Position numbers and translations under genes: made by a program
Part shown: positions 1 to 49,349 of the stretch, in pieces
How the letters are laid out: each line of letters opens with the position of its first letter
How positions within the stretch are numbered: the first letter of the stretch is position 1
Assembly (NCBI GenBank): GCA_002368605.1
Contig: DFEB01000008.1
Span: forward strand, 1-49,349
Direction of reading: 5' to 3'
DNA length: 49,349 nt
From: Treponema sp. UBA3813
Lineage (GTDB): Bacteria; Spirochaetota; Spirochaetia; Treponematales; Treponemataceae
Notes under the pieces: model-generated
What the model was told of the DNA's origin: nothing
The model's input: only the letters and a program-made list of their open reading frames with translations
The model's database searches: none

Positions 1-105
1 CTATATTCTGGTAACTTTGCCCCCATTTGTTCTCCGTTTCGATTGAGTCGAGCCATCGGCGCGCCGGGTCGGTACTCATCCAATGTTTCGACATCCTGTC
101 GTGAC
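1..105 (-). pseudogene. Rhs core fragment, cut by window edge
   Basis: Read on the minus strand, bases 63-85 match the Rhs core of the gene at 512-1981 (its bases 1263-1285) in 21 of 23 positions and encode the Rhs motif WMSTDPA. After DPA the usual FGEYIP continuation is lost, and the sequence to the edge is unlike the other two Rhs tails. Another frame through the same bases is also open, so the reading to the left of base 60 is uncertain. Most likely a broken third Rhs remnant, but the left edge hides the rest. Confidence 0.4.
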
Positions 106-171
106 AAGAATTTTACGCGCGGGGCGTAAAATTCTTGCGGTCAGTTGTCTTTATGCCGCGTCCATGCGGCA
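89..171. repeat. Cluster of three short perfect hairpins
   Basis: Three perfect inverted repeats follow one another. 89-93/97-101 is a 5-bp stem with loop TCC. 105-118/124-137 is a 14-bp stem with a 5-nt loop. 154-159/166-171 is a 6-bp stem with a 6-nt loop. They begin right where the left-edge Rhs fragment ends. The 14-bp hairpin could act as a terminator, but no clear U-tract follows it on either strand. Confidence 0.7.
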
Positions 172-197
172 GTTTCAAATTCGTATGATTATTAATC

Positions 198-509
198 TCA
201 CATATATAATTCAATTAATTGCTTCAATTCATTAGTAGCACAAGTTTTTAAGTTTTGATACAAAAGCTCATCATCATGCAATACTTCTAAAAACCCGACA
301 ATAATTATATTTTCTTTATTCTTTCCATCTAATTGCAATGTCAAAAAATAGTTTAAAATATAATTAACATTATTCATATCAATAGAATCCCCTTTGCCCT
401 CTATATAGCATACAAAATCTCCGATGAACAAATAAGGAAATTCATTGATATCCCATTCAGTAAAAAAATCAGGAAAAAACTTTTTCAACATAACAATAAA
501 ATTATTCAC
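198..509 (-). CDS. Candidate immunity protein for the Rhs toxin module
   Basis: A 103-residue soluble, acidic protein with no signal peptide or membrane segment. The start is GTG at 509-507, preceded by a GGGGGA run in the last codons of the Rhs gene, whose stop lies only 2 bases upstream, so the two are almost certainly co-translated. The pattern of a PYLFxGDF segment followed by helices and a VGFLEVL stretch resembles, from memory, small immunity-type proteins of the DUF7674 kind, but I cannot confirm that. The position directly after an Rhs C-terminal tip is the main argument for an immunity role. It is AT-rich compared with ilvD and the division genes, as expected of transferred toxin cargo. 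An alternative start is the ATG at 491. Confidence 0.6.
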   Translation of the reverse strand: MNNFIVMLKKFFPDFFTEWDINEFPYLFIGDFVCYIEGKGDSIDMNNVNYILNYFLTLQLDGKNKENIIIVGFLEVLHDDELLYQNLKTCATNELKQLIELYM

Positions 510-511
510 CT

Positions 512-1981
512 TTAATTTCCCCCTATGGCTTTTTGTAAATCATCAATCATAAATTTTACAATTGCTGTATCTTCTAGAGATAAATCTTGTGTTTGCAATA
601 ATTTTTGTAAACCTGCTAACGCTTCTTTTCCCTTTTGTAAGTGACCAGTAGGAGACAGAAGATTACCTGTTTGTAATTCATATCTTATTGCATCAGCTGT
701 GCTGCCAGAACCTATTTGTGCACCAGGGCGATAGAGCATATTTACAAAATTCTTTAATTTTCCATTTGATACAGAATTTAATAATGAATCTCTATTATTT
801 AAGACCTTGCCAACTATTGGAGCTAGCATGGAACTTAGCCCAGCAATTACCTTTCCGCCAATAACTGTACCACACGCGGCAATTTCTGCCTCTTCAGCAA
901 AGGCTGTTACAGTAGCCGCACTACCAAGTGCTGTAGCACCTAAAGATACAGCAGCTCCTGCTCCTAAACCAATAGCTCCGCCAATTGCAGCTCCTTTTAA
1001 CACTCTCCAGCCATCAACTTTACCAGTTTCTTCATAGGAGTTTACAGCTTCAACTGCAGCACCAATCAAGGCTCCTGCAATACCAGTTATTACCAAGAAA
1101 GGACACTTACCATCTGGGTCGTTGTACTTAATAGGATTGTTAGAGGCGTAGTTATACAAACTCAAATTGACTGTGTTGAATACACCGCCCATACCTGGCA
1201 AATTGCTGTTATGCTTCTTCGCTTCATCATTTATTGGTGCTTGTGGTATATACTCCCCAAAAGCCGGGTCAGTACTCATCCAGTGGCTATATTTCGGCTC
1301 TAAATATCTAGCCCCATAATAATAAAGTCCTGTCTCTTCGTCTAGTTCTTTTGCCGTAAATTTATACGGCAAAAACTCTAGGCCTGTATTTTGTGTCTTT
1401 TCTACCCAAGTTTCGCCATAAGGGGTGTACTCTATGCGCTGGTATTCGTTGCCTTTGTAGTCAGAGATAAGACTTGCAGAGCCTAAGTGGTCTGAGTGGT
1501 AGAAATATTGTTTGTAATATTCTTCCTGATAGGTCGGATTTTCACCGCTGTTCAGCTTCGTAACAATCCTTGTTTCACCCAAATAAATATTTTTTGCAGA
1601 TTGCCCGCCATAAACATTGTTTCCACTGTCGGTGTGGAGAGTCCACATTTTGTTGAAGTAAAGTGTCTCGGAATTCTGTGTGTATTTGTTGCTTCTCTGT
1701 CCGTCCTGTCCGTACACGTACGAAGTAGAGTAGTTCGCATCAACGGAACTTATCAACTGGTTCTTTTCGTTCCAAGAATATGTGCGTTTGTATGAAGCGG
1801 CGGTGGCAGAGCCATTAGATTTTTCTTTCTTGAACAAGCCCCAGCCATAATCTGTGGAGTACACATCTTCCGCCTCTTTCGTTATCTTGTGGTAAGTAAC
1901 TGTCTCGTCAGAGCCGTCAAAAGTTCCGTCTTGTTCGACCGTAATATTTCCGTTCGCATCGTACTCGTAGTTGAAATGCAA
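512..1981 (-). CDS. Truncated Rhs protein with C-terminal toxin tip
   Basis: A 489-residue Rhs tail. Visible parts are YD-type repeats (residues 1-160), the core motif YHSDHLGS (161-168), GLYYYGARYLEP (218-229), WMSTDPA (234-240) and the boundary motif DPDG (288-291). A Gly/Ala-rich hydrophobic stretch follows (about 295-375), then a distinct tip of about 90 residues containing GSGSTADAIRYEL and GHLQKG, a C-terminal style I associate with contact-dependent or Rhs toxins but cannot name. The start is a TTG at 1981. The frame stays open to 2053, but the codons there do not look Rhs-like, so the long N-terminal core and signal are absent. It is therefore an orphan tail that could serve as a recombination cassette for a full-length rhs gene elsewhere, or be a dead remnant. 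The immunity candidate at 198-509 follows immediately. Confidence 0.75.
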   Translation of the reverse strand: MHFNYEYDANGNITVEQDGTFDGSDETVTYHKITKEAEDVYSTDYGWGLFKKEKSNGSATAASYKRTYSWNEKNQLISSVDANYSTSYVYGQDGQRSNKYTQNSETLYFNKMWTLHTDSGNNVYGGQSAKNIYLGETRIVTKLNSGENPTYQEEYYKQYFYHSDHLGSASLISDYKGNEYQRIEYTPYGETWVEKTQNTGLEFLPYKFTAKELDEETGLYYYGARYLEPKYSHWMSTDPAFGEYIPQAPINDEAKKHNSNLPGMGGVFNTVNLSLYNYASNNPIKYNDPDGKCPFLVITGIAGALIGAAVEAVNSYEETGKVDGWRVLKGAAIGGAIGLGAGAAVSLGATALGSAATVTAFAEEAEIAACGTVIGGKVIAGLSSMLAPIVGKVLNNRDSLLNSVSNGKLKNFVNMLYRPGAQIGSGSTADAIRYELQTGNLLSPTGHLQKGKEALAGLQKLLQTQDLSLEDTAIVKFMIDDLQKAIGGN

Positions 1982-2038
1982 AGGGGAAAGTCTTCCCCTC
2001 GCTCCAACCGCATTCGCGTTTTCCGCTACCCCTTCTCC

Positions 2039-2127
2039 TAAGGGGCAAGCCCCTTAAAATCCCCGGTTATTTTATTGCCACACGGATTTGAAAAATCTAA
2101 CGATTTTTCTTCTACAACATCCGTGTG
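2039..2127. repeat. Hairpin pair between rhs tail and toxN
   Basis: The first hairpin has a 7-bp stem 2039-2045/2050-2056 with loop CAAG. The second is nested: outer arms 2079-2087 and 2119-2127 (CACACGGAT/ATCCGTGTG) enclose an 8-bp inner stem 2090-2097/2102-2109 (GAAAAATC/GATTTTTC). The inner stem has the same arms as the hairpins at 4174-4194 and 4320-4340. On the minus strand the nested one could terminate toxN transcription. The 2054-2205 stretch otherwise shows no coding signal. Confidence 0.65.
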
Positions 2128-2205
2128 ACTATTTTCAAAGAACTGGTTTCAAATCTTCTGATTATAATAGAAGAAAGTTATTGGTTTGTAAATCAACAAA
2201 AAATG

Positions 2206-2691
2206 TTACTGATACTCACAATATTTTTTTTCAAGCAATGGCAGGTTGCAGCACCGCTGTTTTATAATTTTATCGTGCTCCGACAAATCATTTTCATTTT
2301 CAAAAATCATTTTTCTGAGGGTTTCTGCAGTTCTCAAAATAGCACTTTCATCAGCCTTTATGTAATTGTACTGGTTCTGAAGCAAACGGCGGTATTTGAC
2401 ATCGGTGATATTCGCAATGTCTATTTCAATTAGGGCGGAAGCCAGAACAGGAATCATATTGTTGAAATTTATCGCACCGTAAATTCCATTGTTTATTTTC
2501 CTGAAATCCTTCCCGTTTTTCATTTTCTTGTGCTTTAGTTTCGGTGAAGTAAAAGGTGCATAATATTTTATGGTCTCGATCTCAAGCACAACCCCGACAT
2601 ACGGACGGCTTTCATTTTTGTTGTCTGGAACTTTCTGGTCAAACTGACGCAAAAATGTAATGAAATCGTCTTTTATGTGATAAAACTTCAT
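2206..2691 (-). CDS. toxN: Type III toxin-antitoxin toxin, ToxN/AbiQ family endoribonuclease
   Basis: A 161-residue protein recognised as ToxN/AbiQ from its N-terminus MKFYHIKDDFITFLRQFD, the RPYVGVVLEI strand, the APFTSPKLKHKKMKN segment with DFRKI, and the GAINFNNMIPV strand. Family knowledge: ToxN is an endoribonuclease held inactive in a triangular complex by short repeat RNAs cut from its own upstream transcript, and many members act in phage abortive infection. The ATG at 2691 is chosen over the upstream TTG (2709) because it begins the canonical MKFY, has GAGAAG just upstream, and the TTG lies inside the terminator. Upstream on the same strand are terminator, three RNA repeats and promoter, in the canonical order. 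It appears intact. Its target and anti-phage activity are inferred from the family only. Confidence 0.93.
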   Translation of the reverse strand: MKFYHIKDDFITFLRQFDQKVPDNKNESRPYVGVVLEIETIKYYAPFTSPKLKHKKMKNGKDFRKINNGIYGAINFNNMIPVLASALIEIDIANITDVKYRRLLQNQYNYIKADESAILRTAETLRKMIFENENDLSEHDKIIKQRCCNLPLLEKKYCEYQ

Positions 2692-2700
2692 ATTCTTCTC

Positions 2701-2732
2701 AAAAAACAAAAGGAGCCATTTCCGACTCCTTT
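2701..2732 (-). terminator. Intrinsic terminator between antitoxin RNA and toxN
   Basis: A 7-bp stem, 2726-2732 with 2709-2715 (AAAGGAG/CTCCTTT on the minus strand), is followed by TG and six T residues (2706-2701). In type III systems a leaky terminator at this position lets most transcripts end after the RNA repeats and only a few read into the toxin, setting the antitoxin:toxin ratio. The toxN ATG lies 10 bases past the T-run. Confidence 0.88.
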
Positions 2733-2734
2733 AT

Positions 2735-2860
2735 AAAAACTTGCGTTTTTGGGTTTTCACTTATTGGCAGAAACTCGCCGCTTTTTTAGCATTCCACTTT
2801 ATGGCAGGAATTCACCGCTTTTTTAGGGCTTCGTAAATGTGGTAGAAGCTCACCGTGACT
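2735..2860 (-). ncRNA. toxI: ToxI-type antitoxin RNA, three 37-38 nt repeats
   Basis: Three tandem units are seen. The motif GGCAG/GGTAG recurs at 2766, 2803 and 2841 (steps of 37 and 38), each followed by A-rich bases and CNCCG. On the minus strand the two toxN-proximal units share CTAAAAAAGCGG. The promoter-proximal unit is diverged and lacks the A-run. Family knowledge: the precursor is cut by ToxN into single repeats that fold as pseudoknots and bind the toxin; cutting at A-rich sites fits the A6 runs. The exact 5' and 3' ends are estimates from the promoter and terminator. Confidence 0.85.
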
Positions 2861-2862
2861 TA

Positions 2863-2891
2863 AATTTAGCAAGAATTCTGTTTGCCGTCAA
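2863..2891 (-). promoter_or_regulatory. Promoter of the toxI-toxN locus
   Basis: On the minus strand TTGACG (2891-2886) and TAAATT (2868-2863) are separated by exactly 17 bases. Transcription would begin near 2856, at the first antitoxin repeat. Confidence 0.8.
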
Positions 2892-2934
2892 GTTTCCGGT
2901 GAAGAATTCTCACTGAGAAATTTTAAAAAGTCAT

Positions 2935-3285
2935 CTAATTTTTTTGTCCTAAATATAACTTTCCGCACAATAGCACAAAATCTATCAAATAAACTATACA
3001 CAGAAACTTAAGCGGTATGCTGATAAGCATTTCATTAAGCACATTTATTTTTGATATTAAAAAAATGATGCTTGTATAAAACGCAAAAATATATGACAGG
3101 ATTATTACGATTATTGTAAATTTTATAATCATATCATTCTGCCAATAATATGTACCTAAAATTTTCCCCATTAAACAACTCTTACCTTTTTTGTGTTTAC
3201 TGTTATCAAGAGCAAATAAAAAAAATTGAGTCATAAGTCTGTTTAATAGAAATATAGTCAAAAAATATACCATCTGCTTACTCAT
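2935..3285 (-). CDS. Small membrane protein, candidate Rhs immunity protein
   Basis: A 116-residue protein with about three hydrophobic helices (residues 5-25, 52-78 and 88-110) and basic loops; no family recognised. Its ATG (3285) overlaps the stop of the upstream Rhs tail by 8 bases (ATGAGTAA), so translation is coupled. Position and topology suggest an integral-membrane immunity protein, which by analogy would counter a membrane-acting toxin tip. That role is inference from context. The base composition is AT-rich, like the other island cargo. Confidence 0.6.
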   Translation of the reverse strand: MSKQMVYFLTIFLLNRLMTQFFLFALDNSKHKKGKSCLMGKILGTYYWQNDMIIKFTIIVIILSYIFAFYTSIIFLISKINVLNEMLISIPLKFLCIVYLIDFVLLCGKLYLGQKN

Positions 3286-4045
3286 CTTTCCAAAGCTCCT
3301 TTAATTCTGCTTCAGCCTTTTTGTAAATCTCTGCTCCTAAATTTATCGCAGAAGGAATTGTCCCTTTTAAAATAGCAACTACACTGTCTTTAGTAATTGA
3401 TTTTATACCATTTGTTTTAAAATAATACGCAAGAGCTTTACCAGTTTCCGATATTAAATCATTTCCAGATTTATATTTGAAAGCGTTACCCATTCTATGT
3501 AATAACTGCCTTGTAGAACTAGCCATTATGTGAGATGAATCTGCACCTTTACCACCAAGCCATCCTGCAGCACAACCTGTTACAAAAGACATTCCTAATT
3601 CAAGATAATCTGCATCAGATAGATTTTTATCCTCAAATACAAATTGGGTTACAGCATCTTGTGTTAATGAAATACATCCATTAACTAATACTTGACCTAC
3701 CAATCCAACACCGCTTGCAGCCAAACCTCCACTTATAGCACCACCAGCAGCGGCTAACAAAACTTTATTGCGATCTATTTTTCCATCTTTTGCATATTGT
3801 GTGGCAGCAGAAACTGCGGCAGCTACAGTACCGCCAATAGCGGCTCCTATTACAATATGTAAAAACCTTCCATCCGGATCCGTATACTTCACCGGATTAT
3901 TGGCCGCATAGTGATACAGATTCATGTTGACCGTATTAAACACACCACCCATGCCAGGCAGATTCTGGTTATATTTCTTTGCCTCCTCGTCTATTGGCGC
4001 TTTTGGGATGTATTCCCCAAGTGCGGGGTCAGTGGAAATCCACAT
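3278..4045 (-). CDS. Truncated Rhs tail with a different C-terminal tip
   Basis: A 255-residue Rhs C-terminus beginning at MWISTDPALGEY, with NLPGMGGVFNTVN and the DPDG boundary (about residues 56-59). After DPDG comes a Gly/Ala-rich hydrophobic segment that parallels the one in the 512-1981 protein, including a GK(V/I)D turn followed by a hydrophobic Gly-rich stretch. The last 120 residues are unique, partly hydrophobic, and unassigned. Upstream, the frame is closed by a TAG at about 4106-4108, and the preceding YYYGARYLDPKYS codons are separated from older Rhs sequence by a deletion junction. So the ATG at 4045 is the first usable start, and the product would lack nearly the whole Rhs shell. 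Either a silent cassette or a decaying gene. Confidence 0.65.
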   Translation of the reverse strand: MWISTDPALGEYIPKAPIDEEAKKYNQNLPGMGGVFNTVNMNLYHYAANNPVKYTDPDGRFLHIVIGAAIGGTVAAAVSAATQYAKDGKIDRNKVLLAAAGGAISGGLAASGVGLVGQVLVNGCISLTQDAVTQFVFEDKNLSDADYLELGMSFVTGCAAGWLGGKGADSSHIMASSTRQLLHRMGNAFKYKSGNDLISETGKALAYYFKTNGIKSITKDSVVAILKGTIPSAINLGAEIYKKAEAELKELWKDE

Positions 4046-4174
4046 TGAATATTTAGGATCTAAGTATCTAGCTCCATAATAATAATTCCCACGGCGGAAC
4101 GCAAGCTACCGCCGTAGATGTTGTTGCCGGGATCTGTGTGCAAAGTCCACATCTTGTTAAAATAAAGCGTCTCG
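4046..4174 (-). pseudogene. Rhs core remnant with internal deletion
   Basis: Minus-strand bases 4174-4109 encode SETLYFNKMWTLHTD and NNIYGG, matching residues 104-126 of the other Rhs tail. The reading then jumps to YYYGARYLDP (4083-4054), matching residues 220 onward, in another frame. About 94 residues are missing. The junction (4091-4115) carries a 7-bp inverted repeat, ACGGCGG/CCGCCGT. This is the decayed 5' extension of the gene at 3278-4045. Confidence 0.75.
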
Positions 4175-4397
4175 GAAAAATCTGTGATTTTTCCGCAGTC
4201 ATATCATTGCAAAAAATTCATCACCTTCTTTAATACATTTCACTTTACGCATAGGGAGCGACGGCGAAGCCGGCAAAAGTCGTGAGACGACTTTCTTCAC
4301 TTCGTTACGCGCGAGTCTCGGAAAAATCTGTGATTTTTCCGCAGTCATATTATTGCAAAATTCGCAATACCCGCTTTCAAATATTTCACTTTACGCA
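4169..4397. repeat. Imperfect duplication (offset 146 bp) with AAAAATC hairpins
   Basis: Bases 4169-4214 and 4315-4360 are identical at 45 of 46 positions, each with the perfect hairpin GGAAAAATC-TGT-GATTTTTCC. At the same 146-bp offset, 4237-4251 and 4383-4397 are again identical (ATTTCACTTTACGCA), with diverged sequence between. A further perfect 8-bp hairpin with loop GAG sits at 4276-4294. Together with 4083-4168 and 4398-4445 this fills the 363-bp gene-free stretch before ilvD. I see no ORF or tRNA in it. Confidence 0.85.
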
Positions 4398-4418
4398 ATA
4401 AAATCTCCCCTATATAAT
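4390..4418 (+). promoter_or_regulatory. ilvD promoter
   Basis: TTTACG (4390-4395) and TATAAT (4413-4418) are 17 bases apart. The predicted transcript starts about 20 bases before the ilvD ATG, leaving no room for a leader peptide or T-box. The -35 hexamer is the end of the second copy of the upstream duplication. Confidence 0.7.
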
Positions 4419-4445
4419 AATCCGAACAATAAAACGAGGTACATT

Positions 4446-6137
4446 ATGGCAAAAAAATCTGATAACGCAATTGTGGGAACGGCTCGCGCTCCGCACCGCT
4501 CTCTTTTTTATGCTTCTGGCTACACTGATGAAGAACTCGCCCAGCCTATGGTTGGAATCATCTGCGCAAAAAACGAGCTGATTCCGGGTCACATTGAGCT
4601 TGACCGCATCGCAGAGGCCGTAAAGGCTGGTGTCCGCTTAGCTGGCGGCACTCCAGTGGAATTCCCGGCAATCGGTGTATGTGACGGTATCGCCATGGGC
4701 CACGAGGGCATGAAGTATTCTCTGGTCACCCGCGAGCTTATCGCCGACTCAGTTGAGTGCGTGGCAAAAGCCCATCAGTTCGACGCTTTGGTTATGATTC
4801 CCAACTGTGACAAAATCGTTCCGGGTATGCTCATGGCGGCAGCCCGTCTGGACTTACCGACGGTTTTCGTTTCCGGCGGTCCTATGATGCCAGGTCATTT
4901 ACCAGGTCACGACGCGTCAAACCCCTACTCTGGAAAAAATCTTTCTTTAACGGATATGTTTGAGGCTGTTGGAGGACTAGCTGTCGGTAAGGTTACCGAA
5001 GATCAGCTTAACGAACTTGCCCAGTACGCTTGCCCTGGCTGCGGAGCCTGCTCAGGAATGTTCACCGCAAACTCAATGAACTGCCTCACCGAGGTTTTGG
5101 GATTGGGCTTACCCGGAAACGGAACAATTCCTGCCGTTACAGGTCGCCGCATCCAGCTTGCAAAACACGCCGGAATGCAGGTAATGGAAATGTACAAGCG
5201 GGGAATCACTGCCCGCAAGATGATGACAAAAGAGAACTTTGAGAACGCTCTTGCCGCAGACATGGCTTTAGGCTGCTCTTCAAACACAATGCTCCATGTT
5301 CCGGCCATCATGCACGAGGCCGGCCTTAGCCTCGACCTTCACGAAGTCAACGAGATTTCAAACCGCACTCCAAACCTCTGCCACTTAGCTCCAGCCGGCC
5401 ACACATTTATGTGCGAGCTTGACGATGCTGGCGGCGTTCAGGCGGTTCTTGCCGAGCTTGCAAAGAAAAATCTCATCCACACAGACCTTATCACGGCCAC
5501 AGGAAAGACAATCGCCGAAAACATCAAGGGAGTGAAAAACCGAAATCCTGAAATCTTGCGCCCAATCGAAAACCCATATTCTGACAACGGCGGAATCGCT
5601 GTTCTCTTCGGAAACCTTGCTCCTAACGGCACTGTCGTAAAACGCTCTGCCTGTGCAAAAGAACTTATGCTTCACACAGGCCCTGCACGAGTCTTCAATG
5701 ACGAGAGCGAGGCAATGGAAGCCGTTCAGAAAGCCCAGATTCATCCGGGCGATGTTGTTGTAATCCGCTACGAAGGCCCAAAGGGCGGCCCTGGAATGCG
5801 CGAAATGCTCGCCGTCACAGCAGCACTGGCAGGTCAGGGCTTAGATAAGCAGGTCGCCTTGATTACAGACGGACGATTCTCAGGAGCAACCCGTGGAGCA
5901 AGTCTCGGTCACTGCTCGCCGGAAGCTGCCGTGGGAGGTCCAATCGCTCTCGTTCAGGAAGGAGACAAAATCACACTGGACATCAACAACTACAAGATTC
6001 ACCTTGATGTAAGCGATGAAGAGCTTGCCAAGCGAAAGGCCGCATGGGTCGCCCCGGAGCCAAAAGTAAAGACAGGCTACCTTGCCCGCTACGCAAAACT
6101 GGTCTCTTCTGCTGACAAGGGAGCGATTTTACAATAG
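4446..6137 (+). CDS. ilvD: Dihydroxy-acid dehydratase
   Basis: Converts 2,3-dihydroxy-3-methyl-butanoate or -pentanoate to the 2-keto acids for valine, isoleucine and leucine; a cytoplasmic Fe-S lyase. The 563 residues are the normal length. Cysteines that fit cluster ligands are Cys40, the NCDK motif (Cys121), and [17 protein letters not shown] (from Cys196). C-terminal family motifs [11 protein letters not shown] and [10 protein letters not shown] are present. The ATG at 4446 (upstream GAGG) is preferred over an in-frame TTG at 4353, which would add residues encoded by the repeat and lies upstream of the predicted promoter. It is alone on the plus strand, more GC-rich than the Rhs island beside it, with no other branched-chain gene next to it. 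Confidence 0.97.
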
Positions 6138-6147
6138 AAAAAGGGAA

Positions 6148-6240
6148 AAATTCCTCACAGAGGGCACAGAGTTCACAGAGAGATTATTTTATCTCTAATC
6201 CTTTAATTCTCTGTGCGCTCCTAAGCTCTGTGAGGAATTT
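6148..6240. repeat. Nested inverted repeat with CACAGAG triplet
   Basis: A 15-bp perfect outer arm pair (6148-6162/6226-6240) encloses a second 8-bp pair (6164-6171/6209-6216) and a third 6-bp pair (6179-6184/6191-6196). CACAGAG occurs three times at 9-bp spacing (6156, 6165, 6174). It could end ilvD transcription. Similar CACAGA-type intergenic repeats are, from memory, common in unrelated genomes. Confidence 0.85.
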
Positions 6241-6249
6241 AGTAAGATT

Positions 6250-6414
6250 ATGACTGAAACATTTGACACTTGGACGGCCTATGACAACTGGCTTATCCAG
6301 AATTATGAGCAATACGCCATGACTAAAGTCGATGAAATTGATGGAAAAGTCGTCGTGGAATACATGCCGAAAGCTGACTGGGAAAAACAGGAAAAGGCTG
6401 CCGGAAGAATGTAG
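6250..6414 (+). CDS. Possible small protein, 54 residues
   Basis: An ATG-initiated reading frame of 54 codons ending in TAG. The predicted product is acidic with aromatic residues in its first half (DTWTAYDNWLIQNYEQY) and a charged, helical tail, with no membrane segment or metal motif. The codon choice (GCC, GAC, GTC, AAG) looks like that of the neighbouring genes, which argues for a real gene. The GTGAGGA in the right arm of the preceding inverted repeat is 13 or more bases upstream, too far for a good ribosome site, so translation is unproven. I recognise no family. It converges on the gene ending at 6423. Confidence 0.45.
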   Translation: MTETFDTWTAYDNWLIQNYEQYAMTKVDEIDGKVVVEYMPKADWEKQEKAAGRM

Positions 6415-6422
6415 CAAAATCC

Positions 6423-7616
6423 TTAATAATTATCCCACTTAAAATCATCGAAATCCTTAATCTGGCTTTCCCGCTCGTTGCGGAAATATTTTTCCAGTTT
6501 GCGGATTGTAAGGGGCTTTTTGGCGGCGTAGTTGGGGTTCAGGTAAAAATATGCGCTATAGAGTTTATTTTCGTCGCTTTCCACAGGACTTTCGTCATCG
6601 ATGAAGATTATTCCTGCCAGATTTTTTGCCACATCCTTAACTTTGATTCTGCCCTGAGCGTAGCTTGAAGAATAGAGGGCGGCGTCATCTTTCATGCGGT
6701 TGAGTTCGATGAAGGTGCGGCGGGCCAGAGAACGGTAGAACATATTGTTGAAATCACCAAAATCCACGGTCTCTTCGTTAAAATAGGGATTTCTGACCAT
6801 TGTAATCACTGAATATTCGTTATCAAGAAGTTTTGAGCCGTAATCGAGGAATTTGTACTTGTAGGCTTCTGCCATGGCGAAGGGGGAATACTCCCGCACG
6901 GTGCTTATGGTGTCGGAATATTCGATTCGGAAAGTGAAGATTATGCCGCTTTGAGACTGATACATAAGAAGCCGCTGATTTTTGCTGACGGCGGCGGCAA
7001 GAGCCCGGTAAATTTTCCGCTTTTCGTAGCCCAGATTCTGTTTGACTTCGGTGTAGTCCAGGCTTGAAAGGTTGTCCACTCCAATCATCACGCTTTTTGA
7101 GAGGGTAATAAGGGAATATTCTTCAACGGCCTCAATCACCTCGTCCAGGATATTCTGATGAATACAGTTAAAGCTTTTTACATCGGTGAAAATCAAATCG
7201 TGGCGCAGGTGCAGGCACAAATCAATGTCTATGACTTCCTTCTGACCGTTCTTCGCGGGAATGGACTTGGGGTGATTTTTTATTGGAAGCTGATTTATAT
7301 AAGAAAGATTGAAAAATTCAGAAAACTGAGAGTAAAAATCCAGGGCCACCAGTTCGGAATAAGGGCCTGCCCAGCCGGAATTTTTCGCCTCGCCGATATT
7401 CTTGACCCTCTCGGCAATGTCGATTAAGGCAGGAAAATCCCCTTTGAATTTTTGATTCAGCCGTTCAAGTCGGGCAAGAAAATTCTTGGCAAAGAGATTG
7501 GGAGGTCTGCGGTTGAGGGGAGAAATGCAGGAATTCGTGTTGGCCTTGTTACGGATTGTCTTTTGAATCCCAAAGGTGCGAGAAATTATCTGCTCAAGAT
7601 TCTCAATATCGGTCAA
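6423..7616 (-). CDS. Predicted PD-(D/E)xK-fold protein of unknown role
   Basis: A 397-residue cytoplasmic protein of no family I can name. Its middle holds a plausible nuclease core: Glu88 in a helix (PYSELVALDF), Asp130 and Asp132 (VIDIDL), then FTDVKSF with Asp145-x-Lys147, the spacing expected of a PD-(D/E)xK active site. The start is TTG at 7616, supported by AAGGA about 8 bases upstream. The hslU stop lies 14 bases before it, so it is probably the last gene of the long minus-strand unit. A DNA-processing role would suit the company of topA, dprA and two Xer genes, but no sequence evidence ties it to any of them. Catalytic activity is inferred from motif spacing only. Confidence 0.6.
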   Translation of the reverse strand: MTDIENLEQIISRTFGIQKTIRNKANTNSCISPLNRRPPNLFAKNFLARLERLNQKFKGDFPALIDIAERVKNIGEAKNSGWAGPYSELVALDFYSQFSEFFNLSYINQLPIKNHPKSIPAKNGQKEVIDIDLCLHLRHDLIFTDVKSFNCIHQNILDEVIEAVEEYSLITLSKSVMIGVDNLSSLDYTEVKQNLGYEKRKIYRALAAAVSKNQRLLMYQSQSGIIFTFRIEYSDTISTVREYSPFAMAEAYKYKFLDYGSKLLDNEYSVITMVRNPYFNEETVDFGDFNNMFYRSLARRTFIELNRMKDDAALYSSSYAQGRIKVKDVAKNLAGIIFIDDESPVESDENKLYSAYFYLNPNYAAKKPLTIRKLEKYFRNERESQIKDFDDFKWDNY

Positions 7617-7630
7617 CCGCAGTTCCTTTT

Positions 7631-8995
7631 CTACAATATGTAACGGCTTAAATCCTGATCTTTGACGACCCCGGTGAGCTTTTCGTCCACATATTTTGCG
7701 TCCACATTTACGGTTTCGCCCTCGTGCTCGTCAGCGTCAAAGCTGATTTCCTCAAGGACTTTTTCCATGATTGTGTGAAGGCGGCGCGCTCCGATATTCT
7801 CGCTGCGGCTGTTAAGTTCCTCGGCGATTTCGCTCATGCGGTCGATTGAATCTTCGGTAAAGACGATATTCACGCCTTCCGTTGCCAGCAAAGCCGAATA
7901 CTGCTTGGTAAGGGCATTTTTCGGCTCGGTGAGGATTCGCTTGAAGTCGGCTTTAGAAAGAGACTCCAGCTCAACTCTGAGAGGGAAACGCCCCTGCAAT
8001 TCAGGAATCAAATCGCTGGGGGCAGCAAGACTGAAAGCTCCCGCCGCGATAAAGAGAATGTGGGTTGTGTCCACCACTCCGAATTTCGTGTTGACTTTAG
8101 AGCCTTCTACAATAGGAAGAATATCACGCTGGACGCCTTCCCGGCTCACCTGACCGCTGGAATTGGCGTTTTTGGTGGCAATTTTATCGATTTCGTCGAT
8201 AAAGATGATTCCGCTCTGCTCCACCCGCTCTTTTGCCTTGTCAGCCACTTTGTCAGCGTCAATCATCGAATCCAAGACTTCTTCTGTGAGGATTTTGCGC
8301 GCTTCACGGACAGAAACATTCTTCTTTTTGTGATTGCGGCCTGAAAGCATGTTCTGGATTTCCATCATGCCGCTCTGCAAGTCGTCCATTGAGCCGCCTG
8401 CGATAATTTCCATGCTGGGCATTGTGTTCTGCCTTTTTACTGTAAGCTCAACCTCGCGGTCTTCAAGTTTGCCCTCACGGAGCATCTGGCGGAATTTTTC
8501 TCTCGTAGAGTTGTCAAGCGGAGCGATTTCTTTATTTTCGCCCTCGCCTTTTTCATCTTCTTTTTTGTCGCCGCTTCCCGGAAGAAGAAGGTCAAGCAAT
8601 TTTTCCTCGACTTTGGGAAGGCTTGCCTCCCTCATTGAGTCCTCGACTTCTTTTTTGACATTATTGAAGCCCACGGCCATTAAGTCACGGACCATAGACT
8701 CAACATCACGGCCAACATAGCCCACTTCAGTGTATTTCGTGGCCTCAACCTTGATAAAAGGAGCATTCACGAGTTTTGCCAGGCGGCGGGCAATCTCGGT
8801 CTTACCAACGCCAGTAGGTCCAATCATGAGGATATTTTTGGGCGCAACCTCGTCACGGATATCATCCGCAAGATGAATACGGCGGATTCTGTTACGGAGA
8901 GCAACGGCCACCGCCTTTTTAGCCTTTTCCTGCCCGATAATATAGGCATCCAGTTTTTCAACAATCTGCTTAGGTGTAAGTCCTTCGATAGACAT
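7631..8995 (-). CDS. hslU: HslU ATPase unfoldase of the HslVU protease
   Basis: AAA+ ring ATPase that unfolds substrates and feeds them to HslV. Visible: Walker A GPTGVGKT (residues 59-66), the pore-loop region [11 protein letters not shown], an inserted intermediate (I) domain with a charged low-complexity stretch, Walker [10 protein letters not shown] (near 268), and the C-terminal tail LSRYIL, which in the family docks into HslV and activates it. At 454 residues it is of normal length. The hslV stop is 14 bases upstream, so the two are one operon. Confidence 0.97.
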
Positions 8996-9009
8996 AAATT
9001 ATCCTTATT

Positions 9010-9549
9010 TTAAATCTCTTCTACGGTGATGTTATTGTTTGTGTAGATACAAATGTTTCCGGCGATTTTTAAGCTTCGCTCGGCGATTTCCCTTGCGCTC
9101 AGGTCGCTTGAATCAAGGTAGGCCAGGGCCGCTGAATAGGCGTAGTTTCCGCCGCTTCCGATTGCAAGGACATCGTTTTCAGGCTCAATGACATTTCCGT
9201 CGCCTGAAATCAAAAGAATCTTGCTGGAATCGGCCACGATGAGCATGGCCTCAAGCTTCTGGTACATTCTGTCTGTTCGCCACATTTTTGCAAGTTCAAC
9301 GGCACTTCTAGTTAAATCCCCATTGAATTCCTTGATTTTTTCTTCGAATTTATCAAGCAAAGTGAATGCGTCGGCGACGCTGCCTGCAAAGCCAGTGAGA
9401 ATCTTTCCGTTGTAGATTTTGCGCACTTTTCGGGCATTGCCCTTGCAGACTGTATTTCCCAGGGTAACCTGACCGTCCCCCGCCATAGCCACCTTTCCGT
9501 TCCGCTTTACCGCAATAACGGTGGTGCTTCGAATTTCAACCTTTTCCAT
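9010..9549 (-). CDS. hslV: HslV peptidase subunit
   Basis: Proteasome-like threonine peptidase. The 179 residues include the short propeptide MEKVEIRS before [10 protein letters not shown], whose first Thr would be the catalytic N-terminus after processing. Other family blocks are [20 protein letters not shown] and [13 protein letters not shown]. It is the first gene of the hslVU pair. A 59-bp gap separates it from the upstream xer gene; I see no strong promoter there, so it may be read from upstream. Confidence 0.97.
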
Positions 9550-9608
9550 ATATTAAAGATAATGAAAAAAATGAGTGACGGCAAGGGAATAACCTTCCTT
9601 TTGTGCCT

Positions 9609-10511
9609 TTACTTTCCAGCGTGAGGATGAGCTTTATTGTACATTTCAATCATTTTTTCTGTACTGATGTGAGTGTAACGCTGGGTGGTGGAAATACTCG
9701 CATGGCCCAGCATTTCCTGAACCATGCGCACATCCGCTCCGTTGGTAATCATGGCGGTGGCGAAAGTGTGGCGGAAGGCATGTGGCGAAACATGATGTTT
9801 AGTTCCCTCGCTGCCAGAATAGCGGCTGATTATCATGCGGATTCCGCCAGTGGTAAGGGCGCCTCCCCTCTGGTTGACGAAAATATGCCGCTCTCTATCT
9901 TCCTCTCCAAAGCGCTTTTTTCGGTCTTCAAGATAGGCTTTCAATGCATTCCGGGCATCTTTTTCAAAATAGACCCGACGGTCTTTGCTTCCCTTACCAG
10001 TGACGATTGCAGAAGTATAATCCCCGCCAAAATCATCAAGGGTGAGGGAGGCGATTTCCGAGACACGGCAGCCAGAAGAATAGAGCATTTCAAAAAGCGC
10101 CCTATCCCGTTTTTCCCACAAAAGCTCGTTCACTTCAGGCTCGCGGCAGAGCTTGTCGATTTCTGCCCCGGTCATGAATCTGGGAAGTTTTTTGGGATTT
10201 TTTACGGTTTTTAGCTCAAGGGCGACATTTTTTTGAAGATGACCAAATTTCCTGCAATATGCAAAAAGAGAACGGACGGAAGAAATAAAACGGTTGATAG
10301 AGGCTGCAGAACGCTTTTTTTTGGAGAGAAAGCCCACGCACTGCTTTAAGTCTTCAAGCTCAATGACAGAAATATCTCGCGCAGAGCCGATAAAGGGCAT
10401 TTCCTTGAACTGGGTCAAATCATTTCCGCAAGCGGTGAGCGTGTTGGCAGAAAGAGTGCGCACGGATTCAATGTAAGAGAGATATTCAGAAATCGCATCA
10501 GAGACAGTCAT
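9609..10511 (-). CDS. xerC: Tyrosine recombinase, XerC/XerD type (copy 2)
   Basis: Chromosome-dimer resolution recombinase. An N-terminal SAM-like core-binding domain (1-100) is followed by a catalytic domain with the full set: Arg149 (SGCRVSE), Lys173 (GKGSK), His244-x-x-Arg247 (HAFRH), His270 (LGHASIS) and Tyr279. The 300 residues are the normal size. A second complete Xer protein lies 4 kb upstream in the same direction. Which is XerC and which XerD cannot be decided from sequence alone, so the symbol is provisional. Housekeeping location, not beside an integron or prophage. Confidence 0.85.
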   Translation of the reverse strand: MTVSDAISEYLSYIESVRTLSANTLTACGNDLTQFKEMPFIGSARDISVIELEDLKQCVGFLSKKKRSAASINRFISSVRSLFAYCRKFGHLQKNVALELKTVKNPKKLPRFMTGAEIDKLCREPEVNELLWEKRDRALFEMLYSSGCRVSEIASLTLDDFGGDYTSAIVTGKGSKDRRVYFEKDARNALKAYLEDRKKRFGEEDRERHIFVNQRGGALTTGGIRMIISRYSGSEGTKHHVSPHAFRHTFATAMITNGADVRMVQEMLGHASISTTQRYTHISTEKMIEMYNKAHPHAGK

Positions 10512-10543
10512 GCTTTAAATATCGGCGTTTTCGCCCGAATATT

Positions 10544-12703
10544 TTATTCAGCGGCCATCTCAGCAAGTTTTTCTGCATCCACAGTCTCTTCATCGGCAGA
10601 GTGGAGATAATCGCAATCCGGGTTGATGCAAGACTTGTAGTTGCCGTTCTTTTTGTCGAATTTTTCAACAAGGAACCATCCGCACTTAGGACAATACTGA
10701 TTGTCCAGGGGCTTAAAGTGAGAGATAAAATCGCACTTTGGATAGTTGGTGCAGCCGTAGAATTCCTTGCCCCTGCCCTTTGTTTTTCGGGCAACGATTT
10801 CACCGTCACAGCCTTCTTTCGGGCATTTTGCCAGAGGAATTGACTTTGTATTGTGGCACTCAGGGAAGCCAGAGCAGGCAAGGAAGTAACCGAAGCGGCC
10901 AAGTTTTTTGACCATAGGCTTACCGCACTTGTCGCAAACCTTGTCCGTCGTCTCGTCCAAAAAGCCCTTTATGCTTTCAACGGAAGTCTCCACTTCCTCA
11001 CAGCGTTTTTTGAAAGGCCCGTAGAAGTCGCGTATCATGTTATTCCAGACAATGCCCCCCTGCTCCACTTTGTCGAGGGTATTTTCTACATCAGCTGTAA
11101 AATGCTCGTTGATTACATCAGGGAAGGCTTCGACCAGAATCTTACAAATCATCTTGCCTAAAACAGTCGGCATGAGCTGTTTGTTGTTCCTTGTGACATA
11201 ATAGCGGTCAAGAAGGACGGAAATAATCGGCGCATAAGTTGAAGGCCGGCCGATTCCCTTTTCTTCAAGGGTGCGGACAATCGAAGCGTCAGAATAGCGG
11301 GCAGGTCCCTGGGTAAAGTGCTGCTCCGGGTAGAAGGCATGGCTTGACTCAAGGACTTCGTCTTTTTTGAGGGAAGGAAGATTTCCCGTGACATCTTCTT
11401 TTGAAGAAAGCAGTTTGATAACTGAATAAAAGCCCTTTTCCACCAATTTGCTCGCGCTCACACGGAAGAGAGCCTCTCCTGCAAGGATTTCCACAGAAGT
11501 AGTGGCGGTCTTTGCGTTGGTCATCTGGCTTGAGACAAATCGCTCCCAGATGATTGTGTAAAGGCGCAACTGGTCGCGGGTGAGATAATCTTTTACATAT
11601 TCTGGAGTGTATTTTGAGTAGGTCGGGCGGATACATTCATGGGCATCCTGGGCACTTTTTCCAACGGCATAGTGAATCGGCTCTTCGGGAAGATTTGAGG
11701 GAAATTCCTTGCCAATCCATTCACGCACCTCGTCCAAAGCGGTCTGGGCGATTCGCACGGAGTCGGTTCGCATGTAAGTGATAAGACCAACACGCCCCTC
11801 TCCCATCTGAATGCCTTCGTAGAGCTGCTGGGCAATCTGCATGGTCTTTCGTGAAGTGAAGCCCAGCCGGTTTGCCGCCGCCTGCTGCATTTTTGATGTG
11901 GTAAAAGGAGCCTTTGGCCTGACAGTCTTTTCGGTGACTTTAACATCGCTGACTCGGCACTCTGAATTCTTGATTTCTTCAATGATTTCATTGACGGCTT
12001 TTTCGCTCTTTAACTCAGGATTTTCGCCCTTGTATTTTGCAAGCTGAGCCGTAAATTTTGTCTTTCCCTTCTGGAAATCCGCTTCGAGAGTCCAATACTC
12101 TTCCGGGATAAAATCTTCGACTTCCTTTTCGCGCTCACAAATGAGGCGGAGGGCGACAGACTGAACCCGGCCCGCGCTCAGGCCGTTCTTTACCTTTTCC
12201 CACAAAATTGGGCTCAAATTGTAGCCCACCAGGCGGTCAAGGACACGGCGGGCTTTCTGGGCATTTACCTTGCTCTCGACGATTTCGCCGGGGTGCTTTA
12301 CGGCCTCTTTGATTGCCACAGGAGTGATTTCGTTGAAGACGATTCGCTTGATGTCAGCGTCGGTTTTGTCTTTAAGCGCATTGTTCAGATGCCAGGCGAT
12401 TGCCTCTCCCTCGCGGTCGTTATCGGAAGCCAGCAGGACATGGTTTGATTTTTTCGCGTCTTTCTGAAGTTCTTTTAAAAGTTTTGCCCGGCCTCGAACT
12501 GTGATGTATTCGGGCTGAAAGTTGTCCTCAACATTGACGGCCAGCCTTGACTTGGGTAAGTCAATCAAGTGACCCATAGAGGCTTTTACGGTGTAACCGG
12601 GACCTAAGTATTTTTCGATGGTGGTTGCTTTTGCAGGGGACTCTACGATAACAAGTGTAGTTTCCTTTGGAGATTTTTCAGTCTTTGCTTTAGCCTTTGC
12701 CAT
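10544..12703 (-). CDS. topA: DNA topoisomerase I
   Basis: Type IA topoisomerase that relaxes negative supercoils. Visible: the Toprim start LVIVESPAKA (from residue 16), DNDREGEAIAWHL, and the catalytic tyrosine in GLITYMRTDS (near 310). There are three C-terminal four-cysteine zinc ribbons (CDKCGKP..., CPKEGC..., CPKCG...). The ATG at 12703 (719 residues, AAGGAAG upstream) begins MAKAKAKTEK. A longer reading from 12760 would lie inside dprA and is rejected. The start overlaps the dprA stop by 14 bases, implying translational coupling. Confidence 0.97.
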   Translation of the reverse strand: MAKAKAKTEKSPKETTLVIVESPAKATTIEKYLGPGYTVKASMGHLIDLPKSRLAVNVEDNFQPEYITVRGRAKLLKELQKDAKKSNHVLLASDNDREGEAIAWHLNNALKDKTDADIKRIVFNEITPVAIKEAVKHPGEIVESKVNAQKARRVLDRLVGYNLSPILWEKVKNGLSAGRVQSVALRLICEREKEVEDFIPEEYWTLEADFQKGKTKFTAQLAKYKGENPELKSEKAVNEIIEEIKNSECRVSDVKVTEKTVRPKAPFTTSKMQQAAANRLGFTSRKTMQIAQQLYEGIQMGEGRVGLITYMRTDSVRIAQTALDEVREWIGKEFPSNLPEEPIHYAVGKSAQDAHECIRPTYSKYTPEYVKDYLTRDQLRLYTIIWERFVSSQMTNAKTATTSVEILAGEALFRVSASKLVEKGFYSVIKLLSSKEDVTGNLPSLKKDEVLESSHAFYPEQHFTQGPARYSDASIVRTLEEKGIGRPSTYAPIISVLLDRYYVTRNNKQLMPTVLGKMICKILVEAFPDVINEHFTADVENTLDKVEQGGIVWNNMIRDFYGPFKKRCEEVETSVESIKGFLDETTDKVCDKCGKPMVKKLGRFGYFLACSGFPECHNTKSIPLAKCPKEGCDGEIVARKTKGRGKEFYGCTNYPKCDFISHFKPLDNQYCPKCGWFLVEKFDKKNGNYKSCINPDCDYLHSADEETVDAEKLAEMAAE

Positions 12704-13706
12704 AATTAAGAACTTCCTTAAATTCCTCAAAATTTGCGATAACCGCCGCCCCGTCATCAACGAAAGACTGCGGTGTATTTGTATTTTTCTTCTTATATTG
12801 TAATTCTGAAAACTGATTTATTGCAAGTGCTTCTGACGAAAAACATTGTTTATGGAAGAAAACTTCACGATTGTAGTCCAGTGCAAAATCTGCCGTAATC
12901 ATAGCTCCACTTCCTGCAGGCGCCTGAATTACTAGGGTTGCTGGTGAAAGAGCTGCGATGATACGATTCCGCTGGACATATCTGAACTGAACGGAAGGAG
13001 TCCCCGGAAGATATTCCGACATGATAAGCCCGCCCCTCTCCAAAATCTTTGCGGCAAGTTTTGTGTGGCTCTGGGGAGTAATCATATCGATTCCGCTGGG
13101 AAGAACGGCACAAGTGGCAGGATTTTGAGAAAGAAGAGCACCCTTGTGTGCAGCCCCGTCGATTCCAAAGGCAAGACCGCTCACGACGCAAAAGCCCTCA
13201 TCACAGGCAGCCTTTGAAAAGTCAGTGGCGGCTTTTAAGGCAGAAGAACCCGCCCTTCTCGTTCCCACCACAGATACACATTTTCGATTTAAGATTTCAT
13301 GATTTCCCCGGTAAAACAAAAGAAAGGGTGGATCCCGCATTTCACGGAGCATGGCAGGATAATCAGAATCAAGGTAGCAAGTCTGAAAAATCTGCTGGGC
13401 GCTCATTATTTTTTGCGCTATACGAACTTTTTTAAGGGTCCCGGAAGAGCTCCATTTGGCTCTGGGAAAAACCCGTTTAACAGCAAGGGAGATATCAGTA
13501 ATCGTCAAGGAAAGAAAACGGTCAAGGAAGGAGTTTTCATCCTGAAGAGGATTTTCGCCGTCATTAAGCAAAAAGCGCAGGAAGATGAATTTTTCCCGCA
13601 AAGTCAAAAAAGACGCGCCTGAAACAATCAGACGCGCCAAAAGCTCAATATTGTAGGAGGTGTGAGTTTTTATATTTTCTACAGCTTCATATTCTTTTTT
13701 ATCCAA
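12690..13706 (-). CDS. dprA: DNA-processing protein DprA
   Basis: Loads RecA onto incoming single-stranded DNA during transformation. The Rossmann-like core is clear: GTRRAG (148-153), SGLAFGID (176-183), and later VQRNRIIAALSPATLVIQA with SGAMITA. An N-terminal helical region and a short C-terminal extension complete 338 residues, normal for the family. The start is TTG (13706) with AAGGAA upstream; no ATG alternative fits. It overlaps topA by 14 bases. No other competence gene is in the window, so DprA may serve recombination generally here. Confidence 0.95.
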   Translation of the reverse strand: MDKKEYEAVENIKTHTSYNIELLARLIVSGASFLTLREKFIFLRFLLNDGENPLQDENSFLDRFLSLTITDISLAVKRVFPRAKWSSSGTLKKVRIAQKIMSAQQIFQTCYLDSDYPAMLREMRDPPFLLFYRGNHEILNRKCVSVVGTRRAGSSALKAATDFSKAACDEGFCVVSGLAFGIDGAAHKGALLSQNPATCAVLPSGIDMITPQSHTKLAAKILERGGLIMSEYLPGTPSVQFRYVQRNRIIAALSPATLVIQAPAGSGAMITADFALDYNREVFFHKQCFSSEALAINQFSELQYKKKNTNTPQSFVDDGAAVIANFEEFKEVLNYGKG

Positions 13707-13734
13707 ATTTCAAATTCCTTTGGATAAAAGATAA

Positions 13735-14469
13735 TTATTTTGAATATGAAGCGTCAAGAACAATTTTTTTATTCGACAAGGCTTCCTGCTTTTTCTGCTC
13801 AGATTTTGTCTGGGAAGCGATTTTGTCGTAGAGGCTGGCAGCCTTTTCGTAATCTCCCTGCATGTAATAGGCCCTGGCTAGGACGAACATGGCGTCGAAA
13901 TTGCGGGTATCAAAGGAAAGGAGTTTTTCAAGGTGGGGAATTGCCTTTTCGCTCTGGTCAAGTTCGAAGACATAGAGGATTCCCAAGCCGTAAAGGGCGC
14001 GACCGTATTTTTCTTCAAGTTCAATGGCCCGGAGATAGGCGCTTTCTGCAAGTTTCAGATAATTGTATTTTTCGGTAGTCGTTGCAGCTCCCGTAGCCTT
14101 GTAATCAAGGCTGGCTTTTGCCATGTATCCTGCGCACAAGCCCACATAATAGTAAAGGTTCTGATTTGTCGGCTGGAACTGAATCGCTTTCTGGAAGTAT
14201 TCCAGTGCCTGACCGTACATTTTTGCGTCAAGATAGCGAACAGCCAGCATTTTGTACCATACGCCGACCTGACTGTCAGCCAGCTGGTTGTCTGCAACGC
14301 GAGTCTGATATTTTGCAATAGCCGCCTTTAATTCCTCTTCGCTTGTAGGATGGTCGATTCCTTCCTCAAGTTTTTGCATACGAATGATTGATTTGTTAGA
14401 CTTTGTACAGCCGCACAAAACAAAGACCGCAAATGTAATCGCAAAGAGTGATTTATACTTTTTCTTCAT
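13735..14469 (-). CDS. TPR-repeat lipoprotein
   Basis: A 244-residue lipoprotein. The N-terminus MKKKYKSLFAITFAVFVLCGC gives a signal peptide with lipobox LCGC (modified Cys21), followed by several tetratricopeptide repeats, for example AVRYLDAKMYGQALEYFQKAI and ARAYYMQGDYEKAASLYDKI. It would be membrane-anchored, probably facing the periplasm, and act as a scaffold; the partner is unknown. The start at 14469 is chosen because the signal peptide begins there; upstream in-frame codons lie inside the xer gene. It overlaps that gene by 17 bases and precedes dprA by 28 bases. Confidence 0.88.
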   Translation of the reverse strand: MKKKYKSLFAITFAVFVLCGCTKSNKSIIRMQKLEEGIDHPTSEEELKAAIAKYQTRVADNQLADSQVGVWYKMLAVRYLDAKMYGQALEYFQKAIQFQPTNQNLYYYVGLCAGYMAKASLDYKATGAATTTEKYNYLKLAESAYLRAIELEEKYGRALYGLGILYVFELDQSEKAIPHLEKLLSFDTRNFDAMFVLARAYYMQGDYEKAASLYDKIASQTKSEQKKQEALSNKKIVLDASYSK

Positions 14470-15367
14470 AATCCGTCCTCTGATGACCAGGGAAATATTT
14501 CCTGTGTCCCTCACGCAACTGTTTATCGTCAACATGCGTGTAAATCGTCGTGGTTGCAAGATCTGAGTGACCAAGCAATTCCTGTACGCTCCGCAAATCC
14601 ATTCCTCCAGCAAGAAGATGGGTTGCGAAAGAATGACGGAGCGTGTGCACTTTCGCATAGACTCCAGCCTTTACTTCCAGAGCCTTGAAATTCTTCCAGA
14701 TTCCCTTTCGGCTCATGGGCTCGCCCTTGTAGTTCACAAAGACTTCATCCACGATTTTGTTACCAACGAGAACTGGCCTCACTTCCTCAAGGTAATGCTC
14801 AAGTTTTTCTTTTGCGCTCTCACCGAAGGGAACCATGCGCTCTTTATCGCCCTTTCCACGGACAATTAAAAGTCTTTCCTTTAAGTGCAAATCCGATACC
14901 TGCAAGGTCGCAGCCTCGCTGATTCTCAACCCACAGGAATATATCAGCTCAAAAAGCGCACGGTCGCGAACCCCAAGAGGCTCACTCACATCGATTGAGT
15001 CAAGCAGCTTGTCTACCTGCTCAACGGAAAGAACTTTAGGAAGCGCGCGACTTGCCTTAGGCCGGTCAAGCATCATTGCGTGGTTCTCTTCCCAGATTTT
15101 TTGCCGGACAAGATATGAGCCAAGGGCACGCAAGCCGGAAATATCTTTTGCAATCGTAAGTTCGTCGCACTTCAACTCAGTCCGTCGCCATATCAAATAG
15201 GAAAGAAGAACCTGCGGATTGACAGCGGCCAGCTTAACTTCCTCGCGGGAAAGCCAGTTCAGAAAAATCTTCGCACATTCCTCGTAGGTTGCCGCAGAAT
15301 TTTCTGAAAGGCGCTCAACCGAGACCATATCACTATGAAACATAAGAAGCAGGCTCTCGATTGTCAT
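14453..15367 (-). CDS. xerD: Tyrosine recombinase, XerC/XerD type (copy 1)
   Basis: A 304-residue tyrosine recombinase with Arg148 (CGLRISE), Lys172 (GKGDK), His241-x-x-Arg244 (HTLRH), His267 (LLGHSDLATT) and Tyr276. It lies 12 bases behind ftsZ, with GAGGG before the ATG, so dimer resolution is transcribed with septum genes. XerC/XerD act as a heterotetramer at dif, and FtsK switches XerD on at the septum (family knowledge); together with the copy at 9609-10511 a full pair is present. The D assignment is a guess from the more XerD-like HTLRHSFATHLL motif. Confidence 0.87.
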   Translation of the reverse strand: MTIESLLLMFHSDMVSVERLSENSAATYEECAKIFLNWLSREEVKLAAVNPQVLLSYLIWRRTELKCDELTIAKDISGLRALGSYLVRQKIWEENHAMMLDRPKASRALPKVLSVEQVDKLLDSIDVSEPLGVRDRALFELIYSCGLRISEAATLQVSDLHLKERLLIVRGKGDKERMVPFGESAKEKLEHYLEEVRPVLVGNKIVDEVFVNYKGEPMSRKGIWKNFKALEVKAGVYAKVHTLRHSFATHLLAGGMDLRSVQELLGHSDLATTTIYTHVDDKQLREGHRKYFPGHQRTDYEEKV

Positions 15368-15379
15368 TACGCCCTCGTA

Positions 15380-16783
15380 TTATTTTTTACCAAGATTGAT
15401 TGTTCGTGAAAGCCCTTCGAGATTTCGTCTCCAAACGGCAGGTTGCTCCACATCGCCCAGACCAGAGAATCCTGCTGGAGGAGTAAGAGGGCTTGAACCT
15501 TGCTGAGAGTGGCCCTGTGCCTGTGAAGCTCTTGAAAAATCAGAAATGAAATCTTTCTTTTCGGCAGACTTTTCCTCACGGATAAGAGATACGCTCTGGG
15601 CGGCAGTTTTGTCGTCCTCGTAAATCTTTTCGTTTCCGAAGATTCCTGACATAAAATCGTTCTTTTTTGGCTCAGCTGTTTCAATAGCAGGCTTGCGGCT
15701 TCCGATTTTTACGAAATTATCGATTGACATGGTATCAGAATTAATCTGCTCCTCAACCTTTTGAATTTCAGGAGATTTTTCAGTGACACTTGCTTTATTA
15801 AAGCCTGTCGCAATAACAGTGACGCTTATTTTGTCTTCCATCGTGTTGTCTGAAACTTGCCCCCAAAGGACCGTTGCATCTGGATTTGCGCGTTCCGTAA
15901 TAATCTGGGCAATTTCATCACATTCTGACATTGCAACATCATCATTTCCACAAATATTGATAAGGACATTTTTTGCACCGTCAATATTTGTATCGACCAA
16001 AAGACGATTATTTATTGCGTTGTGAGCAGCGTCTACGGCGCGGTTTTCACCTTCACCCACACCGATTCCAAGGATTGCGTCCCCCTGCCCCTTCATTACT
16101 GACTCAACATCACGGAAGTCACGGTTTACCAAGCCAGGTTTTGTAATGATGTCAGAAATGCCCTGAACACCCTGACGGAGAATATCATTGATAATAATGA
16201 AAGCATTTTTTACAGAAAGGCGTTTTTCTGCATCTTTAAGGATAAGCTCATTAGGGATTGCGATAAGGGAATCAACTTCATCACGAAGTTTTTTCACGCC
16301 CTCTTCGGCATGGGCCATTCGCACCTTTCCCTCAAACTTGAAAGGAGTTGTGACTACGGCAACTGTAAGGGCTCCAAGCTCACGAGCGATTTTTGCCACG
16401 ACAGGAGCAGAACCAGTTCCAGTTCCGCCACCCATACCAGCCGTAATAAAGACCATATCCGAATCTTTAAGGATTTCCTTTATTTGTTCCTGCTGTTCTT
16501 TTGCCGACTCTTCACCGACTTCAGGCTTTCCGCCAGCACCAAGACCGCCGGCAAGTTTCTGACCAATCTGGATTTTATACTGAGCTTTATTCTGGCTTAG
16601 AGCCTGCAAGTCAGTATTCATGGCGATAAATTCAACGCCAGCAACGCCACTTTCAATCATGGTATTGACGGCATTTCCGCCACATCCGCCACAACCAACT
16701 ACTTTGATTTTGGTTGGGCTTGCCGTGTTTAAAGCCGGGCTATCACTGCCCGCAGCCTTCACTACTTCGTATTCAAAACTCAT
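15380..16783 (-). CDS. ftsZ: Cell-division tubulin FtsZ
   Basis: GTPase that forms the division ring. Visible: GCGGCGGNAVN (30-40), the tubulin signature GGGTGTG (118-124), and the synergy-loop region. At 467 residues it is longer than a typical 380-400 residue FtsZ. The extra is a Ser/Gln-rich linker (about 330-440) and a tail with EQPAVWRRN, followed by about 13 more residues, a diverged version of the conserved FtsZ tail that binds FtsA. The start ATG has GGGAGG upstream. A 65-bp gap to ftsA contains TATAAT-like bases, so a minor internal promoter is possible. Confidence 0.97.
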   Translation of the reverse strand: MSFEYEVVKAAGSDSPALNTASPTKIKVVGCGGCGGNAVNTMIESGVAGVEFIAMNTDLQALSQNKAQYKIQIGQKLAGGLGAGGKPEVGEESAKEQQEQIKEILKDSDMVFITAGMGGGTGTGSAPVVAKIARELGALTVAVVTTPFKFEGKVRMAHAEEGVKKLRDEVDSLIAIPNELILKDAEKRLSVKNAFIIINDILRQGVQGISDIITKPGLVNRDFRDVESVMKGQGDAILGIGVGEGENRAVDAAHNAINNRLLVDTNIDGAKNVLINICGNDDVAMSECDEIAQIITERANPDATVLWGQVSDNTMEDKISVTVIATGFNKASVTEKSPEIQKVEEQINSDTMSIDNFVKIGSRKPAIETAEPKKNDFMSGIFGNEKIYEDDKTAAQSVSLIREEKSAEKKDFISDFSRASQAQGHSQQGSSPLTPPAGFSGLGDVEQPAVWRRNLEGLSRTINLGKK

Positions 16784-16848
16784 GTTGTCCTCCCACCTAC
16801 AACTGATTTTGTATTATATATTTTTTACTTTTAGAAAAAGCCTTATCC

Positions 16849-18102
16849 TTAGAAGAACTTTTTCAAAAACTTCTGGAATCCGCTTTCCCCTTCACGCTTA
16901 ACGTTAGCTACCTCACGCTTTTTGGAATGCTTTTTTTCCTGCTGGGCATGCTCCTTATGAGCAAGAATCAAGCCGACCGCTGTAGCATATTCCGGCACCC
17001 GATATTTGTCTTCCATGCCACCCATAGACTGAGGATAGCCAAGACGCACAGAAGAAGTGCCGAATACGCTCTGTGCCATTTCCACAGCACCGTTAATCTG
17101 CGCACCGCCGCCAGTAAGGATAATGCTTCCCGAAAGCTGCATTGAAGAAAGCCTGCGGGCGATTTCATCCCTTACCATTGTAAAGATTTCTTCCATTCTT
17201 GGGTAGATAATCTGACATAATTCTACTTTAGTGGTGAGTTCCGTACTTCGGCTTCCAAAGCCTGGAATCAAGACTTCCTCGTTTTCATTCTCGACCAATG
17301 GGAGCCAGCAGCAGCCACTTTCCACCTTGATTTTTTCAGCCGTGGCGTTGGGAATTCCCTTTACTATTGCAATATCGTTGGTAACAAGGTTTCCGCCGAT
17401 TGGAATTGAGCAAGTACAAATAGGAGCGTCATTCAGGACTACGATTACATCAGTTGTGCCGCCACCGATATCAATTAAGATTGAACCGAGTTTCTTTTCG
17501 TCCTCAATCATGACAGCTTCGGTACAGGCCAGTGTTTTGAGCATGACTTCATCAAGCTGATAATTTGCCTGATCCACGCAGGTGGTTATGTTCTGAACCG
17601 CCGTTCTGCTCGCCGTGATAATATGAACATCAGCTTCAAGACGGATTGCAATGTTATTCACCGGATTTTTGAATCCGTCCGTTCCATCGATTATATACTG
17701 CTGGGGAATTACATGGAGCAATTTGCGGTCAAGAGGAACTTTAATTGAATTCGCGCAATCGATTACCCGCTTCACATCGTCTTCGGTGATGGCCCGCTCG
17801 CTCTTTCCGTAAGAAGAAATGGCAACGGCTCCCTTTGAGTTAATGCTCTCAATCTGAACGCCGCCGATTCCAGTGACACAAGACTGTACTTCAAGGCCTG
17901 TATTCTGCTCAACTTCGTCAATTACCTCATGAATGCATTTTTTTGTCGCCTCAATATTGACAATCGTGCCGTTACGGAGACAACCCGCCGAAGGCTTTTT
18001 TGCCACATCAACGATTTCGACCGTTTTGTCTTCATTTACGACGCCGATTACTGCACGAACGAAACAAGTTCCAATGTCAAGACCAACAACTATATTACTC
18101 AC
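16849..18102 (-). CDS. ftsA: Cell-division protein FtsA
   Basis: Actin-like ATPase that anchors FtsZ to the membrane. VVGLDIGTCFVRAVIG opens the ATPase fold, IDIGGGTTDVIV gives the second phosphate loop, and SIILTGGGAQINGA the adenosine motif. The C-terminus ends GFQKFLKKFF, the amphipathic membrane-targeting helix of the family. The GTG at 18102 (417 residues), preceded by AGGAGA, is chosen over an upstream ATG inside ftsQ. The GTG overlaps the ftsQ stop by 8 bases. Confidence 0.96.
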   Translation of the reverse strand: MSNIVVGLDIGTCFVRAVIGVVNEDKTVEIVDVAKKPSAGCLRNGTIVNIEATKKCIHEVIDEVEQNTGLEVQSCVTGIGGVQIESINSKGAVAISSYGKSERAITEDDVKRVIDCANSIKVPLDRKLLHVIPQQYIIDGTDGFKNPVNNIAIRLEADVHIITASRTAVQNITTCVDQANYQLDEVMLKTLACTEAVMIEDEKKLGSILIDIGGGTTDVIVVLNDAPICTCSIPIGGNLVTNDIAIVKGIPNATAEKIKVESGCCWLPLVENENEEVLIPGFGSRSTELTTKVELCQIIYPRMEEIFTMVRDEIARRLSSMQLSGSIILTGGGAQINGAVEMAQSVFGTSSVRLGYPQSMGGMEDKYRVPEYATAVGLILAHKEHAQQEKKHSKKREVANVKREGESGFQKFLKKFF

Positions 18103-18955
18103 CGAATTCTCCTGTTTGCCCGCGTGAAGCCGATTTTGTGCGATAGGTGACAGAACCATAACGCAAGTCGATTTCCTCGACATCTGGCTCAAGAGCGTTC
18201 ACTACATCAAGTGCGACCATCATATACTGCAAGTCTTCTTCTTTTAATTGCCGTCCCGTCAAGATTCTGGTTTTCGAATGAATCGGATACAAGACCAACT
18301 CATAGTTTCCGTATTCTTTTGGAATGACATGAATTTCAGAAACAGCCGCAAAGTAATTTTGCGAAAGTGAACGGATTGTGTCAATCTGCTCCATCAAGGC
18401 ACGATACTTTTGTGGAATTCTCATCCCCTCTGGTATATTTTCGACAGGAATTCCAGAAATTAAAGGAAGAGATGTATCAGAATTGGCAGAATTTGTCGTT
18501 CCGTAGAAAAGAACTCCGTTTTTATCGATTTCAACTGGAATAGTGCGGCCGCCGTTTGATACAAAAGTCATTGCCACAGGTTTTCGCTCGCTGACATGAA
18601 TGTAAACCTTGTTGGGAAAGCGTTTTGAAATCTGGACGCTCTCAACACCGGGAACTGACATAACGAGTGATTTTGCCTCATTCGTGCTGAAATTCATAAA
18701 TTTCTTGCCCATGCAAGAAGAAATCACGCCGTTCATGCTTTCTTTTGAATATGAAGAAAGTCCGCTCCAGGAAATTTCCACGGTATCAAGGCAGGGAACG
18801 ACAAAAAAGTAAACGCAAAGCTCGCAGATAAGCAAAATTCCAAAAATCGCGGCAAAAATCTTCACCGCGTTCATCTTCGAACTTGAAACAGTTTTTCTTT
18901 TTCGGCTCCCATGAACTTCAAAATTCTCAAAGCCCTGAATCACAAAATCACTCAT
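18095..18955 (-). CDS. ftsQ: Cell-division protein FtsQ/DivIB
   Basis: Bitopic septal protein of 286 residues. A basic cytoplasmic N-terminus (GSRKRKT) precedes one membrane helix (about 30-53). A POTRA domain follows (VEISWSGLSSYSKE onward, with FPNKVYIHVSERKP), then a beta domain. Start: ATG at 18955, with GAGGAAG upstream, overlapping the ftsW stop by 8 bases (ATGAGTGA). Identity rests on architecture and on position between ftsW and ftsA, since FtsQ is weakly conserved. Confidence 0.92.
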   Translation of the reverse strand: MSDFVIQGFENFEVHGSRKRKTVSSSKMNAVKIFAAIFGILLICELCVYFFVVPCLDTVEISWSGLSSYSKESMNGVISSCMGKKFMNFSTNEAKSLVMSVPGVESVQISKRFPNKVYIHVSERKPVAMTFVSNGGRTIPVEIDKNGVLFYGTTNSANSDTSLPLISGIPVENIPEGMRIPQKYRALMEQIDTIRSLSQNYFAAVSEIHVIPKEYGNYELVLYPIHSKTRILTGRQLKEEDLQYMMVALDVVNALEPDVEEIDLRYGSVTYRTKSASRGQTGEFGE

Positions 18956-20114
18956 ACAAAACTTCCTCCATTTCAATATCGTCATTCGGCCCGATTTCAT
19001 TACGGGATGCATTCACCAAAAATCCGCAAGTCGCTAATGTGAATAAAATGGATGAGCCACCCGAAGAGAAAAAGGGAAGCGGAATTCCCGTCGTAGGAAT
19101 CACGCCGCCGACAACTGCAATGTTCATAACCGATTGAGCCACAAGGGAAACAGTAAATCCGAAGGCAGCAATCGAAGCGAAGCGGCTCTTTGTGGTAAGA
19201 GAACAATGAAGGCCTCGCCATGCAAGCAAAACAAGAAGTGCGAAATAAATAAGCACACCAAAATAACCCATGGACTCAGCCCAGCCTGCAAATATGTAAT
19301 CCGACTGGATTTCCGGGATTGAGTTGATTCGGGAAAGATTTGAGCCAAGTCCCTGCCCCCAGAATCCGCCGGCAGAAATCGCACGCCGAGCCGCATAAGT
19401 CTGATAATTCAGAGTCTGCAAGTAACTGTCCTGATCCAAAAAGCCGATGATTCGGTTCAAACGGTAAGGCTCCAAAAAAACGAAAAGAGCCGAAAGTGGA
19501 ACGACAATCGACATGACAGGCACGAGCCAAAAAATCTTGGAACCTGACGCAATAAAAAGAAGGATTGCAAGGGCAGCTACAAAAACCGATGTGGAAAGAT
19601 CAGACTGCATTGCAATCGAGCCGATTAAAACAAAGCTCACCAGAACAGCAGGAAAAACCGTTTTATCGAAGGAATCAACGATTTTGGACTGTTTCTCAAA
19701 ATAATTGGCAAGGTAAAGGACGATGACAAATTTTACCATTTCAGAAGGCTGGAAAGTCGTAAAGCCAAGGCGAATCCACCTTCGCGCACCGTTTCGCTCA
19801 ATTCCGATTCCGGGAACAAAGGTTAAAATAGAAAGAACAAGGGTTATCACTACCATAAGTGGAAGGAAGCGCTTTATCGTATCCATGTTAAATGTGGCAA
19901 AAATGATGAAAAGCATGAATCCCAAGAAGGAACTAATCATCTGTCTTTTTACGAAATAAAGAGAGTCGTTAAAGGCTCTCATTCCATAGTTTCCAGAGCA
20001 GACATAAAGGGTAAACATACCGATTCCCCAGAGAAGAATCGTAAGGAGAATCAAGGAAATGTCACACTTTTTGTATTTTTCCAAAGGACGGTCGGCAACG
20101 ATACTGAAATTCAC
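18948..20114 (-). CDS. ftsW: Septal peptidoglycan polymerase FtsW
   Basis: SEDS-family glycosyltransferase with about ten membrane helices that polymerises lipid II at the septum. The signature FFSSGGSSILFTLATCGFL near the C-terminus and RRWIRLGFTTFQPSEMVKF in the middle are diagnostic. At 388 residues it is normal. The start is GTG (20114), overlapping the murF stop as GTGA. RodA is the alternative, but the division-gene context favours FtsW. Its usual partner FtsI is not in this cluster. Confidence 0.94.
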   Translation of the reverse strand: MNFSIVADRPLEKYKKCDISLILLTILLWGIGMFTLYVCSGNYGMRAFNDSLYFVKRQMISSFLGFMLFIIFATFNMDTIKRFLPLMVVITLVLSILTFVPGIGIERNGARRWIRLGFTTFQPSEMVKFVIVLYLANYFEKQSKIVDSFDKTVFPAVLVSFVLIGSIAMQSDLSTSVFVAALAILLFIASGSKIFWLVPVMSIVVPLSALFVFLEPYRLNRIIGFLDQDSYLQTLNYQTYAARRAISAGGFWGQGLGSNLSRINSIPEIQSDYIFAGWAESMGYFGVLIYFALLVLLAWRGLHCSLTTKSRFASIAAFGFTVSLVAQSVMNIAVVGGVIPTTGIPLPFFSSGGSSILFTLATCGFLVNASRNEIGPNDDIEMEEVLYE

Positions 20115-21604
20115 GATTGAACTCCTTCAGCCATGCCGATTTTTGGCAGGATTCTCTCCAAGCCCATGCCACGGGAGCCTTTCAAAAGGATAAGGTCTCC
20201 GCTTTCAGCAAAGTCAAGGATTTCTTTTGACGCGTCTTCTATCGCTGACTCGTCTTTGTTTCCAATGTAAATGAGGCGCACAGAGGAGATTTTTTCGTCC
20301 GCAAGAGAAGATTTTTTCTGGGCAATTTCAATTGCCTTTTCAAAAGCGTAGTTCATCTCAAATCCGAAGAAAATAATCATATCTGCGTCAGAGAAAAGGG
20401 CTTTTTCGCCGATTTTTGAATGCGCCGCTTCTGACTCTTCTCCAAGCTCCAGCATATCGCCGAGAACATAAATCTTTTTGCCTTCGATTTTGGTGTCAGC
20501 GCAAAGGTCGAGGGCTTTTTCCATTGAGTCAGGGTTTGCGTTGTAGCAGTCTTCAAGGACTGTGTATTTTCCCTTTTTAAGGGTTGAGCGGCCACCAAGA
20601 GGCTTGAGGCTTTCGATTCCAGCCTTGATTTGCTCAGCCGTGCAGCCCAGTTCTTTTGCAAGGGCGATTGCCCCCAAAGCGTTGAGGAAATTGTATTTTC
20701 CGGGCAAAGAAAGACGCATGAGAAGACCGTCCACGGTGAAGACTGTTCCTGCCAAGCCCTCGTCCACCACGACTTTTACGCCTGGGTCTGCATCAAGGCC
20801 GTATTTTACGACTTTCCCTTTAACGCCTTTTTCGAGGAAGGAAGCGAAGTCATCTTCTTTGGGGATAAAAGCCGCCCCGAATGAATCTATGTAATTGAAA
20901 ATCTTTTTCTTTTCGCTGGCAATGTTCTGACGGCTTCCCAAAATGCCGATGTGGGCAGTGCCGATGTTGGTGATAATGGCATAGTTAGGCTTGAAAACCT
21001 CAGCGATTTCACCGATTTCATTCACACGATTCATCCCCATCTCAAAGAGGCCCAGTTCATGCTCAGGCCGGATATTGAAAACCGAGAGGGGAAGTCCTGT
21101 CTCAGAATTGAAATTTCCTTTTGTAGCGATTACAGAAAATTTCTGGCGGAGAATTGAGGCCGTAATCTCTTTCGTCGTGGTTTTGCCGCTTGAACCAGTC
21201 ACAGCGCAGCGAATCAGACGGGGAAACTTACGGACATAGGCGGCCGCCGCCATCTGCAGGGCGCGCATCGTGTTCTCCACCAGAATAAAGGCTACTTTTT
21301 TGTTATGGGCGGCCTCGTTTTTGAAGCCGTCAAGGAGATTTTTAGATGTTTTTTTAGAAATAAAAACGACAGACGCGCCATTTTCAAGCGCCTTGGGAAC
21401 ATAGGAATGACCATCCTGAAATTCACCGATAAGGGGGACAAAGAGAGAATTTTCCCGCACCAATCGGCTGTCGGTTACAACGCTCGTGAAGCAAAAGTCC
21501 TCAGAATCAAAATCCTGATTCAAAAGAACTCCTCCCACTGCTTCAAGAGTTTCCGACAATTTCAAGAGACTTTCTATATTTTCAGCACTTACAGCGTCTG
21601 CCAT
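20111..21604 (-). CDS. murF: UDP-MurNAc-tripeptide-D-Ala-D-Ala ligase MurF
   Basis: Adds D-Ala-D-Ala to the UDP-MurNAc tripeptide, completing the cytoplasmic precursor. Visible: an N-terminal Mur domain, ATP loop GSSGKTT (137-143), FEMGMNRVNEIG and EDCYNANPDSM, typical of MurF, then a C-terminal ligase domain. At 497 residues it is slightly above average. AGGTGA precedes the ATG. It is separated from ftsL by 194 bases of duplicated and repeated sequence, and is the only Mur ligase in this cluster. Confidence 0.95.
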   Translation of the reverse strand: MADAVSAENIESLLKLSETLEAVGGVLLNQDFDSEDFCFTSVVTDSRLVRENSLFVPLIGEFQDGHSYVPKALENGASVVFISKKTSKNLLDGFKNEAAHNKKVAFILVENTMRALQMAAAAYVRKFPRLIRCAVTGSSGKTTTKEITASILRQKFSVIATKGNFNSETGLPLSVFNIRPEHELGLFEMGMNRVNEIGEIAEVFKPNYAIITNIGTAHIGILGSRQNIASEKKKIFNYIDSFGAAFIPKEDDFASFLEKGVKGKVVKYGLDADPGVKVVVDEGLAGTVFTVDGLLMRLSLPGKYNFLNALGAIALAKELGCTAEQIKAGIESLKPLGGRSTLKKGKYTVLEDCYNANPDSMEKALDLCADTKIEGKKIYVLGDMLELGEESEAAHSKIGEKALFSDADMIIFFGFEMNYAFEKAIEIAQKKSSLADEKISSVRLIYIGNKDESAIEDASKEILDFAESGDLILLKGSRGMGLERILPKIGMAEGVQS

Positions 21605-21620
21605 TTTCGTTCACCTTTTT

Positions 21621-21694
21621 TTTATCCACAGATTCTCACAGATTTACACAGATTCATATATTTATAATCTGCGTCTATCAGCGTGCATCCGCGT
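21621..21694. repeat. Helically phased repeat, CACAGATT x3 and GCGT x3
   Basis: CACAGATT recurs at 21627, 21637 and 21647, and GCGT at 21671, 21681 and 21691, each at exactly 10-bp spacing, with an AT-rich centre (21654-21668). The motif resembles a CACAGATT-type intergenic repeat that, from memory, occurs in many unrelated bacteria. It lies between the duplicated ftsL tail and murF. Confidence 0.75.
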
Positions 21695-21700
21695 CAAATT

Positions 21701-21748
21701 TTACTTAATCTCTACCCGCACAATATCTTCCGACTTGGCTTTGTGCAT
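21701..21748 (-). pseudogene. Duplicated 3' end of ftsL, 15 codons
   Basis: Encodes MHKAKSEDIVRVEIK and a stop, the same 15 residues that end FtsL at 21846-21799. The two DNA copies differ at 11 positions: ten are synonymous third-base changes, and the eleventh is in the stop codon (TAA versus TGA). There is no amino-acid difference. Homology stops abruptly at the ATG. No ribosome site is evident, so it is probably untranslated. Confidence 0.85.
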
Positions 21749-21752
21749 TCAT

Positions 21753-21793
21753 GGAACGCTTCGCGTTCCTAACGAGTTTTGTTCCAAAACTCG
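21753..21793. repeat. Two back-to-back perfect hairpins with TTC loops
   Basis: Stem 21753-21759/21763-21769 (7 bp) and stem 21773-21781/21785-21793 (9 bp) both close on a TTC triloop. They separate the true ftsL stop from the duplicated ftsL tail. Confidence 0.85.
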
Positions 21794-21798
21794 CCGAA

Positions 21799-22086
21799 TC
21801 ACTTGATTTCCACTCGAACTATATCTTCCGATTTAGCCTTATGCATCCCAAGTTCTTCTTCAGCAATTTTTTCAATCCGGTCGGAGCTGGAAAGGAGGCT
21901 GATGTCTGAAATCAGCTTGCGATTCTGCTCCACGATTTCAACCTGCTTGGCCTCAAGTTTCGCCAGCTCATTTTTGAGCTTTGCGTAACGGTGAGCCTGA
22001 AAAGCGTCCAGAGCAAGCAAAAGGGGAATCAAAACCACCGAAGCATAAGCGACAAAGCGCAATTTCGTATCATGCCTGATTTTCAT
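21799..22086 (-). CDS. ftsL: FtsL-like septum protein
   Basis: A 95-residue bitopic protein: basic N-terminus (MKIRHDTKLR), one membrane helix (about 12-28), then a coiled coil (KLKNELAKLEAKQVEIVEQNRKL) and the short EELGM segment common in FtsL. FtsL joins FtsQ/DivIB and FtsB/DivIC in the periplasm to activate septal synthesis. Sequence conservation in the family is low, so the call rests on architecture and on position directly after rsmH. Its last 15 codons have a silent duplicate downstream. Confidence 0.85.
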   Translation of the reverse strand: MKIRHDTKLRFVAYASVVLIPLLLALDAFQAHRYAKLKNELAKLEAKQVEIVEQNRKLISDISLLSSSDRIEKIAEEELGMHKAKSEDIVRVEIK

Positions 22087-22089
22087 CGT

Positions 22090-23097
22090 TTACATTGCCT
22101 CCATTTCGATCGCAAGCCTGTGCTGTTCAGTAGCATCCCGCAATTTCCGCACCACTCGGAGCTTGGCGCTTCGGCTGGGGGAATTGAACTTCACCTCTTC
22201 CGCGCTTGGCTCCACTGGCTTACGGGTAAGAATCTGGGCGCAGGGAGAGCCGCCGCAAGTACACTGGGCCTGCTGCGGCGGGCAAATGCACTGCTTCCCA
22301 AGATTACGGAAGTAATTCTTTACGATCCGGTCTTCCAGGGAATGGAAAGTGATTACCCCCAGCTTTCCCCCGACTTCAAGCACATTGAATGCGTCATGAA
22401 GGGCCTGGGGAAGCCGCCTGAGTTCGGAATTCACCGCAATCCGAAGGGCCTGAAAAGTCCTCGTCGCCGGGTGAATGGCTCCGTGCTTATAGTTTGAAGG
22501 CACCGCATTAAAAATGATGTCCGCAAGCTGTTTTGACGATTCGATTCTGCCGCCTTGCCGCGCCTCGACTATTGCACGGGCGATTCTCCGGCTCATCTTC
22601 TCGTCACTGTATAGATATATCATGTTGGCGAGCTCTTCTTCCCGCCAGCTGTTTACGATGTCAGACGCACTCTCTCCCTCTTCAGAATTCAAGCGCATAT
22701 CCAGCGGCTCGTCATAACGGAATGAAAATCCCCGGCCGCTTTTTTCATAGTGATAGACACTGATTCCCAAATCAAAAAGGATGAGATTTGGCTTTTCTTT
22801 ATCTGCGGGATAATTCGCGTAAAAATCATTGAACCAGCCGTTGAAAAAATCCATGCGGTCGCCGAAAACAGAAAGCCGTTCCCGCGCGCGAGCCTGAATC
22901 GTTTTGTCACGGTCGAGTCCAAGAATGTGAAGGTTTGGAAATTTAGACAAAAATGCGTTTGAGTGGCCGCCCTCGCCGAGAGTTGAGTCAATCATAAAGG
23001 CATTTTTTTCGAAAGTTTCACCGACAGGGCTTAAATAAGACAAGCACTCTTCAAGCAAAACCGGAGTGTGAACGATTTCCACCTTTTTACATCCCAC
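22090..23097 (-). CDS. rsmH: 16S rRNA C1402 N4-methyltransferase RsmH (MraW)
   Basis: SAM-dependent methyltransferase for 16S rRNA C1402. HTPVLLEECL is the canonical N-terminus. The SAM loop GEGGHS (41-46), FDLGISVYHYEKSGRGFSF, and the tail with CICPP...CTCGG and ILTRKPV complete the family pattern. The annotated GTG (23097) gives 335 residues; a GTG five codons later (23082, just before EIVHTP) is equally possible, and neither has a strong ribosome site. It follows mraZ by 10 bases. Confidence 0.96.
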   Translation of the reverse strand: MGCKKVEIVHTPVLLEECLSYLSPVGETFEKNAFMIDSTLGEGGHSNAFLSKFPNLHILGLDRDKTIQARARERLSVFGDRMDFFNGWFNDFYANYPADKEKPNLILFDLGISVYHYEKSGRGFSFRYDEPLDMRLNSEEGESASDIVNSWREEELANMIYLYSDEKMSRRIARAIVEARQGGRIESSKQLADIIFNAVPSNYKHGAIHPATRTFQALRIAVNSELRRLPQALHDAFNVLEVGGKLGVITFHSLEDRIVKNYFRNLGKQCICPPQQAQCTCGGSPCAQILTRKPVEPSAEEVKFNSPSRSAKLRVVRKLRDATEQHRLAIEMEAM

Positions 23098-23107
23098 ATT
23101 TTTTTAT

Positions 23108-23563
23108 TTAGAAACTGATGTTGCTGAGGGCTTCGGCGGCTTCTTTTAGAGAATCCTCGTTCTCAGAAAGGTACTTGCCGTAGGCTTCAGCGTCCCACAG
23201 TTCCATATATTTGTTGATTCCAAGAATCACACAATCTTTTGAAAGATGAGCATACTCTCGTAAGCTCTGCGGGATAGAAAGGCGTCCGGCTTTATCAAGC
23301 TCAATTTCCTGAGCAGGAGCGATAAAGTGTCGGAGAACAAGAGAATTCCGTGCATTGAAGGGAGAAGCTGTCTCCATAATCTTTGACGAAATGTTTTTCC
23401 ATTCTTCGGGAGTATAAAGCCATAAACAGTGGTCGAAGGATTGTGTAACGATGAGGACGTTTTTGTCTGTATCTGCAAACAATTCGTTTCGCAATCTCGT
23501 CGGAAAAAGGATTCTGCCCTTTTCGTCCAGCGTGTTGCGGTACTCACCGGTTAACAACTCCAT
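23108..23563 (-). CDS. mraZ: Transcriptional regulator MraZ
   Basis: DNA-binding protein that, in other bacteria, represses its own division/cell-wall operon. Two SpoVT-AbrB-like halves are visible: TGEYRNTLDEKGRILFPTRLR near the N-terminus, and EIELDKAGRLSIPQSLREY after about residue 75. The ATG at 23563 (151 residues) is preferred over the in-frame TTG at 23590. It begins the canonical M-x-x-x-TGEY, and the TTG lies inside the array of four GTGG boxes directly upstream. Confidence 0.94.
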   Translation of the reverse strand: MELLTGEYRNTLDEKGRILFPTRLRNELFADTDKNVLIVTQSFDHCLWLYTPEEWKNISSKIMETASPFNARNSLVLRHFIAPAQEIELDKAGRLSIPQSLREYAHLSKDCVILGINKYMELWDAEAYGKYLSENEDSLKEAAEALSNISF

Positions 23564-23598
23564 ACCACTATTTACCACTTTACCCCACAATTTCCCAC
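23564..23598 (-). promoter_or_regulatory. Predicted MraZ operator, four phased GTGG boxes
   Basis: On the minus strand GTGGG, GTGGG, GTGGT and GTGGT start every 10 bases (23598, 23588, 23578, 23568), each followed by an A/T-rich spacer, and end one base before the mraZ ATG. Known MraZ sites are short GTGG/TGGG repeats separated by 5 bp. The array covers the predicted start of transcription and the ribosome-binding region. Confidence 0.85.
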
Positions 23599-23607
23599 TT
23601 GATTATC

Positions 23608-23636
23608 ATTTTATCCCTCAAATTTACTAAAGTCAA
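23608..23636 (-). promoter_or_regulatory. Promoter of the division/cell-wall operon
   Basis: On the minus strand TTGACT (23636-23631) and TAAAAT (23613-23608) are 17 bases apart. The predicted start, near 23601, is just before the first MraZ box. Confidence 0.85.
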
Positions 23637-23683
23637 CCGAAAAAACGCCGATAATGCGAGATTTTTGAAAAAATTTTTAAAGC

Positions 23684-23712
23684 AAAAAAAAGCCGCCCAA
23701 AAAGGACAGCTT
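23684..23712 (-). terminator. Terminator insulating the mraZ promoter
   Basis: A 9-bp stem (23690-23698/23704-23712, two G-U pairs) with a 5-nt loop, followed on the minus strand by a run of T (23690-23684). It ends the outer-membrane gene just upstream of the mraZ promoter. Confidence 0.85.
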
Positions 23713-23730
23713 AAAAAAGAAAACTAAAAA

Positions 23731-24627
23731 TCAGTAAGGGGAAAAATAAGTTCTGACTCCTAGGGAAACGCCGTGAACATCATCAAGATTCGGAAATTTC
23801 TCGCGCTTTGAAAAATCAAGCGTTTTCCATGCGGCAAAAATTTCAAACCGCTTCAGCATGACTCCCAGATGTAAATCCGACTCAAAAACGCGGAATCCGT
23901 GAGAGTAAAGTTGCCAGCCGAATTTGTATTCAAGGATGAGCGGCTTGATTGGATAGGAGCGGAAAAAGCCGCCCAAATTGCAGCCCCAGCCCATAAAATT
24001 TCCGCACTTAGACTCAGAAAGCCCGTTGCCGTACAAAGCAGAAGCCTGCGCAACAAAACTCGCGCTCAGAATATTGGACTGCAGAACCGAAATCTGCCCA
24101 CCCAATTTTATGTTATCGCGAAAACCTTTGCTGTCAAAGTCCTGACTTCCCTTGTTAAAATCGTAAAGCGCAAGATTTTCGAGAAAAGGTCCAATATACG
24201 AAAAGAAAAAGCCTTCAAACTGAGTTTCGTTCCCAATTCCGAAATCATTCAGATACACCAATGAAGTGCCGAGCGAAAAGCGGGAATAATTGCAATCAAA
24301 CTGAGAAGCCGGGAACTGAGGGCGCAAGGCCTCTAAAGTACCACGGACAATGTAATCGTTATATTTAGGATCGCTGTACGGATAATCAGTAAAACCAGCA
24401 GTGTTAGCCCACATATATACGATACCTGAACCAACAACACAACCAACACCAGCGGCAGCTACCAGAAAAAAAGCATATCCCCAAGGATCTCCAAGCTTTC
24501 CGTCTTCTTGTATGGCAAAATCAGTATGCAACGAAGATTTTTGGAAAACATCCCCCGGAAATGTAAGCGAAAACGCGTTCACCCGAAGCGAAAACAGAAT
24601 GCAAACAAAAAGCAGAATCTTTTTCAT
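23731..24627 (-). CDS. Predicted outer-membrane or secreted protein
   Basis: A 298-residue protein with a signal peptide (MKKILLFVCILFSLRVNAFS), a hydrophobic stretch near residues 50-75 (WGYAFFLVAAAGVGCVVGSG), and then alternating polar/hydrophobic strands rich in Gly, Tyr and Phe. It ends in GVSLGVRTYFSPY, with aromatics as in many beta-barrel C-termini. No named family is recognised; an outer-membrane barrel is the most likely form. The ATG at 24627 is chosen because the signal peptide begins there. It has its own terminator and sits alone between the metal operon and mraZ. Confidence 0.7.
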   Translation of the reverse strand: MKKILLFVCILFSLRVNAFSLTFPGDVFQKSSLHTDFAIQEDGKLGDPWGYAFFLVAAAGVGCVVGSGIVYMWANTAGFTDYPYSDPKYNDYIVRGTLEALRPQFPASQFDCNYSRFSLGTSLVYLNDFGIGNETQFEGFFFSYIGPFLENLALYDFNKGSQDFDSKGFRDNIKLGGQISVLQSNILSASFVAQASALYGNGLSESKCGNFMGWGCNLGGFFRSYPIKPLILEYKFGWQLYSHGFRVFESDLHLGVMLKRFEIFAAWKTLDFSKREKFPNLDDVHGVSLGVRTYFSPY

Positions 24628-24692
24628 ATACTTATTCGTAAAAATGAATTTACAACAAAAAAGTATATCAGACCTCAAAAACAAATTAAAGA

Positions 24693-24995
24693 CTAAAAGA
24701 TTCCTTCCAGTTTATCAAGCATTCCGCTGATTTTCGCTCGTGAAGATTCTGTTCCGTCAAAATTCTGCGCTTCGCTTGCGAGCCTGGCAAAAAAATCCTG
24801 CATGGAAGTAAGTTTTTCCAGCGGAACTTTTGAAGGGCTGTACTCAATGAGCACGCTGCCGGTCAGAAGATTATTCTCGATTTTTTTGACCGCGTCCGAT
24901 TTTTGGAGGATTGATTTCGCCTTTTCGACCAAATCCGATTCCTTGAAAACAGGAGCGCGCAGGCGAATGCGGCCGGGGAAAAAGCTCGTTATCAC
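24693..24995 (-). CDS. HMA2-like metal-associated domain protein
   Basis: A 100-residue protein beginning MITSFFPGRIRLRAP, which matches the SLPGRIRLHY start of the neighbouring ATPase. Both look like the HMA2-type domain (ferredoxin-like fold) that lacks the CxxC of classic metal chaperones. Probably a stand-alone regulatory or accessory domain of the ATPase. GTG start (24995), overlapping the ATPase stop as GTGA, so co-translated. Function inferred from similarity and context. Confidence 0.75.
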   Translation of the reverse strand: MITSFFPGRIRLRAPVFKESDLVEKAKSILQKSDAVKKIENNLLTGSVLIEYSPSKVPLEKLTSMQDFFARLASEAQNFDGTESSRAKISGMLDKLEGIF

Positions 24996-27097
24996 GACCG
25001 GCCTCCTCCCGCAAGAAGACCTTGCATTGCCTTTACGCTGATTCCCACAGTCGTTGAATTATGCAAAATTGCGGCCAGCTGGGGCGTAATCAGACCGAAA
25101 ACGCCGAGAAGCAAAAGCGCGGAATTCACTTCGATAATGAAACGGTTGTTGTCGTTGATTTTACGAACCAGTTCCTGCCCGATAAGGCGGGTCATGTAAA
25201 CGCTGTGCAAGCCGCCCTCGCTCAAAACGATGTCCGCAGTGTCGCTGGCAATTGAAGAGCTTCCCTCGATTGCGATTCCCACATCGGCGGCGCTTAAAGC
25301 AGGCGCGTCATTTATCCCGTCACCCAGCATAATCACTTTGTTTCCAAGAGCCTTTTCTTTTTCAATCAGAGAAACCTTGTCTTCGGGGAGTGCCTGTGAA
25401 TAATAGCCGTCAAGATCCGCACTAGAGGCGATTTTTTTCGCCGCGCCCTCGGTGTCGCCCGTAATCATCACGCAGCGGCGGATTCCAGACTCTTTGAGAC
25501 GCAAGATAACTTCTTTAGCCTCTGGCCGCACCGGGTCTCCGATTGCAAGGACACCGGCAAGTTTACCGTCATAGGAAAGATAAAGGAGAGATTGCCCTGT
25601 TTTGAGAGAAGTTTCCTGAATTCCGCTGACTTCCTTTTCAAAGGGGATTTTTTCATCTTCAAAGATAAAGTGGGCACTTCCGATTCTGACCTTCTTTCCT
25701 TTAATCATAGAGGCAATTCCGTGAGCCACGATATATTCGACTTTAGTGTGGGTCTCTGGATGGAAGAGATTTTTTTCTTCGGCGTGAGCGACCACAGCCC
25801 TGCCCAAAGGATGGGGAAAATGCTCTTCAAGGCAGGCCGCCGTCTGCAAAACGAAATCCTCGTCAAAGCCCTTCATAGGATAGATTTTTTCGACGACAGG
25901 ATTTGCGTAAGTGAGGGTGCCGGTCTTGTCAAAAATCACAGTCCCGGCCTCGGCGCACTCTTCAAGATACTTTCCGCCCTTCACGCTGATTCCAAGACTT
26001 GCCGCCTCCTTCATGGCAGAAAGAACTGCAATCGGCGCGGCAAGCTTCATGGCGCAGGAATAATCCACCATGAGGGTGGACATCGTTTTCGTGACATTGC
26101 GGGTAAAAATCCATGTCAGGCCGGCAAGGGCAAAATTAAGAGGAACGATTTTTTCAGCAAGAAGCTCAGAGCGCCGCTGGACATTTGCCTTTAAGTTCTG
26201 GGAATTGTCTATCATCTGAATGATATTCTGAACTTTTGTGTCCCGACCAGTGGTACGGGTACGGATTACAAGCTCACCCTCGCTTAAAATCGTGCCTGCA
26301 AAGACTCCGCTTCCAGCCTGCTTTTCCACAGGCAGAGATTCGCCGGTTATGCTGGCCTGATTGACCATTCCCTCGCCCTTCTCTACCGTGCCGTCGCAGG
26401 GAATCATGCTTCCCTCGCGCACAATGACCAAATCATCTTTTTTAAGGGCATCAGCAGGAATCGTTTTTTCTTCGCTTCCTTCAAGGATATGCACAGGCTC
26501 ATTCGAAATCAAAAGTTTTTGCGCCAGGTTTCCGTAAGAAGCGCGCTTGGTAACATCCTCAATATCCTCACCCATTTGAAGGAGCATTGAGATAGAGCTT
26601 GCCGTATTCGTGTTGCCTGTAAGGGCGGCCACAGAAAGAGCCGTCGCGTCCAGCATTTGCGTGCTGAAGATTTTCCCCTCTGAAATGCAGATTTCAAGAG
26701 CCTCCAAAACCCTGGGCAGAATATTCTTTAAAAGAAGGAGCCGTCGAAGCGGGAGAGGAAGCATTTTTTTGAAAAAATAATCAATGAGCGTGGAAATAAA
26801 AATGCTCATGATGCTCTCTGTAATCGGAATTTGGGAGACAGCTTCAAGAAGTTTTTCGTCTTCAAGATATTTTGCCCCAAGAGCTTTAAAGAGATTTTCG
26901 ATTTCTTTTTGGGAAATTACGGAAATATCAAAAAGAATGAGATAAGAGCCGATGTTCGTGTTGACGGAAATATCGGTGATTCCTTCCTGAACAGCAATCA
27001 GGCTCTGGGCGAGAAGTGCCTGCCGGGGAGAGATTTCCCGCAAATCATAATGAAGGCGAATCCGGCCTGGCAGGGAATGATGAATCGTGACAGTCAC
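24992..27097 (-). CDS. Heavy-metal-type P-type ATPase
   Basis: A 701-residue P1B-like cation pump. N-terminal HMA2-like domain (1-75), membrane helices around 95-175, actuator motif TGES (251-254), transmembrane metal-site segment DYSCAMKLAAP (about 345-355), phosphorylation loop DKTGT (390-394), the HP motif in EEHFPHPLG, and hinge GDGINDAPALS. The usual CPC/SPC metal motif is replaced by SCA, so copper or zinc specificity should not be assumed; manganese or iron export is possible. GTG start. It is flanked by a DUF6110-like gene and the HMA2-like gene in one operon. Confidence 0.93.
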   Translation of the reverse strand: MTVTIHHSLPGRIRLHYDLREISPRQALLAQSLIAVQEGITDISVNTNIGSYLILFDISVISQKEIENLFKALGAKYLEDEKLLEAVSQIPITESIMSIFISTLIDYFFKKMLPLPLRRLLLLKNILPRVLEALEICISEGKIFSTQMLDATALSVAALTGNTNTASSISMLLQMGEDIEDVTKRASYGNLAQKLLISNEPVHILEGSEEKTIPADALKKDDLVIVREGSMIPCDGTVEKGEGMVNQASITGESLPVEKQAGSGVFAGTILSEGELVIRTRTTGRDTKVQNIIQMIDNSQNLKANVQRRSELLAEKIVPLNFALAGLTWIFTRNVTKTMSTLMVDYSCAMKLAAPIAVLSAMKEAASLGISVKGGKYLEECAEAGTVIFDKTGTLTYANPVVEKIYPMKGFDEDFVLQTAACLEEHFPHPLGRAVVAHAEEKNLFHPETHTKVEYIVAHGIASMIKGKKVRIGSAHFIFEDEKIPFEKEVSGIQETSLKTGQSLLYLSYDGKLAGVLAIGDPVRPEAKEVILRLKESGIRRCVMITGDTEGAAKKIASSADLDGYYSQALPEDKVSLIEKEKALGNKVIMLGDGINDAPALSAADVGIAIEGSSSIASDTADIVLSEGGLHSVYMTRLIGQELVRKINDNNRFIIEVNSALLLLGVFGLITPQLAAILHNSTTVGISVKAMQGLLAGGGRS

Positions 27098-27102
27098 GGC
27101 TT

Positions 27103-27336
27103 TTATGCCTTTGCTTCTGTCTTTTTCTGATTGTTGTATTTTGCCTCGGCAACGATGTCCTGAGCGTCTTCTTTTACGCTCTCGGCGAATGCTGCGGCCT
27201 CGTCCTTAAGCTGCAAGCCCTTTCCTACCACGGCGGCACAGGCTTTTTTGAAAGCAGGATTTTTAATCAAAGAGACTGCCGCAACTCCAGCAACGACACC
27301 AACACCAAAAGCAACCCATTTGTTAGAAATAATCAT
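27103..27336 (-). CDS. DUF6110-like small membrane protein
   Basis: A 77-residue protein: one N-terminal membrane helix (WVAFGVGVVAGVAAVSLI) and an amphipathic, charged tail (VKEDAQDIVAEAKYNNQKK). From memory this resembles DUF6110 proteins that precede metal P-type ATPases in Firmicutes. It is first in the operon, 5 bases before the ATPase GTG. A small pump subunit or stabiliser is a reasonable inference; there is no direct evidence. Confidence 0.7.
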   Translation of the reverse strand: MIISNKWVAFGVGVVAGVAAVSLIKNPAFKKACAAVVGKGLQLKDEAAAFAESVKEDAQDIVAEAKYNNQKKTEAKA

Positions 27337-27470
27337 ATTAGACCTCGATATTTATTGTTATATAAAACTAAATAAAAATTTATATAGCTATTTATTGTTG
27401 CTATACAACAACATCTTAACACAAAGAAAACTAATGTGCAATTAAGAAACATCGTGAAATAAAAGATTAT

Positions 27471-29141
27471 TTACGAATTTGTGCGGCAAAGATTTTCCGC
27501 ATCTTCATAAGACTGAGGCCTTCCCCAAACAAAGCCCTGTATAAAATCGCATTTATGTTCTTTAAGAAGGGCAATCTGATTTTCATTTTCAACACCTTCT
27601 GAAATAACCTCGCAATTCATGATATGCCCCATGTAGATAACAGAGTCAACCATATCGCGCATTGTCTGGTTCGTTTCGATGTCATCGATGAGGCTCTTGT
27701 CAATTTTAAGAAGATTTATCGGAAGTTTCATAAGCTGGGCAATAGAAGTGTAGCCCGTACCGAAGTCGTCAAGGGCGACCTGAACACCCAAATCTTTGAG
27801 GGCAAGAATATTTGCAACAGTTTTTTCTGACTCGGCGAATGAATACTCCGTGATTTCGATTTCAAGATTTTTGGCAGGGAATCCACTTTCTTTAATCATT
27901 CGCCCTACCTTTTCGGCAAATCCCTCGCTGGCTATGTTCTTTGCGGACACATTTACAGAAATAATGCACTCGTTATTAGTAGAGTCAACAAGAATTTTAC
28001 CTTCTGTGAGAGCACGGCGAATTACATAATCATCAATTCGCATAATGAGATTAGTTTTTTCGGCGGCAGGAATAAAGGCAACTGGGCTCACAATGCTTCC
28101 GTCCGGCTTTTTACAACGAATAAGGACTTCAAAGCCACGGAGTTTTTTCTCATTCGTAGTAAATTGAGGCTGATAAACAAGATAAAAATAATTCTTTTCA
28201 AGGCTTTCCTGAATTAAGAGTTCGGCTTCTTTTTGCTTAGCCTCAGCATTCTCAAGGGAGTCATCAAACTCACAGATTTTTAAATCGAGCTTGTTGCGGG
28301 CGGTAAGCATAGCTGTTTCTGTATCTTTAAGTATCGAAGAAGCATTCATCTTTTTGGTAAAAGGAGGATGAATATAATTGATGCCAGCCGCAAAAGAAAG
28401 GGCGCAAAAATTCTCAAGTTTTTGCCCGCCCTCACTTTCAGAAGGAATATTAACCGTCTCCGGCTTTATGATTTCACGAACGCGCTCCTCTATGATTTTT
28501 TTGTCAGATTCTTCAAATATAAGGACAAATTTCGCACCTGTTATCTTGAACATTCGGACATTTTTTTTGCACAGTCGTTTTAATTTAAGGGCAGTATGCC
28601 TGAGAATAAAATCACCGGCAAGGATTCCGAACATTGTCGTTGTTTCCTTAAAACCTTCGACTTCAAGACAAACAAGGGTAAAAGCTTTTGTCTCCGAAAG
28701 ACGAATCGTTGCATCTCGAACGAAAGACCTGCGGTTCTCTAAGCCTGTAATGAAATCAGTGTAGCTTCCGATGACGGCTTTTTTGTAAAAAGTATGAATG
28801 ATGTAAACAATAATAAGCGATACAAGAGAATTTATGATTCCGGGGAGAGAAGCCAGGGAATGCCTGGTAAAAACAGGAACAAAGGAATTTCCAATATTAA
28901 GCAGGATAAGCGGCAAAGCAAAGAATATACCGATTTTATAGTCAATAAAGACCATGAGGATACAGGACAATTCCCGGATTCCAGAGAAAACTCCTTGCAA
29001 AGCAAAAGCAGGAATGTAAAAAGAGCCAATGGAAATAACTTGCCGAGCGGAAGCTGAAAAAGAGCGCAAAATTTTTTCACAGGCAATATTCACAAACACA
29101 CAAAGAAGTAATAGTCCGATTTTCCGAAGTGTATATTTCAT
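27471..29141 (-). CDS. Membrane cyclic-di-GMP phosphodiesterase (EAL) with degenerate GGDEF
   Basis: A 556-residue protein. The N-terminus carries about four to five membrane helices (to about 120). A GGDEF-like domain (TDFITGLENRRSF) has TGAKF where GGDEF should be, so it cannot be expected to make c-di-GMP. The EAL domain keeps the catalytic set: GFEVLIR (ExLxR), NVSAKNI, LEIEITE, DDFGTGYTS, a following Lys in LKIDKSL, and EGVE. It should therefore hydrolyse c-di-GMP to pGpG, with the degenerate domain possibly sensing GTP. GGGAG precedes the ATG. Monocistronic. Confidence 0.9.
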   Translation of the reverse strand: MKYTLRKIGLLLLCVFVNIACEKILRSFSASARQVISIGSFYIPAFALQGVFSGIRELSCILMVFIDYKIGIFFALPLILLNIGNSFVPVFTRHSLASLPGIINSLVSLIIVYIIHTFYKKAVIGSYTDFITGLENRRSFVRDATIRLSETKAFTLVCLEVEGFKETTTMFGILAGDFILRHTALKLKRLCKKNVRMFKITGAKFVLIFEESDKKIIEERVREIIKPETVNIPSESEGGQKLENFCALSFAAGINYIHPPFTKKMNASSILKDTETAMLTARNKLDLKICEFDDSLENAEAKQKEAELLIQESLEKNYFYLVYQPQFTTNEKKLRGFEVLIRCKKPDGSIVSPVAFIPAAEKTNLIMRIDDYVIRRALTEGKILVDSTNNECIISVNVSAKNIASEGFAEKVGRMIKESGFPAKNLEIEITEYSFAESEKTVANILALKDLGVQVALDDFGTGYTSIAQLMKLPINLLKIDKSLIDDIETNQTMRDMVDSVIYMGHIMNCEVISEGVENENQIALLKEHKCDFIQGFVWGRPQSYEDAENLCRTNS

Positions 29142-29232
29142 CTTTGCTCCCGCATCTAAATATCTCCATAATATAGTATAACAGATTATAATAGCATTTC
29201 AGCAAATTTTCCAAAAATTATTGAAAAAACAA

Positions 29233-30021
29233 TCAGCCCAAAGCTACATCAAGCACCATCATAAGGGCAAAGCCCACTGCAAAACCAATAGTGCAGACAT
29301 CAGTTTTTTCATCTCTGGTCGCTTCAGGAAGCAATTCCTCAACGACGACATAAATCATTGCTCCGGAAGCAAATGCGAGCAGATAAGGTAAAAATGGCAG
29401 TACAAGGGATGTCAGCAGAATCGTGATGACAGCAGCAAGAGGCTCAACTGCGCCAGAAAGAGTTCCGTACACAAAAGACCGCAACTTGCCGTTTCCCTCA
29501 GTGCGTAAGGGCATGGAGATAATGGCTCCCTCTGGAAAATTCTGAATTGCAATACCAAGAGAAAGCGCAAGGGCTCCAGCCTGAGAGATTTCCACACCTC
29601 CGTTCAAGAGGCTGGCGAAAACAACGCCCACAGCCATTCCCTCAGGAATATTGTGAAGGGTAACAGCAAAAACGAGCATCACGGTGCGACTGATTTTGTT
29701 TACAGAAGACTTCGGACCTTCTGGATTCTGAGCCATGGCATGCAAGTGAGGCGTAATCCTGTCGAGAAAAAACAAAAAGGCCACGCCCAAAGCAAACCCC
29801 GCAAGGGCAGGAAAAAAGGCCAGCCGGCCAAGAGAATCTGACATCTCCATCGCGGGAATCAAAAGCGACCATACACTCGCCGCAACCATAACGCCAGCCG
29901 CAAAACCGAGAAGCGCACGCTGGACAGTATCATTCATCTCTTTTTTCATAAAAAACACGCAGGCAGAGCCAAGCGTTGTTCCGAGGAAAGGAATCAAAAG
30001 TCCCCAAAAAGTCGTATTCAT
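29233..30021 (-). CDS. ZIP-family divalent metal transporter
   Basis: A 262-residue membrane protein with eight predicted helices. Helix 4 carries HNIPEG (123-128) and helix 5 IQNFPEG (159-165), the ZIP metal-binding pairs, with a His-containing loop (PHLHA, 91-95) between helices 3 and 4. It imports zinc, iron or manganese in known members; specificity cannot be read here. It lies 2 kb from the P-type ATPase operon but has its own start, and nothing shows co-regulation. Confidence 0.93.
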   Translation of the reverse strand: MNTTFWGLLIPFLGTTLGSACVFFMKKEMNDTVQRALLGFAAGVMVAASVWSLLIPAMEMSDSLGRLAFFPALAGFALGVAFLFFLDRITPHLHAMAQNPEGPKSSVNKISRTVMLVFAVTLHNIPEGMAVGVVFASLLNGGVEISQAGALALSLGIAIQNFPEGAIISMPLRTEGNGKLRSFVYGTLSGAVEPLAAVITILLTSLVLPFLPYLLAFASGAMIYVVVEELLPEATRDEKTDVCTIGFAVGFALMMVLDVALG

Positions 30022-30122
30022 AATAAAAAGTTTAACACAAAAATTTGATTACTGGCAGTAAAAACTTAAAAAATAGAATTCAAAATGCCAGAATTTTATG
30101 CTAATCTTGAGCGCATAAAAAA

Positions 30123-30872
30123 ATGATTAACACCTACAATGAATCGAATTTACACGCGACTCTCAAAAAAATCTACGCTCTTGAATCCAATGGCAGGATG
30201 GAAGTTCAGCTGGATGACACGCCCTGGATCTGCGACATTCTTGACGAAGACGGAAACGCAATCGAAATCCAGACTTCAAACCTCTCGGCACTCACCGAAA
30301 AAGTCCAGTATATTCTTGAGACAGGAAGAAAAGTCAAAATCGTACACCCAGTCGCCGAAAGCAAGTGGATTGAGCTTTACGGCAGGGACGGTTCTCTCAT
30401 TTACAAAAAGAAAAGCCCCAAAAAAGCGACAATATTCGATTCTCTCAGGGGAATGACTCAAATCTGCCCCCTCTTCCTGCACAAAAACTGTACTCTGGAA
30501 GTGCTTTACTGCCAAATCACGGAAATGCGGCGGCAGACCGAAAATCCCGCCCAGACCCAGAATTTGGCCCGCCGTCACTTAAAGAACTGGCTGCCTCTGG
30601 GAAAAAGACTTGAAAAAATCACGAAAAAAGAAATTTACAGCAAGAAAGATGATTGGTCAAAACTGATTCCAGAAACCTTGCGCAAAAATGAAGACGGCTC
30701 TTTTCCTTTCTTCCGCAAAGTTGATTTTGAGAGGGAAATAAAAAAGACCTGGGGCTCGAAAAACGCGCGCTGGTCAGGTCTTTTGATTTGGATTTTAGTA
30801 AAAATGGAAATCCTGGAAATCACCGAAACAAAAGGCAGAAGCAAGATTTACGAGTTGAAAGTTGAAAGTTGA
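30123..30872 (+). CDS. Conserved protein with nuclease-like EIQT motif
   Basis: A 249-residue soluble protein. The N-terminal half reads DILDEDGNAIEIQTSNLSAL, then RKVKIVHPVAESKWIELY and YKKKSPKKATIFDSLR. I have seen this arrangement (ID/D, IEIQT, VHPIA, RRKSPKR) in a widespread uncharacterised family with a PD-(D/E)xK-like pattern (DUF8091 is my uncertain recollection). The C-terminal half is basic and may be a winged helix (WSGLLIWILVKMEILEIT). The last codons and the stop are made of GTTGAAA heptads belonging to a repeat, so the natural C-terminus may have been replaced. No partner gene is adjacent. Confidence 0.65.
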   Translation: MINTYNESNLHATLKKIYALESNGRMEVQLDDTPWICDILDEDGNAIEIQTSNLSALTEKVQYILETGRKVKIVHPVAESKWIELYGRDGSLIYKKKSPKKATIFDSLRGMTQICPLFLHKNCTLEVLYCQITEMRRQTENPAQTQNLARRHLKNWLPLGKRLEKITKKEIYSKKDDWSKLIPETLRKNEDGSFPFFRKVDFEREIKKTWGSKNARWSGLLIWILVKMEILEITETKGRSKIYELKVES

Positions 30873-30944
30873 AAATTCGGGACGAGCGAGCGAAGCAAGC
30901 AATGTCCCGTGCCTAACTTTCAGTTTTCAGTTTTCAGTTTTCAT
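30854..30944. repeat. Heptad repeats around an inverted repeat
   Basis: GTTGAAA occurs three times in tandem (30854-30874). CTTTCAG followed by TTTTCAG twice and TTTTCAT runs from 30917 to 30944, roughly complementary to the left heptads. Between them, CGGGAC (30878-30883) and GTCCCG (30904-30909) form an inverted repeat. Both flanking convergent genes take their stop codon from these heptads. Confidence 0.8.
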
Positions 30945-31252
30945 CTTTCCGTTTTTAGTTTTTCTTCCCTTTCTTTGATTTCTTCCTGGGATTTTTTGAT
31001 GCTTTCTACCAGCTTTACTACATTCTCATCGCCAGCCAAAAGAGAGTCAGCCTTATCTTCAATAAAAGCCTTGTATGCCAAATCGCCGAGAGCAGCCTTG
31101 TCTTTTTTAATCTGAGACTTGAACTGCTGGATTTCAATCTTAAGAATGCTCTCGTCACCGAATTTTGAAGCTGCCTTGCTCGCCTTTCCCAAAGCCTGCT
31201 TCGTAGCCTCAACTCCCTTATCAAAATATCCTTTCAAATCATCCTTTGTCAT
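30941..31252 (-). CDS. Small coiled-coil protein
   Basis: A 103-residue, highly charged protein: an Ala/Lys-rich amphipathic helix (residues 8-32) and a long C-terminal coiled coil (from about 70, KLVESIKKSQEEIKEREEKL). No signal peptide or membrane segment. AGGAG lies just before the ATG. No function can be assigned; the form resembles small cytoplasmic stress- or envelope-associated helical proteins. Its stop codon lies in the heptad repeat. Confidence 0.65.
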   Translation of the reverse strand: MTKDDLKGYFDKGVEATKQALGKASKAASKFGDESILKIEIQQFKSQIKKDKAALGDLAYKAFIEDKADSLLAGDENVVKLVESIKKSQEEIKEREEKLKTER

Positions 31253-31305
31253 AAAAAGCTCCTAAAATTAATCATTGTGAATTATGAATTGCTAATTATT
31301 ATATC

Positions 31306-34300
31306 TCACATTCTCTTAATTGCAAGCAAAGTAAGGTCGTCTGCCTGAACATCCTCGCTTACGCCGGTGTAGTAAACATAGTTGGTCTCGTCTTCGTCCA
31401 CCTTGTTCACGCAATAATAATCGTAGCGGTTGAAGTATTTGGCAAGGAAAGCGTCGATTTTTCGGTCAATCTTGATTCCGTCACCAGAAACCTGAATGAC
31501 AGTCTTTTTCTTTCCGTCCAAGTCCATCTCTGTTTTCTCAACCTTTCCGCTGGAACCAGGCTTTTTGTACATTCGGAAGACTTTTTCAACTGCCGTAAGA
31601 GCGATAATCGCCTCTTCAATCGTGCCCTCGCATTTACTAAAGTCGAATTCAAGTCTTTCGTCGGCAAGAGGAGCATGGTAGCGTTTGAGAACATATTTTT
31701 TCTTGTTGAGGACAGCCTCGATAATGTCCTGAACCCGTTTTGGCTCCATCTGCTCAGACTGCTCGCCTTTTTTGTGGGTGTCGTGGACTTGTCCCTCTTT
31801 CAAGCCCGGCTCATCGCAGGCAATCACCTCGTAGTCAGCATTTCTGAAGAATCTCGTGGACTCTTCGATGCCGTCAGTGTAGAGGAAAAGCACATCGTCT
31901 TTCTTGAGCTTGATTTTTTCGACCTTGTAGCCGCCCTTCATCTCCACCATAAAGCTGGGAAGAGGACCTGCCGCCGGGGCTTCATGGAGAGTGATGACTT
32001 TGATTTTCTTTTCGGCGGAGTCAAAAATTCGCAGGATATTGTCGCCCGCATTGCAGGTGTAGACATCGCCGGTTTTCGTGTCAAAAAGACAAATCATCAT
32101 GGCAGCGAATTTGCCCCGTAATCCCAAAGATTCGATAAAATCATTGATATCAGCGGCAAGAAGGTTGAGCTTGACTCCGTTCTTTTCGAATTTCCAGTCA
32201 GCAAAATAACGGCGGAAAATCGTCGCAACAATTGTCATGATTAGGGCGGCAGGAACTCCGTGACCGGAAGCGTCGCACTTGATGAAGGCATACCAGCGGT
32301 CGTCAAGTTTTTTGTAATCGAAGTAGTCGCCGGAAACCGCATCCGTGCCCTCGTAATAGCCGTAGAGCTGGATTTCTTTTTCGTTCAAGGCGGCTACCGT
32401 CTCCTTTTCGTTGCCTTCACTTACAAGGGGAATAAAGGCTTTCTGAACGGCCTGTCCGTCAAGGTTCATGATATTCATTTCGGCAGCCTCAGCGCGAGCC
32501 TTTGCTTCCTCCGCCTGAGCACGAGCCGCTCGTTCCCGGTCTTTTGCCGCCCGCTCATAAGCAAGTTTTGCCCGCTTCTCATCCTTGGCACCTTTTACAA
32601 GACCTTTGGTCATGTCGTTTACCGAGTCGCCCAGAGTACGGAGCTCATCATGTGAGGTGATTTTAATCTCAACACCCTCAAGCAGAAGTTTATCCTCTGT
32701 ATCAGTGATTTTTTTGACATGAGAGACAATGCGCCGAATCGGAGAGACAATGAGCGAAGAAAGCAGGAAGGCTGAAAAAAGTCCGAAGAGTGCCGCCACA
32801 ACGCCAGCAACAAAAGCGATAGACATTACAAGACGATGAGACGAGTCAATCTGAGAAATCAAGGTATCGGTCGAGACTTCCATCAAAATCATAGCCTGAA
32901 GGAAATTCTCATTATCGCTACCCTTCTGATACAAAACGGGCCAGTAAAAATAATATTCCGTCACATTACGGTCAAGTTTTTCATCGGACATTTCCGGGTA
33001 AGAATTATAGCTCGCGGCTGAAAATTCGTTTAATTTCCTGAAAATAAGATTTGCGTTGTTTCCAGTTGTATTTGAAAGTCCTGAAACGACATCTCTGGCA
33101 CCCCTGTTCAAATTCTGACATAAATCCGCATAGAAATTATCATTGCTCTCAAAACGCACCGTTCCGGCATCAAAAGACACCGAGTTAATTTTTCTGACAA
33201 TATCTTCGTCGTTTGTTGCCCAAACATAATCCATGGGTCGGCTTCCGTCACTAAGTTTTTTTCCGTCAATCTCATAACTCAAAATAGTAGCGTAGTGAGA
33301 CTCGGCAAAATTATCTGTCTGATTGACAATCGCTCCAATTTCCACAAGCTTGTCGCGGCCATCGTCAAGATAGCTCTGGGTTCCGCTGGACATGTTTCCC
33401 ATAACGACTTTTACGCGGTCCTTCAGGCCGGCAATCAAGATTTTCTCCTGAGTCTTCGACATCTGCTCGCCAATGGCAAGCGCAACGCCCGCAACGATAA
33501 AAAGAAGCAAGCCTGTAATCATAAAACCAAATTTCAGGCGCAGGGAGAAGCGAACGCGCAGGCTCGACTCAAGTTTTTCCATCTGTTCTTTTGCCATATA
33601 ATCTCCTGTCAAAATTAACTCAACATCTTTTCGTATTTTTATCGCATCGCCCACAGTCACAAACAGACCGCGGGAGCAGACAAGAATTTCCAGCAGAAGG
33701 AGAAGCATCGAAGACCAGAAAAGGAGCCTGTCTGTATCTATGTGATATTTTTTTGTCCCTTCCGGGAGTATACGCCATAAGGGCTCGAAATTATATTGCT
33801 TCTCGTATTTTATCGTGCCATTTTCTTTGATAATGAGATTCTTCTTCCATGTAGAAAGACCCCGCTGCGAATGTCGGATTTGCAGGGTGTAGGTTCCAGC
33901 ATTCATTCCTTCGATTTTTATTCCTGAAATAAGTTCCTGCTCACCCTTGTCCTTTGAAATCTTAAAATCCTCTCCGTTTTTAAGAATCATTTTTTCGCCG
34001 TTTTCCTGCTTAGTAAGAATGACTTCAGAAATATTTCCATCATAAGAAAATTCCTCGCCCTTTACGGAAAGAGAGACATTTCCAAATTCATCAGTGCTGG
34101 CGATGACATCTTTTATTTGAGTGGCAGCCTTGTACTTATTGAGGAAAAGCAGGCATGTTTCCACATCACCAGCATTTCCTACGCTGTCAATAGCCCGAAC
34201 GGAAAACACATACAGACCATTATCGCGGTTTTTGAATGAAGACTGGGGCTTATCGGAATCAATCTTTACCGACGGGATTTTTGCCTTGGAAAGATTAGCA

Positions 34301-36099
34301 GCGTTTTTTTCAACAATGCCAGAAAGAATCACCTCGCTTTCTTCAGGGGCATAGGGAAGAGCTTTTGTCTTTGATACGGCAAGATTTTTTTCAAGGGGAG
34401 CAATTTTTGTAAGAGTCCATGAATACCCCGCAATCTCATCCTCCTCTGTCTCGCCATTTTTCCATGATAAAGCTACATCGTTGGACGAAGCAAATCCCCA
34501 TTCATCCTTGTCAAAAGAAATATCCCTGACTTTTTGCGGAGGCGTCTGGTCAAAGTAATACTCAAGTGTAGCAGGCTCAGACCAGTTTCCTGCTTTATCC
34601 AGAACAGAGGCCTTAAAATAAACGATACAATCTCCGCTCACACCTTCAGGTATCCGTGCAGAAATCACCGGATCAGACAAGGCGTGATAATTATCCGCGA
34701 ACATACTTTTCTCTGGCTCTTCATTTTTATCCAGAGTCCAGATTGCAGAAAATCCTGCGATTCCAGAGGCATCGTTTCCCGGTATAACGCGGACTGAAGG
34801 ATTTTTTATATTTCCGTGCCTGCCGATTTTAAAGTTGCGGGCGCTGAATGTTGGCGGAAGAGCCCGGTAATCTTCTGGCAAAAGGACAATTTGCTCAGCG
34901 TTTCCAGATTTTTTTTGCCATGAGAGGGAAAGCGATGCTTTGTCACCAGGGAGAATCACCGCGCAGGGGAAAGATGCAGCCGACTGATTTCCCTGAATTC
35001 TCTGTATAGAGTCAATCTCCGTCCACTGAACGCCAAGATTTTCAGAAAGCCGCACCGTGCTCAAGCCGTTTCTGTCATCAAACCAAAGCGCGAAGAATTT
35101 TCCGTTAAAAAGAAAAAGCGACGGACGGCGGGCATTTCCAAAAGCATTCAGTTCCTCCACATCATTTTTATAGAGGATTTTCCCATCGATTCCAAGAGAA
35201 GAAACAATGACAGTGGCAGTTCCGCTTGTCTTTGCAGTTCTCTCCCAAATCATTTTTGTTTCGTTTCCATCCGACAGGACAAAAGGCCGGAAATTCTTGA
35301 AATCAAGGTAAGATTTTGAACTGTCGGCAAGGGAAGAATCATCGGTTACAACAAATGGCTCAGACCATGAGCTTTTTCCGTGGACACGGGAAGCCGCATA
35401 AATCAGTGAAGTAGTAGAATTCCTGCCGCTCCAGCCTTCAAAAAAAACAAAATCACGGTCAGCGATTCTCGCAAAAAAAGGAGAAAAGGCATTTGCAATG
35501 TTTTGAGCCGGACGAAAAACGCTTAATTCAGACCAGTGAATGCCGTCTTCAGACTCGGAATACAAAAGTGAAAAAGAAGATTCGGTCGGGCTTTGCTTTC
35601 CCTCACCTAATGAAATAAAAAGAATAAACCCCTTGCCAGAAGAAAAAATTCTTGAAGAGGCAATCTGTTTTTGCTGGGGCGGAAAAGCAAACTGTGAGAA
35701 AGAGGCTGCATGATTATCAGACAAGTAGACTTTTACAAGGCTGCTTGAGGAAGAAGAATCAAGGACAGAGACAGCGATGCGCTCATCTTCAGAAATAGCA
35801 GTGGAATACATGTCAGGAACATCGTCCCCTGAATAACGGAATGAGTCTTCAAGGGAAAGAATATCAGACCAGTCGCGTCCGGCCTCTTTTTGTCGCCATG
35901 AAATTCTAATTTCTTTTTTTGCTTTATCGACTGACTCAAAAAAAACATAGGCATTGCTACTATCCGCAAATGAAACTGGGAAATAAGAATTTTTTTCTGA
36001 AATCTCCTGAACAGAATCCCAGAAAAAATTCTCTTTCGGCTGCGCAAAAAAATGAGAAACAAGAAGTGAGAATACGAAAACGATGAATATTTTTTTCAA
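31306..36099 (-). CDS. Giant membrane sensor with SpoIIE-type phosphatase
   Basis: A 1597-residue protein. It has a signal peptide (1-19) and a long periplasmic part with WSEP and SEDGIHWSE repeats like sialidase/BNR blades, then Ig-like beta domains (about 400-780). Membrane helices lie near 795, 860 and 1095, with a second periplasmic sensor (about 880-1090). A HAMP domain (SPIRRIVSHVKKITDTEDK) precedes a coiled coil (about 1170-1215) and a C-terminal PP2C/SpoIIE phosphatase with CDASGHGVPAALIM and FLYTDGIEES. Such proteins dephosphorylate anti-sigma antagonists in partner-switching. The start is TTG (36099) with GGAGAAAG upstream. It follows the 36111-39317 gene by 11 bases. No anti-sigma or STAS gene is in the window. 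Confidence 0.88.
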   Translation of the reverse strand: MKKIFIVFVFSLLVSHFFAQPKENFFWDSVQEISEKNSYFPVSFADSSNAYVFFESVDKAKKEIRISWRQKEAGRDWSDILSLEDSFRYSGDDVPDMYSTAISEDERIAVSVLDSSSSSSLVKVYLSDNHAASFSQFAFPPQQKQIASSRIFSSGKGFILFISLGEGKQSPTESSFSLLYSESEDGIHWSELSVFRPAQNIANAFSPFFARIADRDFVFFEGWSGRNSTTSLIYAASRVHGKSSWSEPFVVTDDSSLADSSKSYLDFKNFRPFVLSDGNETKMIWERTAKTSGTATVIVSSLGIDGKILYKNDVEELNAFGNARRPSLFLFNGKFFALWFDDRNGLSTVRLSENLGVQWTEIDSIQRIQGNQSAASFPCAVILPGDKASLSLSWQKKSGNAEQIVLLPEDYRALPPTFSARNFKIGRHGNIKNPSVRVIPGNDASGIAGFSAIWTLDKNEEPEKSMFADNYHALSDPVISARIPEGVSGDCIVYFKASVLDKAGNWSEPATLEYYFDQTPPQKVRDISFDKDEWGFASSNDVALSWKNGETEEDEIAGYSWTLTKIAPLEKNLAVSKTKALPYAPEESEVILSGIVEKNAANLSKAKIPSVKIDSDKPQSSFKNRDNGLYVFSVRAIDSVGNAGDVETCLLFLNKYKAATQIKDVIASTDEFGNVSLSVKGEEFSYDGNISEVILTKQENGEKMILKNGEDFKISKDKGEQELISGIKIEGMNAGTYTLQIRHSQRGLSTWKKNLIIKENGTIKYEKQYNFEPLWRILPEGTKKYHIDTDRLLFWSSMLLLLLEILVCSRGLFVTVGDAIKIRKDVELILTGDYMAKEQMEKLESSLRVRFSLRLKFGFMITGLLLFIVAGVALAIGEQMSKTQEKILIAGLKDRVKVVMGNMSSGTQSYLDDGRDKLVEIGAIVNQTDNFAESHYATILSYEIDGKKLSDGSRPMDYVWATNDEDIVRKINSVSFDAGTVRFESNDNFYADLCQNLNRGARDVVSGLSNTTGNNANLIFRKLNEFSAASYNSYPEMSDEKLDRNVTEYYFYWPVLYQKGSDNENFLQAMILMEVSTDTLISQIDSSHRLVMSIAFVAGVVAALFGLFSAFLLSSLIVSPIRRIVSHVKKITDTEDKLLLEGVEIKITSHDELRTLGDSVNDMTKGLVKGAKDEKRAKLAYERAAKDRERAARAQAEEAKARAEAAEMNIMNLDGQAVQKAFIPLVSEGNEKETVAALNEKEIQLYGYYEGTDAVSGDYFDYKKLDDRWYAFIKCDASGHGVPAALIMTIVATIFRRYFADWKFEKNGVKLNLLAADINDFIESLGLRGKFAAMMICLFDTKTGDVYTCNAGDNILRIFDSAEKKIKVITLHEAPAAGPLPSFMVEMKGGYKVEKIKLKKDDVLFLYTDGIEESTRFFRNADYEVIACDEPGLKEGQVHDTHKKGEQSEQMEPKRVQDIIEAVLNKKKYVLKRYHAPLADERLEFDFSKCEGTIEEAIIALTAVEKVFRMYKKPGSSGKVEKTEMDLDGKKKTVIQVSGDGIKIDRKIDAFLAKYFNRYDYYCVNKVDEDETNYVYYTGVSEDVQADDLTLLAIKRM

Positions 36100-36110
36100 T
36101 TCTTTCTCCG

Positions 36111-39100
36111 CTACAAACGCTTCAGCAATCGGTTATACAAGTCAATAACCTTACGGCTTCTCTTAGCCGCATTTCCAGTCAAAAGCTTGTCCATCAACTG
36201 TTTTGCCTCGTCAAACCTTCGCAAGTTAAACAAACGCGCAGCCTCAGCATACATTTTTTCGTCACTCTGTGAAAGGATTGCCGTCGCCGTCGCACCGATT
36301 TTGAGCTGAATGTCAAGTTTGAGTTCTTTGGCAGCTTTATTGGTTCCGTCAATTGAAATCGCCTCGTTCACGAGTCGCAATGCCTGATTCAACTTACTCT
36401 CATCGTTTCCAGCCGCCTTAAATGCCCTTCTAGCCTCGGCGATTTTTGAATCAGCTGATTTCCTGACATCTTTCTGAACCGTTTTTTTTGGGAAAAGCCC
36501 CAGTGAATCCTTAAGATTATAGATTTCCTGAGCCAATCCTGGATATTTCGGATTGATTTCATACAAATCCTCAAGGTCGGCAAGCTGCTCATTTTTATTT
36601 GAGTTCATCTTCGCCGCATTGTACTGATTCTCAAACTGACGGGGAAAGCCTTCCGGGTCAAGTTCGCGCTGTATTTTCAGGGCAATCAGCCGGGCTTCCT
36701 TGTTAAGAGGATAAACATTCTGCACGTTCCGGATATTCGTGAGGGCGGCATTAAAGGCTTCGCTTGCTTTTTGGGCATCTCCATTTTTCTTTAATTCACT
36801 TCCACGGTCAAAATTCTGCTTTGCCATATCAAGGCTGTATGAAAGTTCCGGATAATGGGGATCAGACTGCAGGAGCACGCGGCCAAAACTAACGCTCTTT
36901 ACGGTCTTAACGATGTTAAGCAAATCTTCGATTTCAGAATCAGGCTCAGTGCTAACCTTAGCCCACTTAGTCTGAGCGGAAACAAGCGTATTTTCCGCGG
37001 CGTCAAAATTACTTGAATAATAATATGTCGTGGCCTTGTCTTTAAGAGCGAAGACCTCTCTGAGTACTTTTTCATATTCCGCCTGCTGAATGCGTACAGC
37101 AAGGTCGTTGAGAGTGACTTCTCTCATAGAGCGGATTTTTTCAGAATATTCGATATCAAGGGCCTGGGCAAATTTTTCAGAAGCACTGTCAACGGCGGCA
37201 TTTGCATTGTCAAAGTTTTCTTTTTTGAAAGCGGCTATGGCAGCATCATACTGCTCGTAAGCATCCGCAAGAGCAGCCTCATATTTTCTGATTTCGATCT
37301 CCGCTTTTGCGATAACATCATTATTTCGGGCGACAAGGGAATCAAAATCCTTAATAACCTTATCAAGGGCAAGCGTTCCAGAATCAAAGTCTTTTTCTAG
37401 CAAGCGGTATTCCTCACCCCCAGAAAGATAACTTCTCTGAGATTGGAGCTCCTGTTTTTTGACAGCAATATCAGCATTGATTTTTTCTGCGTCAGCCTTA
37501 GCCTCTACCGGATATTTTTTTATAAAATCAGAATCGAATTCATCAGCTGAGGCAGAGCTTTTTTCTCCTGTAAGAAGCAGATCTGTCGATGAGCAGCGTT
37601 TTTCAAATTCATTATAAGAATTTTGAGCATAAACGGCATAAGCATGGGCGACATAAGCCCACAGAATTCTTGCGCCTTCTGAAGCCTCATTCAGATTCTG
37701 ATTATTCACTGAAGTGAAATAATCTATCTGCTTTCGGAAATCAAGCGGGTCATCGGAAATTTGAACGCCAGCCGTATTTCTCCTGTTGAATTCCGCAAGA
37801 CTGATTTTTCCGCCACTCATTTCGATAAGTTCTTCAATCTCCCGCTGTCTCTGCGCTTTTTTGTCAAAATAAGCCTTTTCTTTTTCAAGCTCGTCATCTA
37901 TGAGGGAGAGATATTTTTTTGAGTCAGCCTTGATTTTTTCATAACGATTCAATTTTGCAAGGTTAGACTCAAAGACTGCTGACCTCAAATCATTTTTGTC
38001 GATTTCCTCTTTCTGAGCTTTTTCACCAGCAAGGCGGACAACGCTGTCATAAGCAAGGGCAAGATCAGAGATGTATTCAGAAACAAAAGAAATCGATGAG
38101 CTGTGGGCAGAATGTTTTTCGAGGACCGTCGAGCCATCTATGCTCTTTTCAAGGGCATAAAGATTATGCAATGCCACGGAGAATTGGGCGAAATCTTTCG
38201 CTGAGGCAACATTCTTCTGCTCTGGTTCGATTTTTTTTGCGAGAGAATAAATTTTGTTTTCTGGAAGCCGCTTTATCAGAGAATTAAGCGTATCAAACAC
38301 AAGGGTATGAGTCTTCGACTTCATGGATTCCACCCGGCGGTTAAAATAGGCATCGAAAGCACCGATGATTCCAGTGTCAGGATTCGACTCATCGCCAAGA
38401 ATAAATTTCTGCTGAAAAGTAATGTATGAAGTTCCCATAAGGAGGGGATTCCGTTCGTTTGCCAGTTTATCAGCCTTTTCCAAAATCTGCGACTGAGCAA
38501 GGATTTTATTTCGCAAATCTGCATATTTTCCAAAAGCGTCATTTACTTTCTGAAGCGCATTCCTTACGGCTTCCGTATTGTTTTTTTGAGAGAGCGCGTG
38601 CATGTATTCTTCATAGGCTTTCTCACAGTCATCGATGCGGCTCTGGAGTCCTCCAGTTACAATTCCGCCTGACACGAGACTTTTTACAGAATTGATTGCA
38701 GACTTTACAGGGGAAGTAATATCGTTCTCATAGACGACGAGTTTTCCTTCCGCTCCATTTTCAATGTCCTCAGTGTCAAAGACAAGGTCAGAGAATTCAT
38801 TTTTTATTGCGAAGCCTTCTTCGAATTTTATGGCAGCCGCCTCATAGGATTCTTTTCGAACCAAGGCGACCCCCTCACGCATAATTCGGTTGTACTGTAG
38901 CAAAACTTCGCCCAAAGTGACAGTTCGACGGGCAAGGTTTGTAAATTCAACGGTTATCTCTGACGGGTCACTCTCAAAGCCCTCAAGTTCAGTGATTTTT
39001 GTCAGTTTTTCTGCCTTTGTTTCATCTCCGTTTTTGATGATATCCACGAGAGATTCAGCCCCTTTATTATATTCTTCCCGGATTTTCATGATTCTGGAAA

Positions 39101-39317
39101 TTCTCTTTTGCGCCCGGTCAAAATCATTGGGATAAGCGGAAAGATACCTTGTAAGCTCTAGAAGAGCCTCATTATATGAAGTATCGTCAATCAGCTGATC
39201 AATTTCTTTTAAAGACAAAACGCGTTCCTGAGCAGGCTCTTCCTGAGAAAAGAGCCGCCCTTTGCAACAGAGAGAAAGAGAAAGAAAGATAATGAGCACG
39301 ATCTGCTTTCTACGCAT
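36111..39317 (-). CDS. Large periplasmic coiled-coil/TPR-like repeat protein
   Basis: A 1068-residue protein with a signal peptide (MRRKQIVLIIFLSLSLCCKGRLFSQ), then almost entirely helical: TPR-like units at the N-terminus (YNEALLELTRYLSAYPND), a long charged coiled-coil middle, and TPR-like units again at the C-terminus (MYAEAARLFNLRRFDEAKQLMDKLL). No enzymatic motif. The ATG at 39317 is chosen for the signal peptide; upstream codons run into the divergent gene. It is probably exported and binds other proteins. Being 11 bases upstream of the SpoIIE sensor, it may supply or modulate that sensor's periplasmic input (inference). Confidence 0.75.
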   Translation of the reverse strand: MRRKQIVLIIFLSLSLCCKGRLFSQEEPAQERVLSLKEIDQLIDDTSYNEALLELTRYLSAYPNDFDRAQKRISRIMKIREEYNKGAESLVDIIKNGDETKAEKLTKITELEGFESDPSEITVEFTNLARRTVTLGEVLLQYNRIMREGVALVRKESYEAAAIKFEEGFAIKNEFSDLVFDTEDIENGAEGKLVVYENDITSPVKSAINSVKSLVSGGIVTGGLQSRIDDCEKAYEEYMHALSQKNNTEAVRNALQKVNDAFGKYADLRNKILAQSQILEKADKLANERNPLLMGTSYITFQQKFILGDESNPDTGIIGAFDAYFNRRVESMKSKTHTLVFDTLNSLIKRLPENKIYSLAKKIEPEQKNVASAKDFAQFSVALHNLYALEKSIDGSTVLEKHSAHSSSISFVSEYISDLALAYDSVVRLAGEKAQKEEIDKNDLRSAVFESNLAKLNRYEKIKADSKKYLSLIDDELEKEKAYFDKKAQRQREIEELIEMSGGKISLAEFNRRNTAGVQISDDPLDFRKQIDYFTSVNNQNLNEASEGARILWAYVAHAYAVYAQNSYNEFEKRCSSTDLLLTGEKSSASADEFDSDFIKKYPVEAKADAEKINADIAVKKQELQSQRSYLSGGEEYRLLEKDFDSGTLALDKVIKDFDSLVARNNDVIAKAEIEIRKYEAALADAYEQYDAAIAAFKKENFDNANAAVDSASEKFAQALDIEYSEKIRSMREVTLNDLAVRIQQAEYEKVLREVFALKDKATTYYYSSNFDAAENTLVSAQTKWAKVSTEPDSEIEDLLNIVKTVKSVSFGRVLLQSDPHYPELSYSLDMAKQNFDRGSELKKNGDAQKASEAFNAALTNIRNVQNVYPLNKEARLIALKIQRELDPEGFPRQFENQYNAAKMNSNKNEQLADLEDLYEINPKYPGLAQEIYNLKDSLGLFPKKTVQKDVRKSADSKIAEARRAFKAAGNDESKLNQALRLVNEAISIDGTNKAAKELKLDIQLKIGATATAILSQSDEKMYAEAARLFNLRRFDEAKQLMDKLLTGNAAKRSRKVIDLYNRLLKRL

Positions 39318-39402
39318 TTTTTTTGAAAATAATATCTTTAAATTCTCGGTTATAATTGTAAGCCGATAGAGATATTTCTCCGAAAATACATTATAATATA
39401 AT

Positions 39403-40716
39403 ATGATGAAAAAAATCTTCTGTATAATAGCATTTTTCATTATTCTCAGCCCGCTTTCAGCCCTCGATCTTTCCAGCACGGAATCTTCCCTCGCAGATAT
39501 TTTTTCATCTTCAATCGACGACAATGAAGGCTGCACTGTATTCCGTTCAATGAATATTCCTTCAGGAGGCCGCACGGAAGCACTTGGCACGGCTTTTACT
39601 GCCATAGCCGATGACAGTTCTTTTTTTGATTACAATCCTGCGGCAAGCGCAGTCCTTGAAAACACGGAAATATCGGTTTCTCACAACGCCTGGATTGCCG
39701 ATTCCGCCCTTGAAACAATCGCCCTCACCCGCAGAAACGGCTCCTTGGGTTACGGAACACAGTTCAAGTGCTTTTACGTCCCCTTCTCAGAATACAATCT
39801 TTACGGAGACCGGGTTACTGGCAATTATTACAGCGAGACAAGCGCGACATTTAATATTGCCTACAATTTTTTCTCAGGCTACACATTCCGCGGTCTTGCT
39901 TTGGGAGCTAACGGAAAAATCGCATGGAGAAATGTTCCTGATTACACTGACAACAAAAGCGATCAGGTTATTTCAGGCTCCGGTCTTGAGCAAAGTGCCC
40001 TCGGTCTCATGGCAGACGGCGGTATCCTGCTCAGATTCAACGCACTTAAATTCTACAGCGACCGCGAGCCTAACATAAAAATCGGGCTAACGCTCAACAA
40101 TTTTGGCATTGCCCTCACTGGCTTCGGAAAGGAAATCAAAAAGGACGATGACACTCCGGCCCGAATTACGATGGCAAGTTCCTACCGCATAGCGCCCCGT
40201 CTTCTGCTCTCTGCCGAAGTGAGAAAGCCTGTCGCCATAAGCAATTTTTCTTCAAGCGGTGCGCTCTCAATAGCGGCTGGGCTCGAAGCTACCGTCACTC
40301 CGATTTTTGCCTTTCAATGCGGATTTCTTTTACAAGGCTCAAACCCCCGTTTTTCAATCGGAAGCGAATTCGACATCAAGGGAATCAAAATGGATATTGC
40401 CTATATCCTTGACCTCACATCTTCGGCAAATCCTGCCAACCATATCAGCCTCAGCGCGAAAATGCGTTTCGGAGACCGCGGAAGAAAGGCCACAATGGAA
40501 AAGGTTGATGAATATTATCTATCCGGGCTTAAATTCTACGCAAACGGCTATTACAACGAAGCCATTGATTTATGGAACCAGGCAATTTATCTCGCGGCAT
40601 CAAGCCCTCTCAACATCCGCTTTGAGCCTGCAATTCAGGCAAGAAATTCTGCCTACAATTTTATAAAAAACAAGACCGAGCTAGAAGACATCTACTCGGT
40701 CGTTGTAGAAGATTGA
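39403..40716 (+). CDS. UPF0164 family outer-membrane protein, FadL-like
   Basis: A 437-residue protein with a signal peptide (MMKKIFCIIAFFIILSPLSA) and the UPF0164/PorV-like opening GGRTEALGTAFTAIADD, then DYNPAASA, as seen in treponemal FadL-like barrels. The middle is beta-rich. The C-terminus adds a TPR-like helical tail (YYLSGLKFYANGYYNEAIDLW), unusual for a simple barrel. Likely an outer-membrane channel for fatty acids or other hydrophobic nutrients. It diverges from the periplasmic repeat protein across 85 bases. UPF0164 is a good pointer to Treponema. Confidence 0.88.
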   Translation: MMKKIFCIIAFFIILSPLSALDLSSTESSLADIFSSSIDDNEGCTVFRSMNIPSGGRTEALGTAFTAIADDSSFFDYNPAASAVLENTEISVSHNAWIADSALETIALTRRNGSLGYGTQFKCFYVPFSEYNLYGDRVTGNYYSETSATFNIAYNFFSGYTFRGLALGANGKIAWRNVPDYTDNKSDQVISGSGLEQSALGLMADGGILLRFNALKFYSDREPNIKIGLTLNNFGIALTGFGKEIKKDDDTPARITMASSYRIAPRLLLSAEVRKPVAISNFSSSGALSIAAGLEATVTPIFAFQCGFLLQGSNPRFSIGSEFDIKGIKMDIAYILDLTSSANPANHISLSAKMRFGDRGRKATMEKVDEYYLSGLKFYANGYYNEAIDLWNQAIYLAASSPLNIRFEPAIQARNSAYNFIKNKTELEDIYSVVVED

Positions 40717-40719
40717 TTT

Positions 40720-42324
40720 TTATTTTTTTCGAGAGAACATGCGGAAGTTCATCCAAGGAAATATGGCATGTTCCCGTTCAAGTTTCGTAAGCCACTCCGT
40801 GCTCACAGTGTTAGAACCAAGCGCGTCAAAAACAATCATAAAGGACTCAATAGCCTCCTTAAAACGCTCTGTGGCATATTCCGGGAAATAGCCGTCATGT
40901 ATCATTTTCGCCCACTCGGCACTTTGGGCAATCATAAGTTCTTTTGCGCCCAAATTCAACAAACGGACTTTCAAACCAGTCTCATTCGGGAAGCGGTCTG
41001 ACAAATCAATCATTCGTTCGCACATTTTTCTTGTGTAACGAATCATCCAGCCGTTTGAACTGTCGAGCAAATCCTCACCATAGCTGTTTCCTTGAGCCGC
41101 ACCAGGATAAGGCACGATTTTCTGCAGCGAGAACTGATTCCCGATGAGAGGGGAAATAGCAGACAGTTTGATTTCGAAAGCAGCCGCTTTTCTCAAAACA
41201 GCTTCAAGCCAGTCAATTCCCTCAGCCCAGTCCTGCCCCAGTTGCTTCGCATCGATTACGCATAGAAGCGAAGGCTCTCCGCTTTTCATACATTTTTCGG
41301 CCTCTGACAGTTTTTCATTTTTACACCGGAGGAAAGAATCTGCATCTTTCTGAACTTGGGCAAGGGCATCACTCTGCTTGTACACGCCCTCATCGTCTTT
41401 ATTCCAATAACGGAAATATGACGGAAACCTTGCCATTCCGTCCTCAATAAAACCAGCTTTAATAAGATCCTCTGCCGGCAAATCAAATGCGACATCTTTT
41501 CCTTGATTTTTATAAACTGGAGCAGAAGCAAATCCGTTCTCTCCAGTGATATCATCAGGAGTGTCAGCATCCTGACAGAAAAGAGCAAGTGATGCCTGAG
41601 AAAGGCTTGTATTTGTGTCAAGGTCACAGCGAACAGGAGAGAAAATGCCATTTTCCGGGAGACTATCACTGAAAAGCATGGTTCTCACATCAACAATAGT
41701 GTAACGGAAGCCGTATGAACGCAGAACTTTTTCAATTCCTGGAGTGTAGCCCATGAAAGGCAGGTAAAACCCATCTGGATTTGAGCCAAAGTAATGTCGG
41801 TGAGAATACAATCCTACCTCTACCTGAGCATTTAATATTTCAGTCATGTCACCGTAGTGTGGAAGGAAAGCATAAGTACCGCAAGTTGAAAGAAGCTCAA
41901 GTTTTCCTTTTTCTGCAAAACAGGCAAATTCCTTGAGGAGATTCCGTGAATAAACCTGAGTAAAATCAATCAAGTCTTTTTTTGCCTTCTGAAGACAAGT
42001 TTTGGCATTTTCAAGAAGATCATCTTTTCCAGAGAGCCGCACAACCTCCCTTTCTCCAAGAGCAATCCGCTTTTCAAGCCAACGAACAAACTGTTCTTTT
42101 ACCATTTCATCGTCGAGCAAGGCGCAAAGGGACGGCGAAAAAACCATGGCAAGCTTAAAATCGACTCCTTCGTTTTCGAGGCGATGGAACATATTAAGCA
42201 TTGGAAGATAAGTCTGCACAATCGAACCGAATAAAATATCATTCTGAAGCGCAAATTCTTTTTCATTTTCGTGGCGTATATACCCTTGATGACCGACAAT
42301 CGTTAAAACTAAATTCTTTGACAT
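40720..42324 (-). CDS. GH57-family glycoside hydrolase/branching-enzyme-like protein
   Basis: A 534-residue cytoplasmic protein with the GH57 (beta/alpha)7 start LVLTIVGHQGYIRH, the catalytic-region segment ELLSTCGTYAFLPH, then GFYLPFMGYTPGIEKVLRSYGFRYTIVD. It carries a helical C-terminal domain of the DUF1957 type. Family members make alpha-1,6 branches in glycogen or hydrolyse alpha-glucans; which one cannot be told here. It is preceded by the DUF4912 gene with a 12-base gap, a pairing I associate with this family. It ends 3 bases from the convergent UPF0164 gene. Confidence 0.88.
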   Translation of the reverse strand: MSKNLVLTIVGHQGYIRHENEKEFALQNDILFGSIVQTYLPMLNMFHRLENEGVDFKLAMVFSPSLCALLDDEMVKEQFVRWLEKRIALGEREVVRLSGKDDLLENAKTCLQKAKKDLIDFTQVYSRNLLKEFACFAEKGKLELLSTCGTYAFLPHYGDMTEILNAQVEVGLYSHRHYFGSNPDGFYLPFMGYTPGIEKVLRSYGFRYTIVDVRTMLFSDSLPENGIFSPVRCDLDTNTSLSQASLALFCQDADTPDDITGENGFASAPVYKNQGKDVAFDLPAEDLIKAGFIEDGMARFPSYFRYWNKDDEGVYKQSDALAQVQKDADSFLRCKNEKLSEAEKCMKSGEPSLLCVIDAKQLGQDWAEGIDWLEAVLRKAAAFEIKLSAISPLIGNQFSLQKIVPYPGAAQGNSYGEDLLDSSNGWMIRYTRKMCERMIDLSDRFPNETGLKVRLLNLGAKELMIAQSAEWAKMIHDGYFPEYATERFKEAIESFMIVFDALGSNTVSTEWLTKLEREHAIFPWMNFRMFSRKK

Positions 42325-42336
42325 TATAAGCTCCGA

Positions 42337-43011
42337 CTAATCCACAAAAGACTGTCTGTATTTTTCGTAATGAGATTTTAAAAGTTTTTTCATTCCAGAA
42401 ACCTCAAGGATTTTAGGAATATCGACTTCCTGACCGGGAAAAGCCTTAGAAAAAATCGCGGGAGTTTCAGGAAGCCTGATTCGATCGGAAATCGTGAGAT
42501 TGTCAGAAGAGCCATCGTTAAAAAGCGCTACCAAATCCACACGGAAGAATTTTTTGCCAGGCTCAAGGAGTATATATTGCTCTCGGTCTTCAAGGCTTAT
42601 CTGTAAATCAAAATATTCAATAGGGTTCGTTTCACTTTCGTTCTCAAAATAAAGAACCCTGAGAAGCAGATTTTTCAGGCGAGAGGATTCTGAAAGTTTC
42701 TTAACTCCATCAGCACTGATATCCCAATAAACGAAGGCCCATGCCGGATTTCTTAAGATGACAGAAATTTCTGTTTCGTTGAAAGAAGAAGGAAGTTCCC
42801 CAGACTTTTCGGGGAATTCCCCCTGCTCGTTCATCACCTGTACAGGTTCCGATTCGGCAGGCATATCCTGAGCAACCTCAAGCAATTCCCCGATAATAAA
42901 GCGGCGGTTTAAGTTATCAGGAATATCTATTCCATAATCATCGGCAAGAGCAATCAAATCAGCCGAAGATAAAGTCTCCAAATGAGCAAGTGTTAAAGCG
43001 TTATTTTCCAT
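42337..43011 (-). CDS. DUF4912 domain protein
   Basis: A 224-residue protein. Residues 10-50 resemble a short SAP/Rho-N-like helical motif (LETLSSADLIALADDYGIDIP). The DUF4912 domain follows (ISVILRNPAWAFVYWDIS, then RVLYFENES and FFRVDLVALF). DUF4912 has an Ig- or carbohydrate-binding-like beta fold of unknown function. The tight spacing with the GH57 gene suggests a joint role in glycogen or polysaccharide metabolism (inference). Confidence 0.85.
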   Translation of the reverse strand: MENNALTLAHLETLSSADLIALADDYGIDIPDNLNRRFIIGELLEVAQDMPAESEPVQVMNEQGEFPEKSGELPSSFNETEISVILRNPAWAFVYWDISADGVKKLSESSRLKNLLLRVLYFENESETNPIEYFDLQISLEDREQYILLEPGKKFFRVDLVALFNDGSSDNLTISDRIRLPETPAIFSKAFPGQEVDIPKILEVSGMKKLLKSHYEKYRQSFVD

Positions 43012-43049
43012 AATTTTTATTTTTTATTGTGTATGATTGTCTTAAAAAC

Positions 43050-43079
43050 TTGAAAAAAAATCAACTAGTATATTAAAAT
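43050..43079 (+). promoter_or_regulatory. Promoter of the second EAL gene
   Basis: TTGAAA (43050-43055) and TAAAAT (43074-43079) are 18 bases apart. Transcription would begin near 43086, after the ATG at 43083, which supports the downstream TTG start. Confidence 0.55.
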
Positions 43080-43100
43080 AGAATGAAAAAGGAGTTCATC

Positions 43101-44792
43101 TTGCCCAAAGAATTTGCCAGCGAAAAACTCTGCGATCTCATTTCCGTACTTACAAGCAGCGTAACGACCCTTGCCGAAATGAACGAAAAACTTCAGGAAA
43201 CTCTGCCAGCCCTAGCCGAAGAACTCCAGCTAGGCCGTCTTTCCGTAGTCGTGTCAAATCCACAAAATGTTTATGAACCTCTCGGCATCAACAAAGAGAT
43301 GGTAAGCTATGAAAGCCCTGCTGGATTCAATCCTGACACATACGAAAAATTTTACTTTACCGAAGAAAACGGCTTTATCCGTCTCAAGGCAAACCTGCTC
43401 CCCCAAATCGAATGGACAGATCAAAACAAAAAATTCGTGGATTTTTATGTAGATCTCTCCTATCTTTTGTGCAGCCGCGCCCGCCTGATGAACCTCATGG
43501 ATGCGGTCAAAATCACAGACTCGCTTACGGGAGCTTTGAATCTTCACGGCTTGCAGGAAACCGTAGGTGAAATCCTCTCCAAAAAAGAGATTCAGAATTT
43601 CTCCGTAGTTCTCCTTAACTTCAAGAATTTCAAGTACATCAACCAGCGGGTCACCACCGATAACGGCGACATCATCCTGCGGAAATACTCGATGCTCGTC
43701 CAGGGATTTCTGGAAGGGAAAGGCTATCTTGCCCGTCTCGGAAGCGACAATTTTCTCACGCTGGTGGAAAAAAAACGCCTTTCAGAATTCATCGAATTCA
43801 TCAAAAATGTTTCAATCAGCGTAAACAACAAGGGAACCGTCGAATCCATAAAAATCGATGTAAGGGCCGGAGTCTACGAAACAAACGAAGAAACCACATT
43901 CGGTGATATCATGTCGAATTCGGCCGTGGCACTGGACAGCGCGCGGCATTCGCGCAACAAAGACATACTTTTCTTTGAGAGAGAAATGCTTGAAAAAGCC
44001 CTGCACGACAAAAGCATCTCGAACATGTTCCTGGACTCCCTTGCAAAAAACGAATTCAAGGTCTATTACCAGCCAAAAGTCGATTTACAAACGAACATGC
44101 TCTGCGGCTGTGAGGCTCTTTCCCGCTGGTACGCCCAAAGGCTCATAACTCCGGCAGAATTCATCCCCATACTCGAACAGGAAGGCACAATCAAGAATCT
44201 GGACTTTTATGTCCTCGAAACCGTTTGCAGGAATATCCGTGAGTGGATAGACAAGGGAATTGAGCCAGTCTTAATATCCACGAATTTTTCAAAACTCCAC
44301 CTTTCGGACGAGCACTTTGAGGAACATATAATTTCTACTCTAAAGAAATACGATGTTCCTTCAAAATACCTTGAGCTTGAACTTACGGAACTTTCTGATT
44401 ACCAATATTTTGAACGGCTCGTCTCTTTCGTAAATAAAATGCAGGACGAGGGTTTTAAGATTTCAATCGATGATTTTGGAACAGGTTATTCGTCCATGAG
44501 CCTTGTCCGAAACCTTAACCCAGATGTAATCAAGCTCGACAAATCATTAATCGACAATGTGGCGGCCGGCGACGATAAAAAAGCAAGGACAGACCGAATT
44601 ATAAGCCGCTCAATCATCAAGATGGCTCAGGAACTGGGAATAAAAGTGATTGCGGAGGGCGTTGAGACAAAAGAACAGGCAGAATTTTTACTCAAGAATG
44701 ATTGTTTCATGGCCCAGGGCTGGCTTTTCGATAAGGCCCTTGACCATGATGAATTTGAAAAGCGGCTTGTCACGCGGAAATACGAGATTTAA
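43101..44792 (+). CDS. Cyclic-di-GMP phosphodiesterase (EAL), degenerate GGDEF
   Basis: A 563-residue soluble protein: an N-terminal sensor-like region (1-135), a GGDEF-like domain (TDSLTGALNLHG) with LGSDNF in place of GGDEF, and a full EAL domain with EALSRW, NFSKLHL, LELELTE, DDFGTGYSS, a following Lys in IKLDKSL, and EGVE. Predicted to hydrolyse c-di-GMP but not make it. Two starts are possible. The ATG at 43083 is 4 bases after a -10-like TAAAAT. The TTG at 43101 has AAGGAG (43089-43094) at ideal distance and is preferred. Confidence 0.9.
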   Translation: MPKEFASEKLCDLISVLTSSVTTLAEMNEKLQETLPALAEELQLGRLSVVVSNPQNVYEPLGINKEMVSYESPAGFNPDTYEKFYFTEENGFIRLKANLLPQIEWTDQNKKFVDFYVDLSYLLCSRARLMNLMDAVKITDSLTGALNLHGLQETVGEILSKKEIQNFSVVLLNFKNFKYINQRVTTDNGDIILRKYSMLVQGFLEGKGYLARLGSDNFLTLVEKKRLSEFIEFIKNVSISVNNKGTVESIKIDVRAGVYETNEETTFGDIMSNSAVALDSARHSRNKDILFFEREMLEKALHDKSISNMFLDSLAKNEFKVYYQPKVDLQTNMLCGCEALSRWYAQRLITPAEFIPILEQEGTIKNLDFYVLETVCRNIREWIDKGIEPVLISTNFSKLHLSDEHFEEHIISTLKKYDVPSKYLELELTELSDYQYFERLVSFVNKMQDEGFKISIDDFGTGYSSMSLVRNLNPDVIKLDKSLIDNVAAGDDKKARTDRIISRSIIKMAQELGIKVIAEGVETKEQAEFLLKNDCFMAQGWLFDKALDHDEFEKRLVTRKYEI

Positions 44793-44800
44793 CTTCCGCC

Positions 44801-45454
44801 CTATTTTTTAGCTTTTCGGGCTGCCCGACTTCCAATCGTCTGGATAATCTGAACAAAGACAATCAGTATTATCACCGTTGATGTCATAAGCGGCTGATTA
44901 AAGCGCTGGTAACCGTATGTGAGTGCCAAATCCCCCACACCGCCACCACCGACAGCACCGGCCATTGCCGTCGCACCCAAAAGGCCTACTGTTCCAGTCG
45001 TGACGCCCAGCACGATTGAGCCCAGGCTTTCAGGAAGAACGAATCTTATTATCGTCTGGAAGGTGCTTGCCCCCATACTTTGCGCAGCCTCAATGATTCC
45101 TTTGTCAACCTCAAGAAGCGCATTCTCTATCAGCCGGGCCAAATAAGGCGCGATATATGCCACCAGAGGAACCAAAGCCGCCGTAGAGCCGACGCGGGTT
45201 CCAACAATAATTTTCGTAAGCGGCATAATATAGACAATCAAAATGATAAAAGGCACGCTGCGGATAATGTTAATCACAAGACCAAGACTCGTGTAAATCA
45301 GTTTGTTTTCTTTAAGACCGTCCTTTCTGGTCAGAAAAAGAATCACTGCAAGCGGAAGGGCAATAAGAAGCCCCGCCAAGAGCGAAAGCCCGACCATGTA
45401 CAAAGTCTGAAAAATGCTGGTATAGATTTTTATCGCACTGATTCCGAAAATCAT
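44801..45454 (-). CDS. metI: Methionine ABC transporter permease
   Basis: A 217-residue inner-membrane permease with five predicted helices and the EAA loop variant DKGIIEAAQSMGAST that contacts MetN. The VGLLGATAMAGAVGGGGVGDLAL segment is typical of MetI. It follows metN by 18 bases, with AAGGAG before the ATG, and ends 8 bases from the convergent EAL gene. Confidence 0.95.
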   Translation of the reverse strand: MIFGISAIKIYTSIFQTLYMVGLSLLAGLLIALPLAVILFLTRKDGLKENKLIYTSLGLVINIIRSVPFIILIVYIMPLTKIIVGTRVGSTAALVPLVAYIAPYLARLIENALLEVDKGIIEAAQSMGASTFQTIIRFVLPESLGSIVLGVTTGTVGLLGATAMAGAVGGGGVGDLALTYGYQRFNQPLMTSTVIILIVFVQIIQTIGSRAARKAKK

Positions 45455-45472
45455 AATACACTCCTTCTAATC

Positions 45473-46495
45473 CTATAATTCAACCGGAAATTTCGGCACA
45501 TTTCTTTCATCGAAGAATTTTTCTGCGGCGGCAATCTGCTCTTCGCTACCCCTGAGCTGCACTGTCTGAAATCCGACGATTTTCTCCTCAAGCTCAGTTA
45601 CAATTCCGTAAAGAATCGAAATGCTAACGCCGGTCTCCCTGATTGCATCTGCCATAATCGGCTCGTCCGCGTTTTTTCCGTCAAAGCGGAGCCTGAGGAC
45701 TTTCTGGCTTCCAGTATAATTTTTAAGGAAAGACTTCACGCTCTCAGGCAGGCGGTCATTTATAACCGTGCGAATAAAATTCTTCGTTACAGGGGATTTT
45801 GGATTACCGAAAACATCGATTACGGAACCGCTCTCAATCAGGCTTCCTTTCTCAAGAACGGCCACTTTATTACAAATCTGCTGAATTACATTCATTTGAT
45901 GGGTAATCATCAGAATCGTAACCCCCAAATCCTTGTTGATTTTTTTCAAAAGCGCAAGGATTGAGTCCGTTGTCCGGGGATCCAGGGCGCTGGTAGCCTC
46001 GTCACAAAGAAGGATTGACGGATTAAGGGCAAGAGCCCTGGCAATTCCCACCCTTTGTTTCTGTCCGCCAGAAAGTTCTTTGGGATAAGAGAGGATTTTA
46101 TCATCCAGCTCAACGAAATGAAGCAAGTCTTTTACCCTGGACTCAATATCCCCTTTCGACTTTTTTGCAAGCTTCAAGGGAAGTGCCACATTTTCATAGA
46201 CCGTTTTGCTTTCCAAAAGATTGAAATGCTGGAAAATCATGCCTATGTCTTTTCGGAATGCACGCAATTTTTTTCCTTTCAATTCCGCGACTGAAAGTGA
46301 ATTCACGGTTACCCGGCCTTCCGTAGGAACTTCAAGACCGTTCACCATACGGAGCAGGGTCGATTTTCCCGCTCCGGAAAAGCCAATCACCCCGAAAATA
46401 TCGCCCTTGCTGACTGAAAGAGAAATATCCTTCAGGGCATGGACAGTATTAGTCTTTGTTCTGAATATTTTTGATACATGCTCAAGTTCAATCAT
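45473..46495 (-). CDS. metN: Methionine ABC transporter ATP-binding protein
   Basis: A 340-residue ABC ATPase: Walker A GFSGAGKST (38-46), Q-loop IFQHFNLL, signature LSGGQKQRVGIARAL, Walker B LLCDEATSALD, and a C-terminal NIL domain (about 260-340) that binds methionine and inhibits transport when the cell is replete. The ATG at 46495 (AGAGG upstream), 19 bases after metQ, is chosen over a 40-residue longer reading that would lie inside metQ. Confidence 0.96.
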   Translation of the reverse strand: MIELEHVSKIFRTKTNTVHALKDISLSVSKGDIFGVIGFSGAGKSTLLRMVNGLEVPTEGRVTVNSLSVAELKGKKLRAFRKDIGMIFQHFNLLESKTVYENVALPLKLAKKSKGDIESRVKDLLHFVELDDKILSYPKELSGGQKQRVGIARALALNPSILLCDEATSALDPRTTDSILALLKKINKDLGVTILMITHQMNVIQQICNKVAVLEKGSLIESGSVIDVFGNPKSPVTKNFIRTVINDRLPESVKSFLKNYTGSQKVLRLRFDGKNADEPIMADAIRETGVSISILYGIVTELEEKIVGFQTVQLRGSEEQIAAAEKFFDERNVPKFPVEL

Positions 46496-46514
46496 CTCAG
46501 GCGACCTCTTTTTT

Positions 46515-47375
46515 TTAGTTGAAAGAATAATCCTCAGGAATCCAGAAAAGTCCGTTCTCATAATTGGTCTTTTCAAGATATGCCTTGAATTCTGCAGAAT
46601 GATAGGCGGCAACAATGTCCTTAGCCCACTGACTGTCTTTATTTTCTGCCTTTACTACAACCTGCAAGACAAGATGCGGGAGAACGCTTTCCTTTGCCAG
46701 TGCCGTGCTTGCGTCAATGCCTGCGTTGTAAACGATAGAGCCTGTAATCACGACAAAGTCAAAATCATCCTGAACCTGTGGAATGTTAAGCGACTTCATC
46801 TCAGTGAAGACAATATTATATTTATTTGAGGCAATGTCTTCGCTTGTAACTGTGGAAAGATTCACTCCATCCTTGAGAGTAATCCAGCCGATTTTTGAAA
46901 GAAGAACATAAGCCCGTGCCGTATTGGCAGGATCGTTCGGAACTGCAATCTTCGGATTTGCAATTTTCTCAATATCAGAAAGAGACTTGTATCTGCTTGA
47001 GAACATACTGGCTGGAACTGTTGGAATCGGTGTTATCGGCAGAAGGTCACCATTATTTCCTTTATTGTAACTCTCTGCGTAAGCTGTATGCTGCTCAACA
47101 TTGAAGTCAACATCGCCTCCATTTACTGCGTCATCGGCGAGGGAAAGTTCTGAATAATCAATACCTTTCAGAGTGTAGCCTTTTGCCTCAAGAATCGGCG
47201 CGACACCATTTTCAAAAAGGACAGTATAAGGCCCCTGTGAACGGCTGTAAGTCAAAGTCTTTTTCTCGCTCGAAGAGTTTTCTTTTTTGTTGCATGAAAC
47301 AAAGGAAGAAAGAACTGCGACAGCACCCAAGGTTAAAAGTGCGATTCTCAAGGAATTTTTAGTAATTTTTTTCAT
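46515..47375 (-). CDS. metQ: Methionine-binding lipoprotein
   Basis: A 286-residue NlpA/MetQ-family lipoprotein. Lipobox FVSC gives lipidated Cys28. The mature part has LTYSRSQGPYTVLFENGV, VDFNVEQHTAYAES and PNDPANTARAYVLL, which line the ligand cleft in the family. First gene of metQNI, with AAGGAG before the ATG and a strong promoter. Substrate is L- or D-methionine by family; a related amino acid cannot be excluded. Confidence 0.95.
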   Translation of the reverse strand: MKKITKNSLRIALLTLGAVAVLSSFVSCNKKENSSSEKKTLTYSRSQGPYTVLFENGVAPILEAKGYTLKGIDYSELSLADDAVNGGDVDFNVEQHTAYAESYNKGNNGDLLPITPIPTVPASMFSSRYKSLSDIEKIANPKIAVPNDPANTARAYVLLSKIGWITLKDGVNLSTVTSEDIASNKYNIVFTEMKSLNIPQVQDDFDFVVITGSIVYNAGIDASTALAKESVLPHLVLQVVVKAENKDSQWAKDIVAAYHSAEFKAYLEKTNYENGLFWIPEDYSFN

Positions 47376-47388
47376 ATTTTTGCTCCTT

Positions 47389-47458
47389 ACCTATTGGAAT
47401 ACTAGGTTTATTTATGATAAGATATTTATATACCTAGTAACCTACTGTGTCAATAGGT
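47389..47458. promoter_or_regulatory. metQ promoter with symmetric operator-like repeats
   Basis: On the minus strand TTGACA (47453-47448) and TATAAA (47430-47425) are 17 bases apart. The region is symmetric: ACCTATTG (47389-47396) mirrors CAATAGGT (47451-47458), and ACTAGGT (47401-47407) mirrors ACCTAGT (47432-47438). One pair overlaps the -35, and the other overlaps the spacer and leader. This suggests a repressor acting on metQ and perhaps on the divergent amidohydrolase. I find no S-box or other methionine riboswitch. Confidence 0.7.
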
Positions 47459-47480
47459 TTTGAAAAAAAAAGGAGTTTTT

Positions 47481-48653
47481 ATGAATATTTTAGACGAAGC
47501 AAAAACACTGAAACCGTATATGGTAGAACAGAGAAATTACTTTCACCAGCATCCGGAATTAGGATTGGAAGAATTTCTCACCTGTCAGAGAATTGAAGAA
47601 GAGCTGGATAAAATCGGAGTCACACACTTCCGCGTTGGCAAAACAAATGTCATTGCGGAAATTGATTCTGGAAAAAAAGGAAAAACTCTCTTTCTCCGCG
47701 CAGACATTGATGCCCTTCCCATTCAGGAAGCCAATGATATTCCATACAAGAGCCAGAATGAAGGGGTGATGCACGCTTGCGGTCATGACGGACACGCCGC
47801 ATATCTTTTGGGAAGCGCAAAACTTCTATCTGAACATAAAAATGATTTCAAGGGAAAAGTCATTCTCGCCTTTCAGGCAGCCGAGGAAATCGGAAAGGGA
47901 GCAAGAGACATTATCGCATCCGGAGTCTTGGACAAAGCTGACCGTTGTTTTGGGATTCACTTTCAATCTTCTTTAGATGTGGGAAAAATCGGAGTAAAAG
48001 CAGGAGCAGACATGGCAAGTTGCGACCGTTTCAAAATAAGCATTTATGGTAAATCAGCTCACATTACCCGCCCCCAGGACGGTATCGACTCACTTTTTAT
48101 AGCCTCTCTCATATCCACACAATTACAGACTGTCGTCTCGCGGCTCGTCAGTCCGGTGGAGGTCGCATTAATCGGAGTCGGAAGAATCTCTGCAGGGACA
48201 ACCTACAACATAATTCCAGGGCAAGCAGAGTTGGAGGGAACAATCCGTGCATTCTCAAAAGAAGTCCGTGAAAAACTTGGAAGCACTATTGAAAAGATTG
48301 CCAGAAATGTCGCCGATGAATACGGAGCAAGAGTTGATGTTTTTATTGAGGATATTTGTGACCCGTGCTTTAATGACGAAAAAAGCGCGAGGGAAGTCAT
48401 AGAATCAGCCCAAAAATTGCTGGGAACTGAAAATGTCATAACCACGCTGGACAAAAGATTCGGTTCGGATAATTTTGCAGACTATTTCAGGAAAACGCCA
48501 GGCTGTTATGTTCATGTCGGCTCAGGTGATTCCGAAAAAACAAGGGTCGCCCATCATAACGATCATTTTGATTTATCGGAAGACAGCTACACCTACGCCG
48601 CCGCCCTTGCAACACAATACGCTCTGGACTTCCTTAGTCCCGCAAAGCCTTAA
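47481..48653 (+). CDS. M20-family amidohydrolase
   Basis: A 390-residue cytoplasmic metallo-amidohydrolase (M20D type). Motifs: HQHPELGLEE (22-31), RADIDALPIQE (73-83) with a metal-site Asp, ACGHDGHAAYLLG (99-111) with metal-site Cys and His, and AEEIGKGA with the catalytic Glu pair. Members release amino acids from N-acyl or N-acetyl forms, indole conjugates or hippurate. Being divergent from metQNI with a shared control region, deacylation of N-acyl-methionine is an attractive inference. The ATG at 47481 has an ideal AAGGAG; the TTG at 47460 is rejected. Confidence 0.9.
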   Translation: MNILDEAKTLKPYMVEQRNYFHQHPELGLEEFLTCQRIEEELDKIGVTHFRVGKTNVIAEIDSGKKGKTLFLRADIDALPIQEANDIPYKSQNEGVMHACGHDGHAAYLLGSAKLLSEHKNDFKGKVILAFQAAEEIGKGARDIIASGVLDKADRCFGIHFQSSLDVGKIGVKAGADMASCDRFKISIYGKSAHITRPQDGIDSLFIASLISTQLQTVVSRLVSPVEVALIGVGRISAGTTYNIIPGQAELEGTIRAFSKEVREKLGSTIEKIARNVADEYGARVDVFIEDICDPCFNDEKSAREVIESAQKLLGTENVITTLDKRFGSDNFADYFRKTPGCYVHVGSGDSEKTRVAHHNDHFDLSEDSYTYAAALATQYALDFLSPAKP

Positions 48654-48681
48654 AGTGAAAACTAAAGCACAAAAATGCAAA

Positions 48682-48777
48682 AAAAACGGCTTGTGGGACG
48701 CAGACAAAAAGTAAGGGGGCCCCTGTGAAGGGAGAATCCTTGCTTTTTGTCGTCGCTGGGACCCGCAAGCCGTTTTT
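48682..48777. terminator. Bidirectional terminator with nested internal structure
   Basis: A 16-bp outer stem (48682-48697/48762-48777, one G-U) is flanked by A/T runs, so it can terminate both the amidohydrolase (+) and the GGGtGRT gene (-). Inside lie a 9-bp stem (48703-48711/48743-48751), a 4-bp stem (48713-48716/48738-48741) and a 4-bp apical stem closing a GTGA loop (48725-48728), a GNRA tetraloop if read as plus-strand RNA. This is far more elaborate than a plain terminator. Confidence 0.75.
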
Positions 48778-48798
48778 ATTCAGCTATTGCTTTTTCGC

Positions 48799-49349
48799 TT
48801 AAAAGCTACCTGCAACTGCTACTGCACAAGCTACTGTACAGCCTACCATCGGGTTGTTACCCATGCCCATGAAGCCCATCATTTCGACATGTGCCGGAAC
48901 TGATGAAGAGCCTGCAAACTGAGCGTCTGAGTGCATACGACCCAAAGTATCAGTAAAGCCGTATGAAGCCGGGCCTGCAGCCATGTTATCAGGGTGCAAA
49001 GTTCGGCCTGTTCCACCACCAGAAGCTACAGAGAAGTATTTTTTACCGGCGAGGAGGCGCTCCTTTTTGTAAGTGCCTGCGACCGGGTGCTGGAAACGAG
49101 TTGGGTTTGTAGAGTTTCCTGTGATAGAAACATCAACATCCTCGTGCCACATGATTGCAACGCCCTCGCGAACATCGTCTGCACCGTAGCATTTTACGAT
49201 GAGGCGGTCAGGGTTTGAGCCGTAAGGAACTTCTTTAACGACTGTGAGAGCCTTGTCAGTTCCCTGGCCGTTGAAGTAGTCGAATTTTGTCTGAACATAA
49301 GTGAAGCCGTTGATTCGGCTGATAATCTGAGCTGCGTCTTTTCCAAGAC
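48799..49349 (-). CDS. GGGtGRT-family protein (5' end outside window)
   Basis: The minus-strand frame is open from the window edge to a stop at 48799-48801, giving the last 182 residues. The motif SGGGTGRTLHPDNMA is the hallmark after which the GGGtGRT protein family is named. The C-terminus ends MGFMGMGNNPMVGCTVACAVAVAG, with two Cys that could bind metal or an Fe-S cluster. The internal ATG at 49152 is not the start, since the codons before it read well (for example YGSNPDRLIVKCYGADDV). Function unknown; members are, from memory, found in anaerobes, often as single highly conserved genes. Terminated by the nested hairpin just downstream. Confidence 0.88.
   Translation of the reverse strand, partial: LGKDAAQIISRINGFTYVQTKFDYFNGQGTDKALTVVKEVPYGSNPDRLIVKCYGADDVREGVAIMWHEDVDVSITGNSTNPTRFQHPVAGTYKKERLLAGKKYFSVASGGGTGRTLHPDNMAAGPASYGFTDTLGRMHSDAQFAGSSSVPAHVEMMGFMGMGNNPMVGCTVACAVAVAGSF

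Follow-up and report, generated by a model that had tools for sequence, protein, structure and literature searches.

Type III toxin–antitoxin systems of the ToxIN kind are described, in the sections of the literature used here, as systems in which the toxin ToxN processes a repeat RNA, is caged by its units, and is freed when a phage shuts off host transcription (PMC5086642, PMC4627078, PMC8860590, PMC10853763). The families of these systems are told apart by toxin sequence, and the cleavage by ToxN and AbiQ is A-rich; the units of ToxI and antiQ are 34–36 nt long, with 2.8 repeats of 35 nt in antiQ (PMC5086642). In CptIN, whose toxin CptN is represented by the structure entry 4RMO, the antitoxin CptI forms a 45-nt pseudoknot with a one-base loop 1 and a long A-rich loop 2 (PMC4627078). 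Candidate ToxI RNAs upstream of ToxN have been described in Clostridiales and Leptotrichia (PMC8040213). For the Spirochaetota, a search of open papers combining type III toxin–antitoxin, ToxN, and Spirochaet found none, and no term starting with Spirochaet occurs anywhere in the 2016 review text.

A ToxIN Locus in Treponema

The DNA analysed here (the window) is a 49,349-nucleotide stretch of Treponema sp. UBA3813 (GCA_002368605.1, contig DFEB01000008.1, positions 1 to 49,349, forward strand). Positions 2206–2891 hold a ToxIN locus on the minus strand, in the order promoter, three antitoxin units, terminator, and toxN, composed of the following features:

2863..2891, minus strand: predicted sigma-70-like promoter, TTGACG-17-TAAATT, with a TG before the -10 (consensus match)
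2828..2854, minus strand: R1, predicted H-type pseudoknot, S1 GGUG/UACC, S2 GCUUC/GAAGC (pairing)
2819..2824, minus strand: A-tract separating R1 from R2, likely cut by ToxN (sequence)
2791..2816, minus strand: R2, predicted pseudoknot, S1 GGUG/UGCC, S2 AUUCC/GGAAU (pairing)
2782..2787, minus strand: A-tract separating R2 from R3, likely cut by ToxN (sequence)
2755..2779, minus strand: R3, predicted pseudoknot, S1 GGCG/UGCC, S2 UUUC/GAAA (pairing)
2746..2750, minus strand: A-tract following R3, where the 3' end of this unit is likely processed (sequence)
2709..2732, minus strand: intrinsic terminator between antitoxin and toxin (scan and RNA fold)
2206..2691, minus strand: toxN, 161 aa, ToxN/AbiQ family endoribonuclease by profile, intact open reading frame

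An earlier note on this DNA had proposed this canonical order, entirely on the minus strand, and both its coordinates and its order are correct. Judged from sequence, we are highly confident that this is a complete and probably working type III toxin–antitoxin locus of the ToxIN family. The toxin family, the operon order, the paired and covarying pseudoknot stems, and the intact toxin gene come from this analysis, while promoter use, read-through, cleavage sites, the ring, and phage abortion are the parts of this reading that we infer.

A consensus match to the claimed promoter, TTGACG-17-TAAATT, lies at 2891–2863 of the minus strand. The match is weak when taken alone, as the scan reports 10 such sites over 1.4 kb where shuffled sequence gives 5.3, but its position agrees, as it directly precedes unit 1, and so does a TATATT box found by eye at the matching place in six related loci (L052–L055, L034, and L134). 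Likewise, the claimed intrinsic terminator is borne out at 2732–2709, in its canonical place, and the RNA fold of 2700–2740 reaches −12.5 kcal/mol (z −3.96).

The Toxin

The toxN product matches the Pfam family PF13958 (ToxN_toxin) at 2.1e-50, over profile positions 1–159 of 159, and the PADLOC AbiQ profile at 7.9e-43. Among PDB sequences, its best match is 2xd0 (8.7e-23), with similarity over the whole length, and the four matches up to E 1 are all ToxN or AbiQ entries; the solved AbiQ, 4glk, is a weaker sequence match (3.4e-08). NCBIfam profiles gave no match above cut-off for this protein. At the level of sequence profiles, the search that the earlier note had proposed as a check speaks in favour of a ToxN/AbiQ gene, through Pfam, PADLOC, and PDB alike.

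The active-site residues reported for ToxN-Pa are Tyr29, Lys33, Thr52, Ser53, and Lys55 (PMC5086642). In the alignment with ToxN-Pa, the last three face T48, S49, and K51 of the window ToxN and Lys33 stands opposite R29, while Tyr29 falls in a gap and has no aligned partner.

The Antitoxin Units

The three units share one plan: the 5' arm of stem 2 lies inside a 4-bp stem 1 (GGYG with YRCC), a linker of 7–8 nt precedes the 3' partner arm, and loop 1 measures 1–2 nt in the window units. Their spacing of 38 and 37 nt bears out the three 37–38 nt repeats described previously. Identity among the three is 0.55–0.69, and they are too unlike to be reported by Tandem Repeats Finder. Rfam gave nothing in the window at the gathering score and four matches at E up to 10 (E 4.7–7.6), and RNAfold, which has no pseudoknot model, did not find the single units unusually stable (z −0.24, −0.05, and −0.78).

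Three spaced pseudoknot-capable sites are present in the locus, whereas 0 of 3000 dinucleotide-shuffled versions of 2700–2960 contain such a triple. One further loose triple of this kind elsewhere in the window (minus strand, 949) is taken for chance.

Stem 2 was examined across related loci in units chosen by the stem 1 pattern alone, which imposes the first three stem 1 pairs. The 81 regions, each extending at most 260 bases upstream from the toxin, comprised 79 of the 80 relative loci, the window, and L034; L071, which offers only toxin residues 55–161 at its edge, was excluded, and L134 stands outside both this test and the identity count given below. Matches spaced 33–42 nt apart were found in 33 of the 81 regions, yielding 72 distinct units, whereas 42 regions had none and six a single one. 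All four core stem 2 pairs are standard in 68 of these 72 units, against a mean of 11 (maximum 19) with shuffled 3' parts and a mean of 33 (maximum 42) with 3' parts dealt among the units. The fourth stem 1 pair, which the pattern leaves free, is standard in 63 of 72. The four units failing stem 2 belong to L066, L068, L110, and L116, and by eye the one in L068 is its terminator. The other 48 regions may hold different antitoxins, or none in view; in L075, L076, and L089, repeats of different sequence can be seen by eye.

Covariation is also apparent in other Treponema loci, where stem 2 of R2 reads AUUUC/GAAAU or AUCUC/GAGAU, changed on both sides. The H-type pseudoknot, for which the earlier note had suggested folding the repeats, fits the units by stem pairing and covariation.

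Unit Number and Fixed Order

Once the terminator matches in L068 and L073 are set aside by eye, 29 of the 33 array regions hold three units, four units being found in L063 and L116 and two in L068 and L070, with further units possible in L110, L116, and L123, where the first match comes close to the limit of the sequence read. Six of the array regions (L083, L084, L094, L097, L099, and L106) closely resemble L081 and each other. Since published arrays range from 2.8 to 5.6 repeats in the descriptions consulted (PMC5086642, PMC8860590), three units are common here rather than a rule.

Unit identity was compared in five Treponema loci (the window, L052, L053, L054, and L034); L055, whose units are those of L054, was omitted. 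Mean identity is 0.878 between units that hold the same position in two loci (30 pairs), whereas it is 0.687 inside one array (15 pairs) and 0.696 when both position and locus differ (60 pairs), and for 15 of 15 units the nearest one in another locus stands at the same position. L134, despite its broken toxin, carries these three units too and in unchanged order, 3 of 3 being nearest at the same position. In the Bacillota pair L058 and L064, whose units are mutually unlike as in the window, the tendency is similar but less clear-cut, as unit 1 of L058 resembles units 1 and 3 of L064 to the same degree. Unlike the window, L067–L070 carry identical or almost identical units, as do two of the three units of L062. 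As likeness at the same position exceeds likeness within an array, the units have not been homogenised by repeat exchange. This pattern is nevertheless expected from common descent alone and is no proof that the units do different jobs.

A stronger proposal would be that the pseudoknots are three fixed, non-interchangeable parts, such that each transcript supplies one set of R1, R2, and R3 to one ToxN3:ToxI3 ring; taken jointly, these statements are rather unlikely to hold. If they did, the unlikeness of the units would prevent the array from slipping to other lengths, and, more speculatively, a working mimic would be harder for a phage to acquire or expand by recombination. In phages that escape ToxIN, repeats resembling the antitoxin are expanded or recombined (PMC3475682). 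A locus whose units differ and keep their order lends itself, in any case, to testing whether ToxI units are equivalent.

Unlike units also occur in a group of near-identical Clostridium loci (L081, L083, L084, L094, L097, L099, and L106), six of the seven having a common order and L106 deviating in the second unit.

Relatives and Origin

A ToxN match was found in 69 of 195 genomes, the source included (68 over the cut-off), and in 0 of 14 control genomes. The subtype of the window is rarer: at 1e-30 it occurs in 3 of the 392 genomes searched from the phylum, again counting the source. Its nearest kin in the toxin tree are five other Treponema loci, L034 and L052–L055, with toxin identities of 75–82%. 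In this tree of 41 toxins, rooted at the midpoint and built without L134 and the partial L071 and L074, the window and these five form one clade (100/99), which sits inside a clade of 22 rows (99/99) whose other 16 rows are Bacillota by label or title, except L057 (titled only Bacterium). Eight rows of other Treponemataceae ToxNs fall in other clades. The nesting of the window clade among Bacillota ToxNs suggests a transfer from Bacillota, a direction that we infer from the tree. With this locus, Treponema gains a clearly marked ToxIN set whose place is among the ToxNs of Bacillota.

DNA similarity to the nearest kin ends at about 2896 and about 2203, that is, at the promoter and at the end of the toxin (2221–2896 for L052, 2291–2895 for L134, and up to 2203 for L071). 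Because similarity stops at these edges, the cassette seems to travel alone. In a scan of ten flanking frames around the relatives, L053 (on a contig shared with L033) adjoins a type I specificity subunit, a YhcG-type nuclease, an N6 methylase, and a PIN-domain gene, L055 (on a contig shared with L032) lies near a PIN-domain gene and an S41 peptidase, and L052 lies near a fucose isomerase; the single frame scanned beside L054 matches no family. A scan of viral contigs with the window ToxN found no relative.

Loci of this kind undergo decay in the group, and some related toxins are broken. The toxN of L034 carries near its start a short insertion with a repeated motif (about 9801 to about 9909), its antitoxin units being intact, and the toxin of L134 (genome G111) is broken into pieces with stops. 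The source genome itself holds a second, truncated ToxN match (L002, G000:C33:61971-62249), preceded by a possible single pseudoknot and by a hairpin with T after it.

The Rhs Setting

The earlier note had placed the locus between two Rhs toxin/immunity modules. Rhs pieces do lie on both sides, but they are truncated, both longer ones being without the N-terminal part of an Rhs protein:

512–2053: Rhs piece (57 bits against the Rhs core model for 512–1981; cut-off 32.5)
3278–4105: Rhs piece (3278–4045 scores 25 bits, or 33.5 with a longer frame; cut-off 32.5)
2–112: short stretch resembling the end of an Rhs core, by eye

A core fragment at 4060–4203 lies in another frame, which indicates that the second piece is broken upstream. 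The frame at 198–509, just above the DUF7674 cut-off (28.5 bits against 27), could be an immunity gene, and 2935–3285 matches no family above cut-off in Pfam, PADLOC, or NCBIfam. The source genome has 18 Rhs-core matches including the two of the window, most of them under the cut-off, and several stand in rows on its contigs 2, 27, and 47. Beside the first Rhs piece, a short dispersed repeat (1982–2048) recurs at 85–90% identity in L016, L024, and L029, which hold ToxN loci.

The Rhs flanks are right as a description of the place, but support for a shared accessory hotspot is weak. As similarity to kin stops at about 2896 and about 2203, the Rhs setting looks incidental. A tblastn search at 1e-4 found no Rhs core around L032–L034 and L052–L055, in stretches of 4 to 20 kb each. 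By eye, at least three further ToxN places lie within 5 kb of an Rhs core among the matches listed: G054:C90, G082:C8 (where the ToxN is a piece), and G109:C103 (where the Rhs match is under the cut-off). With so few such neighbours among the matches listed, and with similarity ending at the cassette edges, an Rhs-linked hotspot was left as weak. The first of these places, L021, has a ToxN of another subtype about 1 kb from the Rhs core.

Truncated Rhs pieces on either side, together with the low identity of the window units (0.55–0.69), would also agree with a type III locus in decay, a remnant in an accessory region whose units have drifted and are no longer all needed. The broken toxins of L034 and L134, the many short ToxN pieces, and the truncated second match in the source genome point the same way, and L134, in which the units are kept despite the broken toxin, warns that intact units alone are no proof of a working locus. 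However, stem pairing is kept in all three units of the window, stem 2 of R2 departs from that of its kin in both arms, the units resemble their same-position counterparts in other loci, and the toxin frame is intact, which makes decay very unlikely and favours a complete, probably working ToxIN locus.

Other ToxN Loci in Treponemataceae

Among other ToxNs of the Treponemataceae, twelve loci (L006–L009, L015, L016, L018, L020, and L022–L025) have an apparent single-pseudoknot antitoxin, lying between promoter and terminator, and no repeat array. The pattern is AAGG, followed by UCGCG, CCUU, and CGCGA; in L024 it reads UCGCA/UGCGA, changed on both sides. Searched for exactly, the pattern turns up a single time in each of 14 of the 195 genomes, and by eye a ToxN match adjoins it in 12 of these. 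In the parts of the literature searched, no type III antitoxin with a natural single unit was seen to be reported. An engineered single CptI repeat has been described as fully antitoxic (PMC4627078), and a single phage pseudo-ToxI as not fully antitoxic (PMC3475682). These apparent single-unit antitoxins would offer a test of the fewest pseudoknots that a natural type III system needs.

Another Treponema ToxN group (L010, L011, L013, and L030) has, by eye, three strongly unlike pseudoknot units per array, all three of which the pseudoknot script recovered only in L030.

Proposed Mechanism

By analogy, the window locus most likely works like other ToxIN systems, as it has the components that this requires, and each unit is followed by an A-tract. 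One promoter would give rise to a short RNA of three pseudoknots, and the terminator would let only a minority of transcripts reach toxN. ToxN is expected to cut this RNA at the A-tracts between the units and to stay bound to them, probably in a ring built from three copies each of ToxN and ToxI. Once transcription ceases, for example on phage infection, the short-lived RNA would be lost, and the freed ToxN would cut A-rich mRNA.

Comparison with Known Systems

CptIN has a 45-nt unit with a one-base loop 1 and a long A-rich loop 2; the window has a period of 37–38 nt and a linker of 7–8 nt, but its loop 1 is as short as 1–2 nt. That the locus is CptIN or TenpIN rather than ToxIN is extremely improbable, for although its loop 1 is short like the single base of CptI and a weak NCBIfam TenpIN match exists (E 0.037), the Pfam ToxN_toxin and PADLOC AbiQ matches are strong, 4RMO is absent from the PDB matches up to E 1, and the units are nearer in length to those of ToxI and antiQ (34–36 nt) than to that of CptI. 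The TenpIN model scores 14.3 bits, under its cut-off of 90.

AbiQ/antiQ, a Lactococcus system, resembles the locus in having about three repeats of similar length and in the match of its PADLOC profile to the toxin. The entries 2xd0 and 4ato, the ToxN of Pectobacterium atrosepticum and Bacillus thuringiensis, represent systems that share with the window the toxin family over its whole length and the succession of promoter (predicted in the window), tandem pseudoknot repeats, terminator, and toxin. The window differs from them in units that are about 69% alike within the array, in its spirochaete host, and in the truncated Rhs pieces on both sides. The Bacillota ToxN loci of Lachnospiraceae, Faecalibacterium, Ruminococcus, and others (L056, L058–L070, L072, and L073) have toxins 54–68% identical to that of the window and the same unit plan, with three units in 14 of 17 arrays when L057 is included. 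ToxIN is a known kind of phage defence, and the novelty of this locus is a Treponema member whose antitoxin RNAs differ from one another and stand in a fixed order.
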